Assembly: GCA_018435055.1 (NCBI GenBank)
Contig: JAHDOA010000016.1
Location: 1 to 64,000, forward strand
Direction: 5' to 3'
Origin: Pelotomaculum sp.
Lineage (GTDB): Bacteria > Bacillota > Desulfotomaculia > Desulfotomaculales > Pelotomaculaceae
Length of the DNA: 64,000 nt
Shown piece after piece: positions 1-64,000 of the stretch. The stretch's first letter is position 1; each line of letters opens with the position of its first letter. The position numbers and the translations under genes were made by a program. Under the pieces are notes generated by a model. That model made no database searches. It was not told the DNA's origin and worked only from the letters and a program-made list of their open reading frames with translations.

Positions 1-1
1 C

Positions 2-565
2 GACGTGGCGCCGCTGCTGAGAAGCGACCGGACCTTCCTGCCGGCCCGGTTTGTGGCCGAGGGCCTGGGCTATCAGGTGGACTGGGACGAAGCGACACAG
101 ACCGTGGTTTGCTGGCCGGCCGGGCAGGAGAAGCCGGACGTAAGCGCGGCTGTGGAATACCTCACCCAATTTGTTGAACAACAGCCTCAACAACCGGTGC
201 AACAGCCGGTGAAGGGCAACAAGGTGAACGGTTACGTCGTACCGGCAAATACGGATTTACATGTATCCACCACAGGTTACAATTATAAAGATAGCATAGT
301 TTTCTCCATTGACATTAAAAAAGGCAACCTGGAGCAAAAGTACGCGGACGCGGAAAGCATACTCTTGCAGACCCTTGACGCTGATACGACCGCCAAGGCT
401 ATAGATTATGCCAAACAGGTGGAATACGCGATAAAAAATATATCCCGTGAAAATCCTATATATTGCCCTACTGCGACCTTTACCTCTCCCAGCGGCATGG
501 CTGTAAGGGTTGGCGGTGGCGGAGGGGACTCGGTGCAATTCGACGTTTGGCAAACAAAAAAATAA
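2..565 (+). CDS. Partial copper amine oxidase N-terminal-domain protein
   Basis: The frame is open to the window edge, so the true start lies upstream and only the last ~187 codons are seen. The first ~35 residues (RTFLPARFVAEGLGYQVDWD followed by EATQTV) match the end of the CuAO N-terminal-like domain, a non-catalytic module common in secreted proteins of Desulfotomaculum-type Firmicutes. A Gln/Pro-rich linker (QQPQQPVQQPV) follows, then an unrecognised C-terminal region ending in a Gly-rich stretch. It lies 19 nt before the next secreted-protein gene, so the two are probably co-transcribed. Both lie inside the probable sigK-intervening element. The exact function is unknown. Confidence 0.6.
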   Translation, partial: DVAPLLRSDRTFLPARFVAEGLGYQVDWDEATQTVVCWPAGQEKPDVSAAVEYLTQFVEQQPQQPVQQPVKGNKVNGYVVPANTDLHVSTTGYNYKDSIVFSIDIKKGNLEQKYADAESILLQTLDADTTAKAIDYAKQVEYAIKNISRENPIYCPTATFTSPSGMAVRVGGGGGDSVQFDVWQTKK

Positions 566-584
566 TCGGGGAGGAAAACAAATA

Positions 585-2648
585 ATGATCAAAAGATTGC
601 CCATAATCGCGGCGGTCTTTTTTCTTTTGACCGTCTTTATAAACCCGGCTTTAGCCGGAACGCCCTACAACGAAACAGCAGCGATAGAAGACGCATTACA
701 AAATTACAATGGATATTATAAGCCCTTTTCGCAGGAAGTACCGGGACAAGATCAAGGTTTACATTATATCACCACCACCGGTCTGAGCAACCTAACCGAT
801 GCAAACGGTAACAGCTACGGCTTTTTGACCTATGGCCAGCCTCATGGAGATCAGAAGGACGGCCAATCGAGATACATCGGCTATACGTATTATGGTGAAG
901 ATTACACCAACATGGACTTTCCCGCCGACAAAAACGCCGGCGGCGCCGACTTCACTAGTCAAAACTGGATTTATCAGCCGTGGGATAACCCGGATGTAAA
1001 AGCAAACAATCCAAATATTAAGAAATTTGATACTGAAGGTCTTCCCAGCGACGGCGACCCCGCGTACCACACCGCGATACTGGCGGGTATAATGGCATAC
1101 GGCGGCACGAACGCCAACAACGGCTACACCATCAGCGAGGCCAGTAACCCGGCATTTTGGAATGAAATCGAAAAATATGTTCATATACTATCCCCGGCTG
1201 CGGCCTATAGCTTTGGGATAGGCAGAATGTGGCACTATGATTCAGACGGATACCCCTGGTATGTCACCGTGCCGATCATGCCGAACGCCCTGCTGCCCGA
1301 ACTGGGCAACCTCAAAGCCGTATCCATCGACCTCGGCGTGCCGCCTGGCCAAAAAGCCGAACCGGGCGCAGAGTACACAGCCACAGTGGTATTTGAAAAC
1401 GAATCCGCAGAAACAATGTTGGGAACGCCTGTAGCTGTCCTGCACGGCCAGTTTCATGCAACCCTGTACGATGAAAACGGCCAGATTTTGCCCAAGAAAG
1501 TTGTAGGCGGCAAGGAAGTCCACGTCGCCGACTTCGATAAAAAGGGCGCGCCAGGGGCTAAGAGAACATTCACCTGCAAGTGGCGCCCCTTCGTTCAGTC
1601 TGAAGACGGCCTTACCGGTATCGTTAACCACAACGATATCGGCAGAGTTCACGATGAAAAAACTTATGATGACAACAAGGTTTCCGCAAAAGTCAATGTA
1701 AAACTGCTGGTAAACCTCATCGCCCTTCGCATGCACCCCGGTTTGCAGGGACAAGCTGAACCCGGCGCAGCCTACACCGCCACGGTAGACTTTAAGAACG
1801 ACAGCGAAAACCCCTTATACGGTGTGCCTGTCGGCGGGTTTAATCGCGAGTATCGCGCCGTGCTGAAAGACGCTTCCGGCAACGCGGTAGAGTACACCGA
1901 CTTTGCGCCTGGGGAAATAAAGAGTTTCTATTTTACCTATCATGCGCCTGACTCCGGCGCGACCAGGATCAGCGGAGTAATCGACACACCACCGTTAGAA
2001 AACAGGTTTGCGGAGATAAGCGAAGACGATAACACCATAAGCTATAACATTACAGTACGTGAAGCGGTACAACCGGTGCATAGCGACCCCCGGCTTCACC
2101 TGCAGGCTTACAGCAAAGCCGGAGAAGACGTTTACGGGAACTGGTGCAGTTCCGTTGCCAGAGAACCCTATACGGCGCGATGGACGGACGACGTAAAAGC
2201 CACTTTAACCATCAACCGTCCGAACCCGCCTAGAGGAACCTTGGACTGGTGGGAAATAAGCTATGCCGACATAACCTACCCGAAGAAAAACCCCGACTTT
2301 CAATTTGGCGATCCCCTGCCGCCTGTGGGTACTGTTACAAAATCATTGAACGTACCCGGCCGGGGATTGGAAGGCCAAAAACAGGCCGCCGTTACATTTG
2401 AAGAAGACTGGGGCATGGACGGGGCGCAGATATACAACGGGATGAGGGGCGAACTCATGGCTGAGTATCCCAAAAACTACCCGATATCAGTCAACTTTAA
2501 GGTAACATACCAATACACCTATACTGTTTGCCATTGCGATGAGGATGGCTGCACTTGCTGGTCTGTAACGGAAACAGGCAGCTACACTGATACAGCTACC
2601 GCCAGCTTGCTAGTAAACGGCACCGGCGTGGGAAGTTACGCAAGTTAG
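585..2648 (+). CDS. Secreted protein with CARDB-like repeats
   Basis: The start is ATG 585, preceded by GGGGAGG at 568-574; an in-frame ATG at 510 lies inside the upstream gene and is less likely. The 687-residue product begins with a clear signal peptide (MIKRLPIIAAVFFLLTVF, cleavage near NPALAG). Two tandem segments share the pattern AEPGAxYTATVxFxN, near residues 265-365 and 385-490, and resemble CARDB-type beta-sandwich adhesion domains. The N-terminal ~220 residues are rich in Tyr, Asn and Gly. A C-terminal stretch has a Cys cluster (VCHCDEDGCTCW). No catalytic motif was recognised. It is likely extracellular or cell-surface cargo of the skin-like element. Confidence 0.65.
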   Translation: MIKRLPIIAAVFFLLTVFINPALAGTPYNETAAIEDALQNYNGYYKPFSQEVPGQDQGLHYITTTGLSNLTDANGNSYGFLTYGQPHGDQKDGQSRYIGYTYYGEDYTNMDFPADKNAGGADFTSQNWIYQPWDNPDVKANNPNIKKFDTEGLPSDGDPAYHTAILAGIMAYGGTNANNGYTISEASNPAFWNEIEKYVHILSPAAAYSFGIGRMWHYDSDGYPWYVTVPIMPNALLPELGNLKAVSIDLGVPPGQKAEPGAEYTATVVFENESAETMLGTPVAVLHGQFHATLYDENGQILPKKVVGGKEVHVADFDKKGAPGAKRTFTCKWRPFVQSEDGLTGIVNHNDIGRVHDEKTYDDNKVSAKVNVKLLVNLIALRMHPGLQGQAEPGAAYTATVDFKNDSENPLYGVPVGGFNREYRAVLKDASGNAVEYTDFAPGEIKSFYFTYHAPDSGATRISGVIDTPPLENRFAEISEDDNTISYNITVREAVQPVHSDPRLHLQAYSKAGEDVYGNWCSSVAREPYTARWTDDVKATLTINRPNPPRGTLDWWEISYADITYPKKNPDFQFGDPLPPVGTVTKSLNVPGRGLEGQKQAAVTFEEDWGMDGAQIYNGMRGELMAEYPKNYPISVNFKVTYQYTYTVCHCDEDGCTCWSVTETGSYTDTATASLLVNGTGVGSYAS

Positions 2649-2720
2649 AAATAAGGTGCTATCGTAGCTATCGGACAAATTGTCGTTTGCATATTATGTA
2701 TATGTAAGGGGTGATGATTA

Positions 2721-2876
2721 ATGAACGCAGTTTTTGCCGAGAAAAAAACTGATCGCCCGGTGGTAAAAATAGTATATTCTAAGAATGGGAACAGCGGCTT
2801 GAAAGAAGCGTATCGGCTACTTGCCAGAAAGGTGTTGGAAGTAAAGAAATGCAAGCAGCAATCTATGTCAGAGTAA
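2721..2876 (+). CDS. 51-aa ORF overlapping recombinase start (possible accessory factor)
   Basis: ATG 2721 follows a good Shine-Dalgarno (AAGGGGTGATG at 2706-2716). The product is 51 residues, basic, and contains [18 protein letters not shown], likely helical. The stop at 2874-2876 lies 28 nt inside the recombinase gene, so the two are probably translationally coupled. I recall short ORFs with an EAYR-type helix sitting just upstream of large serine recombinases in Firmicutes. A role as recombination directionality factor is inference only. Confidence 0.5.
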   Translation: MNAVFAEKKTDRPVVKIVYSKNGNSGLKEAYRLLARKVLEVKKCKQQSMSE

Positions 2877-4351
2877 GTACGGATGACCAGGCGCGGCATG
2901 GCTTCTCTCTCGCAGAACAAAGGGAAGCTTGCCGCGCCCGGGCTTCTAGCCTGGGTGCCTCGACAATTAGAGAATTTGCTGACGAGGGTATATCCGGCAG
3001 CATCATGGATAGGCCCGGACTCACTTCTTTGAGGGGCGCTGTCAGAAACAACCAGGTTGATTTACTTGTGGTCCGTGATCCGGATCGGCTGTCGCGGAAG
3101 CTATCACACCAATTGTTACTCACCGAGGAAATTGAAAAGGCAGGTGTAAGGCTTGAATTCCTTGATTTCGACTGGAAGGACAGTCCGGAGGGCAGATTGT
3201 TTTATTCGGTACGAGGGGCAATATCGGAGTACGAACGCGAAAAAATTCGTGACAGGATGTCCAGGGGGAAGGATCAAAAAGCTAGGCAAGGTGGTATACC
3301 GATAGGCTTTTACAACTACGGCTATAACTATTTCCCCGATACGGGCAAGGTCACGATAAATGATGCTGAAGCGCCAATGGTGAAAAATATTTTCATCTGG
3401 TTCGCTTATGAAGACATTGGTATGAATGGTATCGCTAGGAGGCTCAACGAAACAGGAATTCCCACCAGGAAAGGCAGAGGGAAATGGCATCGTAATGTAA
3501 TCAGGCAAATATTAAGAAATCCTGTTTATATTGGTTATTGGAATTATAAAGATTTTTCAATACCAGTGCCTAGTATTGTAGATGCGGAAACATGGAATAA
3601 AGCACAGCAAAAACTAAAAGAGGCCCGCCGGTTGTGGGCTGGGTTAAGTAAAAACGATTACCTACTATCAGGTATAATCTCTTGCTCAGAGTGCGGTAAT
3701 ACTATGACCGGTGTTTATACAAAATGGTGGGATAAAAAAGAACGCCGATATACTTGCCGAAAAAACAGTCAAGGAGCTAAAAATAAGGGTTGCGTTCCGG
3801 CGAAGGCATTGCCGGCGCAGGTAATCGAGGACGCTGTATGGGAGCAAATACAAATCTGGTTGGATGATCCTGATGCACTCGCCAACGAAGTAATCAGTGA
3901 AGAACCCAGAGAGGAAGAGCTGAGACAGGAGTTAGTCCGAATTGAGGAACACATAAATAACAATGATAAGGGACGCGGTAACATCCTTGATTCGCTCGCT
4001 CTTGGGTTGATCGAACTAGACGCAATTACAAAAAACAAGCTCGCTGATTTAAAACGCAGGAAAGAAAGGCTCGAAAATAGAAAAAGGGAATTGGAAACAG
4101 TTTTAAGTGAGGCCCAAAGGCACGTGGCCGGCCTGGAAGAGTTAAGGTTAATTTCAAAACAGATTTTGTCAAGGCTAAGCTGTTTGGATTTTGATGATAG
4201 GAAGGCCCTTGTTAGGTTACTTGTCTCCCAGGTGATAATTGCCGGGCGAAGTCGGCCTGGCCGGAACGGCCTAAAAGATATACAAATTACCATAGTAGCC
4301 AAACTTCCGGAACAAATAGATGGTTCCATTTTTTCTAATATTTTACGCTAG
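2849..4351 (+). CDS. Large serine recombinase, SpoIVCA-like
   Basis: 500 residues. The N-terminal resolvase domain has the catalytic Ser in YVRVSTDDQ (Ser10), a conserved [10 protein letters not shown] segment and the long helix [14 protein letters not shown] Recombinase domain follows (about 155-260, with [15 protein letters not shown]), then a zinc ribbon (CSECG at ~278 with later C-x-C pairs), a coiled coil (about 350-430) and a C-terminal tail. This is the usual architecture and length of large serine integrases. The gene is convergent with, and overlaps by 17 bp, a sigK gene that stops abruptly after ARCIENEI. That is the same arrangement as spoIVCA beside spoIVCB in the B. subtilis skin element, so it most likely excises the element from sigK in the mother cell. 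The start is ATG 2849, read out of the 51-aa ORF. Confidence 0.85.
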
Positions 4352-4712
4352 TCTTTGTTATTGAGATTTCGTTTTCAATGCACCTGGCCGCATAGGTGGC
4401 CAGCCGGGTACCTTTACCAGGATTAAAGGTGTTGATTGCTTTGATCAGACCGATGGAACCGATGGAAATCAGGTCGTCAGGGTCCTCGCCGGCGTTGTCG
4501 AATTTTTTGGCGATGTGTGCGACCAGGCGCAGGTTCCGCTCCGTCAGCACATTGCGGGCTTTCTCATCTCCCCGTTTCAAGAGTTTGAGGTATTTTGCTT
4601 CTTCCTCCTCCGACAGCGGCTGTGGGAAGGTATTGTTGGCAATATATGAGACGAGCAATAGGAGGCCATTTACTAATGATAAAAGGGTCAAGGTCCAGAG
4701 ACCTGACAGCAT
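4335..4712 (-). CDS. sigK: Sigma-K N-terminal half (gene split by skin-like element)
   Basis: ATG 4712 is preceded on the minus strand by AGGGGGGGGG, 8 nt upstream. The first ~20 residues are a hydrophobic pro-sequence ([18 protein letters not shown]), then [41 protein letters not shown] and [17 protein letters not shown]. These match the pro-region and region 2 of pro-sigma-K. After ENEI (about residue 114) the family continues LMHLR, but here the frame reads SITKTSVKY and stops inside the recombinase gene. Regions 3 and 4 are missing. The breakpoint matches the site where the B. subtilis skin element splits spoIVCB from spoIIIC. The remaining half should lie left of the window on the same strand. 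Confidence 0.85.
4360..4380. other. Probable recombination (att) junction in sigK
   Basis: Minus-strand codons for I-E-N-E-I occupy 4379 to 4365. Similarity to sigK ends there, and the sequence beyond belongs to the element. In B. subtilis skin the 5-bp crossover AATGA lies in the same ENE codons; the corresponding bases here are AACGA (4369-4373). The exact core cannot be set without the other end. Confidence 0.6.
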
Positions 4713-4926
4713 CCGCTTACCCCCCCCCTGAATTCGCATGCTATTTATCATATGCGCCGCCGGCGAGTTGCGTGCGTCAATAATGAAATCTTTTTAAAGG
4801 ATTTTTGGGCTATCCGGAGAAAATAGGGAGAAAATAATATGTCAGGTCTATGGAAATTTCAACATCGACAAAAACACCGGATTCACATCAGATGGATTAG
4901 ATATCTTGAATAAAGGGGACGGGAAA

Positions 4927-5544
4927 ATGGCCGATGTCGCGGGAGTTATCCTGGCTGGCGGAAAAAGCAGGCGGATGGGTACGGACAAAGCTCTTTTGAC
5001 TGTCGGCAGAGATGCCATGATCGAGCGCGTTGCTGCGGAACTGGGCAAGGTATTTAAAGAAATTCTGATCAGCGGGGGAAATGAGGAGATAGGCGCGCGC
5101 CTGGGTTTAAAGGTAGTGCCGGACCTGATCAAGGGCTGGGGTCCCTTGAGCGGCATACACGCTTCGCTGCTGGCCGCTCAAAGCCGTAAGTGCCTGTTAG
5201 TGCCGTGTGATATGCCTTTTTTGAGCGCCGAGTTAGCAAGGATCATGGCCGGGCTGTCGGATGGCTATGACGTTACTGTTCCCCAGCACGGCGATTACCT
5301 GCAGCCCCTGTTCGCGGTATACGACAAGAACTGTATCCGGGCTGTAGAGGAAGCTTTAAGGGACGGCAGGCACAAGGTGGCAGATATTTACCCTCGGGTT
5401 CGGGTAAAATATGTCAGTGAAATGATTTTAAGAGCCGCCGCTGATATCGATACCGTGTTTTTTAATGTGAACACGCCGCTGGACCTGGAAAAGGCAAGGA
5501 TTATGGAAAAAAAAAGAAGTAAGGTCAGGACTACCAATTGCTGA
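4927..5544 (+). CDS. mobA: Molybdenum cofactor guanylyltransferase MobA
   Basis: This enzyme transfers GMP from GTP to molybdopterin to make the guanine dinucleotide cofactor. The N-terminus shows the nucleotidyltransferase signature GVILAGGKSRRMGTDKALL. Later come KVVPDLIKGWGPLSGIHASL and VPCDMPFLS, the metal-binding Asp motif; the C-terminal part has LDLEKA. It is about 205 aa, normal for the family. ATG 4927 is chosen because AAAGGGGACGGG lies just upstream; a TTG at 4906 is the alternative. It overlaps yqeG by 7 nt. It could supply cofactor to formate dehydrogenase or other molybdo/tungsto-enzymes, which are not in the window. Confidence 0.85.
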   Translation: MADVAGVILAGGKSRRMGTDKALLTVGRDAMIERVAAELGKVFKEILISGGNEEIGARLGLKVVPDLIKGWGPLSGIHASLLAAQSRKCLLVPCDMPFLSAELARIMAGLSDGYDVTVPQHGDYLQPLFAVYDKNCIRAVEEALRDGRHKVADIYPRVRVKYVSEMILRAAADIDTVFFNVNTPLDLEKARIMEKKRSKVRTTNC

Positions 5545-6062
5545 AACAGCTTTATCCGCGTTTATATGTATCCTCAATACTGGAAATTAACCCCGGTTTA
5601 CTGAAAAGTCTGGGGCTAAAAGGTGTCATTTTTGATCTTGACAATACCATTGTCCGGCGGGACTCGCTGAAAACCCCTCCGGAAGTGTTGAAACTGGTGT
5701 CGGAAATGCGCCGGGAGGGTTTCAAGCTGGGCATAGTCTCCAATAACTCCCGCCGGCGGGTGGAAGCAATTGCCACGGAAATGGATATGCCGGCTGTGCA
5801 CCGGGCGGTTAAACCGCTGGCCGGGCCGTTTCGCCGCGCCCTTAAACTGCTGGGTACCAGCCCCCATGAAACTGCTCTGGTGGGAGACCAGATATTTACC
5901 GATATACTTGGGGGGAATATGGCCGGCCTGTATACCATCCTGGTTGTTCCTATGAAAGGAAAAGATTTCTGGGGCACCAGGTTGATCTCCCGCCACCTGG
6001 AAAAAATAGTGCTGGCCCGTCTAAAGAAAAAACCGGAGGTATATCATGGCAAGTGGGATTAG
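5538..6062 (+). CDS. yqeG: YqeG-family HAD-IIIA phosphatase
   Basis: 174 residues, TTG start overlapping the mobA stop. It has the YqeG opening (LYPRLYVSSILEINPGLLKS), HAD motif I IFDLDNTIV (Asp pair), motif II IVSNNSRRR and motif III/IV VGDQIFTDILGGN. YqeG proteins are predicted cytoplasmic phosphatases; PGP phosphatase activity is known for relatives. It is followed, with a 17-nt overlap, by aroE. B. subtilis also has yqeG close to aroE, which supports orthology. Confidence 0.88.
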   Translation: MLKQLYPRLYVSSILEINPGLLKSLGLKGVIFDLDNTIVRRDSLKTPPEVLKLVSEMRREGFKLGIVSNNSRRRVEAIATEMDMPAVHRAVKPLAGPFRRALKLLGTSPHETALVGDQIFTDILGGNMAGLYTILVVPMKGKDFWGTRLISRHLEKIVLARLKKKPEVYHGKWD

Positions 6063-6927
6063 CGGATGTACAAAAGTATGTGCTATTTTTGGCTGCCCGG
6101 TGGAGCATACTTTTTCGCCGGTCATGCATAACGCGGCTTTTGCCGCCACCGGGCTAAATTATGTCTATGTGCCTTTCACGGTAGCGCCGCGCTCTTTAGA
6201 CGCGGCGGTAGAGGCAATCAGAGTCTTGGGTCTGGCCGGAGTAAATTTAACGGTCCCCCACAAGGAGGCCGTATTGCCTCTGTTGGACGAGCTTTCGGAT
6301 GAGGCGGACAGGATTGGCGCCGTCAATACCATCATTAACCGCGATGGGTACCTTTATGGCGAAAATACTGATGGCAAAGGCTACTTAAAGGCTCTGCGGG
6401 AGGCCGGCTTTGCTCCCGAAGGCAGGACGGTACTGTTTCTGGGCGCAGGCGGTTCGGCGCGCGCTGTGGCGGTGCAGCTGGCGCTGGCTGGGGTGGGCAA
6501 AATAGTTTTTGCCAACCGTACTGAGGCCAGAGCTGCCGATTTGGCCCGTTTTGTCGCCGGGAAAACAGGGGTCCAGGTGGAGCTTGTGACCTGGCCGGCG
6601 CAGGCCGGTGATAAATTGCCGGAACAGACGCTGGCGGGCGCCGATCTGGTGGTGCAGACTACTTCCCTGGGCATGAGCCCTAAAGTCTATGAAACTGTGC
6701 CGCTACCTTTTGCCAGCTTCAGGCCGGGACAGGTGGCCTCGGACCTGGTGTACAATCCGGTCGAAACACTATTTTTAAAGAAAGCTAGACTAGCCGGCGC
6801 TGTTACTGTCAGCGGCTTGGGCATGCTCCTGCACCAGGGGGCACTGGCTTTCGAGTTGTGGACGGGTGTCCCGGCGCCCCTGGCCGTAATGCGGGAAGTG
6901 CTGAAAAAGGGATTGTTAAACAGGTAA
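6046..6927 (+). CDS. aroE: Shikimate dehydrogenase
   Basis: Reduces 3-dehydroshikimate to shikimate with NADPH. 293 residues, ATG 6046 behind GGAGG. The substrate site shows EHTFSPVMHN and NLTVPHK (catalytic Lys about residue 73), plus GENTDGKGY with the conserved Asp. The cofactor domain has LGAGGSARAVAVQLA and FANRTEARA, typical of NADP binding. A C-terminal GMLLHQGALAFELW segment completes the family pattern. It is the first of four shikimate genes transcribed together (aroE, aroC, aroK, aroB), with a 161-nt gap before aroC. Confidence 0.95.
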   Translation: MASGISGCTKVCAIFGCPVEHTFSPVMHNAAFAATGLNYVYVPFTVAPRSLDAAVEAIRVLGLAGVNLTVPHKEAVLPLLDELSDEADRIGAVNTIINRDGYLYGENTDGKGYLKALREAGFAPEGRTVLFLGAGGSARAVAVQLALAGVGKIVFANRTEARAADLARFVAGKTGVQVELVTWPAQAGDKLPEQTLAGADLVVQTTSLGMSPKVYETVPLPFASFRPGQVASDLVYNPVETLFLKKARLAGAVTVSGLGMLLHQGALAFELWTGVPAPLAVMREVLKKGLLNR

Positions 6928-7088
6928 GGGAAGTAGCCTCAACCGCATGTCTTTGGCGGGTTAATCCCCGAAAATAAATATTTTTTTATGCCGGTTGCGC
7001 CGCTTTTTTGCGGCATGGATGTCTTAGTTGAAATTTATTTCTATAAGCGTATATACACGGTACTCTTTTAAGCCAATGGGAGGAAAAA

Positions 7089-8249
7089 ATGCTAAGGTAC
7101 TTAACCGCTGGAGAGTCCCACGGGCCGGCTCTGGTTGCTGTGATCGAGGGCCTGCCGGCCGGGCTGGCTCTTTCCGCCGCATATATTAACACGCAGCTGG
7201 CCCGCCGCCAGAGCGGATATGGCCGTGGCGCCAGGATGAAGATTGAGGCCGACGTGGCGTGTTTTTTGTCCGGCGTGCGGGGCGGTATTACTCTGGGTAG
7301 CCCGGTAGCCATATTGATTGAAAATAAAGACTGGGCCAACTGGTCGCAGGTGATGGCGCCGGAGCAGGACGCCCGGGTGGACCAGCGAGTGGTGACCAGG
7401 CCCCGCCCCGGGCATGCCGACCTGGCCGGGGTTTTGAAATATGGTCACGGGGACATTAGAAATGTCCTGGAGCGTTCCAGCGCCCGGGAGACCGCGGCCC
7501 GGGTGGCGGTTGGCACTGTCGCCCGCAAGCTGCTGGCTGAGCTGGGCATGGAAATAATAGGGCATGTGTTGCAGATCGGCGGTGTGGCCGCGGCTGTTGA
7601 CGGGCTTGGCCTGGCGGAGCTAAAAGAACGCGCGGCCGCGTCCGGGCTGCTATGCGCTGATCACCGGGCTGAGCGGGAAATGATCGCGGCGATAGACCAG
7701 GCCAGGCATGATGGGGATTCACTTGGCGGTATCTTTGAAATCAGGGCTGCCGGCGTGCCACCCGGTCTGGGCAGCCATGTCCACTGGGACCGCAAGCTTG
7801 ACGCCCGGCTGGCGGCGGCGTTAATGAGCATCCAGGCTGTGAAGGGCGTTGAGGTCGGCCTGGGCTTTGACGCTTCAGCCAGGACGGGCTCGCAGGTACA
7901 GGACGAAATTTTTTACGAAAAGGGGCGGGGCTTCTACCGGCGCACCAACCAGGCCGGTGGTATTGAAGGCGGCATGAGCAACGGTGAAGAAATAACGCTG
8001 CGTACGGCCATGAAGCCCATTCCCACGCTTAACCGCCCGCTGCAGAGCGTCGATCTGATCAGCAAAAAACCTTTGGCCGCTGCGGTGGAGCGCTCGGACG
8101 TGTGCGCCGTGCCGGCCGCCTGCGTGGTAGGGGAAGCGGTAACAGCCTGGGAGCTGGCCTGCGCCTGTATGGAAAAATTCGGCGGGGACAGCATGGAGGA
8201 ACTGCGAAGGCATATGGACAGCTATCTGATCGCCTTAAGGCAGGTTTAA
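7089..8249 (+). CDS. aroC: Chorismate synthase
   Basis: Converts EPSP to chorismate using reduced FMN. 386 residues, full length. Signature blocks: [19 protein letters not shown] at the start, [49 protein letters not shown], and a C-terminal [13 protein letters not shown] and [13 protein letters not shown] 7089 has GGGAGG 8 nt upstream. The stop is 4 nt before aroK, so the genes are in one operon. Confidence 0.96.
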
Positions 8250-8253
8250 TTTT

Positions 8254-8772
8254 ATGAAAAATATTGTTATTATCGGCTTTATGGCCACCGGCAAGTCCAC
8301 TGTTGGGCGCTATCTGGCGCAGCGCTTGAAACGCCCCTTTATTGATACGGATAAGGAAATTGAGGCGGTGACCGGGAAGACTGTAGCGCAGATTTTTGCC
8401 AGGGACGGGGAAAAGCGCTTTCGTTCCGAAGAAAACCTGCTGGTAAAAAAACTTGTTTTAAAAAAAGGGCTGATTATTGCCACCGGCGGCGGTATGGTGT
8501 TGAATCCGGAAAATTTCAGGCTCCTTAAGGAAAATGGTATATTGATCGCCCTGACTGCTGCCCCTGATATTATCTACCAGCGGGTTAAGGGCAAAAGAGA
8601 CCGCCCCCTGCTGGCCAAAGGCGACCTCAGGGAAAATATCAAGACGGTGCTGCAAGAACGCGAGGGCATTTATCAGGAAGCGGACCTGACTGTGGATACC
8701 GGTATCTGCAGTGCTAACGAGGCAGTTGAGCAAATCATTTCTTATCTGGAAGAAAGGAAGTCTCTGGGATGA
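8254..8772 (+). CDS. aroK: Shikimate kinase
   Basis: Phosphorylates shikimate at the 3-OH. 172 residues. It has the Walker A GFMATGKSTVG (residues 7-17), shikimate-binding DTDKEIE and FRSEE, the ATGGGMV glycine-rich loop, and the lid region KRDRPLL. Length and motif order are typical. It overlaps aroB by four bases (ATGA), indicating translational coupling. Confidence 0.94.
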   Translation: MKNIVIIGFMATGKSTVGRYLAQRLKRPFIDTDKEIEAVTGKTVAQIFARDGEKRFRSEENLLVKKLVLKKGLIIATGGGMVLNPENFRLLKENGILIALTAAPDIIYQRVKGKRDRPLLAKGDLRENIKTVLQEREGIYQEADLTVDTGICSANEAVEQIISYLEERKSLG

Positions 8773-9854
8773 TCACCGTTCGGGCAGACCTGGGCGACCG
8801 CAGTTATTATATTTACATCGGCAACGGGATTCTTAGCCGGCTGGGCTGTTGGGTGAGGGAGAGCGCCGCTGGTGACAAGGCGCTGCTGGTTTCCAACCGC
8901 AAAGTTTTGGCCTTGTATGGTGAAACAGTAAGCGCCAGCCTGTCTGAATATGGTTACCAGGTTATCCCGGCGGAAATGGGCGACGGCGAGGAATATAAGA
9001 ACCTGGCTACGCTGGAAAAGCTGTACGATTTGGCCTATGACCGGGGCCTTGACCGGCGCTGCCCGGTAATCGCCCTGGGTGGTGGAGTGGTGGGTGACGC
9101 TGCCGGGTTTGCTGCGGCCACCTACCTGCGCGGGGTGCCTTTCGTCCAGGTCCCCACGTCCTTGCTGGCCCAGGTGGACAGCAGTGTCGGGGGCAAGGTG
9201 GCGGTAAACCATCCCGGGGGCAAAAACATCATCGGCGCCTTTTACCAGCCGGCGCTGGTTGTAGCGGATATGCGCACCCTGCGGACGCTCCCCCGGCGGG
9301 AGATAAAATGCGGTCTGGCTGAATTAATCAAGTACGGTGTGATCGGCGACGCCGGCTTTTTTAGCTGGCTGGAAGAAAACATAGACAAGCTGCTGTCCCT
9401 GGATGAGGGCGCGCTAGAGTACGCCGTGGCGGTGGCCTGCAGGAGCAAAGCACGGGTGGTGGAAGCGGATGAAACTGAACAGGGCCAACGCGCTATCTTA
9501 AATTTCGGCCATACTGTCGGGCATGCGGTGGAGGTTTTGAGCGGGTACGGGGTGTTTTGCCACGGGGAAGCGGTGGCTGCCGGCATGGCGGCAGCGGCGA
9601 AGCTGGCGGAGCTCATGGGGCTTTTGCCGGCGGCGCAAGCGCGCCGCATCGTTTCTCTGCTCAGCCGGGCCGGCCTGCCTGTGTCCCTGCCTGCGTCTTT
9701 AGACAGCGGCGATATGATTGCGGCCATGCGCCGCGACAAAAAGGCGCACGCCGGCAGGCTTACTTTTGTCCTGCCGCTGGCCATCGGCAGTGTAAGAGTA
9801 TTTGACGATCTGCCGGAGGAGCTAATCCGGGAAGCCCTTTTCCCCGGAAAATAA
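8769..9854 (+). CDS. aroB: 3-dehydroquinate synthase
   Basis: NAD- and divalent-metal-dependent cyclisation of DAHP to dehydroquinate. 361 residues. Conserved blocks are ALGGGVVGDAAGFAAATYLRG, PTSLLAQVDSSVGGKVAVN, GGKNIIGAFYQP, NFGHTVGHAVE and CHGEAVAAGMA (metal-ligand His residues), with RRDKKAHAG near the C-terminus. It is the last clear gene of the shikimate cluster. aroD/aroQ and aroA are not in the window. Confidence 0.95.
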   Translation: MITVRADLGDRSYYIYIGNGILSRLGCWVRESAAGDKALLVSNRKVLALYGETVSASLSEYGYQVIPAEMGDGEEYKNLATLEKLYDLAYDRGLDRRCPVIALGGGVVGDAAGFAAATYLRGVPFVQVPTSLLAQVDSSVGGKVAVNHPGGKNIIGAFYQPALVVADMRTLRTLPRREIKCGLAELIKYGVIGDAGFFSWLEENIDKLLSLDEGALEYAVAVACRSKARVVEADETEQGQRAILNFGHTVGHAVEVLSGYGVFCHGEAVAAGMAAAAKLAELMGLLPAAQARRIVSLLSRAGLPVSLPASLDSGDMIAAMRRDKKAHAGRLTFVLPLAIGSVRVFDDLPEELIREALFPGK

Positions 9855-10021
9855 TTGAGATGGCCCTTCGTCTCAGGTATTAGACGGGGGGTTTAATTTT
9901 TGCAAGTAAATTATGGTTTTCGAAAATTGCGGGTAAGAGGCCTGTTATTTCCAGTAACCAGCCTTTTACCGGCGGCGCAAATTTAATATAATAAAGGAAA
10001 ATCTGCGGGGGGTAACAGGAT

Positions 10022-10330
10022 ATGGCTGTAGTTGATGTAACCATTGTACCGGTTGGGACGGCGTCCGCCGGCTTGAGCGATTATGTGGCCGGGTGCCTGG
10101 CGGCGCTGCAAGGGGCGGAAGGGGTTTCCTGGCAACTGACCCCCATGTCTACTGTCATCGAGGGTGATTTGGACCGGGTGCTGGCGGTAATCAGGCAGAT
10201 GCACGAGCAGCCTTTTATCAAGGGCGCAGGCCGGGTGGTCACCACCATCCGTATCGACGACCGCAGGGATAAGGCTCTGACCGCAGCCGGCAAGGTGGCG
10301 GCTGTCCAGGCCAGGCTTGGTAAAAAATAA
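10022..10330 (+). CDS. MTH1187/YkoF-type thiamine-binding protein
   Basis: 102 residues that match the MTH1187 (DUF77) family: VDVTIVPVGTASAGLSDYV at the start, LTPMSTVIEGDLDRVLAVI in the middle and VVTTIRIDDRRDK near the end. Structurally characterised members are small ferredoxin-like-fold proteins, some of which bind thiamine; the biological role is uncertain. ATG 10022 lies behind GGGGGGTAACAGG. It is placed directly before holA, with no obvious functional link. Confidence 0.75.
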   Translation: MAVVDVTIVPVGTASAGLSDYVAGCLAALQGAEGVSWQLTPMSTVIEGDLDRVLAVIRQMHEQPFIKGAGRVVTTIRIDDRRDKALTAAGKVAAVQARLGKK

Positions 10331-10333
10331 GGT

Positions 10334-11407
10334 GTGGCGATAGCTGTGGATTACTATACTGAACTTCTAAACAGCCTGAAACGGGGAGTTTTCCAACCGG
10401 TCTACCTTTTTTATGGTGAGGAGGGCTACCTGCGGGAACAGGTTGTAGGTCGCTTAATTGAATACTGCCGGCAGGGCGGCGGGTCGGATTTTAATATTGA
10501 CTTGATCGACGGCGACACAACCGGCCCGGGGGATATAGTCGCCAGTGCGGAGACCCTGCCGCTTTTTGCGGCCAGGCGTCTGGTAGTGGTGAAAAATCCG
10601 CCTTTTTTTAAGGCCGCCAGACGGGCCGGGCGGGAAGAACCGGCGGAAATTGAGGAAAAACCTGCAGCCCGCGGGGAATCTGTGCTGCTTAAATATTTGA
10701 AAGATCCTTTGAATTCAACTATTCTGGTTTTTAATACCGGCGAGCCGGTGGACAAAAGAAAGCGTATTTTCAAGGCGGTGCAAAAAGCCGGGAAAGCGGT
10801 GGATTTTACTTGCCTGAAGCGGAACGAACTGGCCCGCTTGCTGACGCAGAAGGTGGACAAGGCCGGCCGCCGGTTTGCCGGCAGGGCTTTGGACGAACTG
10901 TTGGATACGGCCGGCCCGTCTCTGCGGCAATTAAGTGTGGAATTTGACAAGCTGGTTAATTATACGGCGCAGAGCGGGGTGATCACTGCAGATGATGTGC
11001 GCAGGCTGTGCCCGCCTGCCCTGGAGGATAATATTTTTACTATTGTCGATGCGATAGGCGCCCGGCGCTGCGGGGAGGCCTTGAGCGGTATTAAAGACAT
11101 GCTGGCGGCCAAAGAGCCCCCGCTGCGCATCCTGGCCATGGTTATCAGGCAGTTCAGGTTGTTGCTGCAGGTCCATGACCTCGCCAGGCGGGGCTGCCCG
11201 CCCCGGGAAATTGCCGTGCGGCTGAAAATACATCCCTATGTGGCGCAAAAGCTTGCCGCCCAGTGTAAAAATTACAGCGGGGAAAGCCTTGTCCGCATTT
11301 TCCAGTCCCTGCAGGATATAGATGTAGCGGTGAAGACCGGCGGGCAGGAATTCTACCCGGCGCTAGAACATTTTATCTTGAAACTATGCGCCGGCCCACG
11401 CAGCTGA
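10334..11407 (+). CDS. holA: DNA polymerase III subunit delta
   Basis: Clamp-loader subunit that opens the beta sliding clamp. About 355 residues; an early segment VYLFYGEEGYLREQVVGRL, then IVASAETLPLFAARRLVVV, LLKYLKDPLNSTILVFNTG, and the C-terminal LRILAMVIRQFRLLLQVHDL and FIL are typical of HolA. B. subtilis also has holA (yqeN) just before rpsT, matching the position here. GTG 10334 and GTG 10346 are both possible starts; AAGGTG at 10329-10334 favours the second. Confidence 0.88.
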   Translation: MAIAVDYYTELLNSLKRGVFQPVYLFYGEEGYLREQVVGRLIEYCRQGGGSDFNIDLIDGDTTGPGDIVASAETLPLFAARRLVVVKNPPFFKAARRAGREEPAEIEEKPAARGESVLLKYLKDPLNSTILVFNTGEPVDKRKRIFKAVQKAGKAVDFTCLKRNELARLLTQKVDKAGRRFAGRALDELLDTAGPSLRQLSVEFDKLVNYTAQSGVITADDVRRLCPPALEDNIFTIVDAIGARRCGEALSGIKDMLAAKEPPLRILAMVIRQFRLLLQVHDLARRGCPPREIAVRLKIHPYVAQKLAAQCKNYSGESLVRIFQSLQDIDVAVKTGGQEFYPALEHFILKLCAGPRS

Positions 11408-11428
11408 GCAGATGCAAATTTTTATTGA

Positions 11429-12778
11429 TTGGTGACAGGGAATTTGGACAAAAACAAGGAGTTGCTATATAACCTGGAGGACCGTCCGCCCATTGACCGC
11501 AACCTGGTCTATGCTGTGCAGTGGCTGGGTTTTGCCGTAGCCAACTCGGCGGTCCTGCCGCTGGTAGTTGGAAGCGCGCTCGGACTCGACCAAGCCGGCA
11601 TCGCCACCCTGGCCCAGCGCACTTTCTTTTTTCAGGCTCTGGCGTCACTTTTGCAGGTGTGCTTCGGTCACCGCCTGCCGATTATTGAAGGCCCGTCCGG
11701 CATGTGGTGGGGCATCTTCATCACCCTGGCGGCCACGGCCCCGGGGTTGGGCAAACCGCTGAGCCTGCTGCGCACTGACCTGGAGTTGGGCGTGATGGTG
11801 GCCGGGGTAATCCTGATAGTACTGGGTATGACAGGCCTGATGGGCAGGGCCTTGAAGCTTTTTACACCTGCTGTAACCGGCTCTGTGCTGGTCCTGCTGG
11901 GCCTGCAGCTGAGCGGTACCTTTGTCAGGGGGATGTTCGGCATTGGCGCGGGGGGCAGTATAGACCTGAAATCAGCCTTTGTGTCTGTGCTGGTGGTATT
12001 CATAGTTATGCTGATCAGCCTCAAGGCCAGGGGTTTTTTGAAAAGCATCGCTGTCCTGATCGGCATCGCGGCGGGGTGGATTATAGCCGTGCTGGTCGGG
12101 GTTTCCCCCGGGGAATTCATCAGGTCGGAGGCAATTGTGGCGCTGCCCGGGTTGTTTGCCTGGGGCGCGCCTACTTTCGATCCCGGCATAGTGTTTGTTT
12201 CGGTGCTTACCGGCCTGCTGGTATTGTCCAACCTGGTGGCCAGTATCCTGGCTATGGAGCGGGTGCTGAATATAGAACTACCCCAAAAATCTTATAACAG
12301 GGGTGTGGTATTTACGGGTTTTGCCGATATTCTTGCCGGGCTGGGGGCGACGGTAGGCTTTGTGCCTTATTCCGCCGGCGCCGGCATGGTGGCTTTAACC
12401 AGGGTGGCGGCCAGGCTGCCTTTTGTGATCTTTACCTTTGCCCTGATCATCCTCGGATTGCTGCCGCAGGTGGGCGCCTTTCTGGCGTCCATGCCGGAGC
12501 CGGTGGGCTATTCGGTGCTGTTGGCTTCCTTCTGCCAGATGCTTGGTTTTGGGTTAAAAGATTACGCCCGGCTGGAGTTTAACGCCAGGGATTATTTTGT
12601 GGTGGGGCTGCCGATCCTTTTCGGAACCGGCGTGATGAACCTGCCGGCCGGCGCGTTCGCGGGGATCCCCGTGTTCGCCCAGTACATCCTGGGCAACGGT
12701 TTTATCGGCGGCATGCTGCTGTGCATGTTCCTCGAACACATCCTTCTACCAAACGTGCCACGGGGACGGTTCTCTTGA
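11429..12778 (+). CDS. NCS2 (uracil/xanthine-type) permease
   Basis: About 449 residues and very hydrophobic, with roughly a dozen membrane segments. It opens with NLVYAVQWLGFAVANSAVLPLVVG and has IEGPSGMWWG, both reminiscent of nucleobase:cation symporter-2 proteins (SLC23/UraA). The substrate cannot be assigned. Start candidates are TTG 11429, GTG 11432 and TTG 11444. The last residues (VPRGRFS) and the stop codon are supplied by a copy of the 27-bp palindromic repeat, so the native C-terminus has probably been replaced. It is placed between holA and rpsT, where B. subtilis has no such gene. Confidence 0.75.
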   Translation: MVTGNLDKNKELLYNLEDRPPIDRNLVYAVQWLGFAVANSAVLPLVVGSALGLDQAGIATLAQRTFFFQALASLLQVCFGHRLPIIEGPSGMWWGIFITLAATAPGLGKPLSLLRTDLELGVMVAGVILIVLGMTGLMGRALKLFTPAVTGSVLVLLGLQLSGTFVRGMFGIGAGGSIDLKSAFVSVLVVFIVMLISLKARGFLKSIAVLIGIAAGWIIAVLVGVSPGEFIRSEAIVALPGLFAWGAPTFDPGIVFVSVLTGLLVLSNLVASILAMERVLNIELPQKSYNRGVVFTGFADILAGLGATVGFVPYSAGAGMVALTRVAARLPFVIFTFALIILGLLPQVGAFLASMPEPVGYSVLLASFCQMLGFGLKDYARLEFNARDYFVVGLPILFGTGVMNLPAGAFAGIPVFAQYILGNGFIGGMLLCMFLEHILLPNVPRGRFS

Positions 12779-12822
12779 CACGTTGACACGATCGTGTCAA
12801 GGGGACGGTTCCCCGGGCACGG
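12755..12822. repeat. Two copies of the 27-bp palindromic repeat
   Basis: Copy one is 12755-12781 and copy two 12796-12822, both with the GGGGACGGTT core and GTGNCA/TGACAC-like ends. The first copy overlaps the permease C-terminus and contains its TGA stop. Confidence 0.85.
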
Positions 12823-12886
12823 TTAGACGAAAAAACTGACCCTGAGCAGGTAATTCAGCGAAAAATTCCGGCTAATAACACGCCGG

Positions 12887-13093
12887 TCAGTGGATTAATA
12901 AATATGATTCAAACAATGACAACGCCAAAAGTATGCCAATAGTGATTCTTCCATTAGTATTATTATACGAAAACAGAAAATAGGTCCACCAGACGAGCGC
13001 AAAAATAATCAGGTACCCGCCCACAGTGAAACCTGAGATAAAAGATAAAATCATTACAGCAATGCCTATTGAGATAATATTAGATAATTCCAT
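12887..13093 (-). CDS. Small membrane protein, unknown
   Basis: 68 residues with two or three hydrophobic segments (IISIGIAVMILSFISGFTVG, YLIIFALVWWTYFLF and IGILLALSLFESYLLI). ATG 13093 has GGAGG 11 nt upstream. It lies between the permease and rpsT and is read with rpsT on the minus strand, but after the rpsT terminator-like hairpin. No family was recognised. Confidence 0.45.
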   Translation of the reverse strand: MELSNIISIGIAVMILSFISGFTVGGYLIIFALVWWTYFLFSYNNTNGRITIGILLALSLFESYLLIH

Positions 13094-13196
13094 GCCAAGT
13101 AAAGCCTCCGGCTATTTAATATAATATATTAAATGTAGCGCATAGCCACGAAGGGAACAGCGATATATGGCTATTAACATATAATACCATATCATA

Positions 13197-13232
13197 CAAA
13201 AAAACCACAGCTTTTTTCAGCTGCGGCTTTGT
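13197..13232 (-). terminator. Rho-independent terminator of rpsT
   Basis: On the minus strand CCGCAGCT and AGCTGTGG pair (one G-T) around a GAAAAA loop, followed by a run of seven T. It lies 26 nt beyond the rpsT stop. Confidence 0.8.
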
Positions 13233-13257
13233 TCTTTCAATAGTCCTATTCCGGTAA

Positions 13258-13524
13258 TTACCCCGTTAGCTTGTTGAATCTTCTGGCTAGGCGGGATTTT
13301 TTACGTGAAGCTGCATTTTTATGTAAAATGCCTTTCGTAACAGCCTTGTCAATGGCAATTACAGCCTTTTTCAGTTTCAAACTAGCTTCATCGCGGTCGG
13401 CGGCCTTCATTGCCTCCTCGAACCGCCTGATGGTGGTCCGCAGAGCTGACTTGAGCCTGGCGTTACGTATCGTCCGCTTGCGAGTAATTTCAACCCTTTT
13501 GATGGCGGATTTGATATTTGGCAT
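13258..13524 (-). CDS. rpsT: 30S ribosomal protein S20
   Basis: 88 residues, Lys/Arg-rich, opening MPNIKSAIKRVEITRKR and ending KSRLARRFNKL, the standard S20 pattern; it binds 16S rRNA in the small subunit. ATG 13524 is chosen over an in-frame GTG at 13536 because GGGAGGTGAG on the minus strand sits 7 nt upstream of it. It is divergent from the holin-like gene. Position between holA and spoIIP agrees with Bacillus. Confidence 0.95.
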   Translation of the reverse strand: MPNIKSAIKRVEITRKRTIRNARLKSALRTTIRRFEEAMKAADRDEASLKLKKAVIAIDKAVTKGILHKNAASRKKSRLARRFNKLTG

Positions 13525-13652
13525 ATGTGTTCTCACCTCCCAACGGCAACAATTTTACCATGCGCAAAAAAAAAATGCAAGGCTTAGCTGTATAACCTTT
13601 CATAATTTGGTTAAAGCTATTTTAAGATTGACAAGACGGGAGGTGACATGTG

Positions 13653-13991
13653 ATGCAGTGGCTTGGAGTTATTATTAGATTTGTTGTTTCAGCACTTGTA
13701 CTGATTGTTGTAAGCTGGCTTTCACCCGGTTTCGTGGTAAGTGGCGGATTTGTCGGAGCGCTGATTGCCGCTGTTGTGATAGCCGTCCTGGGATATGTGG
13801 CCGAGGCCCTTCTGGGAGAACGTATTTCCCCTCAGAGCAGGGGGCTGGTGGGCTTCGTTACGGCGGCGGTGGTTATTTACCTGGCTCAGTTTATTATCCC
13901 CAGTTTGCTCAGCGTGAGCATTGTGGGCGCTTTAATATCCGCATTTATTATCGGCTTAATTGACGCCTTTGTCCCAACCGCGCTGCGGTAA
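13653..13991 (+). CDS. Phage holin family (YvlD-like) membrane protein
   Basis: 112 residues with four hydrophobic segments; ATG 13653 follows GGGAGGTGA. Pattern WLGVIIRFVVSALVLIVVSW and LIAAVVIAVLGYVAEALLG resembles the four-TM Phage_holin_4_2/YvlD family, which is widespread in bacterial chromosomes and not evidence of prophage. It occupies the place where Bacillus has gpr, the spore protease gene, between rpsT and spoIIP. Confidence 0.65.
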   Translation: MQWLGVIIRFVVSALVLIVVSWLSPGFVVSGGFVGALIAAVVIAVLGYVAEALLGERISPQSRGLVGFVTAAVVIYLAQFIIPSLLSVSIVGALISAFIIGLIDAFVPTALR

Positions 13992-14005
13992 CACCACACT
14001 CTCAT

Positions 14006-14057
14006 AAACCCCCCGCTTTGGGCATAAAATTAAGGAATAAGCCCGGACGGGGGGTTT
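14006..14057 (+). promoter_or_regulatory. Strong hairpin masking the spoIIP ribosome-binding site
   Basis: AAACCCCCCG (14006-14015) and CGGGGGGTTT (14048-14057) are perfect 10-bp complements. Inside them GGGC (14020-14023) and GCCC (14041-14044) also pair. The right arm contains the GGGGGG that would serve as Shine-Dalgarno for ATG 14061. It could act as a terminator of the holin-like gene, a translational block, or both. Confidence 0.65.
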
Positions 14058-14060
14058 ATT

Positions 14061-15140
14061 ATGTATTCTGTAAGCGCCGGCAGGTGCAGGAGAGCTTTTC
14101 CGGGCCGCCCGCCCCTCAGGATTATTGGCGTATTATTATTACTGTTATTCTGCCTGATTAAAGCAATTCCAGCCATTTTCGCGGCACAGCCTCTTTGGGC
14201 CGGCGCTGTTAAAGAGCTGCCCGGCAGGGTTTTAGATTCATACCAGGCGGATCCACTGCAAATTATCAAAGGGGCGCTGCCCATATTCCGCTGGAGCAGT
14301 TTTGAAGGGGACGGCGAAACCCCTGCGATTATGGGATCGCTTTTACGCGTCGCCGGGTCTGTGGGCGGGGTTAACCTGCGCAACCCGATCGCAGTTCTGC
14401 AATCCCAGGTACCGCTTTTGGCAGCGGTTGATTTTCCTGATGCAGCGCTTGTGAGTAGCCCTGATGCGGATAAAGCCGGAGAAAAGGTGATTCCTGCCCT
14501 GACCAAAGAGTGTCTGGTTTGCGTTTATAACACGCATACCGGTGAGACTTACAAACTAACCGACGGGGTGGAGCGGCTGGACGGCAGGCGAGGCGGTGTG
14601 GTTACGGTAGCGGCCGCCTTCCAGGAAGAGCTTGAAAACAGTTATGGATTTAAAGTGGCCAGGTCCGATAAAATCAACGACAAGGACTACAATATGTCCT
14701 ATATCGAATCGGAAAAAACAGCGCGGGAACTCCTTGCCGCTAATCCGCACGCCAGTGCTGTATTTGATATCCACCGCGATTCAAGCAAGACCAGGGAGCA
14801 AAGTATTGTAAATATTGACGGTCAGGTCATGGCGACCTTACTGTTTATCGTGGGTTCCGATACCCGCCGGTCCTTCCCGGGGTGGCGCCAGAACTACGCT
14901 TTCGCTGTGCAGCTTTCAGACCGGATAAATGAAAAATATCCGGGACTATCCCTGGGTGTCCGGCTTAAAGACGGCATTTACAACCAGAACCTGCACCCGC
15001 GCGCTGTATTACTGGAAGCGGGCACAACAGAAAATTCCTGTGAGGAAGCGGTCCGTGCCGTACGGTTGCTGGCTGGTGTTGTGGCTGATGTAATCAGTGA
15101 AGGGTTTGCTGTGGCGCCGGGGACAACAGCTCTGGAATAA
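14061..15140 (+). CDS. spoIIP: Stage II sporulation protein P
   Basis: Peptidoglycan amidase/endopeptidase of the engulfment machinery (SpoIID-SpoIIP-SpoIIM), anchored in the mother-cell membrane. 359 residues: a membrane anchor at about 20-41 (IIGVLLLLLFCLIKAIPAIF), a linker of ~120 residues, then the catalytic domain with VYNTHTGETY, VFDIHRDSS and LLEAGTTEN, carrying the His and Glu metal ligands. Length and domain order are normal. ATG 14061 is 3 nt after the hairpin described above. Confidence 0.93.
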   Translation: MYSVSAGRCRRAFPGRPPLRIIGVLLLLLFCLIKAIPAIFAAQPLWAGAVKELPGRVLDSYQADPLQIIKGALPIFRWSSFEGDGETPAIMGSLLRVAGSVGGVNLRNPIAVLQSQVPLLAAVDFPDAALVSSPDADKAGEKVIPALTKECLVCVYNTHTGETYKLTDGVERLDGRRGGVVTVAAAFQEELENSYGFKVARSDKINDKDYNMSYIESEKTARELLAANPHASAVFDIHRDSSKTREQSIVNIDGQVMATLLFIVGSDTRRSFPGWRQNYAFAVQLSDRINEKYPGLSLGVRLKDGIYNQNLHPRAVLLEAGTTENSCEEAVRAVRLLAGVVADVISEGFAVAPGTTALE

Positions 15141-15204
15141 TGTGTCAGAAGGCGTTTTAACCCGCCTTTCCGGTCATAATATTAGTAAAACTGGAGCGAC
15201 AGCT

Positions 15205-15573
15205 ATGAATTGGACAAAGTATAAAATTACTATTCTATTATGCGCAGCTGTGGTGGCCTGGGGGGCATCTTGTTTGATTGCCGAATTCAATTACCGGGTG
15301 CGTCCGGAGACGCCTTTATATGCGTTTAAGCTGGAAGACTGCGGACACGGTACTTACCACGTTGATTTTCTCGGTGAGAGTTTCAGTTTTGTCCTGCTGC
15401 CGGATCAGGTCAGGCAATTTGCTGATTCAGAACAAATTAGGAATTACCGTGTTCGTGCAGCCGTTTTTTTAGATATAGTAAGCAAGAGTATTAAGGATCT
15501 TCTTTCAGAAACGCTGATAAAATTAGAGGTAAAAGGGTGGACGGGTGAAAACAAGCTGCTAATGAACAGGTAG
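15205..15573 (+). CDS. Hypothetical single-pass membrane protein after spoIIP
   Basis: 122 residues. ATG 15205 follows GGAG at 15192-15195; upstream in-frame codons overlap spoIIP and are unlikely. One N-terminal membrane segment (ITILLCAAVVAWGASCLIA) is followed by a soluble domain of ~95 residues. In B. subtilis yqxA, a small membrane-protein gene, lies in the same slot between spoIIP and lepA; positional analogy is suggestive but I could not confirm sequence similarity. Confidence 0.55.
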   Translation: MNWTKYKITILLCAAVVAWGASCLIAEFNYRVRPETPLYAFKLEDCGHGTYHVDFLGESFSFVLLPDQVRQFADSEQIRNYRVRAAVFLDIVSKSIKDLLSETLIKLEVKGWTGENKLLMNR

Positions 15574-15679
15574 TTATATATGATGGAAATAGCTTCGCCA
15601 GCGCAGGCTTTCGCAGGGTAGGGGGCTTAAATCCTGACTTGCCAATGTGTACCCCCGTTTCACATAATCGTGACAAAAC

Positions 15680-15725
15680 GTGCCATGAGAACCGTCCCCT
15701 TGACACGGAACCGTCCCCTTGACAC
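15680..15725. repeat. 27-bp palindromic repeat plus half copy
   Basis: A full copy at 15680-15706 in CCGTCCCC orientation is followed directly by a truncated one (15707-15725) lacking its left end. It lies upstream of the lepA promoter. Confidence 0.85.
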
Positions 15726-15738
15726 GCCCGGGTTTTTA

Positions 15739-15767
15739 TTGGCAGCTGGCCGCTGTGGTGATATAAT
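15739..15767 (+). promoter_or_regulatory. SigA-type promoter for lepA
   Basis: TTGGCA (15739-15744), a 17-bp spacer and TATAAT (15762-15767), 33 nt before the lepA start. Confidence 0.65.
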
Positions 15768-15799
15768 TATATGGTTGTAAACATAACGGGGGATTAGCA

Positions 15800-17608
15800 A
15801 TGGAATGGGAAAAGGATAGAATTCGCAATTTCTGCATCATCGCTCATATCGACCACGGCAAATCAACACTGGCAGACAGGCTGCTGGAGTATACAGGCGC
15901 GCTGAGCGGCAGGGAAATGGCCGAGCAGGTGCTGGATAAGATGGACCTGGAGCGGGAGCGGGGCATAACCATAAAAATGCAGGCAGTGCGTTTGCATTAC
16001 AGGGCCAAAGACGGGTTGGATTACCAATTGAATTTGATCGACACGCCGGGGCATGTAGACTTTTCATACGAGGTCTCACGCAGCCTGGCTGCCTGCGAAG
16101 GAGCGCTGCTGGTAGTGGACGCGGCACAGGGGATCGAGGCCCAAACCCTGGCCAACGTTTACCTGGCCCTGGAGCATAACCTGGAGATCATCCCGGTGAT
16201 CAATAAAATTGACCTGCCCAGCGCCGACCCGGACGAGGTTAAGCAGGAGATTGAGGACGTGATTGGGCTGGATGTTTCAGATGCTGTACTGGCTTCAGCC
16301 AAAAACGGCATCGGCATAGAAGAGGTTTTAGACAAGATCGTGAAAATAATTCCGCCGCCCGGCGGGCAGGATAGCTCACCTTTGCGGGCGTTGATTTTCG
16401 ACTCGCATTATGATCCCTACAAAGGGGTGATTGCCTATGTCCGGGTGATGGAAGGCGCGGTGCGGACCGGCATGCAGGTCAAAATGATGGCCACCGGCAA
16501 GGAATTTGAAGTCAATGAGGTAGGTATTTTCAAGCCTGCCCTGTCCAGCGTCGGTGTCCTGCACACCGGCGAGGTGGGCTTTATCGCCGCCAGCATTAAA
16601 AATGTCAAGGACTGCCGGGTAGGCGACACGGTGACGGACGCTGCCGGGCCGGCGCCGGCGCCCCTGCCGGGCTACCGCCGGGCCACCCCGATGGTCTACT
16701 GCGGGTTATACACTGCTGATACTGTTGACTACAGCGATTTGCGGGAAGCGATGGAAAAGCTCAGCCTCAACGACGCCTCGCTGATCTATGAGCCTGAAAC
16801 ATCCGAGGCCCTGGGATTTGGTTTCCGCTGCGGCTTTTTAGGGCTGCTGCACATGGAAATTATCCAGGAGCGCCTGGAACGCGAATACGGGCTGAACCTG
16901 ATTACTACAGCTCCCAACGTTGTCTACCGCGTTACCACTACCGCGGGTGAAGTACTGCAGATCGAAAACCCCAGCAAAATGCCGCCGGCCGGCAAGGTGG
17001 AATATATCGAAGAGCCGTATGTCAGGGCGACGATCATGGCCCCCAAAGACTATGTCGGGGCGGTAATGGAACTGTGCCAGGAACGGCGCAGCATTTTCGG
17101 CAATATGGAGTATATGGGCCTGCACAGAGTGATGCTGACTTACGATATGCCGCTCAGCGAGATTATTTATGACTTCTTTGACCAGCTCAAGTCGCGCACC
17201 AAGGGCTATGCTTCGCTGGATTATGAACTGGCCGGCTACAGGCAGTCCAATCTGGTTAAGCTGGATATTCTCATCGCCGGTGAAGTGCTGGACGCGCTGT
17301 CCATTATTGTGCACAGGGACAAGGCTTATTACAGGGGGCGCCAGCTGGTGGAAAGGCTGCGCAGCTTGATCCCGCGCCACCTTTTTGAAGTGCCGATCCA
17401 GGCGTCCATCGGCAACAAGGTGATTGCCCGGGAAACGGTAAAAGCGGTGCGCAAGGACGTCCTGGCCAAGTGTTACGGCGGCGACATCAGCCGCAAGCGC
17501 AAGCTGCTGGAAAAGCAAAAGGAAGGCAAAAGAAGGATGAAACAGGTGGGCAGCGTAGAAATACCTCAAGAAGCCTTCATGGCCGTACTGGGTCTGGGTG
17601 AAAAATAA
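15800..17608 (+). CDS. lepA: Elongation factor 4 (LepA)
   Basis: Translational GTPase acting on stalled ribosomes. 602 residues. G1 [20 protein letters not shown]3 [16 protein letters not shown] and G4 NKIDLP are intact. EF-Tu domain 2, the EF-G III/V-like domains ([11 protein letters not shown]) and the LepA-specific C-terminal domain ([17 protein letters not shown]) are present, ending [20 protein letters not shown] 15800 follows GGGGG at 15789-15793. Location after spoIIP matches Bacillus. Confidence 0.96.
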
Positions 17609-17619
17609 GGGGGTTTATT

Positions 17620-17841
17620 ATGAGCTGCTATCTCCGGCATCTGAAACCATTATTAGGTGAACTGGGAATCGAACCTGTGAATAAAGAGGAGCGCAAACGC
17701 CTGGACCAGACTGTAAGAGCTCTTGTGGGCAAAGAAAATGAGAAAAAGTGCTCCGAGGTCTGGAAAGAAGTAAAGGTCTGGCTGCAGGACCCTGGAAAAA
17801 GGAGGCAGCTGGTTGATGCTCTTAATAAATTAAAGGTTTAA
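17620..17841 (+). CDS. Small hypothetical protein
   Basis: 73 residues, charged and probably all-helical (KEERKRLDQTVRALVGKE, then CSEVWKEVKVWLQD). ATG 17620 follows AAGGGGG with an 8-nt gap, 11 nt after lepA, so it may be the second gene of that transcript. No family recognised. Confidence 0.5.
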   Translation: MSCYLRHLKPLLGELGIEPVNKEERKRLDQTVRALVGKENEKKCSEVWKEVKVWLQDPGKRRQLVDALNKLKV

Positions 17842-17899
17842 ACCGCTATCATTAATATGTGGTTAAAAGATATACCGTTTTATTTGTGCCGGAGGTTAT

Positions 17900-19042
17900 A
17901 TGCGAATGCCTATCGGACTTTATATACATGTCCCTTTTTGCATTAAAAAATGCCTTTACTGTGATTTTACCTCTTACCCGCTCAGTGGCCCGGCGGTAAA
18001 AAGTTATCTGGAATCCCTTATCAGGGAAATCAACCTTTACGGAACAGCGCTGGCTGATGAGGATAAAATCATCACCAGTATTTTTTTTGGCGGCGGCACT
18101 CCGACTACTTTGCCGGCCGCTTCCTTCAAAACAGTGCTGAATGCGGTGCGGTCCTCCTTTTTCCTGGCGGCCGGCTGTGAGGTAACAGTAGAAGCAAACC
18201 CGGGCACTGTTGACGGGGCTTGCCTGACCGAGCTGCGGCAGGCCGGGGTGAACAGGCTCAGCATCGGTGTCCAGTCTTTTCATGACCGGCTGCTGGGTGT
18301 GCTGGGCCGCATCCACAGCGCGGCGCAGGCGGTCCAGGCGGTACAGCTGGCCAGAAAAGCGGGCTTTGACAATCTCAACCTGGATTTCATATTCGGCATA
18401 CCCGGCCAAACCAACCATGACTGGCGGGAAACGCTGCACAGGGCTGTGGAAATAGCCCCGGAGCATATCGCCGCTTACAGTCTCCAGCTGGAAGAAGGGA
18501 CGCCGCTGGCGCAGGCTGCCGAGCGCGGCGCAATATGCGTCTGCCCGGAGGAAACTGAATTGACAATGTACCAAGATGCGGTGGCATTTCTTACCGCGCA
18601 CGGCTACAGCCATTACGAAATATCAAACTTTGCCAGGCCAGGTAAACAGTGCGCCCACAACCTTGTTTACTGGTTAAACCAGCCCTATCTGGGACTCGGA
18701 CCGGCGGCTCACTCGTTGATCAAAGGGGTCAGGTTTGCCAATGATATCTCGCTGGCCGGGTATTGTGACAGGCTTTCCCGGGAAGAATACCCAGTAGAAA
18801 ATAGAACAGGCCTTACGGTGGCGGATGAAATGTCTGAGACGGTGTTTCTCGGGCTGCGCCTGACCGCCGGCGTCGATTTAAATCAGTTTTACAGGCGTTT
18901 CGGCCGGCGGGCAGAGGATATATACAGGAACGAAATAGCAGGCCTGATTCAAAAAGGCCTGCTGGAAATAAGCGAAGGAAGCCTGCGTCTGACCACAAAA
19001 GGCCTGCCGCTGGCCAATGTAGTTTTCAGGGAATTCGTTTGA
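17900..19042 (+). CDS. hemW: Radical SAM heme chaperone HemW
   Basis: 380 residues. The radical SAM cluster motif CIKKCLYC is at about 14-21 in YIHVPFCIKKCLYCDFTSYP, with GGGTPTTL, VEANPGTVD and NRLSIGVQSF following, then a C-terminal HemN_C domain. HemW lacks the extra cysteine of true HemN (CxxxCxxCxC), and here the residue after CLYC is Asp, so the call is HemW, a heme-binding trafficking protein, not coproporphyrinogen dehydrogenase. GGAGG precedes ATG 17900. It lies between lepA and hrcA as in Bacillus (there called hemN). Confidence 0.9.
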   Translation: MRMPIGLYIHVPFCIKKCLYCDFTSYPLSGPAVKSYLESLIREINLYGTALADEDKIITSIFFGGGTPTTLPAASFKTVLNAVRSSFFLAAGCEVTVEANPGTVDGACLTELRQAGVNRLSIGVQSFHDRLLGVLGRIHSAAQAVQAVQLARKAGFDNLNLDFIFGIPGQTNHDWRETLHRAVEIAPEHIAAYSLQLEEGTPLAQAAERGAICVCPEETELTMYQDAVAFLTAHGYSHYEISNFARPGKQCAHNLVYWLNQPYLGLGPAAHSLIKGVRFANDISLAGYCDRLSREEYPVENRTGLTVADEMSETVFLGLRLTAGVDLNQFYRRFGRRAEDIYRNEIAGLIQKGLLEISEGSLRLTTKGLPLANVVFREFV

Positions 19043-19057
19043 ATCTTGCCAATTCCC

Positions 19058-19086
19058 TTGACAAATATATAGAGGTTTGTTATTTT
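19058..19086 (+). promoter_or_regulatory. SigA-type promoter of the hrcA operon
   Basis: TTGACA at 19058-19063 and TATTTT at 19081-19086 with a 17-bp spacer. The predicted start point is just before or within the CIRCE element. Confidence 0.7.
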
Positions 19087-19100
19087 TTATTTAAGTGTTT

Positions 19101-19127
19101 TTAGCACTCAGCACAATAGAGTGCTAA
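19101..19127 (+). promoter_or_regulatory. CIRCE operator (HrcA binding site)
   Basis: TTAGCACTC (19101-19109), 9-nt spacer, GAGTGCTAA (19119-19127): a perfect match to the CIRCE inverted repeat. HrcA bound here should repress its own operon at normal temperature. Confidence 0.97.
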
Positions 19128-19147
19128 CAAAGAAAGGGGGTTCCGGT

Positions 19148-20188
19148 ATGGACGACCGCAAGCAAAAGGTGCTTCTTGCTATCGTACAGGACTTTATCGC
19201 TACCGCAGAACCCGTCGGATCGAGGACAATTGCCAAAAAGTATAAGCTTGGCGTGAGCCCGGCTACTATCCGCAACGAGATGGCTGACCTGGAAGAAATG
19301 GGTTATATTGAACAGCCGCACACCTCTGCTGGTCGGGTCCCGTCAGTGCGCGGTTACCGATATTATGTGGACTATTTGATGAAAAAACGGGAGTTGACCA
19401 GAGAGGAAGAGGAACTGATCCGCAGCCAGCTGGAAAAAAAGGCCAGGGATGTGGGCAAGGTTTTTCAGCGGACAGGAAACCTGCTCTCGCAGCTTACCAG
19501 TTATACCTCGATGGTATTGACCCAGCAGAGAAGGCCGAGCAAATTCAAACACATCCAGCTGGTGTCGATGAGCCCTTCCCAGACAATGGTCATAGTGGTG
19601 ATGGACAACGGGGCGGTACATCACCGGATGATTGAAACGCCGGAAAGCATTATCGCCAGCGACCTGGAAACGCTGTCCAAGGTGCTGAACGCCAAACTGC
19701 AGGGCCTGAACATGGATGCAATCAAATTTACCCTGCTCAAAGAACTATATTTTGAGCTGAGCCGGCACAAGCATATTCTGGACCTGTCCTTAGAACTAAT
19801 CCAGGACAGCTTGTCCTTGGAAGAAGAAGACAAGATTTACCTCGGCGGAGTTTTTAACATGCTTACCCAGCCGGAATTCCACAACGCGGAAAGGATCAAA
19901 ACGATGCTGGGTATTCTAGAGCAGGAGGAACTTCTCTGTGAGCTGCTCTCCGGTGAGAACATGGATAAGGGCGTGACCATCAGAATAGGCGATGAGATAA
20001 AAGACTACGATATCAAGGACTACAGTGTGGTGGCCGCGCCCTATCTGTTAAGAGGGCGCAAAATAGGCACTGTCGGCGTACTTGGCCCGACCAGGATGGA
20101 TTACGCCAAAGTGATCAGTGTCGTTGATTTTTTAACACAAAATCTTTCTGTAGCCCTGGACAGGGTGCTGCGGGGCAGAGGGAGATAG
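19148..20188 (+). CDS. hrcA: Heat-inducible transcription repressor HrcA
   Basis: 346 residues. The N-terminal winged helix (RKQKVLLAIVQDFIATAEP, then VSPATIRNEMADLEEMGYIE) binds CIRCE; a GAF-like middle and C-terminal domain follow. ATG 19148 is preferred because AAAGGGGG lies 7 nt upstream; the apparent GTG at 19121 lies inside CIRCE. First gene of the operon hrcA-chaperonin-grpE-dnaK. Confidence 0.95.
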   Translation: MDDRKQKVLLAIVQDFIATAEPVGSRTIAKKYKLGVSPATIRNEMADLEEMGYIEQPHTSAGRVPSVRGYRYYVDYLMKKRELTREEEELIRSQLEKKARDVGKVFQRTGNLLSQLTSYTSMVLTQQRRPSKFKHIQLVSMSPSQTMVIVVMDNGAVHHRMIETPESIIASDLETLSKVLNAKLQGLNMDAIKFTLLKELYFELSRHKHILDLSLELIQDSLSLEEEDKIYLGGVFNMLTQPEFHNAERIKTMLGILEQEELLCELLSGENMDKGVTIRIGDEIKDYDIKDYSVVAAPYLLRGRKIGTVGVLGPTRMDYAKVISVVDFLTQNLSVALDRVLRGRGR

Positions 20189-20202
20189 GAGGCTGCCGAA
20201 TT

Positions 20203-21789
20203 TTGAGTTTGAAGAAGGAAGCTCTTGCCGGGGCGGACCTTGACGAGAGGTTGGCTGCCCTGATGACCAACTCCAACGCCATCCGGGCTATCGCCAGCGC
20301 GGTGGAAGGGACTCTCGGCCCCAAAGGGCTGGACACCATGCTGGTCGATAAATTTGGTGAGGTAGTGATCACCAATGACGGTGTCACCATATTAACTATG
20401 ATGGAGGCCAATCACCCCGCGGCCAGAATGCTGATCAACATAGCCAGGGCGCAACAGGAGGAAATTGGCGACGGCACTACTACGGCTACCGTAATGGCCG
20501 GCGCGCTGGTCAGCGCCGGGGTGGAGCAGGTGGCGCGCGGAGTGCCGGTAGCCCGGGTAATCGAAGGGCTGCGGGCTGGTTTGAAAAAATCGCTGCAGCT
20601 CATGCGGGAGCAGTCACGCCCGGTATCCGGCCTGGATGATCAGGCGATCCGCCAGGTGGCGCTGATTGCCGGGCGCAGCCACGAGGATATCGCCGACCTG
20701 GTGGTACAGGCGGCAGTAATGATTGGCGAGGACAAGCTGAAGGATCATACCTTTAAATTTCCTGATACGGTTGTGGCGGAGGAGGGCGCTGAAAACGAGG
20801 TCTTTATGGGCGTGATTGTCAATAAGGAACGGATCAACCGCCAAATGCCGGGTGAACTAAAAAATTTAAGCGTACTGGTGATTGACGATGCCCTGGAACC
20901 GGAGGAAATAGACGAGGAAGCCCTGAGCACAGAGGCGGGTTTTGCGCGCTATATGCAACTGCGGGAGGAATTCAACGCAAACCTGCAAAAAATCGCGGAA
21001 CTCGGCGTCGGGCTGGTGCTTGTGGACCGCGGGGTAAGTGATGCCGCGGAAGATGTGCTGACTGACGCGGGTGTGATGGTGGTGCAGCGGGTGGCTAACA
21101 GGGAACTGCGCAAAGCGGCGGAACACACCGGCGCCAGGGTTCTAAAACGCACCGGCTTGAAAAAGTCTCGCGAGGAACTGGAAAAATGCCTGGGCCATGC
21201 CGCCAGGGTATATAATGACGAAAAGCTCGAACAGGTCTGGATCCTGGGCGGCGGCGGCAAGCCTATGGCCACGGTGCTGGTGGGCGCCGCTACTGCAGAG
21301 GTCGTGGGTGAAAGGGAGCGCATTGCCAGGGATGCAGCCGCATCGGTCCAGTCGGCCGTAAAAGGCGGTGTGGTCCCGGGCGGCGGTTCTCTGGAACTGG
21401 CGATAGCCCGCGAGGTGGAAAAGGTGCGGGAGGGCGCCCGCGGCATGGCTGCCTATGGGGTGGACTGCGTGGTGGAGGCGCTCAAACGTCCTCTGTCTCA
21501 AATTGCAGCCAATGCGGGTTTTAACCCTTTAGAAAAACTGGGTGATGTGATCGCCGCCCAGGCGGAGACAGGTAAAAAGTCGCTGGCCATTGACTGCGAC
21601 AGCGGCCAGGTGGCGGATATGCTGGAAAGCGGCATCGTGGACCCGGCTGAAGTTAAAATATACGCCCTCAAGGCTGCCGGTGAGGTAGCCGAGGCGATAT
21701 TAAGGATAGACACGATTATCAAGAAACGTGAAGAAAAAGAAATCGAAAGAGACAGACAGGCCGGGGAAAACAGTAAAATGATGTTCTAA
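20203..21789 (+). CDS. Group III (archaeal-like) chaperonin
   Basis: 528 residues, thermosome/TCP-1-like and not GroEL-like. Conserved blocks are VEGTLGPKGLDTMLVDKFGE, ITNDGVTIL, EIGDGTTTATVMAGAL (ATP site) and, late, VVPGGGSLELAIAREV and a Gly-Asp-type ATPase region near CDSGQVADM. Group II-type proteins fold substrates in a two-ring cage with a built-in lid and no GroES. Bacterial group III chaperonins were described from Carboxydothermus and relatives, also inside the hrcA-dnaK operon. TTG 20203 follows GGAGG. The C-terminus ends KMMF, not in the Gly-Met tail of GroEL. It is 14 nt after hrcA and therefore probably CIRCE-regulated. Confidence 0.9.
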   Translation: MSLKKEALAGADLDERLAALMTNSNAIRAIASAVEGTLGPKGLDTMLVDKFGEVVITNDGVTILTMMEANHPAARMLINIARAQQEEIGDGTTTATVMAGALVSAGVEQVARGVPVARVIEGLRAGLKKSLQLMREQSRPVSGLDDQAIRQVALIAGRSHEDIADLVVQAAVMIGEDKLKDHTFKFPDTVVAEEGAENEVFMGVIVNKERINRQMPGELKNLSVLVIDDALEPEEIDEEALSTEAGFARYMQLREEFNANLQKIAELGVGLVLVDRGVSDAAEDVLTDAGVMVVQRVANRELRKAAEHTGARVLKRTGLKKSREELEKCLGHAARVYNDEKLEQVWILGGGGKPMATVLVGAATAEVVGERERIARDAAASVQSAVKGGVVPGGGSLELAIAREVEKVREGARGMAAYGVDCVVEALKRPLSQIAANAGFNPLEKLGDVIAAQAETGKKSLAIDCDSGQVADMLESGIVDPAEVKIYALKAAGEVAEAILRIDTIIKKREEKEIERDRQAGENSKMMF

Positions 21790-21804
21790 ATGAGGTGATT
21801 TTGC

Positions 21805-22446
21805 GTGGGTATGAACAATGGAGCAGAAAAGGATCTGGAAAGGTTAAATACTGACGGGATCGTTGGTGAAGGCGCACAGGACGAACAGGTTCCGGCTTCC
21901 GGAGAAAAATCCCGGGACGCCGCAGCGGAGCCGCGCGTGGAGACTGGCGCAGCAGATGCCGGCGGGGATGACGCGTCTGACAATGACCCCGCAGTCCTGA
22001 GCAGGCTGCTGGCTGAACAAACAAAACGGGCTGATGAAAGTTATAATCGTCTAATCCGGCTGCAGGCCGACTATGATAATTTTAGACGGCGGACGCGCCA
22101 GGAAAAAGAGGATATTTATAAGTACGCATCTGAACGGCTGATTACCGCTATGCTGCCGGTCCTGGATAATTTTGATTTGGCGCTGTCGGCGGAAGGCAAT
22201 ACTGTGGAATCCTTTAAGGCAGGGATGCAGATGATTTACAAACAGCTGCTGGACGTGCTGGCCGCAGAGGGGTTCGCGCAGATTCCCGCTGTCGGTGAAC
22301 AGTTCGATCCCACAAAGCACGAGGCCGTACAGCGGACCGAATCAACTGAGCATCCCGACAACACCATTGTTGAAGAATTCCGGCGGGGCTACTATTTGAA
22401 AGATAAAGTAATCCGCGCTTCAATGGTTAAGGTGGTTAAGTCATAG
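21805..22446 (+). CDS. grpE: Nucleotide exchange factor GrpE
   Basis: 213 residues. The N-terminal ~65 residues are acidic and disordered, followed by a coiled coil ([20 protein letters not shown]) and [20 protein letters not shown], the GrpE hallmark; the beta domain has [10 protein letters not shown] and [16 protein letters not shown]. It releases ADP from DnaK. GTG 21805 follows GAGGTG with a 7-nt gap. Confidence 0.95.
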
Positions 22447-22480
22447 TAATAATAATCTATATATACGGGAGGTTTTTGCA

Positions 22481-24322
22481 ATGTCAAAAGTTATTGGAAT
22501 AGATTTGGGTACAACCAACTCCTGTGTGGCTGTGGTGGAAGGCGGCGAAGCGGTGGTTATCCCCAACGCTGAGGGGGCGAGGACTACCCCTTCGGTAGTG
22601 GGCTTCTCCAAGACCGGCGAAAGGCTGCTCGGTCAGGTGGCCAAAAGACAGTCGGTGAGCAATCCGGACCGCACAGTCAGTTCCATAAAACGCCATATGG
22701 GTACCGACTATAAAGTGACCATCGACAACAAGGATTACACGCCGCAGGAAATTTCGGCGATGATCCTGCAGAAGCTGAAGGCAGATGCCGAGGCGTACCT
22801 GGGCGGCAAAGTGAATAAGGCGGTTATTACCGTGCCTGCTTATTTCAGCGACTCCCAGCGCCAGGCTACCAAGGACGCAGGAAAAATTGCCGGCTTGGAA
22901 GTGCTGCGCATCATCAACGAGCCGACGGCGGCGGCCCTGGCCTACGGTTTGGACAAGGAAGAGGAGCAGACCATTTTGGTTTACGACCTCGGAGGCGGCA
23001 CTTTTGACGTTTCCATCCTGGAACTGGGCGACGGCGTTTTTGAGGTTAAGGCCACCAGCGGCAACAACCGCCTGGGCGGCGATGACTTTGACCAGCGGGT
23101 GATTGATTATCTGGCTACAGAATTCAAAAAAGAATCAGGCATTGACCTGCGCAACGATAAAATGGCCATGCAGAGGCTCAAAGAAGCTGCTGAAAAAGCG
23201 AAAATCGAGCTTTCCGGTGTGGCCACGACAAATATTAACCTGCCGTTTATCTCCGCCGACGCGAGCGGGCCAAAACACCTGGATATCAACCTGTCCAGAG
23301 CCAAGTTTGAGGAAATGACGGCAGACCTGCTGGAAAAAACGATGGGTCCGACCCGCCAGGCGCTTTCCGACGCCGGGCTGCAGCCGAAAGACATCAACAA
23401 GATCCTGCTCGTGGGCGGCGCCACCCGGATGCCGGCTGTGCAGGAAGCGATCCGCAAGTTTTTGGGCAAGGACTCACACAAAGGAATAAACCCCGACGAG
23501 TGCGTCGCTATCGGCGCCGCCATCCAGGCGGGTGTCCTGGCCGGTGAGGTCAAAGACGTTCTGTTGCTGGACGTGACGCCGCTGTCCCTGGGCATTGAAA
23601 CGCTGGGCGGTGTGTTTACCCGGCTAATCGAGCGCAATACGACGATCCCGACTTCGAAGTCCCAAATTTTCTCCACGGCGGCTGACGGGCAGACTACTGT
23701 CGAAATACACGTCATCCAGGGTGAGAGAGCTATGGCCGCGGACAACAAAACCCTGGGCCGGTTTACCCTCACCGGGATCCCGCCGGCGCCGCGGGGCGTG
23801 CCGCAGATCGAAGTGAAATTTGATATCGATGTCAACGGTATCGTGAACGTGTCAGCCAAAGATATGGGCACAGGCAAAGAGCAGAGTATGACCATTACCG
23901 CCACAACCAAACTTGATGACAGAGATATAGACAGGATGGTTAAAGAAGCCGAACAGCACGCTGCCGAGGACAAGGAGCGCAAAGAAGGGGTAGAGATCAG
24001 AAACCAGGCCGACAGCATGGTCTACCAGGCGGAAAAAACAATCAAGGACTTTAAGGACAAGGCGGACGCCGCAGCCATAGAGAAACTGCAGGCCGCTACG
24101 GACGATCTGAAGGAAGCCCTGAAAGGGACCGACACAGGTTTGATAAAAACCAAAGTGGAGGCGCTGACAGGTCCGCTTTACGAGCTAACCGCCGCCATGT
24201 ACCAGCAAACAGGGCAGCAGGCCGGCGCGGGGCAGGCCGGAGAAGCCGGACCCGGCGCAGCCGGTCAGGAGCCCAAGGACAACGTTGTAGACGCCGATTA
24301 CGAAGTCAAAGAAGATAAATAA
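22481..24322 (+). CDS. dnaK: Chaperone DnaK (Hsp70)
   Basis: 613 residues with [63 protein letters not shown] and [12 protein letters not shown] in the ATPase domain, a substrate domain ([17 protein letters not shown]), a Gly-rich lid and a C-terminal [16 protein letters not shown] 22481 follows GGGAGG. Last gene of the CIRCE operon; dnaJ lies 410 nt downstream and may have its own promoter. Confidence 0.97.
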
Positions 24323-24341
24323 ACTAATCATGTCACGGGTC

Positions 24342-24424
24342 GTGTCACGGGGACGGTTCTCGTGTCACGGGGACGGTTCTACTGACACGATCCTCGCGTG
24401 TCACGGGGACGGTTCTCCTGACAC
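24342..24424. repeat. Cluster of 27-bp palindromic repeats after dnaK
   Basis: One truncated copy (24342-24360) and two full copies (24362-24388, 24398-24424), all in GGGGACGG orientation, separated by short spacers. They lie in the 410-nt dnaK-dnaJ gap. Confidence 0.85.
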
Positions 24425-24436
24425 GACAGGGTGAAA

Positions 24437-24532
24437 GAGGCGATGAGCCAGTAGTAAGTGTGGCGGGTTCAAACCGGCCGGCGTGCGATATTGCGCTTGG
24501 TAGTGTGACCGGTTCAAATCCGGCTGGCCTCA
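24437..24532 (+). other. tRNA-like sequence, possibly degenerate
   Basis: GAGGCGA (24437-24443) could pair with TGGCCTC (24525-24531), 6 of 7. GCCA and TGGC could form a D-arm around GTAGTAAG. CCGG-TTCAAAT-CCGG is a good T-arm. A second TTCAAA-containing arm occupies the anticodon position and would show TCA. The anticodon stem carries a mismatch and the variable arm is long (~25 nt). It may be a tRNA remnant. A functional long-arm tRNA is not excluded. Confidence 0.25.
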
Positions 24533-24680
24533 GATACTGGGAAGACTCTCTTGTCATACTTTTGCGTAGATAGATCTGTGAAATATAGGAATGTCCCAAA
24601 ACTGTGCAGATTATTTGTATCATATCTGCAAGATAGTATATAATTATATAATATTGTTGAGAAATGGTATTATCCTTTCG

Positions 24681-24705
24681 GGGGAATTATAGTTCCCCTT
24701 TGCTT
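24681..24705 (+). terminator. Hairpin with T-rich tail upstream of dnaJ
   Basis: GGGGAA (24681-24686) pairs with TTCCCC (24693-24698) over a 6-nt loop, followed by TTTGCTTTG. It may end the upstream transcript or attenuate dnaJ. The stem is short, so the call is tentative. Confidence 0.4.
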
Positions 24706-24732
24706 TGTTTATTTCAATGAGGTGGTGGACTG

Positions 24733-25857
24733 ATGGCGAAGCAGGATTATTATGAACTGTTGGGTGTATCCCGCAACGCTACTGCGGACGAGATAAAAAA
24801 GGCCTACCGCAAGCTGGCGCGCAAGTATCACCCTGACGCCAATCCCGACGACCCGAATGCGGAGGCCAAATTTAAAGAGGTCAGCGAGGCCTATGTTGTC
24901 TTAAGCGACCCGGAAAAAAGAGAAAATTATGACCGCTTTGGGCACGCGGGAGTTGACGGGCAAGGTTTTGGCGGGTTTAATGGTTTTGGCGACTTAGGCG
25001 GCTTTGGCGATATTTTTGAAATGTTTTTTGGGGGCGCCGGCCGTCGGCGCAGTTACGGGCCTGAAAAAGGCGCGGATATCAAGGCTGAACTGGAATTAAC
25101 CCTGCAGGAGGCTGCTTTTGGCCTGGAACGCGAGATCAAAGTCACCCGCACAGAAGTCTGCGGCACGTGTGGTGGAAGCGGGGCCGCGGCAGGCGCCAAA
25201 CCGGTGACATGCAGCGCTTGCCAGGGCAGTGGCCAGGTCCAGTTTGCCCAGAACACACCATTTGGACGTATTGTCCAGTCGCGTACTTGCGATCGCTGCC
25301 GCGGCAAGGGAAGAATTATCGAAAAGCCTTGCCCCACCTGTCGCGGCACCGGACAAAACAGGCGCACGCGCAGCATCAATGTTAAAGTCCCGCCGGGAGT
25401 GGACAACGGCTCCCGCCTCCGTGTAACCGGAGAGGGCGAACCTGGAACAAGGGGGGGGCCCAGGGGGGATCTGTATGTCTATATTCACGTGAAACCGCAC
25501 AAGGTATTCAAGCGGGAAGGCGACGATTTAATCTGCGAGATGCCTATTTCGTTTGTCCAGGCGGCCCTGGGTGATGAACTGGAAGTACCGACTCTGGAAG
25601 GCAGCGCGACATTAAAGTTGCCTGAAGGGACGCAGACCGGCACGATTTTTCGCATGAAGGGTAAAGGTATGCCCAACGTAAGCGGGTACGGCCGTGGAGA
25701 CCAGCATGTCCTGGTCAAGGTGATCACCCCGACCAAACTGAGCGATAAGCAGAAGGCCTTGCTGAAGGAATTTGCCAAACTGGGCGGGGGACACTATGTC
25801 AGTCCACATGTCGATAAGAGCATTTTTGAGAGGGTCAAGGACGCCTTTATGGGCTGA
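24733..25857 (+). CDS. dnaJ: Chaperone DnaJ (Hsp40)
   Basis: 374 residues. The J-domain ([20 protein letters not shown] and the essential HPD in KYHPDAN) is followed by a Gly/Phe region and four zinc motifs of type CxxCxGxG ([32 protein letters not shown]), and C-terminal substrate-binding domains. Type I DnaJ, full length. ATG 24733 follows GAGGTGGTGG. It activates DnaK ATPase and delivers substrates. Confidence 0.96.
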
Positions 25858-26023
25858 AAGACGTTAATATTTTTTACAAGGCCAGGCAGGATTTTTTAAC
25901 AGGAATTGTGGGGTTGATTTCGGGAAAATACTGCATGAAAACCAAAAAAGCTTTAAACTTCTTAACTTTTTTAAATATACGATAAAATTGCTGTAGTTTT
26001 TTGATAGGACGTGCCACAAGGAC

Positions 26024-26095
26024 GTGCCACAAGAACCGTCCCCTTGACACGCTCGTTCGTCGAGAAATGTGTCAAGAGAACCGTCCCCTTGGCAC
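26024..26095. repeat. Two 27-bp palindromic repeats before prmA
   Basis: Copies at 26024-26050 and 26069-26095 in CCGTCCCC orientation, with a half copy just upstream. They abut the prmA ribosome-binding site and create a false in-frame N-terminal extension of prmA back to 26001. Confidence 0.85.
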
Positions 26096-26114
26096 GATGT
26101 GGAGGGTTTTGCTG

Positions 26115-27071
26115 GTGGAATGGCTGGAGGTTGTAGTTAGTACCCTTGCAGATGGGATCGAGCCAGTTTCAGAAGTTTTCATAGAAATGGGTACTGGCGG
26201 GGTTGTTATTGAGGATCCCGCCCTTATTCTTGCCTGCGCACTTGAAATCCACCCTGATGAATGGGCTGTTCCAGTGCAGCCCGCGGCGGATGGCCCGGCC
26301 CTGGTCAAAGCCTACCTGCCACTGCAGGATGATTGGTCCGGTAGGTTGGAGAAAATAAAAAGCGCTATCAGCCGGCTGGACCTGCCACAGGGATCGGAAA
26401 TAAACACGCGTGTCGTTGCTGAGGAAGACTGGGCTGACGCCTGGAAGAAATATTATCAGCCAGTACGCGTGGGGCGGCGGTTGGTGGTGAAACCTTCCTG
26501 GGAAAATTATCAACCGTTGGATGGGGATCTGGTCATAGAAATGGATCCCGGCATGGCCTTTGGCAGCGGTACCCATGCTACCACAGCCATGTGCCTGAGG
26601 CTGCTGGAAAAGTATGTGCGGCCAGGCATGAGAGTGTACGACATCGGGACAGGCTCCGGCATACTGGCCATAGCGGCTGCCAGGCTGGGGGCGGGAGAAG
26701 TGCAGGCGGTAGACATAGATCCGGTGGCCTGTAAGGTGGCTGCGGAGAATGTGGCCAGAAATAACGCCGGCGCCGTCGTCAGGGTGCGGCAGGGTAACCT
26801 GGCGGAACTCTTGCAAAGCGGGGCCGACTTGATTGTGTCCAATATCATCGCTGATGTTATAGCCGGCTTTGCGCCGCACGCCGCGGCAGCCCTAAAACCC
26901 GGCGGTGTATTGATCGCTTCCGGTATTATCCGGGAAAGGGCGGAGATGGTACGGACAGCGCTTGCCGCAGCTAATCTGAAGATAGGCGAGGAGCATGCGG
27001 ACGGGTTGTGGATAGCCTTTGCTGCCAATAAAGAAGCCGGTTTGGAAAGAATACAGGAGGTTGAAGGATAA
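26115..27071 (+). CDS. prmA: Ribosomal protein L11 methyltransferase
   Basis: 318 residues from GTG 26115, which has GGAGGG at 26101-26106; longer in-frame starts run through repeats and are rejected. The N-terminal domain binds L11 (WLEVVVSTLADGIEPVSEVF). The SAM domain has DPGMAFGSGTHATTAMCL, VYDIGTGSGILAIAAARLG and ADLIVSNIIADVI (the catalytic NI-type motif). It trimethylates L11. The next gene starts right after its stop. Confidence 0.92.
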   Translation: MEWLEVVVSTLADGIEPVSEVFIEMGTGGVVIEDPALILACALEIHPDEWAVPVQPAADGPALVKAYLPLQDDWSGRLEKIKSAISRLDLPQGSEINTRVVAEEDWADAWKKYYQPVRVGRRLVVKPSWENYQPLDGDLVIEMDPGMAFGSGTHATTAMCLRLLEKYVRPGMRVYDIGTGSGILAIAAARLGAGEVQAVDIDPVACKVAAENVARNNAGAVVRVRQGNLAELLQSGADLIVSNIIADVIAGFAPHAAAALKPGGVLIASGIIRERAEMVRTALAAANLKIGEEHADGLWIAFAANKEAGLERIQEVEG

Positions 27072-27275
27072 ATGCCTTTTGTTAATATCAAAATAACAAA
27101 TGAAGGGGCAACCGCAGAACAAAAAGCCCAACTTATTCAGGGTGTGACCCAGCTTCTGGCGGACACGCTGGGCAAGAACCCGCAAACCACAGTTGTTGTT
27201 ATTGAAGAAATTGATACGGACAGCTGGGGTATCGGGGGAGAGACCGTAACCAACCGCCGGGCGCAGGGTAAATGA
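27072..27275 (+). CDS. 4-oxalocrotonate tautomerase family protein
   Basis: 67 residues beginning M-Pro-F, so Pro2 would be the catalytic N-terminal proline after Met removal; the pattern PFVNIKITNEGATAEQKAQL and GVTQLLADTLG fits the 4-OT fold and length. Arg residues for substrate binding are not obvious beyond the C-terminal NRRAQ. It sits between prmA and rsmE with ATG directly after the prmA stop and overlaps rsmE by 4 nt. Its substrate is unknown. Confidence 0.8.
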   Translation: MPFVNIKITNEGATAEQKAQLIQGVTQLLADTLGKNPQTTVVVIEEIDTDSWGIGGETVTNRRAQGK

Positions 27276-28075
27276 AGGAGACAAACGCCCCCCGTTTTTT
27301 TGTAGACCCTGCGCACATCAATGATAGCCTGGTCCGCATAACCGGGCCGGATGTGGTACATATAACGAGGGTGCTGCGCCTGGGAAGAGGCAGTACAGTT
27401 GTCGTCCTGGACGGCAGGGGTAAGTCTTACGAGGCTGAGATTCAAAGCCCTGGCAGGGACGAGGTCGTCTGCCGGATTAAAGAAGAGCTTTTAACGGCCC
27501 CCCCCTGCCCCGTACGGGTTACCCTGGCGCAGGGTATCCCCAAGGGCGACAAAATGGATATAATCATCCAAAAGGGGACCGAGCTCGGCGTCAGCCGGGT
27601 AATACCACTGATCTGCCACCGTAGCGTGGTTAAACTCGATGCCGGCCGGATGCGCAGGAAGTGCGAGCGCTGGCAGCGCATCGCTATGGAGGCGGCCAAA
27701 CAGTGCCGCCGGCCGGACGTGCCGGAGGTAGGCGAGGCGCTGGACCTGGGCCGGCTGCTGGCGTGTCTGCCGGAGAAATGCCTGGCGCTCATACCCTGGG
27801 AGGAAGAGCGTCAAGTTTCTTTGAAAGATGTGCTGGAAAAAAACAACGCTGGTGAGGAAATATATGTTTTTATCGGACCAGAGGGAGGTTTTACTCCCGG
27901 GGAAATTGAACAGGCGCAGGCGTCCGGCGTCCGGCCGGTAACCCTGGGGCCGCGTATTCTGCGCACAGAGACTGCCGGCATGGCGGTTTTAGCAATGGTC
28001 CTCTGCCGTTGGGGAGATCTCGGAGGGAAAAATAATGACAAAGAAGAGGGTGGCGATATACACCCTGGGGTGTAA
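27272..28075 (+). CDS. rsmE: 16S rRNA m3U1498 methyltransferase
   Basis: 267 residues of the SPOUT class. A PUA-like N-terminus (RFFVDPAHI) is followed by TLAQGIPKGDKMDIIIQKGT, ELGVSRVIPL, RRPDVPEV, FIGPEGGFTPGEIEQA and LGPRILRTETAGMAVLAMV, the knot and SAM-binding motifs. It methylates U1498 in the ribosomal decoding region. The 3' end overlaps mtaB by 41 nt. Confidence 0.93.
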   Translation: MKETNAPRFFVDPAHINDSLVRITGPDVVHITRVLRLGRGSTVVVLDGRGKSYEAEIQSPGRDEVVCRIKEELLTAPPCPVRVTLAQGIPKGDKMDIIIQKGTELGVSRVIPLICHRSVVKLDAGRMRRKCERWQRIAMEAAKQCRRPDVPEVGEALDLGRLLACLPEKCLALIPWEEERQVSLKDVLEKNNAGEEIYVFIGPEGGFTPGEIEQAQASGVRPVTLGPRILRTETAGMAVLAMVLCRWGDLGGKNNDKEEGGDIHPGV

Positions 28076-29384
28076 GGTTAACCAGTATGAGTCCTCCTCG
28101 CTGGCCTGGCTTTTTCAAGAGCGGGGTTACCAGGTTGTAGACTTTGCCGAAGAAGCCGATGTATACATAATAAATACCTGTACCGTTACCCACCAGGGTG
28201 ACCGCAAATCACGGCAACTAATCCGCCGCGCCGTGAAGGCCAATCCCAATGCCTTTGTGGCAGTGACCGGCTGTTATGCCCAGGTATCCTCGGATGAGGC
28301 GCTGAAAATACCGGGGGTGGACCTGGTAGTCGGCACCAGGGACCGAGCCGCCCTGGTGGACCTCGTAACGCAGGCGGATAAAGACCGTGCCCCTGTGAAC
28401 GCCGTCAGCGCATACGCAAATGGGGACCAATTTGAGGAGATGTCTGCACAGTCTATCCAGGACCGGGTACGGGCATTTCTAAAAATACAGGACGGTTGCA
28501 GCAATTTCTGCACTTACTGCATCGTGCCTTATGCCAGGGGCCCGCTGCGCAGCAGGCAGCCGGGCCGGGTTATTAACGCCGCCCGGCATATGGTGGCCGC
28601 CGGCTATAAAGAAATCGTTTTAACCGGCATCTGCATCGGCGCATATGGCAGAGGACTGGATCAGGATATCACCCTGGCCGGCCTGATACAAAGATTGCTT
28701 GAAATACCGGGGCTGGGAAGATTACGCCTGAGTTCTATTGAACCGCATGATATCACACCCGAGCTGGTGGAAGTGATGTCAAGTTCGAAAAACTTTTGCC
28801 GGCACCTGCATGTGCCGCTGCAGAGCGGCAGTGACGCAATCCTAAAAAAAATGGGCAGAAAATATACGGCCTGGGAATATCTCCGGCTGGTGGATGTTTT
28901 GAGAGAGAATATGCCGGGGCTCGGTTTGACTACGGACGTGATGGTGGGATTCCCGGGCGAAAGTGAAGAATATTTTCAACACACCTTTGACTTTGTGAAT
29001 AAAACTGGCTTTAGCGGGCTGCATGTATTCAAATTTTCACCCCGCCGGGGGACAGCCGCCGCCGGCTACGACCAGCAGGTTGGGCCGGCGTTGAAGGATG
29101 AGCGCAGCCGCAAACTAATCCGGCTGGGCAGGAAATTAGCGGCCAGGTTCGCTTCCTCCCATCTTGACTGTAGTTTAAGCGTTCTGGTGGAACAGCCTGT
29201 GCCGGGCGCCGGCGGTTTTTTTGAAGGACACACGGATAACTATATCAAGGTTGTGTTCCCGGGGCAGGTTGCCCTGGTGGGAAAGGTGGTCCCGGTGCGG
29301 GCGGAAAAGCTGCAGGGGACAATCATAACAGGGCGGATTATTGACCGGCAGGATGAAGGACTTAATAGCGGCTATGTTGAATAA
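28035..29384 (+). CDS. mtaB: tRNA ms2t6A methylthiotransferase MtaB
   Basis: 449 residues. It has the UPF0004 domain with three cysteines (YTLGCKVNQYES, NTCTVTHQGDRKS, CYAQ), the radical SAM motif CSNFCTYCIVPYARGPLRS, and the TRAM domain at the C-terminus. It adds a methylthio group to t6A37 in tRNAs reading ANN codons. ATG 28035 lies behind GGAGG. Adjacent to rsmE as in Bacillus (yqeU-yqeV). Confidence 0.94.
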   Translation: MTKKRVAIYTLGCKVNQYESSSLAWLFQERGYQVVDFAEEADVYIINTCTVTHQGDRKSRQLIRRAVKANPNAFVAVTGCYAQVSSDEALKIPGVDLVVGTRDRAALVDLVTQADKDRAPVNAVSAYANGDQFEEMSAQSIQDRVRAFLKIQDGCSNFCTYCIVPYARGPLRSRQPGRVINAARHMVAAGYKEIVLTGICIGAYGRGLDQDITLAGLIQRLLEIPGLGRLRLSSIEPHDITPELVEVMSSSKNFCRHLHVPLQSGSDAILKKMGRKYTAWEYLRLVDVLRENMPGLGLTTDVMVGFPGESEEYFQHTFDFVNKTGFSGLHVFKFSPRRGTAAAGYDQQVGPALKDERSRKLIRLGRKLAARFASSHLDCSLSVLVEQPVPGAGGFFEGHTDNYIKVVFPGQVALVGKVVPVRAEKLQGTIITGRIIDRQDEGLNSGYVE

Positions 29385-29423
29385 TGAATATTGTATGTAT
29401 TTTTTTAAGAAGGAGGTGGAAAT

Positions 29424-29768
29424 ATGTCAGGTTGCATCTTTTGTAAAATTGCCAGCAAGGTAGTAAACGCTGATATCGTCTATGAAAACCAGCATTTAGT
29501 GGTTTTTAAAGATCTAAAACCGGCTGCTCCCGTCCACCTTCTGCTGATTCCAAAAAAACATTATTCTTCTTTGCAGGATCTGGAGGAAGAAGACTTTGCC
29601 ATAGCAGGCCGGATCAATGCGGCCGCCGTACGTGTCGCCCGTGATATGGGGTTTGCTGAAAACGGTTTCCGCCTGGTGTGCAACTGCGGCTGGGACGGGG
29701 GACAGGTGGTGAACCATCTCCATTACCATCTGCTGGCCGGTCGGGAGCTGCAGTGGCCGCCTGGCTAG
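29424..29768 (+). CDS. hinT: HIT family nucleotide hydrolase
   Basis: 114 residues with CIFCKIASKVVNADIVYENQ, KPAAPVHLLLIPKKHY and the histidine triad HLHYHLLAGREL. HinT-type proteins hydrolyse adenosine phosphoramidates. ATG 29424 has AAGGAGG. It follows mtaB by 40 nt. Confidence 0.93.
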   Translation: MSGCIFCKIASKVVNADIVYENQHLVVFKDLKPAAPVHLLLIPKKHYSSLQDLEEEDFAIAGRINAAAVRVARDMGFAENGFRLVCNCGWDGGQVVNHLHYHLLAGRELQWPPG

Positions 29769-29809
29769 TGCGCAACGCATGCTGCGGCGGCAGACGGCAA
29801 ACCGGTTCT

Positions 29810-29899
29810 GGTTTTTGATCAAAACAATGACAGTTTACCCGGCATCCTGTCAGCACACCGTATCATCAGCTCCCGGTTTTTAATCAAAATTATGACAGT
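29810..29899 (+). repeat. Pair of 25-bp direct repeats before rpsU promoter
   Basis: Copies 29810-29834 and 29875-29899 agree at 22 of 25 positions; shared text is GGTTTTT-ATCAAAA-ATGACAGT. The second copy ends 11 nt before the rpsU -35 box, so a regulator binding site is plausible. Confidence 0.6.
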
Positions 29900-29910
29900 G
29901 GAGTCCCTGG

Positions 29911-29940
29911 TTGACTCTTTGCTTTAAGCTGTTGTATAAT
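29911..29940 (+). promoter_or_regulatory. SigA-type promoter for rpsU
   Basis: TTGACT (29911-29916), 18-bp spacer, TATAAT (29935-29940), 71 nt before the rpsU start. Confidence 0.75.
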
Positions 29941-30011
29941 GTTTAGTGTTTGTTTATGGAACTTTTATAGACATAGATTTGTGTTATGGTTTTGCGGAGG
30001 GAGGGATTATT

Positions 30012-30188
30012 GTGGCGGAAGTTAAGGTTGGAAAAAATGAAACATTGGACAGCGCCCTCCGGCGGTTCAAGCGTACCTGTCAAAAAGCTGGTGTTCTGGC
30101 TGAAGCTAGAAAGCACGAACATTACGAAAAACCCAGCGTGCGGAGGAAGAAAAAATCTGAGGCGGCTAGAAAGCGCAGATATCACTGA
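30012..30188 (+). CDS. rpsU: 30S ribosomal protein S21
   Basis: 58 residues, very basic: [20 protein letters not shown], then a C-terminal [18 protein letters not shown] 30012 follows GGAGGGAGGG; longer starts have no homology. Followed by a strong terminator. Position after the rsmE-mtaB block is conserved in Firmicutes. Confidence 0.94.
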
Positions 30189-30201
30189 TTAACAAAGAAT
30201 A

Positions 30202-30228
30202 ATGCTTGGCTTAAGCCAAGCATTTTTT
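30202..30228 (+). terminator. Rho-independent terminator of rpsU
   Basis: ATGCTTGGC (30202-30210) and GCCAAGCAT (30215-30223) form a perfect stem with a TTAA loop and are followed by a T-run. Confidence 0.93.
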
Positions 30229-30277
30229 GTGGTGCGCCCGTTATCCGCATCTGTCCCAGTATATATTTCTCAATAGC

Positions 30278-31525
30278 TCAATATCTTAAGTACCCGTTAC
30301 GGTACAGCAGTTTTGATAGGCGCTTGGTTTCCTGGCAGACTACCCAGAAAAGGCAGTTTTCCTCGGAAGCGGTAAAGTGATCGCCAGTCTGCTCAAAGTT
30401 TACCGCATAGCAGCCCCCGCTGCATTTTCTGGTGCATTGCCGGCAGAAGCTGGGTTGCTTGTAGAGCGGCTCCCGGAATGGCTGCAGCAGTGTAAAATCT
30501 ATACCTGTGTTCACATTGCCAATTATATATTTGCCTTTTTCATCTGTAAGGCCGAGCATTTTGGAACAGGGGCTGACATCTCCGTTAGGCGCCACGGCCA
30601 GCGAGGAGCTGCCCGCCCGGCAGCCCCAGTTCCGATACTCATATTCGTTCTTTTCAAATTCCTCAATAAATATCTGATAGCCCCTGCGTTTCAGCTCATG
30701 GTAATCTTGCAATATCTTTACCAGGTTCAGGCCGTACCGTTCGATTTGTTCTTTGTTCCAGCAGGTTGCGCCCTGGGCCGGAGCGATAATAAACTGGTTA
30801 ATTCCCAGAGCGGCAATTTGATTAAAATCCTCCCTCATATCGTCGATCGCTTCCGCGCTGACGGTCATTCTGACGCCAAGCCAGGGCTGATATGTTTTAA
30901 TCAGGGGAATCATATTAACTATTTGGTTCCAGGTGCCTGCGCCGCTTTTCGTTTTCCGGTAACGGTCGTGGTTTTTCTGTCCCCCGTCAAGGCTCAGAAG
31001 TAGGTTGATTTTATTTTGCGCAAAGAAGCTTAATATCTCCTCGTTAATCAAGGTCCCGTTGGTAGTAATCGCCCAGGTGATCATAATATTCCTCTTTGTG
31101 GCCGCTCCCAGGGCATAAGGGGTGATTCGTTTGATCAAATCAAACTCCAGTAAAGGTTCACCGCCGATGAAGGTGATATTCACAATGGGATATGAAGCCC
31201 GTTCCAATAATAAATCGACTGCGTTTTTGGCCGTAGCAAAGGACATCCGCTCATGGGCGCCTTTATCGTGGATAAAGCAGTAGCTACAGATCAGATTGCA
31301 ATTGAAAGTAAGGTTTAATTCAATTGCTGCCAGACCGGTCCGGCCAGCGGCTGATTTATTATCAGCGAGGGATGCCAGTCTTGCCGCGTCTGCTGAGCTG
31401 ATAATAAACTTCTTTTCCAAAAGGAAAGCAAGATCCCGGGGGGAGTACCCGGGATTTTCCCCGGTATACTCCCCAATGAATTTTACCATTTCGTCTTGCC
31501 AGTTTTGATTGGTAATTATCTTCAT
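30278..31525 (-). CDS. Radical SAM/SPASM peptide-modifying enzyme
   Basis: 415 residues. The [4Fe-4S]-SAM motif is C76-x3-C80-x2-C83 (CNLICSYC); GGEP follows at 121-124, and ITTNGTLI and LLSLDGG are further radical SAM blocks. A SPASM-type domain supplies C301, C319, C360, C363, C367, C371, C390 and C397 for one or two auxiliary clusters. This pattern is typical of RiPP maturases and anaerobic sulfatase-maturase-like enzymes. The ATG lies 4 nt after the stop of the cysteine-rich repeat gene, so that protein is the obvious substrate. Formation of thioether or other Cys crosslinks is inference. The cassette lies between rpsU and yqfC on the opposite strand. Confidence 0.85.
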   Translation of the reverse strand: MKIITNQNWQDEMVKFIGEYTGENPGYSPRDLAFLLEKKFIISSADAARLASLADNKSAAGRTGLAAIELNLTFNCNLICSYCFIHDKGAHERMSFATAKNAVDLLLERASYPIVNITFIGGEPLLEFDLIKRITPYALGAATKRNIMITWAITTNGTLINEEILSFFAQNKINLLLSLDGGQKNHDRYRKTKSGAGTWNQIVNMIPLIKTYQPWLGVRMTVSAEAIDDMREDFNQIAALGINQFIIAPAQGATCWNKEQIERYGLNLVKILQDYHELKRRGYQIFIEEFEKNEYEYRNWGCRAGSSSLAVAPNGDVSPCSKMLGLTDEKGKYIIGNVNTGIDFTLLQPFREPLYKQPSFCRQCTRKCSGGCYAVNFEQTGDHFTASEENCLFWVVCQETKRLSKLLYRNGYLRY

Positions 31526-31529
31526 GAAT

Positions 31530-32528
31530 TTATTCCTTTGTTTCTTTTTTCTTTTCGCCCGGGCTATCTCCCAGCATCGATAATTCCATTGGTGAAAGGG
31601 GCGGTTTGGGCGGTCCTCCAGGCGCTCCTGGCGCAGTTCCGGCCGGCGCTATGCCGATAAACTGCTGGCCGCCGCAGGCGAAGCCTCCCGGGACGCCGCA
31701 CTGCGAGCCACCAAATAGGAACGGCGAGCAGGGCTGACCGAAGATAAAAGGCCCGCAGGGCTGCGCGAATTGGAATGTGCCGCACTGGAACAGGAAAGCG
31801 CAGGGCTGGCTAAACTGGAATGGTCTGCAAACCCCAAAAGTGAAAGGTCCGCAGGGTTGGTTAAACTGGAATGGGCCGCAGGCGAAGAACGGGCAGGCGC
31901 CGCCGCCGGAAGGAAAGCTGGGCGTGTAACTGCCCGGGCAGGCGAAAGAAAATGTGCAGGTGTCAGGTGGCCGGCAGATATAACTGCGGGCGCAGGTGAA
32001 ACCGGGGAAGGAAGTGCAGGCTATTTTTGCATGCGGGTCCTCACCGGCCATCCCCGCTGACGGCTGCTGCATTTGGCCGGGTCCCACAAAGCCGTAAAAC
32101 TGAGCGCCCTGGCAGGCAAATCCACCAAATATATCGCACTGGGAGCCGCCGCCACCGGGCACATAGCGGCCGGGGCAGGAAAAGTTGAAAGTACAAGTGT
32201 CAGGAGGCTGGCAGATATAGCTTTGGGCGCAGTTGAATCCCGGGAAGGAATTGCACGCTATTTCCGCTTTTACGCTATCTCTTAACTTCTCCGCGATCTG
32301 GTCCATATTCTCGCTGGTCAGAGTCCGGGCCGGAGCCTCCCAAACAATATAAACAGCCTCAACAGGTATAGCGCCAATACCCTCATCTGACTGCAGGCGC
32401 ACATAATGTTGCTCAGCTGATAATACTGTGCCGGATATCTTTCTGCCGTTGACCAGCTCAATAACCACTGTCTTACCTATGTTAGCTTTTAATTGCTCTA
32501 ACAATACCAAAACTCCTCTCATGGGCAT
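31530..32528 (-). CDS. 22-Cys repeat protein, candidate radical SAM substrate
   Basis: 332 residues from ATG 32528; TTG 32504, with AGAGGAG 8 nt upstream, is an equally good start (324 residues). Residues ~10-65 form a small basic/beta domain (GKTVVIELVNGRKISGTVLS) resembling an LSm-like or DUF2642-type fold. Two modules follow with identical Cys spacing: C92, C100, C106, C112, C118 and C171, C179, C185, C191, C197 (shared text SFPGF, SYIC, PPDTCTF, CPG). Then ten more Cys in Phe/Pro/Gln-rich units such as CGPFQFNQP. It ends in a Pro/Gly tail and KKKETKE. No signal peptide. It could be a giant RiPP-like precursor or a crosslinked spore-coat protein. Confidence 0.75.
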   Translation of the reverse strand: MPMRGVLVLLEQLKANIGKTVVIELVNGRKISGTVLSAEQHYVRLQSDEGIGAIPVEAVYIVWEAPARTLTSENMDQIAEKLRDSVKAEIACNSFPGFNCAQSYICQPPDTCTFNFSCPGRYVPGGGGSQCDIFGGFACQGAQFYGFVGPGQMQQPSAGMAGEDPHAKIACTSFPGFTCARSYICRPPDTCTFSFACPGSYTPSFPSGGGACPFFACGPFQFNQPCGPFTFGVCRPFQFSQPCAFLFQCGTFQFAQPCGPFIFGQPCSPFLFGGSQCGVPGGFACGGQQFIGIAPAGTAPGAPGGPPKPPLSPMELSMLGDSPGEKKKETKE

Positions 32529-32736
32529 ATTATCCTGTTATGTAAAATATGCTTAATGGCGTTATTCTGTTAAATATTCGTAGTTAAATTGCTACTGGCG
32601 GATCTGTATTTCCTGAAAGATCTGCCGGGAGTTATTTATTCCAAATAACCATTCAGCAGTAACTGGATGACATGGGAAATAATAGTAATTTATACCCCTG
32701 CGCCAGCATAAAATTTCTGGCAGGAGGGGATTTTTT

Positions 32737-33021
32737 ATGGTTTTACGTGATTTCAGGCGAAAAGTAAAAAAACAGTTTGCCGATTTTCTTGAACTGCCGG
32801 GCGATGTAATGCTGGACCTGCCCAAAATAACCATGTTTGGCGATATTAAGCTGTACATAGAAAACCACCGCGGCATTATTGAGTACAGCACGTCGGGAGT
32901 CAGAGTCGGCGTGCGGGATGGAGAACTGGTGGTCACCGGAGAAGGTCTGCTGCTGCGGAATGTGCTTCCCGATGAAATCTGTGTAGAAGGGAAAATCAAA
33001 ACCCTGAGTTTCTCTTATTAA
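32737..33021 (+). CDS. yqfC: Sporulation protein YqfC
   Basis: 94 residues; the sequence FLELPGDVMLDLPKITMFGD and LYIENHRGIIEYS fits the YqfC family (YabP/YqfC). Its biochemical role is unknown; in Bacillus it belongs to the SigmaE regulon. AGGAGGGG precedes ATG 32737. It is divergent from the Cys-rich cassette and followed by yqfD after 17 nt. Confidence 0.9.
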   Translation: MVLRDFRRKVKKQFADFLELPGDVMLDLPKITMFGDIKLYIENHRGIIEYSTSGVRVGVRDGELVVTGEGLLLRNVLPDEICVEGKIKTLSFSY

Positions 33022-33038
33022 TAAAAGGAGGTGTTAGA

Positions 33039-34295
33039 ATGCTCTTACTCAGAATAATGTCCTGCCTCCAGGGTTACCTGGTTATTCACGTGACGGGGGA
33101 CGCCCCCGAGAGATTTGTAAATATGGCCGCCAGCAGGGGAATTTATCTCTGGGATGTGGAACAGCTGGTCAACGGGACAGTGATTATCAAGGTGCGCTTG
33201 AAGGATGTCCATGCGTTACGCCATGTTGCCAGGCGTACACGCTGCAGGTTCCGTATCCGGCAGCGTTCCGGCCTGCCTTTTTATGCGGCCGTGCTGCGCA
33301 AAAGAAGGGCACTGACGCTGGGGGCTTTTTTATTTCTAATAATCCTTTATTCTTTGAGTTCAGTTATATGGTTTATAGAGGTTAAGGGGAACGAAAAGCT
33401 GGATTCGTCCTATGTTTTACAGGCGGCGGCACAGGCTGGGTTGCGCCGGGGCGCGCTTAAATGGAACATTAACTCTGGCGCCGTAGAGGAAAAAATTATT
33501 GAACAGCTTCCCTTGCTATCATGGTCAGGCGTCTACATCAAGGGCACAAGAGCTACCATTGAGGTGGCTGAACGTATAGTGCCGGATGATGAGGACCGCC
33601 AGCCCGTTCATATAGTGGCCAAAAAAACGGGGGTAATCAAAGAGGTGCTGGTATTAAACGGCAGCCAGGCGGTACAAGAAGGGGATACTGTTTCACCCGG
33701 ACAGGTACTCATATCCGGGGAGATACTACCTGTAGTGGAAGAGCAGCCGCCGGGTGAAGAGGGTAAAAAACCGGTGGAAAATGTGGAACCCGTGCGCTTT
33801 GTGCACGCTATGGGCATCGCCCGGGCCAGGGTCTGGTACGAGGGCTACAGCGAGGTCAGCCTGGTGGAAACCGGACAGCGACTGACCGGCAGGCAAAAAA
33901 CCCGCGTCAGTATTAAATTCAAAAGTAAGGAAATAATTTTATCTGGAAACCAAAACCAAAATGAACCATTTGCAGCGTATGAGACCAAGACTTTTATCAA
34001 CAAGGCAGCGGAATGGAGGAATATTTCCCTGCCTGTCGAACTTATAACTGTTAAATATTTTGAATTGGCTGATTACAGGGTAGAACGCAGCCGCGCTGAA
34101 GCCCGCAGGACTGCCGAGGAGCAGGCCTATGCTGCGGCTGTGGAAGGCATGCCGGCTGACGCCGTAATACAGGAGCGCTGGGTGGAAGAGGTCGAGACAG
34201 GTGACTCTGATAAATTGGCCAGGGTCAAGGTGGTTATTGAAACCGTCGAGGACATTGGAGAGGAATCGCACATTAACGGTGTATCCGGTAGTTGA
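33039..34295 (+). CDS. yqfD: Sporulation protein YqfD
   Basis: 418 residues with one membrane segment at about 90-110 (ALTLGAFLFLIILYSLSSVIW) and a large outer domain (VIWFIEVKGNEKLDSSYVLQ; WSGVYIKGTRATIEV), as in the YqfD family of SigmaE-dependent sporulation proteins. It pairs with YqfC here and in Bacillus. ATG 33039 follows AAAGGAGGTG. Confidence 0.9.
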   Translation: MLLLRIMSCLQGYLVIHVTGDAPERFVNMAASRGIYLWDVEQLVNGTVIIKVRLKDVHALRHVARRTRCRFRIRQRSGLPFYAAVLRKRRALTLGAFLFLIILYSLSSVIWFIEVKGNEKLDSSYVLQAAAQAGLRRGALKWNINSGAVEEKIIEQLPLLSWSGVYIKGTRATIEVAERIVPDDEDRQPVHIVAKKTGVIKEVLVLNGSQAVQEGDTVSPGQVLISGEILPVVEEQPPGEEGKKPVENVEPVRFVHAMGIARARVWYEGYSEVSLVETGQRLTGRQKTRVSIKFKSKEIILSGNQNQNEPFAAYETKTFINKAAEWRNISLPVELITVKYFELADYRVERSRAEARRTAEEQAYAAAVEGMPADAVIQERWVEEVETGDSDKLARVKVVIETVEDIGEESHINGVSGS

Positions 34296-34344
34296 GTGAT
34301 CAGGTCGCGCTATTGCTTGAATACTAAGGAGGGACAAGCTGGTA

Positions 34345-35301
34345 TTGATAGAAAGTTTTGAGGCGAGGGTTGAACTGGATGATATAGGCGCCGCAGCCGC
34401 AATATTCGGCAGGAATGACGAACACCTGGCCCATATTGAAAAGGCCCTTGGCGTCAGGTTTGTAGCCAGAGGCCAGGGACTGCTCATCACCGGTGAACGG
34501 GAGAAGGCGGAACAGGCGGTTGAGGTGCTGAGCCAACTGCAGAAGTATTACCGGGCGGGGAACTCTTTGACGGCGCACGAGGTTGGTTATGCGCTCAGGG
34601 CCGTGCAGAGCGGGGTTAAAGATTCGCTGGAAAGCCTGGCGGCAGAGATCGTGATGGTTACTCCCCGCGGCAAACAAATAAAGGTGAAAACCAAAGGACA
34701 GCAAAAATATATAAGCGCAATCAAAAGAAATGATGTGGTTTTTGCTATTGGGCCGGCCGGTACGGGAAAAACATACCTGGCAGTGGCTATGGCCATAAAA
34801 GCTCTGCGGCACAAGGACGTCAGCCGCCTGGTGCTAACCCGCCCGGCGGTGGAAGCCGGGGAGAAGCTGGGCTTTTTGCCCGGTGATTTGCAGGAAAAGA
34901 TAGACCCTTATTTGCGCCCGCTGTACGACGGCCTCTATGATATCCTGGGCCTGGAAAACACGCAAAAATACTTGGAAAAAAACATCATTGAGATCGCCCC
35001 TCTGGCTTATATGCGGGGCAGGACTTTGGAAGATTCTTTTATTATCCTGGACGAGGCGCAGAATACCACTCCGGAACAAATGAAGATGTTTCTGACCAGG
35101 CTGGGGTTCGGCTCGAAGGCCATTATCACTGGCGACATCACCCAGATTGACCTGCCCAGGGGGCAGGTGTCGGGACTTGTTAACGCGCTGTCGGTTTTAA
35201 AGGATGTGGCCGGACTGGGTATCCATACCATGACCGGGGAGGATATTGTCCGGCATCCGTTGGTGGAAGAAATTATAAAAGCCTATGAGAAAATGAAATA
35301 A
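34345..35301 (+). CDS. phoH: PhoH family ATPase
   Basis: 318 residues. N-terminal KH-like domain (about 1-90), then Walker A AIGPAGTGKTYLAVAMA and Walker B FIILDEAQNTTPEQMKMFL, with ITGDITQIDLP sensor I. PhoH-like proteins are cytoplasmic RNA-associated ATPases; the exact role is unsettled. TTG 34345 with AAGGAGGGA upstream. The order yqfD-phoH-pgpH-ybeY is that of Bacillus. Confidence 0.92.
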   Translation: MIESFEARVELDDIGAAAAIFGRNDEHLAHIEKALGVRFVARGQGLLITGEREKAEQAVEVLSQLQKYYRAGNSLTAHEVGYALRAVQSGVKDSLESLAAEIVMVTPRGKQIKVKTKGQQKYISAIKRNDVVFAIGPAGTGKTYLAVAMAIKALRHKDVSRLVLTRPAVEAGEKLGFLPGDLQEKIDPYLRPLYDGLYDILGLENTQKYLEKNIIEIAPLAYMRGRTLEDSFIILDEAQNTTPEQMKMFLTRLGFGSKAIITGDITQIDLPRGQVSGLVNALSVLKDVAGLGIHTMTGEDIVRHPLVEEIIKAYEKMK

Positions 35302-35333
35302 TATTGTGCGGGCGACTTTAGAGGTGTTGGACC

Positions 35334-37517
35334 ATGCTTGTCTATAGCTGGCTTAAGAAAAAACTAATAGCCGTCCTGTCCTTTCTGATCAAACAACGCA
35401 AAGTGCGGCGGGGCAGTGCGGCGGTTTTGTTTTTGTTGCTGTTCACTCTGATCATTGCTTTTGATTTTGTGCCCGAAAGAACTGAAGAGCTGGTAATCGG
35501 CCAGGTATCGCCAAAAACATATAAAGCCCAGAAAGATCTTGTTTTTGAATATGAGGACAAAACTGCTGAATTGCGGCGCATAGCCGCAGAAAAAGCTGAA
35601 AAGATATATGCAAAGGATCCGCAGGTGAGCGTTGCGGTGCAAAAGGATATTTCAGACCTTTTCGCCAGGGTAAGCGAAATCCAGGAGGACGCCGGCCTGG
35701 ATACCGCGTCTAAAGTCTCCGGGCTTAAATCAGTGTTGCCTTTTGTAATGCCGGAAGAAGATATCGCCGCGCTTGCCGATTACCAGGCGCAGGATACACA
35801 AGCGGTTGAAAATTCACTGAATAGCCTGGTGGGGGGGATCATGCTGGCCGGGGACGGAATCAGCCAGGACCGTCTGGAGGAGGCCAAGAGTACCTTGTAC
35901 GTCCAGATCAGCGCTCTTAACCTGGCAAGTCCATACGATCGTTTTTCCAAAGGGGCGGTAGGGCGATTTTTGCGTCCCAATACTTTCATTAACTATGAAA
36001 TGACCAGGCAGAAACAGGACGAGGCAATGGCTGCTGTGCCTCCAGCATTGTTATCCGTCAAAGAAGGGGAGAAACTGATCGGGGAAGGTGAGATAATCAC
36101 CGAAGAGCACATGGTTAAGCTGCAGGCGCTTGGTTTGGTTAAAGAGAAGCCTCAATTCACATCCATACTGGGTGTTTTTCTGCTGGTAGCTATGCTGATA
36201 ACAGCTATCCTGATTTATCTCTACCAGCAGAACCGCGACATTTATAAACATGCCGGCCACCTCTACCTGCTGGGAATAATTGTCCTGGTAGTGATGGGGG
36301 TGGGAAAAGCAATTATTGCTATTAATGTGACCCAGTGGCCTGAGTTCAGCGCCCAGTTCGGCTATATGGTACCGATCGCCGCGGCCGGGATGCTGATTGC
36401 TTTGCTTCTTGATTCCAGGCTGGCTCTGCTAATGGTGGCAGTATTAAGCCTTATGCTGGGAATAATGACCGGCAACCAGCTCCGTTTTGGCGTGGTGGGG
36501 TTTATCGGCGGTATCACCGGTGTCTACAGCGTTTCCAAGCTCAGCCAGCGCAGCGACCTGGTGCGGGCCGGGATTTATACCAGCGGGGCTAATGCGGTGG
36601 CGATATTTATCGTGGGGCTTGTGAACGGCAGTCCGCTAGCGCTGCTGATTACGTCCAGCCTGGTCCTGGGCCTGATCAACGGTATTCTGTCATCGATCCT
36701 TACCATCGGCTCCCTGCCATTTTTGGAAAACACATTTCGTATTACCTCGCCGGTCCGGCTGCTGGAGATATCAAACCCGAACAATGTACTGTTGAAAAGG
36801 CTTCTCACCGAAGCCCCGGGAACTTATCACCACAGTATCATAGTGGGCAACCTGGCGGAATCGGCTGCAGACGCGCTGGGGGGCGATTCTCTTTTGGTCC
36901 GGGTGGGGGCATATTATCACGACATCGGCAAGTGTAAGAGGCCTTATTTCTTTATTGAAAATCAGATGGCTGCTGACAACCCGCATGACAAGTTAACTCC
37001 TTCACTCAGTACGCTGATTCTCACATCCCATGTAAAGGACGGGGTGGAAATGGCCAAAGAACACAAACTGCCTCATGGTATAATAGATATAATTGAACAG
37101 CATCACGGCGACAGCCTGGTATCTTATTTTTACCACAAGGCCCTGGAAAATGACCGGACTGAGACTGTTACTGAAGAGGAATTCAGATACGAAGGGCCCA
37201 GGCCAAAGACCAGGGCAGCCGCGATAGTGATGCTGGCTGATGCGGTGGAGGCGGCAGTGCGCTCGCTGCAAAGCCCTACCCAGGGACGGGTTGAGGGGCT
37301 GGTGAGAAAAATAATCAAGGATAAGCTTAACGACGGCCAGCTGGAAGAATGCGACCTGACCTTTAAGGATCTCAACATTATAGCCGGTTCTTTTGTCAGG
37401 GTCCTGTCGGGGGTCTTTCACGGCCGGATCGAATATCCGGAAATGTATAAGGAAATAGAAAGGAGAAAGACAAATGGCGGTTCTCGTAAGCAACTTGCAG
37501 GAAAAAACGGCTGTTGA
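35334..37517 (+). CDS. pgpH: 7TM-HD cyclic-di-AMP phosphodiesterase (PgpH/YqfF)
   Basis: 727 residues. An N-terminal membrane helix (about 24-42) is followed by an extracellular HDED domain (~55-270), seven membrane helices (~275-470) and a cytosolic HD domain (~495-690). HD-site residues are seen in TYHHSIIVGNLAE, GAYYHDIGKCKRP, HGIIDIIEQHHGD and VMLADAVEAAVRS. PgpH hydrolyses c-di-AMP. It ends inside ybeY (44-nt overlap). Confidence 0.93.
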   Translation: MLVYSWLKKKLIAVLSFLIKQRKVRRGSAAVLFLLLFTLIIAFDFVPERTEELVIGQVSPKTYKAQKDLVFEYEDKTAELRRIAAEKAEKIYAKDPQVSVAVQKDISDLFARVSEIQEDAGLDTASKVSGLKSVLPFVMPEEDIAALADYQAQDTQAVENSLNSLVGGIMLAGDGISQDRLEEAKSTLYVQISALNLASPYDRFSKGAVGRFLRPNTFINYEMTRQKQDEAMAAVPPALLSVKEGEKLIGEGEIITEEHMVKLQALGLVKEKPQFTSILGVFLLVAMLITAILIYLYQQNRDIYKHAGHLYLLGIIVLVVMGVGKAIIAINVTQWPEFSAQFGYMVPIAAAGMLIALLLDSRLALLMVAVLSLMLGIMTGNQLRFGVVGFIGGITGVYSVSKLSQRSDLVRAGIYTSGANAVAIFIVGLVNGSPLALLITSSLVLGLINGILSSILTIGSLPFLENTFRITSPVRLLEISNPNNVLLKRLLTEAPGTYHHSIIVGNLAESAADALGGDSLLVRVGAYYHDIGKCKRPYFFIENQMAADNPHDKLTPSLSTLILTSHVKDGVEMAKEHKLPHGIIDIIEQHHGDSLVSYFYHKALENDRTETVTEEEFRYEGPRPKTRAAAIVMLADAVEAAVRSLQSPTQGRVEGLVRKIIKDKLNDGQLEECDLTFKDLNIIAGSFVRVLSGVFHGRIEYPEMYKEIERRKTNGGSRKQLAGKNGC

Positions 37518-37938
37518 CGATCAAACAGCCGGTTTTTTAGCTGACGCCGCCGGCAACGTGTTAAAAGCTGCGGGATATGGCGCTGATGCTGAAGTGAGCC
37601 TGGTTTTTGTCGATGATGAATATATGCAGGAGTTGAACCGCCAGTACCGGGGCCTGGACTGTCCTACCGATGTCCTTTCCTTTGCTATGATGGAAGGAGA
37701 ACCAGTGGCCTGCGGGAAGGATGTAATACTTCTGGGTGACGTGGTAATCTCTCTGCAGACTGCGGCAAGGCAAGCCGGGGAATACGGCCACAGTTTCCTG
37801 CGCGAGGCGGCCTACCTTACTGTGCACGGGGTTTTGCACCTGCTCGGGTACGACCATCAGGAAGAAGAACAGCGGAAAATAATGCGCCGGCAGGAAGACG
37901 AGATCATGGACAGCCTGAAATTTCCGGAGATCAAATAG
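37474..37938 (+). CDS. ybeY: Endoribonuclease YbeY
   Basis: 154 residues with YRGLDCPTDVLSFAM, LLGDVVISLQTA and the zinc motif HGVLHLLGYDH, the UPF0054 signature. It is needed for 16S rRNA 3' end maturation and ribosome quality control. ATG 37474 lies within the pgpH 3' end. Followed by the dgkA/PAP2 gene, as in many Firmicutes. Confidence 0.94.
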   Translation: MAVLVSNLQEKTAVDDQTAGFLADAAGNVLKAAGYGADAEVSLVFVDDEYMQELNRQYRGLDCPTDVLSFAMMEGEPVACGKDVILLGDVVISLQTAARQAGEYGHSFLREAAYLTVHGVLHLLGYDHQEEEQRKIMRRQEDEIMDSLKFPEIK

Positions 37939-37990
37939 AGCACAGCAAAATTTTTATCATAAGTTGATTTTAGAAAGGGTTATGGTACAT

Positions 37991-38692
37991 ATGAGCCTGC
38001 GCAAGATACTGGACGGTTTCAACTATGCTGTGGCGGGAATAGTCTATGCGATTAAATCACAGCGAAACATGAAAATCCATATGGTCGCGGCCCTGCTGGT
38101 TTTGGGCCTGTCAGTTTACCTGCGGATTAGTTCCCGTGAATTTCTAATTATATTTTTTGCCATTACACTGGTAGTCATGGCTGAATTGCTGAACACGGCT
38201 GTTGAGGCCGTGGTTGATCTTTACATACAGGAATTTCACCCCCTGGCGCGGACGGCTAAAAATGTGGCGGCCGGAGCAGTACTGCTGGCTGCGGCGAATT
38301 CACTTGTAGTCGCCTATATAATAATTTTTCCGCGGCTTGAGGGTTACTCTCTTTTCATTGCCCCCAGAATAAAAGAAACGCCGCTAAATGTGACATTGAT
38401 TGCCCTGCTTACTGTCGTACTGGCTGTGGGACTAGGGAAAGCTTTCACCAGCAAAAGCACCTATGTAAAAGGCGGCCTGCCCAGCGGACATACGGCCGTT
38501 GCGTTCGCCGGCGCTACCGCTTTAACCCTGCTCACAGGCAATATCCTCGTGGCCACCGTGGCCCTCGTCATGGCCCTGCTGGTAGCCCACAGCCGGCTTG
38601 ACGCCAGGGTGCACACCCTCTTTGAGGTAGTTGCCGGCGCGCTCCTGGGCATACTAGTTACTATGGCAGTTTTCCGCCTGGCCGGCTGGTAA
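37991..38692 (+). CDS. dgkA: Undecaprenol/diacylglycerol kinase fused to PAP2 phosphatase
   Basis: 233 residues in two parts. Residues ~1-105 are DgkA-like (SLRKILDGFNYAVAGIVYAI; active-site ELLNTAVEAVVDL) with three membrane helices. Residues ~125-233 are a PAP2 domain with PSGHTAVAF and SRLDARVHTLFEVVAG. The first PAP2 motif (K-x6-RP) is not evident. The two parts have opposing kinase and phosphatase logic on a lipid carrier such as undecaprenol. ATG 37991 follows GAAAGGG; ATG 37982 and TTG 37964 are less likely. Confidence 0.85.
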   Translation: MSLRKILDGFNYAVAGIVYAIKSQRNMKIHMVAALLVLGLSVYLRISSREFLIIFFAITLVVMAELLNTAVEAVVDLYIQEFHPLARTAKNVAAGAVLLAAANSLVVAYIIIFPRLEGYSLFIAPRIKETPLNVTLIALLTVVLAVGLGKAFTSKSTYVKGGLPSGHTAVAFAGATALTLLTGNILVATVALVMALLVAHSRLDARVHTLFEVVAGALLGILVTMAVFRLAGW

Positions 38693-38713
38693 CCGTGTCA
38701 CGGAGTGTCAGGG

Positions 38714-38740
38714 GTGTCAGGGGGACGGGGTTGTTGACAC
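38714..38740. repeat. Variant palindromic repeat
   Basis: GTGTCAGGGGGACGGGG with a TTGACAC right end. A second copy of this variant lies at 58526-58552 in opposite orientation. The gap 38741-38869 before cdd holds no gene I recognise. Confidence 0.75.
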
Positions 38741-38869
38741 ACTTTTGTCGTTAAGTGTGACAAGACAGTGGAATGAGGACCCACCTCCCCTTATTGGTAT
38801 TCCTCTGCGGTTGGGAGTATGCCCCCGATCGGTATGCTTGTACAGCTTGAAGAATAGGTAGTGATATTC

Positions 38870-40261
38870 ATGATTTTTCCTGTTGAAAAACTGATCGGAG
38901 CTGCCGCTGCAGCCAGGGAAAAAGCTTACGCGCCCTACTCGCATTTCAAAGTCGGCGCTGCTATCCTAACCAAAGAAGCCCGTTATTACACCGGTTGTAA
39001 TATTGAAAATGCTTCATACGGCCTGACCTGCTGCGCTGAGCGCGTCGCTCTTTTCAAGGCTGTTTCCAATAATGAACGTGAGTTTGAGGCGATCGCCCTG
39101 ACGGCAGGCACAAGTGAGTTTTGTTCCCCCTGCGGCGCGTGCCGCCAGGTGTTGGCTGAATTTGGCCCAAATATTAAGGTATATATGGCCAATAAGGACG
39201 GAGAATATGTCATGAAATCAGTGGCTCAATTGCTGCCGGATTTATTTAAAATAGGATCGTGTCAAGAGAACCGTCCCCTTGACACGCCGGATCGTGTCAA
39301 GAGAACCGTCCCCTTGACACGCCCTGACACGATCCAGGCGAAAAGGTGGTTAGATTTGTCTAACAAAGATAATTTTAAATCTGGTTTCGTAACCTTAATC
39401 GGCAGGACTAATGTGGGCAAGTCGAGCCTGTTAAACCAAATTGCCGGCAGGAAAGTGGCGATTATGTCTGATAAGCCGCAGACTACCAGGAATAAGATAC
39501 TATTCGTTTTTAACCTGGAGGGAGCTCAGGTTGTTTTTTTAGATACTCCCGGCATTCATAAACCCAGGCACAGGCTGGGCGAGCAGTTGGTGCAGGTAGC
39601 GCTGCAAACCCTGCATGAGGTCGACGCGATTCTATTTCTGGTCGAGGCCGGACAACCGCCTGGACCGGGTGATAAATTTATCATGAGAAAATTTCAGGGT
39701 CTGAAAACACCGATCCTGCTGGTAATAAACAAGATCGACCTCGTAAAACGGGAGGAATTACTCCCCCTCATTGAACAATACAGCAAGCTTTACAGTTTTG
39801 CGGAAATCATACCGGTGTCGGCGCTCACCGGGGAGAATCTGTCAGGCCTGCTGGAAACACTGGAAAATTACCTGCCGCCCGGACCGAAATATTACCCGGA
39901 TGGTATTATAACCGACAGGCCGGAGACTTTCATCATGGCCGAGCTGGTCAGGGAGAAGGTCCTGCAGCTGACCAGCCAGGAAATTCCCCACTCGGTGGCG
40001 GTGGTGATTGAAGAGCTGGAAAAGCGTCCTAATGATGTAGTGGCTGTCCGCGCCGTGATCTACACGGAAAGAGAATCACAAAAAGGCATTCTGATTGGCA
40101 GGGGTGGCCATGTGCTGAAAAAAATAGGCCAGATGGCGCGGGAGGAGATGGAGAGCCTGCTGGGCTCCAAAATATTCCTTACGCTTTGGGTTAAGGTCAA
40201 GCCGGGATGGCGCAACAAGGAAGGCCAGCTTTGGAATTTTGGTTACAGGGGTGAGGAGTGA
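38870..40261 (+). CDS. cdd: Cytidine deaminase ORF continuing in frame into Era
   Basis: The first ~128 residues are a complete cytidine deaminase: YAPYSHFKVGAAI, GCNIENASYGLTCCAERVAL (zinc Cys and catalytic Glu) and CSPCGACRQVLAEF (two zinc Cys). A normal Cdd would end soon after LLPDLFK, but here no stop occurs. The frame passes through two 27-bp repeats (39259-39285, 39294-39320), adding ~35 residues such as ENRPLDTPDRVKRTV, and continues as Era. Either a fusion protein is made or Era is initiated separately at TTG 39356. ATG 38870 is the likely start. Confidence 0.8.
   Translation: MIFPVEKLIGAAAAAREKAYAPYSHFKVGAAILTKEARYYTGCNIENASYGLTCCAERVALFKAVSNNEREFEAIALTAGTSEFCSPCGACRQVLAEFGPNIKVYMANKDGEYVMKSVAQLLPDLFKIGSCQENRPLDTPDRVKRTVPLTRPDTIQAKRWLDLSNKDNFKSGFVTLIGRTNVGKSSLLNQIAGRKVAIMSDKPQTTRNKILFVFNLEGAQVVFLDTPGIHKPRHRLGEQLVQVALQTLHEVDAILFLVEAGQPPGPGDKFIMRKFQGLKTPILLVINKIDLVKREELLPLIEQYSKLYSFAEIIPVSALTGENLSGLLETLENYLPPGPKYYPDGIITDRPETFIMAELVREKVLQLTSQEIPHSVAVVIEELEKRPNDVVAVRAVIYTERESQKGILIGRGGHVLKKIGQMAREEMESLLGSKIFLTLWVKVKPGWRNKEGQLWNFGYRGEE
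39259..39320. repeat. Tandem 27-bp repeats fusing cdd to era
   Basis: Two near-identical copies (39259-39285 and 39294-39320) separated by 8 nt. Each is 27 nt long, and in this frame neither contains a stop codon. Confidence 0.92.
39356..40261 (+). CDS. era: GTPase Era
   Basis: 301 residues from TTG 39356, which has AAGGTGG 6 nt upstream, a natural Era start (SNKDNFKSGFVTLIGRTNVG). G1 GRTNVGKSS, G2 DKPQTTRNKI, G3 DTPGIHKP, G4 NKID, and a C-terminal KH domain (ESQKGILIGRGGHVLKKIG) are intact. Era binds 16S rRNA during 30S assembly. The same frame is open upstream into cdd. recO follows after 15 nt. Confidence 0.93.
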   Translation: MSNKDNFKSGFVTLIGRTNVGKSSLLNQIAGRKVAIMSDKPQTTRNKILFVFNLEGAQVVFLDTPGIHKPRHRLGEQLVQVALQTLHEVDAILFLVEAGQPPGPGDKFIMRKFQGLKTPILLVINKIDLVKREELLPLIEQYSKLYSFAEIIPVSALTGENLSGLLETLENYLPPGPKYYPDGIITDRPETFIMAELVREKVLQLTSQEIPHSVAVVIEELEKRPNDVVAVRAVIYTERESQKGILIGRGGHVLKKIGQMAREEMESLLGSKIFLTLWVKVKPGWRNKEGQLWNFGYRGEE

Positions 40262-40276
40262 CAACACTGCCACAAA

Positions 40277-41023
40277 ATGAAATTATATAAGGTTAACGCC
40301 ATTGTATTAAGGTCTATAGAGTGCGGTAACGGTGACAAACTGCTGGTCCTTTTCTCACGGGAATTTGGCAGAATGAAGGTCATGGCCCACGGAGTCAGCA
40401 AACCGTTCAGCAGAAAAAGGGGTTCTGTGCAGCCATTTACTTATACCAAATTTTTAATCGGCCGGGGCAGGGAACTTGACTCTGTCAGCCAGTGTGAAGG
40501 GATGGAGATGTTTCCCTTTATAAGGCATGACCTGGAAACAATAGGCTATGCCAGCTACCTGAGTGAGCTGGTCCTATCCCTTACGCCGGAAGGAGAACGA
40601 AACGAACCGCTTTTCCGTCTGCTCCTGGAGACAATGCGTCTGATGGAGGAAGGCGGGGCTGAAATATTAACACGCTCTTTTGAAATAAAGGCTGCCGCTC
40701 TTATGGGCTACCGCCCCGTGCTGGACGCCTGCGCCCACTGCGGGGAACCCCTGGCCGGCCGGCTGTTTTTCTGCGCCGAGGCTGGCGGAGCGCTATGCCA
40801 GAACTGCCATGCGGTGGACGCGCGTGCTGTCCCCGTCAGCAGAGGCATGGTGGAAATCCTGAAGGCGCTTTTAAACTGGCCCCAGGGCAGGCTGCGCCAG
40901 CTTAAAATTAGCGCCGCCGACAGGCGGCAGATTAAGACGTTGTTATATGAATACCTGAAGTATTACCTGGAGCGGGATTTAAAGTCCGTCTCTTTTTTAA
41001 ACAGGTTTACAGCAGATCCTTGA
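40277..41023 (+). CDS. recO: DNA repair protein RecO
   Basis: 248 residues: OB fold at the start (YKVNAIVLRSIECGNGDKLL), a helical domain and a zinc-type cluster CAHCGEP ... CQNC. RecO loads RecA with RecF/RecR. ATG 40277 lies after era as in Bacillus. The C-terminal YYLERDLKSVSFLNRF is typical. Confidence 0.92.
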   Translation: MKLYKVNAIVLRSIECGNGDKLLVLFSREFGRMKVMAHGVSKPFSRKRGSVQPFTYTKFLIGRGRELDSVSQCEGMEMFPFIRHDLETIGYASYLSELVLSLTPEGERNEPLFRLLLETMRLMEEGGAEILTRSFEIKAAALMGYRPVLDACAHCGEPLAGRLFFCAEAGGALCQNCHAVDARAVPVSRGMVEILKALLNWPQGRLRQLKISAADRRQIKTLLYEYLKYYLERDLKSVSFLNRFTADP

Positions 41024-41082
41024 GGCGCTATGTATAAAAATGAGTCCGCCGGGAGTAAATAATACCAAGGAGGAGGATGTTT

Positions 41083-41517
41083 ATGAACAGTGAGCTGGAG
41101 AAAATAGACATTTTACGGAGCCGGCTGGACATCAGTTACAAAGAAGCGAAAGAAGCCCTCGATGCAGCGGGCGGGGATGTGGTGCAGGCGCTGATTAACC
41201 TGGAAGGTAAAGAGCGCAATTCCGGCGAATATTTTCAGGATAAAGGCCGGGAGATGCTGGGACAGTTGAAAGAATTTCTGCATAAAGGGCAGGAATACAA
41301 GGTTAAAGTGAAGAAGGGCGACAAAACAGTTTTGACGGTGCCGGCTTCCCTGGGAGCGCTGGGACTGCTCGGGGTGCTGGCCAGCAGTGAAATTGCGCTA
41401 ATCGGCGCGCTGGGCACGGCAGCAGCGATGACCCAGAAGTACACACTGGAATTTGAACGAAAATCTGCGGCTGCAGACGAAGAAGATTTCCCAGACAGTG
41501 CAGAACAAGATATTTAG
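41083..41517 (+). CDS. UBA-like plus DUF4342-type protein
   Basis: 144 residues. The N-terminal ~45 residues are UBA/TS-N-like (EKIDILRSRLDISYKEAKEA, GGDVVQALINLEGK), followed by a basic beta region (YKVKVKKGDKTVLTVP) and a hydrophobic stretch with LGALGLLGVLASSEIALIGA. This looks like the DUF4342 arrangement. ATG 41083 has AGGAGG 6 nt upstream; ATG 41077 is too close to it. Function unknown. Confidence 0.7.
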   Translation: MNSELEKIDILRSRLDISYKEAKEALDAAGGDVVQALINLEGKERNSGEYFQDKGREMLGQLKEFLHKGQEYKVKVKKGDKTVLTVPASLGALGLLGVLASSEIALIGALGTAAAMTQKYTLEFERKSAAADEEDFPDSAEQDI

Positions 41518-41674
41518 CATGCATTGACTTGACAGGAAGAATTTGAAAATGAATTAAATTCATGCTAGAAAAAGATACCTTGTTCCAGGCCGGTGGATTT
41601 TGGCAATTAGAGATAAAGCCGTCACTTAAGCCAGAGGAAAGAAAGAAGAATCCATACAACCATGCTAAGAAGCA

Positions 41675-41703
41675 TTGACTTTAAACCTCTAATTTGGTAA
41701 ATT
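41675..41703 (+). promoter_or_regulatory. SigA-type promoter for T-box glyQS
   Basis: TTGACT (41675-41680), 17-bp spacer, TAAATT (41698-41703). It is followed by the leader start. Confidence 0.6.
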
Positions 41704-41710
41704 GGTAAAA

Positions 41711-42043
41711 AAATAAAGAGCGATGAAGAAAAATTAGCCGGAGAGTTGTTTTTTAGAGAGCCCGTTGTTGCGGTGGAAAAGGGTAAACAATACCGGTGAA
41801 AGGCCTTTCCGAGCTGCAAGAGGAAAACCAATAAATCGTGAATAGCGAGACGCGGGAAAAAAACCGCGTAAAATTGATCAGCGGCAGGATCACGATTCTT
41901 TGGCCAGTAAAGCTTGCGTATGACAAAGTGGGCTTTTTCCCTATGCCCGGTATCTATTACAGCGGGGATGGAGCCAAGCAGGGTGGAACCGCGGGAAAAA
42001 CTCCCGTCCCTGGTAGCAATACCAGGGCAGGGGAGTTTTTTTG
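41711..42043 (+). ncRNA. T-box riboswitch (glycine) upstream of glyQS
   Basis: The T-box sequence AGGGTGGAACCGCGGG (41980-41995) precedes a terminator whose stem ACTCCC/GGGGAGT plus TCCCTGG/CCAGGG lies at 42000-42036 with a T-run behind it. Stem I motifs are visible: AGAGAG (41755-41760) and, in GAAAGGCCTTTCCGAGC, a likely GGC specifier at 41802-41804, as in the glyQS T-box of B. subtilis. Uncharged tRNA-Gly should stabilise the antiterminator. Confidence 0.92.
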
Positions 42044-42152
42044 GTTGTTATTGCTTAAAGGGCAAACCCTGGATCGCGCTGTAACCAAGCGGGACGCCGC
42101 AGTCGAATTTGTTTTCAGTGTGTGTGATAGCATTTTACGAGGAGGCAGGGAC

Positions 42153-43031
42153 ATGAATTTTCAGGAACTCATCCTAAAGCTGAACAATTTTTGGTCCGCA
42201 CAAAACTGTATCATCCAGCAGCCTTACGATGTGGAAAAAGGCGCCGGCACCATGAATCCGGCGACCTTTCTGCGGGCGCTCGGCCCGGAGCCGTGGCGGG
42301 TAGGTTATGTAGAGCCGTCACGCCGTCCGACCGACGGGCGCTATGGGGAAAACCCCAACAGGCTGCAGCATTACTACCAGTATCAGGTTATTCTAAAGCC
42401 TTCGCCGGACGATGTGCTGGAGGTCTACCTGGACAGCCTCAGGGCAATCGGCATTGATCCGGACGAGCACGACATCCGCTTCGTCGAGGACAACTGGGAA
42501 TCCCCCACCCTGGGCGCCTGGGGGCTGGGCTGGGAAGTCTGGCTGGACGGCATGGAAATAACCCAGTTCACCTATTTCCAGCAGTGCGGTGGTATTGACT
42601 GCCGCCCTGTATGCGCGGAGATAACCTACGGCCTGGAACGGATAGCCATGTACATACAGGGCGTGGACAACGTTTATGACATTACCTGGGTGGAAGGTAT
42701 TACTTACGGGGATGTACACCACAAGGGCGAAGTAGAGCACTCCCATTATAACTTTGAACTGGCCGACACCGCTATGCTGTTCAAGCTTTTTGATTTATAC
42801 GAGCAGGAGGCGCAGACCATAATAGGCAAGGGCTTTGTCCTGCCGGCTTACGATTATGTGCTGAAATGCTCGCATGCTTTTAACCTGCTGGATGCGCGCG
42901 GCGCTATAAGCGTTACGGAGCGCACCGGTTTTATCGCCAGGGTGCGCAATATGGCCAGATTGTGCGCCCAGGCCTATGTAGGGCAGCGTGAAGCGATGGG
43001 CTACCCGCTGCTGAAAAGGAAGGAGGCGTAA
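42153..43031 (+). CDS. glyQ: Glycine-tRNA ligase alpha subunit
   Basis: 292 residues from ATG 42153 (GAGGAGG upstream); the open frame to 41838 only covers the T-box and is not protein. Typical blocks: [52 protein letters not shown] and [19 protein letters not shown]. Alpha subunit of the bacterial tetrameric enzyme; glyS follows after 4 nt. Confidence 0.97.
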
Positions 43032-43035
43032 AAGC

Positions 43036-45126
43036 ATGGTTGACGCAAGCAGAGATTTTTTACTGGAAATTGGTGTAGAAGAAATGCCGGCCAGGTTTCT
43101 CGATCCGGCCCTGGCCGAGCTGAAAGAATTAGCCGCGACGGCCCTGAAGGATAACCGGCTGGCCTATGAAAGCCTGGCTGCCTACGGCAGCCCGCGCCGC
43201 ATTGCGCTATATGTGAAGGGAATGGCCGTCAGCCAGACGCCACTGGAAATGGAGGTAAAAGGTCCGGCCGTCAGGGTCGCCTACAGGGATGGGGCGCCGA
43301 CCAGGGCGGCGGAAGGTTTTGCCGCAGGCCAGGGAGTAAAGGTGGCTGATCTGGTGCAAAAACCGGTGGGTCATGTGGATTATGTTTTTGCCGTGAAAAA
43401 AGAAGCCGGCCGGCCCGCTTTGGAGGTCCTGCCGGTTATAGTACCGGGTTTGATCAGCGGGCTGCATTTTCCGAAACCGATGCGCTGGGGCGACCTGGAG
43501 TTCCGTTTTGCCAGGCCCATCCGCTGGATTGTGGCTCTTTTCGGCGCGGATATTGTAGAGTTTGCCTTTGCCGGATTAAAAGCCGGCCGGACTACATACG
43601 GCCACCGTTTCTTAAGCAAGAAACCGGTTGATTTAGACGAGCCCGCCGGGTATGTTGAGACAATGCGAAAGAACTATGTCCTGGTTGACGTCCAGGAGCG
43701 CAAAAACGAAATTTGGCGGCAGGTGGGCGAACTGGCGCGTGCGGCAGGCGGCTTTGTGGAAGAAGATCAGGGCCTGCTGAATGAAGTAAACAACCTGGTT
43801 GAATACCCCACAGCGCTGATTGGTGAATTCAGCCCCGATTATTTAAAGCTGCCCAAAGAGGTGCTGGTTACCCCGATGAGGGAGCACCAGCGTTATTTTC
43901 CCGTAGTGGACAGCGCAGGCAGGCTCCTGGCAAAATTCATTGCTGTGAAGAACGGCGCCGCGGATCACCTGGATATCATCAGGGCTGGAAACGAGAAAGT
44001 TCTCAGGGCCCGGTTGGCTGACGCCAATTTCTTTTACCAGGAAGACTTAAAGGCGCCTTTGGCAGAAAAAGTTGCCGAGTTAAAGAAAATTGTTTTCCAG
44101 GAAAGGCTTGGCGCCGTTTACGACAAAGCAGTCCGCATGGGTGAAATAGCCGCTTACCTGGCCGGGGAGCTGGGCGCCGGCCAGGAGGCTAAAGAAGTGG
44201 CGCTACGCGCGTCTGCCCTGGCCAAAGCAGATCTGGTCACGAACATGGTCTATGAATTTCCGGAACTGCAGGGTTACATGGGCCGGGAATACGCGGTGCG
44301 CTCGGGCGAAAAGCAAGCGGTGTCGGAGGCTATTTTTGAACACTACCTGCCGCGTTTTGCCGGTGACCGGCTGCCTCAGACCTTGCCCGGGAAAATATTG
44401 AGCATAGCAGATAAAATTGACACTATCGTAGGATGCTTTGCTATCGGCATCCAGCCGACCGGTTCGCAGGATCCTTACGCCCTCAGGCGGCAGGCCCTGG
44501 GTATAAGCAATATCATCCTGGGAACCAAAGCGTCGCTTTCCCTGGAAAAGCTGATTGAGACCGCCTACTGTTGCTACCAGGGAAAAGTCCAACTGGAACT
44601 GCCTCTGGCTAAGGTGCAAAAAGAAATCGCTGAATTTTTTAAACAAAGAATGAAAGGTATCTTGGATGAGCGGGGCTTTTCCTATGACACCGTGGACGCA
44701 GTGCTCAGCTCCGGTTACGATGATTTGTATGATGTCCTTTTACGCGCCGGCGCCCTCACCGAATTTCGCCGTGAACCGGATTTTGCCGGCTTGCTTACAG
44801 CTTTCATCCGGGCCAACAATCTTTCCAAAAACGCTGCTACGCTGCAGATTAACCAGGCTTTGCTGGAAGACACCTCGGAAAAAGCGCTATATACGCTTTT
44901 ATCGGATGTGGAGGAAAAAGCCGGAGCATATCTCGGGCAGCAGGACTACCGCAGTCTGCTCAGAGCTATCGCGACCCTCCAGGCGCCGCTGGATAAATTT
45001 TTCACCTCCGTCATGGTCATGGTAGACGACACGGCAGTGCGGGATAACCGCCTGGCATTGCTGGCCAACCTGGCCGCCCTGGTGAAACAAGTAGCAGATC
45101 TCAGCAAAGTCGTAGTAAACGCATAA
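43036..45126 (+). CDS. glyS: Glycine-tRNA ligase beta subunit
   Basis: 696 residues, full length. FLLEIGVEEMPARFLDPA at the start; later VTPMREHQRYFP, FFYQEDLK, KADLVTNMVYEFPELQG, SQDPYALRRQA and a C-terminal anticodon-binding region (FFTSVMVM). With GlyQ it charges tRNA-Gly; both are under the T-box. Confidence 0.97.
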   Translation: MVDASRDFLLEIGVEEMPARFLDPALAELKELAATALKDNRLAYESLAAYGSPRRIALYVKGMAVSQTPLEMEVKGPAVRVAYRDGAPTRAAEGFAAGQGVKVADLVQKPVGHVDYVFAVKKEAGRPALEVLPVIVPGLISGLHFPKPMRWGDLEFRFARPIRWIVALFGADIVEFAFAGLKAGRTTYGHRFLSKKPVDLDEPAGYVETMRKNYVLVDVQERKNEIWRQVGELARAAGGFVEEDQGLLNEVNNLVEYPTALIGEFSPDYLKLPKEVLVTPMREHQRYFPVVDSAGRLLAKFIAVKNGAADHLDIIRAGNEKVLRARLADANFFYQEDLKAPLAEKVAELKKIVFQERLGAVYDKAVRMGEIAAYLAGELGAGQEAKEVALRASALAKADLVTNMVYEFPELQGYMGREYAVRSGEKQAVSEAIFEHYLPRFAGDRLPQTLPGKILSIADKIDTIVGCFAIGIQPTGSQDPYALRRQALGISNIILGTKASLSLEKLIETAYCCYQGKVQLELPLAKVQKEIAEFFKQRMKGILDERGFSYDTVDAVLSSGYDDLYDVLLRAGALTEFRREPDFAGLLTAFIRANNLSKNAATLQINQALLEDTSEKALYTLLSDVEEKAGAYLGQQDYRSLLRAIATLQAPLDKFFTSVMVMVDDTAVRDNRLALLANLAALVKQVADLSKVVVNA

Positions 45127-45138
45127 ACAAACAAAATC

Positions 45139-45190
45139 GTGTCAAGGGGACGTCGTGTCACGCGTGTCACGGGGACGGTTCTCCTGACAC
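45139..45190. repeat. 27-bp palindromic repeat with partial copy
   Basis: Partial GTGTCAAGGGGACG at 45139-45152 and a full copy at 45164-45190, 13 nt after glyS. Confidence 0.85.
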
Positions 45191-45313
45191 GATAATTCTT
45201 TGCCATACTTAAAATCTAGGGAATATCCCCGCCTTATCCCCGCCTTGGAAAAGCGCCTATTTACTCGTTAAATGGCCATTTGGCAGATAAACTAACACAG
45301 AACCCTCTAAACC

Positions 45314-45340
45314 GTGTCACCAGAACCGTCCCCTTGACAC
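45314..45340. repeat. 27-bp palindromic repeat
   Basis: Full copy in CCGTCCCC orientation. The surrounding 323-nt gap between glyS and the CcpN-type gene otherwise holds only the possible operator below and a direct repeat TATCCCCGCCTT near 45223. Confidence 0.85.
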
Positions 45341-45416
45341 GCTTATATTTGTTTAAAAAAGGGATGGAAATTATCTAGAAATTAATATATATTATATTTG
45401 TGTAAATACAAATTAG

Positions 45417-45427
45417 TATGACATATA
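45417..45427 (+). promoter_or_regulatory. Possible CcpN-type operator
   Basis: TATGACATATA fits the CcpN consensus TRTGHYATAYW as I recall it. It lies 23 nt before the start of the CcpN-type gene, suggesting autoregulation. Confidence 0.45.
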
Positions 45428-45449
45428 TGCTCTACAAGGAGCGATAGAT

Positions 45450-46088
45450 TTGAAACTTACCAAGCGTCAGGAAAATATTCTTGAGATCGTTACCAATTAT
45501 GGCCCGATAACCGGTGAACGCATTGCCGAGATGCTTTCCCTAACCAGAGCCACACTCAGGCCAGATCTGGCCATACTAACAATGTCCGGCCTGCTGGAGG
45601 CCCGCCCCAGGGTGGGTTACTTTCATAGCGGCAAGTCCCGTTACAGGGTTGTTGCAGAAAAACTGAATAGTGTTTTGGTTGACAGTGTCAAATCAATCCC
45701 GATAGTGGTAAATGAAAAAAGCCTCGTTTATGACGCGGTGGTAACAATGTTTATCGAGGATGTGGGTACTCTTTTTGTCGTTAAGGAAGGAGGCCTCCTG
45801 GAGGGGGTAGTATCCCGCAAGGACCTTTTGAAAACAACTCTGGGCGGCCAGGATATTCAAAAATTGCCTGTCAAGGTAGTTATGACCAGGATGCCCAATT
45901 TGGTTCTTACCACACCGGAAGAAACGGTATGGCTAGCCGCGAAAAAGATTATAACCCACGAGGTTGATGCCCTGCCCGTGGTGCGTAAAGTTACTCTCCC
46001 TGATGAGCAGGAGGGTTTTGAAGTAGTGGGGCGTTTGAGTAAAACCAATATTACCAGGTTGTTTGTTGAGCTGGGAGAAGGGTACTAA
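45450..46088 (+). CDS. ccpN: CcpN-type repressor (HTH plus CBS pair)
   Basis: 212 residues. The N-terminal HTH (KRQENILEIVTNYGPITGER, then IAEMLSLTRATLRPDL) is followed by two CBS domains (~75-205) for nucleotide sensing. The same architecture as B. subtilis CcpN (YqzB), which represses gluconeogenic genes and precedes yqfL. TTG 45450 has AAGGAG. The next two genes are the PPDK regulator and PPDK, consistent with control of pyruvate/PEP flux. Confidence 0.85.
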   Translation: MKLTKRQENILEIVTNYGPITGERIAEMLSLTRATLRPDLAILTMSGLLEARPRVGYFHSGKSRYRVVAEKLNSVLVDSVKSIPIVVNEKSLVYDAVVTMFIEDVGTLFVVKEGGLLEGVVSRKDLLKTTLGGQDIQKLPVKVVMTRMPNLVLTTPEETVWLAAKKIITHEVDALPVVRKVTLPDEQEGFEVVGRLSKTNITRLFVELGEGY

Positions 46089-46092
46089 GGGG

Positions 46093-46923
46093 GTGGACAT
46101 CATTTCTGATAAAACTATTATTTACATTGTCTCCGACTCCGTAGGTGAAACCGCGGAACTTGTAGCTCTGGCTGCAGCGAGCCAATTTAATCACGGCATG
46201 GTGGATATACGCCGGGTCCCTTATGTCAATGATCCCAATGAAATACCCGAGATTGTGGAAGAAGCCGGCAGCTTCAACAGCATTATCGCTTACACCCTGG
46301 TCATTCCAGAGTTAAGGGATGCGCTAATCCGCGAGGCGCAAAAACGCAACATTCCGACGGTGGACATTATGACGCCGATGCTGGATGCGCTGTCGACGGT
46401 TATCCACCGCCGGCCGAAGCTGGAACCCGGGCTGGTCAGGCGGATGGACGACGAATATTTTCGCAAGGTCGAGGCTATCGAGTTTGCCGTCAAGTATGAT
46501 GACGGGAAAAACCCGCGGGGCATCGTGTGCGCCGACCTGGTGGTTATCGGCGTGTCCCGCACGTCCAAAACGCCGCTCTGCATGTATTTGGCCCACAAAC
46601 GCTTAAAGGTGGCTAATGTGCCGCTGGTGCCGGAAGTAGCGCCGCCTAAAGAAATTTTTCAACTGCAGCCATATAAATTAATCGGCCTGACGATTAAACC
46701 TGCGCATCTAAATGAGATCCGCCGGGAAAGGCTCAATACCCTTGGTTTAACTTCAAATGCCGACTACGCCAGCATGGAGCGGATATTAAAGGAGCTGGAA
46801 TATGCCGAAGGCATTATGAAGAAAGCCGGCTGCCAGATAATCGATGTGACTAACAAGGCTATAGAAGAAACCGCTACCAGGGTGATGGAGATATATTACA
46901 GGGGGGAAAGACATGGCAAGTAA
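46093..46923 (+). CDS. yqfL: PPDK regulatory kinase/phosphorylase (YqfL, PSRP)
   Basis: 276 residues of the DUF299/PSRP family: IIYIVSDSVGETAELVALAA, the P-loop GVSRTSKTPLCMYLAHK, and VPLVPEVAPP. It phosphorylates PPDK on its active-site Thr using ADP and reverses this with Pi. GTG 46093, with GGGAGAAGGG upstream, is preferred over TTG 46063. It overlaps ppdK by 11 nt, matching its target. Confidence 0.93.
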   Translation: MDIISDKTIIYIVSDSVGETAELVALAAASQFNHGMVDIRRVPYVNDPNEIPEIVEEAGSFNSIIAYTLVIPELRDALIREAQKRNIPTVDIMTPMLDALSTVIHRRPKLEPGLVRRMDDEYFRKVEAIEFAVKYDDGKNPRGIVCADLVVIGVSRTSKTPLCMYLAHKRLKVANVPLVPEVAPPKEIFQLQPYKLIGLTIKPAHLNEIRRERLNTLGLTSNADYASMERILKELEYAEGIMKKAGCQIIDVTNKAIEETATRVMEIYYRGERHGK

Positions 46924-49582
46924 ATATGTCTACCTATTTGAAGAAGGTGGCGCAGGCATGAAAAACCTGCTGGGGGGTAAAGGCGCCAACCTGGCCGAAA
47001 TGACCAACATCGGCCTCCCCGTTCCTCCTGGTATTATTATTACAACCGAGGCCTGCAAAGAATTTTCATCATTGGGCCAAAAGTTCCCCGCCGGCCTGGA
47101 AGAGCAGGTAAAAGAAAAGATATTGATCCTGGAAGGCAGGCTGGGGAAAAAATTCGGCGATTATATCAACCCTCTGCTTGTTTCTGTGCGTTCCGGCGCC
47201 CCTGTTTCTATGCCCGGGATGATGGATACCGTACTGAACCTGGGCTTGAACGATATTACGGTGGGAGCCCTGATTAAAAACACCGGCAACGAACGCTTCG
47301 TCCTGGACTGCTACCGCCGCTTTATCAATATGTTCGGCGACGTGGTTATGGGCATTGATCATAGTAAGTTTGAACGGATCCTGGACCGGCAAAAAACCAG
47401 GTCCCAGGTTAATAATGACAACCAGCTCTCAGGCGGGGAATGGCAGGAAGTGATTGCAGAATATAAAAAGTTGATCAAAAGGGAAACTGGACAGGATTTC
47501 CCACAGGACCCTATGGAGCAGCTTTTTATGACCATATACGCAGTTTTCAATTCCTGGAATAACGATCGCGCCGTAGTTTACCGCCGGATTAATAAAATCC
47601 CGGACGATCTGGGGACCGCCGTGAACATCCAGGTGATGGTGTTCGGCAATATAGGCAATGACAGCGGCACCGGCGTGGCTTTTACCCGCAACCCTTCCAC
47701 CGGCGAAAAAAAACTATATGGTGAATACTTGATTAACGCCCAGGGCGAGGACGTGGTGGCCGGCATCCGGACACCGCAACCCATAGCCGCCCTGGCCAAG
47801 GATATGCCTGTCATATTCAAACAGTTCGAGGAGATCTGCAGGCTTCTGGACACACACTACCGTGATATGCAGGATATAGAGTTTACTGTGGAAAGCGGCA
47901 AGTTGTGGATCCTGCAGACGAGAAACGGGAAGCGCACCGCCCAGGCGGCGATAAAAATCGCCGTGGATATGGCGCATGAGGGTCTGATCACCAGGGAAGA
48001 AGCGATACTGAGGATCGAACCGGGCCAACTTGACCACCTCCTGCACCGCCGCATTGACCCCGCAGCCAAGCTCGACATCGTGGCCAGTGGACTGCCCGCC
48101 TCGCCGGGCGCTGCTTCCGGCATGGCTGTATTTGAAGCGGACGTGGCGGAAAAGCTCGGCCAGGAAGGCAAAAAACTGCTGCTTATCCGCACGGAGACTA
48201 CCCCCGACGATATTCACGGGATTATGCATGCCCAGGGCATACTGACCTCTAGAGGCGGTATGACCAGCCACGCCGCAGTGGTGGCCAGGGGCATGGGCAA
48301 GCCGTGTGTATGCGGCTGTGAGGCTCTGCAGATCGACTACGACAAAAAAGAGCTTAGAATCGGCGGTCTGCTCATAAAGCAAGGTGACATCATTTCCATC
48401 GACGGCTCTACTGGTAATGTGATCAAAGGCGCCGTGCCGATGATTGACCCGGGACTGTCCGTGGAATTTCAACAGCTTCTGGCGTGGGCGGACCAAATCC
48501 GCGCCCTCGGGGTGAGGGCAAACGCGGATAACCCGGAGGACGCCGCCAAAGCCAGGGAATTTGGCGCTGCCGGCATTGGCCTGACCAGGACGGAGCATAT
48601 GTTTATGGCCCCGGAAAGGCTGCCGCTTGTACAGGAAATGATCCTGGCGGGTAGCCTGGAGGAAAGGGAAGAGGCGGTTAATAAACTGCTTCCCCTGCAG
48701 CGTGAAGATTTTTATGGCATTTTAAAAGCGATGGACGGCTACCCGGTGACCATCAGGCTGCTGGATCCACCCCTGCACGAATTTCTGCCGGACGCCGAGG
48801 AGCTGATGGTCGAGATTACGCGGCTGAAGCTGACCGGCGGCGATAAAAAGGAAGTCAAAGAAAAGGAAGAACTTCTGCGCAAGGTCAGGTCTCTATCTGA
48901 ACACAACCCCATGCTTGGCCACCGGGGCTGTCGCCTGGGGCTATCTTTTCCAGAGATTTACGCGATGCAGGCCCGGGCGATTTTCCAGGGTGCGGCGAAA
49001 CTGGTCAAAGAAGGTTTCACTCCAATCCCCGAAGTAGAGATACCACTGGTCATTGAAGTGAAAGAGCTGGCGCATTTGCGTGAACTGGTTGACAAAGTAG
49101 CCAGTGAAGTGAAGGAAGACACCGGAATGGATTTTCAATATACTGTGGGGACGATGATCGAAATTCCCCGGGCAGCACTTTTAGCTGATGAAGTAGCGGC
49201 AGCTGCGGATTTCTTTTCTTTCGGCACCAACGACCTGACCCAGACGACTTTTGGTTTTTCCAGGGACGACGCGGAAGGAAAGTTTATGCGTAACTACCTT
49301 GACCTTAAAATACTGGCCGACAACCCCTTTATGGTGCTTGACCGCAAGGGCGTCGGCAAACTGATGCAGATGGCGGTAGAGCTGGGTCGCCGGACCAAAC
49401 CCGACCTGCTGATCGGGATCTGTGGCGAGCACGGCGGGGAACCAAGCTCGATCGAGTTCTGCCATAACATCGGTCTGGATTTTGTCAGCTGCTCACCATT
49501 CCGGGTGCCCATAGCCAGGCTGGCCGCCGCCCAGGCCGCCATTATCAACAAAGACCAATTGAAATATGGCTTAACCTCTTGA
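46913..49582 (+). CDS. ppdK: Pyruvate, phosphate dikinase
   Basis: 889 residues. N-terminal ATP-grasp region (FEEGGAGMKNLLGGKGANLA; SVRSGAPVSMPGMMDTVLNL), central phosphohistidine domain (SRGGMTSHAAVVARGMGKPC, with the His and the regulated Thr) and a C-terminal PEP/pyruvate barrel (GTNDLTQTTFGFSRDD; GICGEHGGEPSS). It interconverts pyruvate, ATP and Pi with PEP, AMP and PPi. Regulated by the gene just upstream. A strong terminator follows. Confidence 0.97.
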   Translation: MASKYVYLFEEGGAGMKNLLGGKGANLAEMTNIGLPVPPGIIITTEACKEFSSLGQKFPAGLEEQVKEKILILEGRLGKKFGDYINPLLVSVRSGAPVSMPGMMDTVLNLGLNDITVGALIKNTGNERFVLDCYRRFINMFGDVVMGIDHSKFERILDRQKTRSQVNNDNQLSGGEWQEVIAEYKKLIKRETGQDFPQDPMEQLFMTIYAVFNSWNNDRAVVYRRINKIPDDLGTAVNIQVMVFGNIGNDSGTGVAFTRNPSTGEKKLYGEYLINAQGEDVVAGIRTPQPIAALAKDMPVIFKQFEEICRLLDTHYRDMQDIEFTVESGKLWILQTRNGKRTAQAAIKIAVDMAHEGLITREEAILRIEPGQLDHLLHRRIDPAAKLDIVASGLPASPGAASGMAVFEADVAEKLGQEGKKLLLIRTETTPDDIHGIMHAQGILTSRGGMTSHAAVVARGMGKPCVCGCEALQIDYDKKELRIGGLLIKQGDIISIDGSTGNVIKGAVPMIDPGLSVEFQQLLAWADQIRALGVRANADNPEDAAKAREFGAAGIGLTRTEHMFMAPERLPLVQEMILAGSLEEREEAVNKLLPLQREDFYGILKAMDGYPVTIRLLDPPLHEFLPDAEELMVEITRLKLTGGDKKEVKEKEELLRKVRSLSEHNPMLGHRGCRLGLSFPEIYAMQARAIFQGAAKLVKEGFTPIPEVEIPLVIEVKELAHLRELVDKVASEVKEDTGMDFQYTVGTMIEIPRAALLADEVAAAADFFSFGTNDLTQTTFGFSRDDAEGKFMRNYLDLKILADNPFMVLDRKGVGKLMQMAVELGRRTKPDLLIGICGEHGGEPSSIEFCHNIGLDFVSCSPFRVPIARLAAAQAAIINKDQLKYGLTS

Positions 49583-49655
49583 TCAAAGCTTGTAAAATCT
49601 TGTATTAAAGGGACTATTTGAACATATTAACAAAATATTTTCATTAATAAAACTA

Positions 49656-49698
49656 GGGTGTTACCACTTGAGTTTTCAGGTGGTAATACCCTTTTATA
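49656..49698 (+). terminator. Terminator of ppdK, target of the group II intron
   Basis: GGGTGTTACCAC (49656-49667) pairs with GTGGTAATACCC (49680-49691), 12 bp with one G-T, followed by TTTTATA. The intron begins immediately after this. Confidence 0.92.
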
Positions 49699-51602
49699 GT
49701 GCGCCCGGCATGGGCGCAGTCTAACGGGTGAAAGTCCCGAGTGCGGGTTGATAGTGCCAAGCACATAGCCAAAGGCAAGGGTGTCCATCGTGAGGTGGAA
49801 TCTGAAGGAAGCCGGAGGCAAACTTCTGGTCTGACGAACAGAAATCACATAAGGCATACGTAAGCTGGGTAAGGTTGCCATACAAACTGAAGCCCTAAAC
49901 TATCCGGAAGCTTACGGTGTAGATGTGGCAGATAGATGGAAGGAAAGACTGCGCTCTTACCCGGGGAGGCCTCACGGACGGGCTGAAACAGAGTATGAGG
50001 CCCGGTTGAAACAAGATTTATCGTGAGGAGTCAGCCGAAGCCATAGTACAGAGGTGTTCTGGGCACCGAAGGAAGGGCCGAACCAAAGGAGGTGCAGGTC
50101 AATGAAAGCCACTGATAGTGACAAATTAAAACACAGACAACTTCGATTTGAAGACTATCTGCAAATGGTATCTGCGGAACAGAAAGAGTATGCAGAAGTG
50201 TGCGCGTCACCGAAGATGGCTGAAACCGACAGCACCAACACAAACAAGCAGAAGGAAGGATTGCTAGAGCAAATTATAGCCAGAGACAACCTGAACCGTG
50301 CCTACAAGCAGGTGAAGAGAAACAAAGGCGCAGGTGGAATTGATGGTATGCAGGTAGATGAACTTCTACCCTACCTAAAAGAAAACCAGAAGGAACTTTT
50401 GCAATCCCTCCGGGACGGGAAATACCGTCCAAAACCTGTGCGCAGGGTAGAAATACCGAAGGAGAACGGGAAGACCAGAAAACTGGGGATACCAACCGTC
50501 GTGGACAGGTTTATCCAGCAAGCGATATGCCAAGTCCTGACCCCAATCTTTGAGAAGCAGTTTTCAGACAATAGCTATGGATTTCGACCAAAAAGGAGCG
50601 CGCATGACGCGCTCAAAAGATGCCGGACCAATATCACAGAGGGCTATAAGTACGTAGTTGATATGGATTTGGAAAAGTATTTTGACACGGTGAACCAAAG
50701 CAAACTCATTCAAATACTGTCGGAAACGATAAAAGATGGACGAGTGATATCGCTTATCCATAGATTCCTGAGGTCAGGCGTTATGGTGGGCGGAATGTTT
50801 GAAGACAGCCCGGAAGGCGTGCCCCAAGGCGGACCCCTGAGCCCATTGCTTGGGAACATCATGCTAAATGAATGCGACCATGAACTGGAGAGGCGTGGAC
50901 ACCGCCTTGTCCGCTACGCTGATGATATGATGATATTCTGCAAAAGCAGGAAGGCGGCAGAACGTACGCTAGACCATATTTTGCCGTACATCGAAGGGAA
51001 GTTATTCCTGAAAGTGAATCGGGAAAAGACACAAGTGGCATACGTAAGCAAGGTCAAATATCTGGGATACAGCTTTTACATCTATAAGGGAGAAGGCAGG
51101 CTCAGAGTTCACCCGAAAAGCATCCGGAAACTCAAAGATAAAATTCGAGAAGTTACCGGACGCAGCAACGGAATGGGCATTGAGGCGAGGAAAACCCGAC
51201 TCAACCAAGTTATTAGAGGATGGGTAAACTACTTCAAACTGGCGGATATGAAGCAAGCACTCAAAGAGTTAGACAAATGGACGAGAAGCCGTATTCGAAT
51301 GGTGACCTGGAAACGATGGAAAAAGATTCGGACACGCTTTGAGAATCTCAAACGAGCAGGCCTGGATGAGGAAAGGGCGTGGATGTGGGCAAATACAAGA
51401 AAAGGCTACTGGCGAACCGCCCATAGCCCAATCTTGACAAGAGTCCTATCCAACGAGAGGTTCAAACGTGCCGGATACCTCAGTCTGATGGAATGTTACT
51501 CTGCGAAATAATGTGTAAACTTTGGAAGCGCCGTATACCGAACGGTACGTACGGTGCTGTGGGAGGTCGGCTACTCAATTAATGGGTAGCCTCCTACCCG
51601 AT
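49699..51602 (+). mobile_element. Group II intron (class C-like) with maturase
   Basis: The 5' end GTGCG at 49699 abuts a terminator, the preferred site of class C introns. About 400 nt of structured leader precede the maturase. After the ORF there is a domain V-like hairpin (51527-51558: AGCGCCGTA pairs with TACGGTGCT) and a domain VI-like hairpin (51562-51595: GGAGG/CCTCC, GCTACTC/GGGTAGC), ending near CCTACCCGAT. Boundaries are approximate to a few bases at the 3' end. Confidence 0.88.
50102..51511 (+). CDS. ltrA: Group II intron reverse transcriptase/maturase
   Basis: 469 residues from ATG 50102 (AAAGGAGGTG upstream). RT blocks include RNKGAGGIDGMQVDELLPYL, RRVEIPKENGKTRKLGIPT, NSYGFRPKRSAHDAL, DLEKYFDTV, GVPQGGPLSPLLGNIML and RYADDMMIFCKS (YADD active site). 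The maturase domain has RGWVNYFKLADM. No HNH endonuclease domain is seen, consistent with class C. Confidence 0.95.
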   Translation: MKATDSDKLKHRQLRFEDYLQMVSAEQKEYAEVCASPKMAETDSTNTNKQKEGLLEQIIARDNLNRAYKQVKRNKGAGGIDGMQVDELLPYLKENQKELLQSLRDGKYRPKPVRRVEIPKENGKTRKLGIPTVVDRFIQQAICQVLTPIFEKQFSDNSYGFRPKRSAHDALKRCRTNITEGYKYVVDMDLEKYFDTVNQSKLIQILSETIKDGRVISLIHRFLRSGVMVGGMFEDSPEGVPQGGPLSPLLGNIMLNECDHELERRGHRLVRYADDMMIFCKSRKAAERTLDHILPYIEGKLFLKVNREKTQVAYVSKVKYLGYSFYIYKGEGRLRVHPKSIRKLKDKIREVTGRSNGMGIEARKTRLNQVIRGWVNYFKLADMKQALKELDKWTRSRIRMVTWKRWKKIRTRFENLKRAGLDEERAWMWANTRKGYWRTAHSPILTRVLSNERFKRAGYLSLMECYSAK

Positions 51603-51652
51603 CTACTTTGTGTTTCGGGGATGAAAAATGAGGAAAACCATCTGTTATGGAC

Positions 51653-51680
51653 TTGACAACAAAGACACTGGAATTATAAT
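51653..51680 (+). promoter_or_regulatory. SigA-type promoter before AbrB-type gene
   Basis: TTGACA (51653-51658), 16-bp spacer, TATAAT (51675-51680). Confidence 0.65.
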
Positions 51681-51744
51681 GGTATACAAATCATACTTTT
51701 CTCACTAGTAATAGAAATCATACCAAAGGATGTGAAATAATTCT

Positions 51745-51982
51745 ATGGCTTATCCCCGAAGGAAAATATGCTTGGACTGTTAAGGTTGGCGAAAAAGGAC
51801 AATTTGTCATTCCAAAGGAAGCGAGAGAAATTTTTAATATCAAACCGGGTGACACGTTGATTGTTCTGGCTGATGAAAAACAGGGTATTGCCATTCCCCC
51901 AAAGGATATGTTTGCCCAACTGGCAAGGGCAGTCTTTTCCCAAAACGCGCCACTGACAAATGACGATAAGAAGGAGGAATAA
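51745..51982 (+). pseudogene. AbrB/SpoVT-type regulator with frameshift
   Basis: From 51767 the frame reads YAWTVKVGEKGQFVIPKEAR then EIFNIKPGDTLIVLADE, a clear SpoVT/AbrB swapped-hairpin domain, and ends in KKEE at 51982. No ATG, GTG or TTG opens this frame. ATG 51745 gives MAYPRRK and would join it if one A of the AAAA run at 51763-51766 were missing. So it is a +1 frameshift, sequencing error, or unusual ATT start. The stop overlaps the next ATG. Confidence 0.6.
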
Positions 51983-52365
51983 TGTCAGATAATACTGCCT
52001 TGCCAAGAAAAAACTATATTGACAATATCCGTTCTGGAACAATCATACTTGTACTCATTTATCATGTGGTTTATATTTTTAACAGCGTGGGGGTTGTTAG
52101 CAACATTCCCATACAGGGAATCTTGGCACTGGATAGCATCTGTTATTTTCTTTATCCCTGGTTTATGTGCCTGTTGTTTGTAGTTGCTGGTATCAGCGCC
52201 AGATACTCCCTGCAAACACGCAGTACCAGACAATTCGTGCGGGAAAGAGTGCGAAAACTAATCGTCCCATACTTTGGCGGCGTATTTTTGCTCGGTTGGC
52301 TAAATGGGTGGGTTACAGCGCATTATTTTGATATGTTTGGCGGGCATGCTGTCGCGGGGGTATAG
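51982..52365 (+). pseudogene. Truncated acyltransferase (OafA/acyltransferase 3 type)
   Basis: 127 residues with membrane segments and RSGTIILVLIYHVVYIFNSV, FLYPWFMCLLFVVAGISARY, RERVRKLIVPYFGG, the N-terminal third of Acyl_transf_3 proteins. Family members have 350 or more residues; here the similarity ends near HYFDMFGG and a stop follows. The end merges with the 3' end of the convergent GH18 gene, implying a deletion or insertion junction at about 52340-52380. Confidence 0.65.
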
Positions 52366-53321
52366 TTATGGCGCAATAAGGCTTTGATAACTAAGTCCCA
52401 AATACGGACATCCTCTAAACCAAGCCTCCAGACTCCAATTCCTGGAATGCCACTTTGTAAAACCAAGTGAATTTTTGTCATAAAACTTTTAATGTTTTCA
52501 AACCAAACAATATGCCGAGTGCCATTTTCTGTATATGTGTAGGTTGGCTCCTGGGCTTCTTCATCAAAACGGATTGTTGCCCCAAATTGTGCAGCCCTGT
52601 TGACGGCTTCATTAAATGAGAGCTCCATGGGCAGTATGGTATTTTCTGACCAATCGCGACCGTATACTGCCATTCCTAAACGAATTTTTTCTCTTGGAAT
52701 TACAGATAAAGCATATGAAAGAACTTGACGGACAAAACCTATTGAGGCAATAGGTCCGGGTTGACTTACATGCTCATCATAGGCAAGCACGTAAATTTGA
52801 TCACTGTTTTGCGCTAAATCAGGGTAACTAAAAGCTCCTGAAAATGGATGGGCAGGATCATCACGAAGTTCCGGAGGTACTGAAATAGTGACAAGTAAAC
52901 CAGCCGGCTTCAGGACCTGTGAAAGTTCGGTCATAAACGTCGTCATGAATTGTCTGTCTCCAGGTGGTACAAATTCAAAGTCTATGTTTACCCCGGGAAA
53001 ACCATAGCTTATTAGCATATTATAAATATTTAAGACCAGAGATCGGCGGAGATATTGGTTTGTTAGCAGTCTATGTATTAGGGGGCCGTATTCAGGGCTT
53101 GCAAAGTTATGAACAATAGGTATAACGGGCAAGCCAATTTGGCGTGTAATTGACAGAGTATTAGTGTCGGACTGGTCAATTAGATCAGCCTGTTCGGTTA
53201 CCCCGAACCAAAAAGGTATTAAGGCATTTATTTTAACCCCATTATTTATAAGACTCGCTATGGCCCTTGGTTCTGTTACATAATACCAGTTGTTTTCAAA
53301 GGGATACCCTTGTTGAATCAA
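52323..53321 (-). CDS. GH18 glycosidase, spore-peptidoglycan hydrolase-like
   Basis: 332 residues without signal peptide. The GH18 catalytic region has GFPGVNIDFEFVPPGDRQF (Asp/Glu acid), LLVTISVPPELRD, QIYVLAYDEH and IRLGMAVYGRDW. It is closest to SleL/YaaH-type N-acetylglucosaminidases that act on spore cortex, but LysM modules are missing; it may rely on another attachment. TTG 53321 has GGAGG. The last ~20 residues appear to be foreign sequence from the acyltransferase junction. It follows the L,D-transpeptidase gene. Confidence 0.8.
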   Translation of the reverse strand: MIQQGYPFENNWYYVTEPRAIASLINNGVKINALIPFWFGVTEQADLIDQSDTNTLSITRQIGLPVIPIVHNFASPEYGPLIHRLLTNQYLRRSLVLNIYNMLISYGFPGVNIDFEFVPPGDRQFMTTFMTELSQVLKPAGLLVTISVPPELRDDPAHPFSGAFSYPDLAQNSDQIYVLAYDEHVSQPGPIASIGFVRQVLSYALSVIPREKIRLGMAVYGRDWSENTILPMELSFNEAVNRAAQFGATIRFDEEAQEPTYTYTENGTRHIVWFENIKSFMTKIHLVLQSGIPGIGVWRLGLEDVRIWDLVIKALLRHNYTPATACPPNISK

Positions 53322-53377
53322 TTACAATTCCTCCAATGTAAAAAAGAATCAAATATCCAACAACTATGATTGAATTT

Positions 53378-54217
53378 TTATGGTCTAACATCTCCCAATG
53401 CCAAGTCATTAACCAGTTGCAGCCGGTTATAGGTCATAGGGCCTACGATTCCGTCGGGACTTAGCCCCTGATCCCGTTGAAATCGAATTACAGCTGCTTC
53501 TGTAACTGGACCGTAAAACCCGTCCAGGTCGCTTCGGTAATAGCCGAGTATTTGCAAAATTTGCTGGACACGTAATACATCTGAACCAGGTTCCACACCT
53601 ATACGTAGAAGTCTTCCTGTGAAAGCATTACCTGTTATTTTTACCCTAGTTCCGAGAGACACAAGGTCGTATATCCGGATAATGTCGTCATTGTGCATGC
53701 GGACACACCCATGACTGGCCGCAGTACCAATAGAGGCCTCGTTATCAGTGCCGTGAATGCCATACCCTCCCCATGGACAGTTAATTCTCATCCAACGCAC
53801 ACCGAATGGCCCCCCCGGGTTTAGTGTTTTTTGGATAATCTTCCAGTCCCCTATAGGTGTTGGTGTGTCGGGTTTACCCACAGCCACTGGAAAGAGTCCT
53901 GCCTGTCGCCCTAAATGTTGCAGCGAGAGTTGTAATGTTGATGTATCAATATTAATAACATATTCCGGTGAGATCGTAACTTCGTCTGTTGGACTGAGCC
54001 CCAAGGCATTATATGTGTCAGGTCCGACAATACCGTCCGGGGCCAGACCAAAACTCTGCTGTGCCCTAACAACAGCATCGCGTGTCTCCGGGTTATATAC
54101 ACCGTTAACCGGACCATTATAAAAACCCAGCTCCATAAGCCGTCTTTGTACATACTGGACGTCAGGTCCATTCATTAAAGGTTCCGATAATCGTAAGTAC
54201 CTACTTGCATATATCAT
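53378..54217 (-). CDS. L,D-transpeptidase with two peptidoglycan-binding domains
   Basis: 279 residues. PG-binding_1 repeat at ~12-70 (VQYVQRRLMELGFYNGPVNG), YkuD catalytic domain at ~80-195 with IHGTDNEA and the active site SIGTAASHGCVRM, and a second PG-binding repeat at ~210-270. No clear signal peptide. It would form L,D-crosslinks in peptidoglycan, perhaps of the spore. ATG 54217 has GGGGTGA. Upstream of, and probably co-transcribed with, the GH18 gene. Confidence 0.88.
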   Translation of the reverse strand: MIYASRYLRLSEPLMNGPDVQYVQRRLMELGFYNGPVNGVYNPETRDAVVRAQQSFGLAPDGIVGPDTYNALGLSPTDEVTISPEYVINIDTSTLQLSLQHLGRQAGLFPVAVGKPDTPTPIGDWKIIQKTLNPGGPFGVRWMRINCPWGGYGIHGTDNEASIGTAASHGCVRMHNDDIIRIYDLVSLGTRVKITGNAFTGRLLRIGVEPGSDVLRVQQILQILGYYRSDLDGFYGPVTEAAVIRFQRDQGLSPDGIVGPMTYNRLQLVNDLALGDVRP

Positions 54218-54369
54218 GAATCTTCACCCCATAGCATAATATGAATGACACATGGCAATTGTTACCACCACCTCGTTATTCCCACACCGCTTCCCCGGGA
54301 TGCGGGCTTCACTGGCTCAACGGTTTCACCTTTTTAGACAAGCTAATGATGCTCCATTAATAAAATAAA

Positions 54370-54398
54370 CCCGATGGCGCTGGTACCATCCGGTTTTT
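54370..54398. terminator. Possible bidirectional terminator
   Basis: CCCGATGG (54370-54377) and CCATCCGG (54386-54393) pair with one mismatch; T-rich tracts lie on both sides. It may end the VanW operon, 57 nt beyond its last stop. Confidence 0.45.
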
Positions 54399-54454
54399 CA
54401 CAAGACTCCGCAAGGTTTTTCCTGCAAGTAAAATTCCCCGCACAGGTTATCGTC

Positions 54455-55807
54455 CTATTTTTCATCGCCTTTTGGTAATGGACCCATTAGAATAACTCTA
54501 TTCTCCGGCTCCATGTAATAACTTGAAATCAGAGTTTTAGAAATGACCTCATTATTTTTAAGAACCTCTTTATAAACATTTACCTCATAACCAGGTTTAC
54601 CGGAGTTTATCTCCTTAATTTCACCTTCCGGCAGGGAATCGTCCTCATTAATAACAACCTCCGGGTCGATAACCGACTTTTCCGAGGTAATCCTTACATT
54701 TCTGTCATTTTCTTTTTTTTGCCCGTAAATAGCGATTGTCAGCGTCCCATTTTCCGCCTTGCTGGTGATATAAACAGGTGTGTCATTATTGTTGGCGAAC
54801 TTGAGATCCAGGTAGTCACCGGCTATAGTGGCGTCGCGGCCCAGGGCTACATAGCTTACCGGGAGGGGATGGGGGGCGCGTTCCAGCACCGGCAGATCCG
54901 CAAGGATAACAGCGTTATAAAGGGTAGTGGCGACCTGGCATATACCTCCGCCAATATCTAGGTCCAGGTGGTCGCCTATGAACACAGGCGCTAATAAATA
55001 ACCTGTATCCGCGAGACGGGGTCCGAGACGTTTGTTTAATGAAAAAATTTCCTCCTGCTTTACCAGGCAGCCGTTAAGCGTGGAGCTTGCCAGGGCAATA
55101 TTATGTGACCTGTTAACGGCGCCTTCGTCATAGGTTGTAGAAAACTCCGCCAGCAAAGAATCAATACCTGCCAGAACCTCAGATGTAATGCCGGGTTTCA
55201 AAATCTGGCCGACTGCGGCCACCTGTAAATTTCCTTCAGACAGTACTTCGATTGTTTTTTCCACCGTTTTTTCAAAATCCAGTTGATAACCCATCGTTTC
55301 AGGGATAATTACGACCTCGTCACCCGACAATGTAACTGAAGCGTCTACAGCAGGCTTATCCCAATCATCCTTAATGCCTTTAATTTTTTCCTCAATTTTT
55401 TCTCTAGAAAAACTAATTCTAAGGGTTTTTTCAACTGGCCTGGCCCGGAGGCTTAATACATTTATTAACTGGCTGGCGTACATTTCCTTATTATAGTGGA
55501 TTAGGGCATTATTGGCAGAAGTAAGGCAATCATATTGCGCATCAATATCAGCAAGATTTATAAAGCAATTATTTCCCGCGCCCTCAATTATTAAATTGTT
55601 TTCTGCGGGGGAAGCCAGGCTGTTTTCCAGTTTTCGGGCGGCCTCAGCTGCACTTAAGCCGCCCACGGGGATGCCTTTTATAGATACACCCTGCGGGATT
55701 AATCCGTCAGATTTATTGACCAGGGCAACAGCCGCCCCTAAAACACTCACAACAGATAAAAAGAAAAGTAATAATGACAATAGTACGGCATTTTTAAATA
55801 GAGGCAT
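54455..55807 (-). CDS. VanW family protein
   Basis: 450 residues. A single membrane anchor (about 7-28) is followed by one or two peptidoglycan-binding-4-like domains (~60-220) and the VanW domain (~225-360: GCLVKQEEIFSLNKRLGPR, DIGGGICQVATTLYNAVIL, ERAPHPLPVSYVALGRDATI), with a C-terminal G5-like segment. VanW proteins are common in spore formers; function unknown. ATG 55807 has CCGGAGTG and lies 15 nt after the PRC-barrel gene. Confidence 0.87.
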   Translation of the reverse strand: MPLFKNAVLLSLLLFFLSVVSVLGAAVALVNKSDGLIPQGVSIKGIPVGGLSAAEAARKLENSLASPAENNLIIEGAGNNCFINLADIDAQYDCLTSANNALIHYNKEMYASQLINVLSLRARPVEKTLRISFSREKIEEKIKGIKDDWDKPAVDASVTLSGDEVVIIPETMGYQLDFEKTVEKTIEVLSEGNLQVAAVGQILKPGITSEVLAGIDSLLAEFSTTYDEGAVNRSHNIALASSTLNGCLVKQEEIFSLNKRLGPRLADTGYLLAPVFIGDHLDLDIGGGICQVATTLYNAVILADLPVLERAPHPLPVSYVALGRDATIAGDYLDLKFANNNDTPVYITSKAENGTLTIAIYGQKKENDRNVRITSEKSVIDPEVVINEDDSLPEGEIKEINSGKPGYEVNVYKEVLKNNEVISKTLISSYYMEPENRVILMGPLPKGDEK

Positions 55808-55822
55808 GGAACACTCCGGTTA

Positions 55823-56593
55823 CTACTCGCGAATATTCATAGTTAAATCAATGTACTTGTCGGCGGCCCTGGCAAGTTCGATTATTTCGTCAGTAATGAT
55901 TTCGCCTTCTTCGGCTATAACTTCACCATTGTCAGCAATAATTTTCATGGCTACTTTTTTGCCCAGAAGGTATTGACGCTGCTGCTCTTCAAAATGTCTA
56001 AGAGCATCAGCCGGTTGTATTTCATCCACAGTTTCACCTGGTGTATCATTGGTGTCTATTTGTTTGTTTTCCCAGGCAAGGTTAACGTTATGTTCATCAA
56101 GCTCGGGTATTATTTTTTCTTCGGCATCATCTTCAACAATCAGGAATTCAAGCCCGTATGTGAGGATTTGCTGTCTTGGAATTATGCCAACCGGTTTTTC
56201 GCCTCTCGCCGGTAGCAGCTGGCAGCCAGTGATATCACCAGTACTGTCGTTAATAAAATAATCGCCGACGGCGCCCACCAAACGGCCCTTTTTGCTTAAT
56301 ATCTTTAAACCGGCAATACAGATGTTCTTCTCCATAAGACTTAATGCACCGGCGCATTCGGTGACAGCTAAGAGTGATTGGCGGCCTGTCACAGTAAGGG
56401 CTGATTCTCCAATGCCCAAAATATCCCTAAAAGCTATTGCCTTCAGTCCCATGTACCAGGTTCCGTCCTCCACAAGTATAAAATCAACTCTTCCCTGTTG
56501 TGGATTAACAACAAGGCGCTTTACCCTACCTATGTATTTACCCTCTTCAATACTTAGGACCGGTAACCCCAAAACCTGCCCACTGCTTTTCAA
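55823..56593 (-). CDS. PRC-barrel domain protein
   Basis: 256 residues. Two PRC-barrel units are visible: residues ~5-75 (GLPVLSIEEGKYIGRVKRLV) and ~90-155 (ILSKKGRLVGAVGDYFIND). Then an acidic linker and a C-terminal KKVAMKIIADNGEVIAEEGE resembling an RpoB-like hybrid fold. Role unknown, likely cytoplasmic or membrane-associated. It overlaps the preceding gene by 4 nt (ATGA). Confidence 0.8.
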   Translation of the reverse strand: MKSSGQVLGLPVLSIEEGKYIGRVKRLVVNPQQGRVDFILVEDGTWYMGLKAIAFRDILGIGESALTVTGRQSLLAVTECAGALSLMEKNICIAGLKILSKKGRLVGAVGDYFINDSTGDITGCQLLPARGEKPVGIIPRQQILTYGLEFLIVEDDAEEKIIPELDEHNVNLAWENKQIDTNDTPGETVDEIQPADALRHFEEQQRQYLLGKKVAMKIIADNGEVIAEEGEIITDEIIELARAADKYIDLTMNIRE

Positions 56594-57768
56594 TTAATCC
56601 CGCCTCCTTGATTTAATTCTATAAGTTTTTTGGTTTTTTCAAGATTTGCTTTTATTTTAATAATATCTGGTATCTTTGAGTAAGGGGCTTGAGGCATTTT
56701 GGTGATTTTCAGAAGTTCCGCCAGAATTTCGAGGTATATCAGCCTTTCGTTTATTTTTTGTCTCAAATCTGGTTCGCTGATTAAATTCTCCTGTTCAATT
56801 ACAGATTTCAAGATCAGCATGGCCTGGGAATATTGGCCCAGTCCCTGGTAAACCGTGGAGATTTCCAGAGCCAGGGTTGTTGACATATGTTGTTCCCTGT
56901 TCATCTGGAAGGCTGCCATGAAATACTTTACCGCCCCGATCAAATCACCGGTAGTCCTTGCTTTAAACCCGGCAGAAATAAAGTCATTTATTGTGACGGG
57001 GAAGGTTGTTTTATCTGTGACATCCTCACTGGTTTTATCTGTGATATCTGTGATATCCTCACGGGATTCATTATTTTCCTGGCCGTGCGACGTCTGGTCT
57101 TCATCCCGCCATATGTCTCCAGCCACAGCGGGAGCCTCATCGGCAACCACAGCGGGAGCCTCATCGGGAGCCTCGGCCGCGGCAGCCTCATCGGCAGCTA
57201 TATCCCGCGGGGAAACTGGTTCTGCCGTAACCTGCTGAGCCCTGTTAGAAGACAACTCCGGTTCGGGGGTCAGTTCTTCCTCTTCTGCCGGGATGTTTTC
57301 TCCTGTAGAAATAACATCCTCAGGACAATTTGTGTACCCAAATTCCTGGTGGCCTGCGGATATATCTATTCCGATCTCGTCCTCATGATGTTCATTTGCA
57401 GTCATATGGACGGGGGAATCTGCTGTTTCCTCCTCCGATGAGTCGTAATCATCAACCGGTATCTCTGCAGAGTTTTCAGGTTCCAAAACATTATCCAGCA
57501 GCGTGGCGCTGGATGTGTTCAAGAAAATCCTGCTCTCGGCATAACCCAGAGCAACGGCAATAATAACGATCAGCCCAAAGTAAACAGCCATAACCACAGC
57601 TGGACTTAGAGTAGTGATAGTTACAGGGAAAAATGCGCCCAGGATAAATGAAATCCCCACCGTACCGTAAATTATGCGTGGACTCAGAGGGATGTATTTC
57701 TTTAAAAGGCTGAGAATTGCTGTCAAAATAAGGCTGAAGACCAGTAATATGGCCAAATATTCCAACAT
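56590..57768 (-). CDS. Membrane protein with acidic linker and TPR-like C-terminus
   Basis: 392 residues from ATG 57768 (GGGCGGG upstream); ATG 57795 lacks a ribosome site. Three hydrophobic segments in the first ~85 residues, then a long acidic, Glu/Asp/Ala-rich linker with DNA-level tandem repeats (DEAPAVV and DITDKT units at 57000-57200), then a helical region with a TPR-like pattern (FKARTTGDLIGAVKYFMAAF; STVYQGLGQYSQAMLILKS). First gene of a three-gene operon with PRC-barrel and VanW proteins. Function unknown. Confidence 0.6.
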   Translation of the reverse strand: MLEYLAILLVFSLILTAILSLLKKYIPLSPRIIYGTVGISFILGAFFPVTITTLSPAVVMAVYFGLIVIIAVALGYAESRIFLNTSSATLLDNVLEPENSAEIPVDDYDSSEEETADSPVHMTANEHHEDEIGIDISAGHQEFGYTNCPEDVISTGENIPAEEEELTPEPELSSNRAQQVTAEPVSPRDIAADEAAAAEAPDEAPAVVADEAPAVAGDIWRDEDQTSHGQENNESREDITDITDKTSEDVTDKTTFPVTINDFISAGFKARTTGDLIGAVKYFMAAFQMNREQHMSTTLALEISTVYQGLGQYSQAMLILKSVIEQENLISEPDLRQKINERLIYLEILAELLKITKMPQAPYSKIPDIIKIKANLEKTKKLIELNQGGGIN

Positions 57769-57964
57769 TGGATTAACCCGCCCTTTTTTCAACATTATCG
57801 ACGTAATTCGCTAATAAATCAAGATCAAATTGAATTATCAGGGATAAATAAGTCTGAATCTAACAAAACCTTCCTTCATGGAAAGGAAATCAGGGTTGTG
57901 CCGGAGAATGGTAGTAGCGGAGAATACTAAATGATTACTAGCGGAGTTGGTGGCTTTGCGGCAG

Positions 57965-58549
57965 ATGAGGTTGTTTATAGCAGTGAATTTTCCATTTGAA
58001 ATAAAAAAAGGCATCGGCTCATTCATTCAGGATTTAAGGAAGGTCAGGTCCGACATGAAATGGGTTGAGCCGGAAAACCTCCACCTGACGGTTCAATTCA
58101 TAGGTAATGTCAGTGAAAATGAAGTGCCGGCTGTGACGGCGGCGCTTAATAGAGCTGCCGCGAGAATCGCCCCATTTACCTTGAGGTTGGGCGGGATTGG
58201 CGTATTCCCTTCCCGGGAAAAGCCCCGCGTCTTTTGGGCCGGCGCTGGTGGCGATACCGCTGCCCTGTTGGAATTAAGCCGCCAGGTGCAGCGCGAGCTG
58301 GGAGTACTGGGTTTTGCTGCGGCGAAAAACAAATTTTCACCCCATCTAACTTTAGCCAGACTGCGCTCGCCGGCTGGTTTTGCCGAAGTTATGGACAGAG
58401 CGGAAAAAGCGGCGGAAAACAGGGTGTTTGGTTCCGCGAAAATTTCAACTGTGGACCTCATGCTGAGCGAACTTGGACCCAGGGGACCGAAATACTTCAC
58501 CCTGGCCCGGGCGCCGCTAACCAGGGTGTCAACAACCCCGTCCCCCTGA
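57965..58549 (+). CDS. thpR: RNA 2',3'-cyclic phosphodiesterase (ThpR/LigT)
   Basis: 194 residues from ATG 57965 (conserved RLFIAVNFP); TTG/GTG starts up to 57947 are possible. The two HxTx motifs are HLTVQF (~37) and HLTLAR (~127). It hydrolyses 2',3'-cyclic phosphates. The last residues (TRVSTTPSP) and the stop codon come from a copy of the variant palindromic repeat, so the native C-terminus is altered. Confidence 0.88.
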   Translation: MRLFIAVNFPFEIKKGIGSFIQDLRKVRSDMKWVEPENLHLTVQFIGNVSENEVPAVTAALNRAAARIAPFTLRLGGIGVFPSREKPRVFWAGAGGDTAALLELSRQVQRELGVLGFAAAKNKFSPHLTLARLRSPAGFAEVMDRAEKAAENRVFGSAKISTVDLMLSELGPRGPKYFTLARAPLTRVSTTPSP

Positions 58550-58552
58550 CAA
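58526..58552. repeat. Variant palindromic repeat inside thpR 3' end
   Basis: Inverse of the copy at 38714-38740 except for the last base. It supplies the thpR stop codon. Confidence 0.8.
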
Positions 58553-58634
58553 CCCCTGGCAACCCCCGTGAGGCATAATAGGTAAAAACCCGGCATAAAG
58601 TAAATTTAAATATGCATGAAAGAGAGTTTCGACA

Positions 58635-59246
58635 ATGTTAATTCTGGCGCTGAATGGAAGTCCCCATAGAGAAGGGAATACTGCTTTTTTACTGAATAAA
58701 GCTCTAGCGGAAATAAAGGCTGCCGGGGTTGAAACCTGCTTGCTCCAGGTAGCGGAAGGGATATATGACGCTAAAAACCCCTTTTGCCTGTGCTGCAGCA
58801 CGCCATGCGACGGGAGGTGCTATAAAAACACCAGGCTGGCTGAAATGTTTGATATGCTGCGCAGAGCTGACGGCATACTGCTGGGCAGCCCCGTGTATTT
58901 CGGCACAGTTTCAGCCCAGCTCAAGTCGTTTTGGGATAAAACCAGGCTTTTAAGACGCGAAAAATATCTGATCAATGTCGTGGGCGGCGCCCTGGCTGTC
59001 GGCGGTTCCCGTTTCGGGGGCCAGGAAACGACCCTGCGCGCCCTGCAGGACATGATGTTGTGCCAGGGTATGATTGTGGTGGGTGACGCCCACCTGGAGG
59101 AGGACGCCGGACATCAGGGCGCATGCGCCCAACAGCCTGCGGCGGCGGATGTGTCAGGGCCGGCCCGGGCCAGGGTTTTGGCCAGGCATGTCCTGGAGGT
59201 GGCGGAGGTCACAGCAGGCCTGAGACGGAGAGGAGTTGTCGAATAA
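58635..59246 (+). CDS. Flavodoxin-fold NAD(P)H oxidoreductase / Fe-S flavoprotein-like
   Basis: 203 residues. The FMN loop LNGSPHREGNTAFLL is at 7-20, GSPVYFGTVSAQLKSFWDKT at mid-protein, and VGGSRFGGQE-type FMN contacts later. A cysteine group C51, C53, C54, C58, C62 sits where iron-sulfur flavoproteins have a Cys motif, so it may hold a cluster. Substrate unknown. A plausible terminator follows at 59252-59286. Confidence 0.72.
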   Translation: MLILALNGSPHREGNTAFLLNKALAEIKAAGVETCLLQVAEGIYDAKNPFCLCCSTPCDGRCYKNTRLAEMFDMLRRADGILLGSPVYFGTVSAQLKSFWDKTRLLRREKYLINVVGGALAVGGSRFGGQETTLRALQDMMLCQGMIVVGDAHLEEDAGHQGACAQQPAAADVSGPARARVLARHVLEVAEVTAGLRRRGVVE

Positions 59247-59251
59247 CATCA

Positions 59252-59286
59252 CCGGCGGCTTTTGCTGTGCCGGGTTTTTCTTTTTT
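59252..59286 (+). terminator. Rho-independent terminator
   Basis: CCGGC (59252-59256) pairs with GCCGG (59269-59273), with a weaker inner stem, followed by a T-rich run. Confidence 0.6.
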
Positions 59287-59371
59287 AAAAGAATATTTAC
59301 AGCAGGATTATAGTCCTTTTTAGTAGAATGTTTTTTAACCATTTCAAATCCGGATAGGATGGTGGCATTGA

Positions 59372-60382
59372 ATGGATATCCGTTTTCATTCCGAAGAATT
59401 GGAGCGCCAGACCTTATCTTCCCGCGCCTGCTTGAGCAGCGCCAGCCGCGGCCGGCGGCTGGCGGAAGAGGAATGCAGCGTGCGCACAGCTTTCCAGCGC
59501 GACCGGGACCGGATCATCCATTCAAAAAGCTACAGGCGCCTTAAACACAAGACGCAAGTCTTTATCATTCCGGAAGGTGATCATTATCGCACCAGGCTTA
59601 CGCACACAATGGAGGTGGCGCAAATCGCCCGTACCGTGGCCAGAGCGCTGCGGCTTAATGAGGACCTGGCCGAAGCGGTAGCGCTGGGACATGATCTCGG
59701 CCACACACCCTTTGGCCACGCCGGTGAAAATGCGCTGGACAGGGTTTTCAAACCTGGTTTTAGACACAATGAACAGAGCCTCAGAGTGATAGATTTTCTG
59801 GAAGGCGGCAGGGGCCTTAACCTAACCTGGGAAGTAAGGGACGGTATTTTAAACCACACCGGCCCGGAAATTCCATCTACTCTGGAGGGGCAGATCGTCA
59901 GATTCGCCGACCGGGTTGCCTATATCAACCATGATATCGATGATGCGATCCGGGGCGGGATAATTACAGCGGAGCAGATCCCGGCTGAATGTCTGGCGGT
60001 CCTGGGGAAGGGCCACAGGGACAGGATCAATACAATGGTGCTGGACCTGATCCACACAAACCTGGATGAGACTGCCAGCATTAAAATGAGTCCTGCTATC
60101 CTGGCTGCTACCGATAAGCTGCGAGATTTTATGTTCGCTTACGTTTATACCGGTGCGCAAGCAAAGCGGAATGAGGCCAAAGCCTGTCATGTGGTGCAAA
60201 ACCTGTATAAACACTTTATGGGGCATGCCGAACTCCTCCCGCCGGAATACCAGCGGCGCGCCGCTGGGGAAAATACCGACCGGGCGGTTTGTGATTATAT
60301 CGCCGGGATGACGGACAATTTCGCCATACGGATTTACCAGCATTACTTCCTGCCGCTGCCGCAGGCGCCCCGGGCCCCATAA
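59372..60382 (+). CDS. dgt: Deoxyguanosinetriphosphate triphosphohydrolase-like protein
   Basis: 336 residues, HD superfamily. RDRIIHSKSYRRLKHKTQV, HYRTRLTHTMEVAQIART, ALGHDLGHTPFGHAGE (metal-binding HD) and RFADRVAYINHDIDDAI are the dGTPase-like blocks. It hydrolyses dNTPs to nucleosides and triphosphate. ATG 59372. It precedes dnaG as in several Clostridia. The 184-nt gap after it shows no gene. Confidence 0.92.
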   Translation: MDIRFHSEELERQTLSSRACLSSASRGRRLAEEECSVRTAFQRDRDRIIHSKSYRRLKHKTQVFIIPEGDHYRTRLTHTMEVAQIARTVARALRLNEDLAEAVALGHDLGHTPFGHAGENALDRVFKPGFRHNEQSLRVIDFLEGGRGLNLTWEVRDGILNHTGPEIPSTLEGQIVRFADRVAYINHDIDDAIRGGIITAEQIPAECLAVLGKGHRDRINTMVLDLIHTNLDETASIKMSPAILAATDKLRDFMFAYVYTGAQAKRNEAKACHVVQNLYKHFMGHAELLPPEYQRRAAGENTDRAVCDYIAGMTDNFAIRIYQHYFLPLPQAPRAP

Positions 60383-60566
60383 CGCCAGTTGTTATTCATG
60401 TAAATATTGTCGAAAAAAAGGATAATTTATAGAAATAACGAATTCTAGTGTTAAGAAATGCACTTTTTGCTGGGGTATTTAATAACAATTTGCGGAAGGA
60501 CAAAAACAATATTTGTTGAACTGCTTTACTATTACAGAACTTATGGAAAAAGAAGGGTGATCTTGG

Positions 60567-62456
60567 GTGGGCTTTATTCCTGGTGAGGTAATTGAAACAG
60601 TCCGCCTGCGTTCAGATATTTTACATGTAGTATCCCGTTATGTTCAACTTAAGAAAAAAGGGAAAAGCTATACGGGGTTATGTCCCTTTCATGGTGATCG
60701 TTCGCCTTCGTTTACAGTAACACCAGAAAAGCAAATTTTTCACTGTTTCGGATGTAATGTTGGCGGCGATGTATTTAAATTTCTGATGTTAAAAGAAAAC
60801 CTTACCTTTTCTGAGGCTGTGAAAACGCTGGCTGAACAGGCGGGAATAGTCCTTCCTGCGGATGACAATCCGGCTGCCCGGAAAAGAGAAGCCAGGCGGC
60901 AGAGCTTAAAAAACGCCAATAATCTGGCCAGGGATTTCTTTATTAATAACTTACAGCAGCAGGGGGCAGCCGCAGCCAGGCACTATCTACAGGGGCGTGG
61001 GCTGTCTGCTGAGCTGCTGGAACGCTTTCAAATAGGATTTGCACCGCCCGGATGGCAGTCATTACTGGACTACCTGAACAAGAAAGGCTGCCGGCAGCAG
61101 GATATAGTGGAGGCCGGCCTCGCGGTTGCCGGAGAAACCGGCAGGCTCTATGACCGCTTTCGCAACCGGGTGATGTTCCCCATCTGGGATGCAGCCGGCC
61201 GGATCGTCGGCTTTGGGGGCCGGGTCCTGGACGATACCCTTCCCAAGTACCTAAACAGCCCGGAAACGCCTTTTTTTAGCAAAGGCCGCACGCTATATGG
61301 ACTGCACCAGGCCAGGCAGTCTATCAGAGAAAAAGACTGCGTGATTGTTGTTGAAGGCTATATGGATGTGATCACCGCCCACCAGTACGGGGTTACCAAT
61401 ACGGTAGCCTCGCTCGGCACAGCTCTCACCGTGGAACACGGGCGCCTTTTGCTGAACAACAGCCGGAATGTGATATTTGCTTTTGACGCTGACGCGGCCG
61501 GCGTGGCGGCCACCATCCGGGGGTTGGATATTCTGCAGGAACTGGGCTGTGAGGTGAGCGTGGTAAGCATTCCCGACGGAAAAGATCCCGATGATTTCAT
61601 AAGGCAATACGGCGCCGGACCCTGGGAGGAATTGATCAGAGGCGCTTCATCCTTAATTGAATACAAACTGCAGTATGCCGCCGGGAAAGGGATTATCAGT
61701 ACGGTAACAGAAAAATTAGAGGTTATGCGCCAGGTTTTTCCCGATCTGGCGGCAAAGGGTGACGTTGAAAAGGAAGAAGGTTTGAAAAAGATTGCCCGCA
61801 CGCTGAATCTAAGTTGGGATACAGTAGCGGGAGAATTAAAGAGATTTGAGGAAAACCAGAGTAAAAAGTGGATATATTCGGATAAAAATGTTAAAAACAT
61901 ACATACTATTATAAGAAAAGAGAAGAAATTGGATGCCCGGGGGAAATCTGAATCAATTCTCTTGCGGCTGGTTTTGGATGATCCTTCTTTAGGGGAAATA
62001 ATCCTGGCCGAAGTAGGCGAAATTCCATTTAAAAACGATAATTATCAAAGGATATTTATGAATTGTCTTGAATTATATAAGAGTCCGGGTTATCGCCCAG
62101 AGGGATTGTTCAACATACTGGAGAATAGTGATCAAAATGTGCTAAGTATGCTGTTAACACTGGAAATCCCAGGAGAAGATCCTGTTAATATAATGAAATG
62201 CTATATCGATTCTATTAACCGGTGTATGCGCCAGGAGCGGAGGGAAAAGATCCTGGAAGAAATAAAAAATATGGAAAAATCAGACAATAATATGCTAAAT
62301 AATGATCTGCTGCGTGAACTTGTTTTCTTAAAAGGTATAGATGAAGCTGAAAAGGCAGGCAATTTAGAACGTGCCGCTGAATTAATGGTTGATTACAGGA
62401 AAAATTTTAATATTAAGAACGGGGATCACCGCGTAGAGGGGAGGGATAACATTTGA
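60567..62456 (+). CDS. dnaG: DNA primase
   Basis: 629 residues. N-terminal zinc finger ([11 protein letters not shown] ... [11 protein letters not shown]), then the RNAP-like core ([31 protein letters not shown]) and TOPRIM ([27 protein letters not shown]), and a C-terminal DnaB-binding region. GTG 60567 follows AAGAAGGGTG. The stop overlaps the sigA start by 4 nt (TTGA), the classic dnaG-sigA operon. Confidence 0.96.
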
Positions 62457-63562
62457 GCGAAGAGATTGTTTCTGAAGGAGTAAGGGAATTAATTGAAAAG
62501 GGAAAAAAGCGCGGTATCCTGACGTACAATGAAATTATGGACGGTCTGCAGGGAATCGACCTTACACCGGAACAGATAGACGAAATTTATGAGAAACTGG
62601 CCACTCTGGGCATTGAAGTCGTCCAGGAGACCGCCGACCTTGAGCCAATGGAAAATGCCACACTGGAATCATCAAATGAAGAAACGGAAGCAGAAGCGGA
62701 AGCGGAAGTTGATCTGGCGGTGCCTGAAGGTGTCGGTATCGATGATCCCGTGCGCATGTATTTGAAAGAGATAGGCCGCGTGCCTCTTCTAACATCGGAG
62801 GAGGAAGTGGACCTGGCCATGCGCATGGAGGCAAATGATGAGGAAGCGAAAAGAAAGCTGGCTGAGGCTAACTTAAGGCTGGTGGTCAGCATCGCCAAAC
62901 GTTATGTAGGCAGGGGAATGTTGTTCCTGGACCTGATCCAGGAAGGAAACCTCGGCCTGATCAAGGCTGTGGAAAAATTTGATTACCGTAAGGGATATAA
63001 ATTCAGCACTTACGCTACATGGTGGATCCGCCAGGCGATTACCAGGGCGATAGCGGATCAGGCCAGGACCATCAGAATCCCGGTGCATATGGTCGAAACC
63101 ATAAATAAGCTGATCAGGGTGCAAAGGCAGTTGCTGCAGGAACTGGGACGCGAGCCGAATCCCGAGGAAATTGCCAAAGAGATGAATATTACCGAGGAAA
63201 AAGTCAGAGAAATACAGAAGATAGCCCAGGAGCCGGTATCGTTGGAAACACCGATTGGTGAGGAGGAAGACTCTCACCTGGGTGATTTTATTGAGGACCA
63301 CGATGCCAGAGCGCCCGCCGAGGAAGCTTCTTTTACATTGCTGCGCGAACAGCTGGATGAAGTACTGAAAACGCTGACGGACCGGGAGCAAAAAGTGTTG
63401 CGCCTGCGCTTCGGCCTGGACGACGGCCGCGCCCGCACCCTGGAAGAGGTGGGGCAGAAGTTCGGCGTTACCCGGGAACGGATCAGGCAGATTGAGGCGA
63501 AAACTCTCCGCAAGCTGAGGCATCCCAGCCGCAGCAAAAAATTGAAGGACTATCTGGATTAA
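62453..63562 (+). CDS. sigA: RNA polymerase primary sigma factor (SigA/RpoD)
   Basis: 369 residues. Region 1.1 ([16 protein letters not shown]), an acidic stretch, 1.2 ([17 protein letters not shown]), region 2 ([36 protein letters not shown]), region 3, and region 4 ([20 protein letters not shown]). Full-length housekeeping sigma. TTG 62453 is translationally coupled to dnaG. A tRNA operon with its own promoter follows. Confidence 0.97.
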
Positions 63563-63580
63563 ATTATATGTAATGAATGA

Positions 63581-63609
63581 TTGACGTTGGGCACAAACTA
63601 TCGTATAAT
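63581..63609 (+). promoter_or_regulatory. Strong SigA promoter of the tRNA cluster
   Basis: TTGACG (63581-63586), 17-bp spacer, TATAAT (63604-63609), 17 nt before the first tRNA. Confidence 0.85.
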
Positions 63610-63626
63610 ATCTTTTGTGCCGATGT

Positions 63627-63701
63627 TCCTCGATAGCTCAACGGTAGAGCAACCGGCTGTTAACCGGTAGGTTGTAGGTTCGAATCCTACTCGGGGAGCC
63701 A
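63627..63701 (+). tRNA. tRNA-Asn (GTT)
   Basis: Acceptor TCCTCGA pairs with TCGGGGA; D-arm GCTC-AACGGTA-GAGC; anticodon loop CTGTTAA (GTT); T-arm TGTAGGTTCGAATCCTAC; CCA encoded. Confidence 0.95.
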
Positions 63702-63707
63702 AATTTT

Positions 63708-63782
63708 GGGCCCATAGCTCAACGGTAGAGCATCCGGCTCATAACCGGCTGGTTCCAGGTTCGAATCCTGGTGGGCCCACCA
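63708..63782 (+). tRNA. tRNA with CAT anticodon (Met or Ile2)
   Basis: Acceptor GGGCCCA pairs with TGGGCCC; anticodon loop CTCATAA (CAT), stem CCGG/CCGG; CCA encoded. Elongator Met is the default, but a lysidine-modified Ile2 tRNA cannot be separated by sequence reading alone. Confidence 0.9.
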
Positions 63783-63877
63783 TAGCAGAGGTCAGAAGTC
63801 GGAATAAAAAGAATTAGGCACAGCAGAATTCAGCAAGCAGTCTGACATCTGACTTCAGACGACTAACATTCGAAATC

Positions 63878-63953
63878 GGCCCCTTGGTCAAGCGGTCTAA
63901 GACACCGCCCTTTCACGGCGGTAACACGGGTTCGAATCCCGTAGGGGTCACCA
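63878..63953 (+). tRNA. tRNA-Glu (TTC)
   Basis: Acceptor GGCCCCT with AGGGGTC; anticodon loop CTTTCAC (TTC); T-arm CGGGTTCGAATCCCG; CCA encoded. Confidence 0.95.
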
Positions 63954-63958
63954 TATAA

Positions 63959-64000
63959 GGGCGATTAGCTCAGCTGGGAGAGCGCCTGCCTTACAAGCAG
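63959..64000 (+). tRNA. tRNA-Val (TAC), cut by the window end
   Basis: GGGCGAT acceptor half, D-arm GCTCAGCTGGGAGAGC and anticodon loop CTTACAA (TAC) are visible; the 3' half lies outside. Confidence 0.85.

Follow-up and report, generated by a model that had tools for sequence, protein, structure and literature searches.

What does a radical SAM enzyme do beside a protein that is repetitive and rich in cysteine, and at which stage of the life of the cell? This question is raised by two genes in the window, the 64 000 nt stretch of Pelotomaculum sp. DNA analysed here (contig JAHDOA010000016.1, positions 1–64 000). The gene for a radical SAM/SPASM maturase (30278–31525, minus strand, 415 aa) lies 4 nt 3′ of a gene on the same strand for the putative substrate, or precursor (31530–32528, 332 aa from the ATG at 32528), and the pair is flanked by rpsU (about 29946–30188) and yqfC (32737–33021). 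This arrangement, with both ORFs, their strand and their spacing, had been described in an earlier sequence-only reading and was confirmed, as was its count of 22 cysteines in the substrate. The length of 332 aa that it gave holds for the ATG, but a start at the TTG at 32504 is favoured, which would give a protein of about 324 aa. A GAGGAG ribosome-binding site (32513–32518) lies 8 nt before this TTG and most orthologues start at the equivalent place (MLEQL/MFEQL), so the TTG is probably the true start. The orthologue in genome G004 is 89 % identical and keeps all 22 cysteines, and codon differences between the two in the repeat part are more often synonymous (39) than non-synonymous (23); because of the conserved cysteines and the synonymous excess, the reading frame is taken as a true coding frame.

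The window genome and 60 relatives (61 genomes in total) were searched with both proteins. Enzyme orthologues (at least 61 % identity) and substrate homologues were found in an identical set of 16 genomes and none of the 61 possessed one without the other; independent occurrence in relatives, which the sequence-only reading had named as a finding that would speak against a joint system, was thus absent at the genome level. The intergenic gap ranged from −14 to +6 nt in 15 of the 16 pairs and was 30 nt in the remaining pair. Distances between the enzymes correlated with those between the Sm-like N-terminal domains of the substrates described below (r = 0.84, with none of 2000 permutations as high), a correlation which partly mirrors the common ancestry of the genomes. 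A class-wide search of 113 genomes detected the enzyme in 19 genomes belonging to two families, and a phylum-wide sample of 399 genomes added three more from two other families; outside the class the pair was kept at enzyme identities of 57–62 %. Six further genomes, three of them outside the class, were inspected and in all of them a gene encoding an Sm domain and cysteine repeats adjoined the enzyme gene, plainly so in G218, G161, G097 and G093. The automatic ORF call had merged the region in G479, where the substrate frame could be read directly 5′ of the enzyme. In G092 (locus L139, the same region as L100, Desulforamulus aquiferis) the substrate repeats were out of frame and the enzyme was split between two ORFs, which marks this pair, judged by its sequence, as a decaying or misassembled copy. 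Since the two genes were neighbours in every enzyme-bearing genome examined, the pairing is not due to chance. Several genomes carried extra substrate genes on other contigs together with a single close orthologue of the enzyme, and in G008 a second substrate gene was located just 3′ of the enzyme gene.

The window enzyme matched the Pfam models Radical_SAM (9.5e-16) and SPASM (1.8e-6, above the cut-off). The CxxxCxxC cluster motif (C76, C80 and C83) was present in all 16 orthologues. The eight further SPASM-region cysteines that had been noted from the sequence were conserved to different degrees: seven (C302, C320, C361, C364, C368, C372 and C391) were invariant in the 16 orthologues, whereas the eighth, C397, was found in 13. 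The first part of the SPASM pattern, CX12GX4C, fits the form CX9-15GX4C, whilst the second part reads CX2CX3CX3C rather than the usual CX2CX5CX3C, a spacing that was seen in the aligned 5wgg sequence. The N-terminal 60 residues were predicted to form three helices without strands, in a poor AlphaFold model (pLDDT 50), and no Pfam match to an RRE/PqqD recognition domain was detected in the enzyme.

Comparison with NCBIfam placed the window enzyme near known maturases but below every cut-off seen. The best match was the PapB ranthipeptide maturase model (NF047865, 208 bits against a cut-off of 340), followed by the SCIFF maturase model (TIGR03974, 166 bits against 425) and QhpD (166 against 453), and the PapB and SCIFF models matched all nine of the enzyme orthologues tested. 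Membership of the PapB family was ruled out by the curated cut-off. Like PapA/PapB (freyrasin), the pair combines a radical SAM/SPASM enzyme with a cysteine-rich substrate that contains C-X3-D units (CRPPD); the differences are that most repeats here lack Asp and Glu, that the substrate is long and structural with an Sm-fold N-terminus in place of a short leader, and that the window substrate gene has a sigma-K-type promoter. The SCIFF-type (CteB-type) maturases provide the nearest solved structure (5wgg, E 1.6e-34). Membership of this family was likewise ruled out, both by score and by the partner, which has 22 cysteines in about 324 aa whereas SCIFF peptides are short and have six; the SPASM spacing also differs, and a recognition domain was not detected here. 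A separate homologue, with 32 % identity, is encoded in the window genome. QhpD, the radical SAM maturase of quinohemoprotein amine dehydrogenase, makes thioethers in a protein subunit that is kept as a structural part, but it acts on another substrate, with other partner genes and in another organism.

The substrate did not match any naming model in NCBIfam or Pfam. The sequence-only reading had assigned it a folded N-terminal domain, and such a domain is predicted, although with good confidence only for about residues 4–64 (32337–32519, minus strand; AlphaFold2 pLDDT about 80–88 across most of the domain). The model consists of a helix followed by a five-stranded barrel, the arrangement expected of Sm/Hfq-like domains, and in Foldseek it matched Hfq and other Sm-fold proteins with TM-scores of 0.64–0.75 on the target. 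Pfam LSM gave a weak match in 10 of 11 substrate members (best E 8e-4), the window substrate itself being below the cut-off. By predicted structure the N-terminal domain thus has an Sm/Hfq-like fold, but it differs from Hfq/Sm-like proteins in lying under the sequence cut-offs and in being fused to a cysteine-repeat tail. DUF2642 was also considered as the family of this domain and was rejected; the window genome had no match and one substrate matched weakly, and no paper connecting DUF2642 with spores was found in the open literature searched. Two relatives of the Sm domain were noted at other loci. One (L088:2004–2615, minus strand) has a tail rich in His, Cys, Tyr and Asn and is accompanied by a sigma-K-type site, and the other (L090:7354–7692, plus strand) has a tail nearly free of cysteine and lacks such a site. 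Spore proteins may make wider use of the Sm domain as a building block.

The remainder of the substrate was predicted to be disordered and its C-terminal part contains about 10 % cysteine. In the window protein, module A (ACxSFPGFxCAxSYICxPPDTCTFxFxCPG) occurs in two copies, ACNSFPGFNCAQSYICQPPDTCTFNFSCPG (32160–32267, minus strand), which includes a C-X3-D unit, and ACTSFPGFTCARSYICRPPDTCTFSFACPG (31920–32030, minus strand). Tandem nonamers of the CGPFQFGQP type follow (31713–31898, minus strand), and the tail also holds modules resembling GGSQCGVPGGFACxGQQFIGxAP, namely the closing module GGSQCGVPGGFACGGQQFIGIAP (31644–31712, minus strand) and a module similar to it at 32082–32150. Substrates varied in length from 215 to 336 aa and their repeat units were related yet different, for example CTAQYMQP and CQYQQP in other genomes and CFERFGQP, CYQAYAQP and CRERFGPPPP outside the class; distant substrates lacked module A. 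When the surroundings of 493 cysteines from 27 substrates were compared, position +4 was enriched in Tyr (6-fold), Gln (3-fold) and Asp (2.9-fold), and positions +3 and +5 in Phe (about 3-fold). In many substrates module A contained C-X3-D/E units in the form of CRPPD or CQPPD, but the majority of cysteines had neither Asp nor Glu at +4.

The 5′ region of the window substrate gene contains the sequence AACAGAATAACGCCATTAAGCATATTTTA (32571–32543, minus strand), which reads AACA-N16-CATATTTTA (that is, AC-N17-CATAnnnT) and lies 5′ of the probable start at 32504. This pattern occurred within 150 nt 5′ of 23 of the 25 substrate genes, the same genes from which it had been derived before counting, and of 3 of 308 other genes at the same loci (3 of 169 when only genes preceded by intergenic sequence were taken as background). 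After dinucleotide shuffling of the regions 5′ of the substrate genes, 0.4 matches were obtained on average and three at most. When spacings of 8–27 nt were tested, 17 stood out, with 21 genes carrying AAC at this distance compared with eight for the next best spacing. Substrate copies that stand alone without an enzyme neighbour carried the pattern as well, and one of the three background matches was sigK itself (G046, L077:4210–4905, minus strand). Since the motif was read off the counted genes, distant genomes provide a fairer test; four loci that had no part in its definition (L136, L138, L146 and L151) showed the same elements at 16 or 17 nt, and sigma-K-type sites were also found outside the class. 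The pattern likewise preceded the pair of a genome that belongs to another family. A search with the sigma-K pattern gave a modest excess, with 27 matches compared with 11 in the reversed control.

Published sigma-K promoters have a −35 element of five nt, a gap of 14–16 nt and a −10 element of ten nt (PMC517825), with which the motif agrees, whilst its −35 element differs from the ATA of the sigma-E type (ATA-N16-CATATATA; PMC3789822). As consensus matches, the sites identify mother-cell sigma-K-type promoters in front of the substrate genes. In Clostridioides difficile coat and exosporium genes are driven by sigma-K (PMC3789822), and the sites support, at the level of sequence, late mother-cell expression of the pair and a role in coat or exosporium.

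These promoters back a spore role far better than the position of the pair near yqfC and yqfD, which the sequence-only reading had taken as its hint. The rpsU–yqfC setting was kept in the window genome, G004, G008 (P. propionicicum) and G015, and other neighbours varied elsewhere; as the location is not conserved beyond these few relatives, it was dropped as evidence. The pair was found near sigK in G056, G046, G092 and related genomes, at a distance of about 2 kb in Desulforamulus-type genomes. Whether SpoIVA is present did not help to tell genomes that have the pair from those that lack it, since nearly all members of the class sporulate.

Some other features of the window were recorded. Its sigK gene seems to be split, with the N-terminal half (4335–4751, minus strand) ending in a stop codon beside a serine recombinase gene (2849–4351, plus strand) and the C-terminal half on another contig (G000:C38:89537–89890), which looks like interruption of sigK by a skin-type element. 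A putative L,D-transpeptidase/peptidoglycan-binding gene (53378–54217, minus strand), preceded by a sigma-K-like promoter (54235–54263), is followed by a glycoside-hydrolase-18-like gene (52323–53321, minus strand), and together these are probably another spore-wall operon. An ORF at 50054–51511 encodes a reverse transcriptase/maturase of the group II intron type.

The reading that we consider reasonably probable is a sporulation-specific maturation system in which the radical SAM/SPASM enzyme cross-links a structural spore-surface protein by thioethers. The sequence-only reading had suggested a RiPP-like or spore-coat cross-linking system; the spore side of this idea is well supported by the sigma-K-type promoters, whilst for the cross-linking side we infer modification of the paired substrate from the enzyme family and the composition of the substrate. 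Late in sporulation, mother-cell RNA polymerase with sigma-K would transcribe substrate and enzyme together on a single bicistronic message, and several species would make extra copies of the repeat protein from single genes as well. The Sm/Hfq-fold domain, common to all substrates, would take the place of a RiPP leader in recognition and might in addition serve assembly or ring formation; it is a natural candidate for recognition because several substrates that share it are served by one enzyme. The enzyme would then act repeatedly along the unstructured repeats, joining cysteine sulphur to neighbouring residues, with C-X3-D (CRPPD), C-x-x-F-x-F and C-X3-Y units as candidate sites. The product, for which we infer a location at the spore surface, would remain intact and be incorporated into coat or exosporium, where it would form a cross-linked layer that cannot be reduced. 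PapB forms thioethers from Cys to Asp or Glu in C-X3-D/E and tolerates spacings of 0–6 (PMC9413430). The CRPPD units fit this chemistry, but since most repeat units have no Asp or Glu, the exact Cys–Asp linkage of PapB cannot cover most of the cysteines. Many cysteine cross-links of the thioether type are likely in the putative coat protein, and the acceptor may be another residue, such as the regularly placed Phe, Tyr or Gln.

The enzyme could instead modify a structural spore-surface protein with a different bond, for example through C–C or C–O links, of the cyclophane or ether type, that connect conserved aromatic residues and leave the cysteines free for disulphides or metal; Phe and Tyr recur in the repeats with almost the regularity of Cys, and cyclophane-forming SPASM enzymes are among the weaker NCBIfam matches. 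We regard this as unlikely, as the strongest family matches (PapB and SCIFF) are thioether formers and Cys alone is constant in all repeat types, even in the distant forms CFERFGQP and CRERFGPPPP.

The substrate might instead be an ordinary disulphide-linked coat or exosporium protein and the enzyme might act on something else. Cysteine-rich proteins of these layers are known that have no such enzyme, among them the C. difficile exosporium cysteine-rich proteins, CotY and ExsY. CdeC and CotY/ExsY resemble the substrate in being cysteine-rich builders of spore surface layers, but they lack an Sm domain and repeats of the window type, and we know of no dedicated radical SAM partner for them. The partnership of the two genes in all genomes examined, their joint presence or absence, their close spacing or overlap and their correlated divergence make this explanation improbable.

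A third possibility is that the pair makes a secreted RiPP during sporulation, a killing factor or signal resembling sactipeptides or ranthipeptides. SkfB makes the sporulation killing factor in this way; it was weakly matched among the solved structures, and a radical SAM/SPASM maturase beside a cysteine-rich protein fits this reading. However, the substrates are 215–336 aa long with a predicted folded N-terminal domain, several genomes hold more than one copy and the promoter is of the late mother-cell type rather than a pre-sporulation one. The neighbourhood is also variable, with an ABC transporter gene pair 3′ of the enzyme in one subgroup only, and a constant peptidase, exporter or immunity gene was not found beside the pair in the loci compared; neither leader removal nor export thus has a conserved gene there. 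We therefore hold a secreted product to be quite improbable. Very improbable indeed is an RNA-binding spore regulator or RNA-storage protein outside the coat, which the Hfq-like predicted fold might suggest, since sequence similarity to Hfq/LSM lies under the cut-off and most of the protein is a repeat of Cys, aromatic residues and Pro.

With regard to the preferred reading, a thioether cross-linked spore-surface protein, no publication linking radical SAM maturation, thioethers and the spore coat was found in the open literature; subscription journals lay outside the scope of the search. It is possible that the system has been mentioned before, for instance among the unnamed clusters of such a network of sequence similarity. 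Passages on P. thermopropionicum in a survey of RiPPs in anaerobes concern other systems (PMC4289311). The enzyme superfamily is known and the type of bond is probably known too; the architecture of the substrate, its regulation and its likely role are new. Radical SAM peptide maturases have been studied mainly as producers of small antibiotics or signals, and known links in spore coats include disulphides, dityrosine and transglutaminase products.

The fullest form of the proposal, which we put forward tentatively as possible rather than probable, is that these strict anaerobes produce a sigma-K-controlled coat polymer in which a single radical SAM enzyme, guided by the Sm/Hfq-like domain, installs many thioethers along the Cys/aromatic repeats and so creates a permanently non-reducible layer. 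If true, a dedicated maturase that acts on a structural protein of spores would carry RiPP-type chemistry into the field of biological materials, with a folded Sm-type domain in place of the linear leader peptide. Spore coats would then possess a cross-linking principle besides those already known, and the pair would represent a class of enzyme-hardened biological material that has not been described before.
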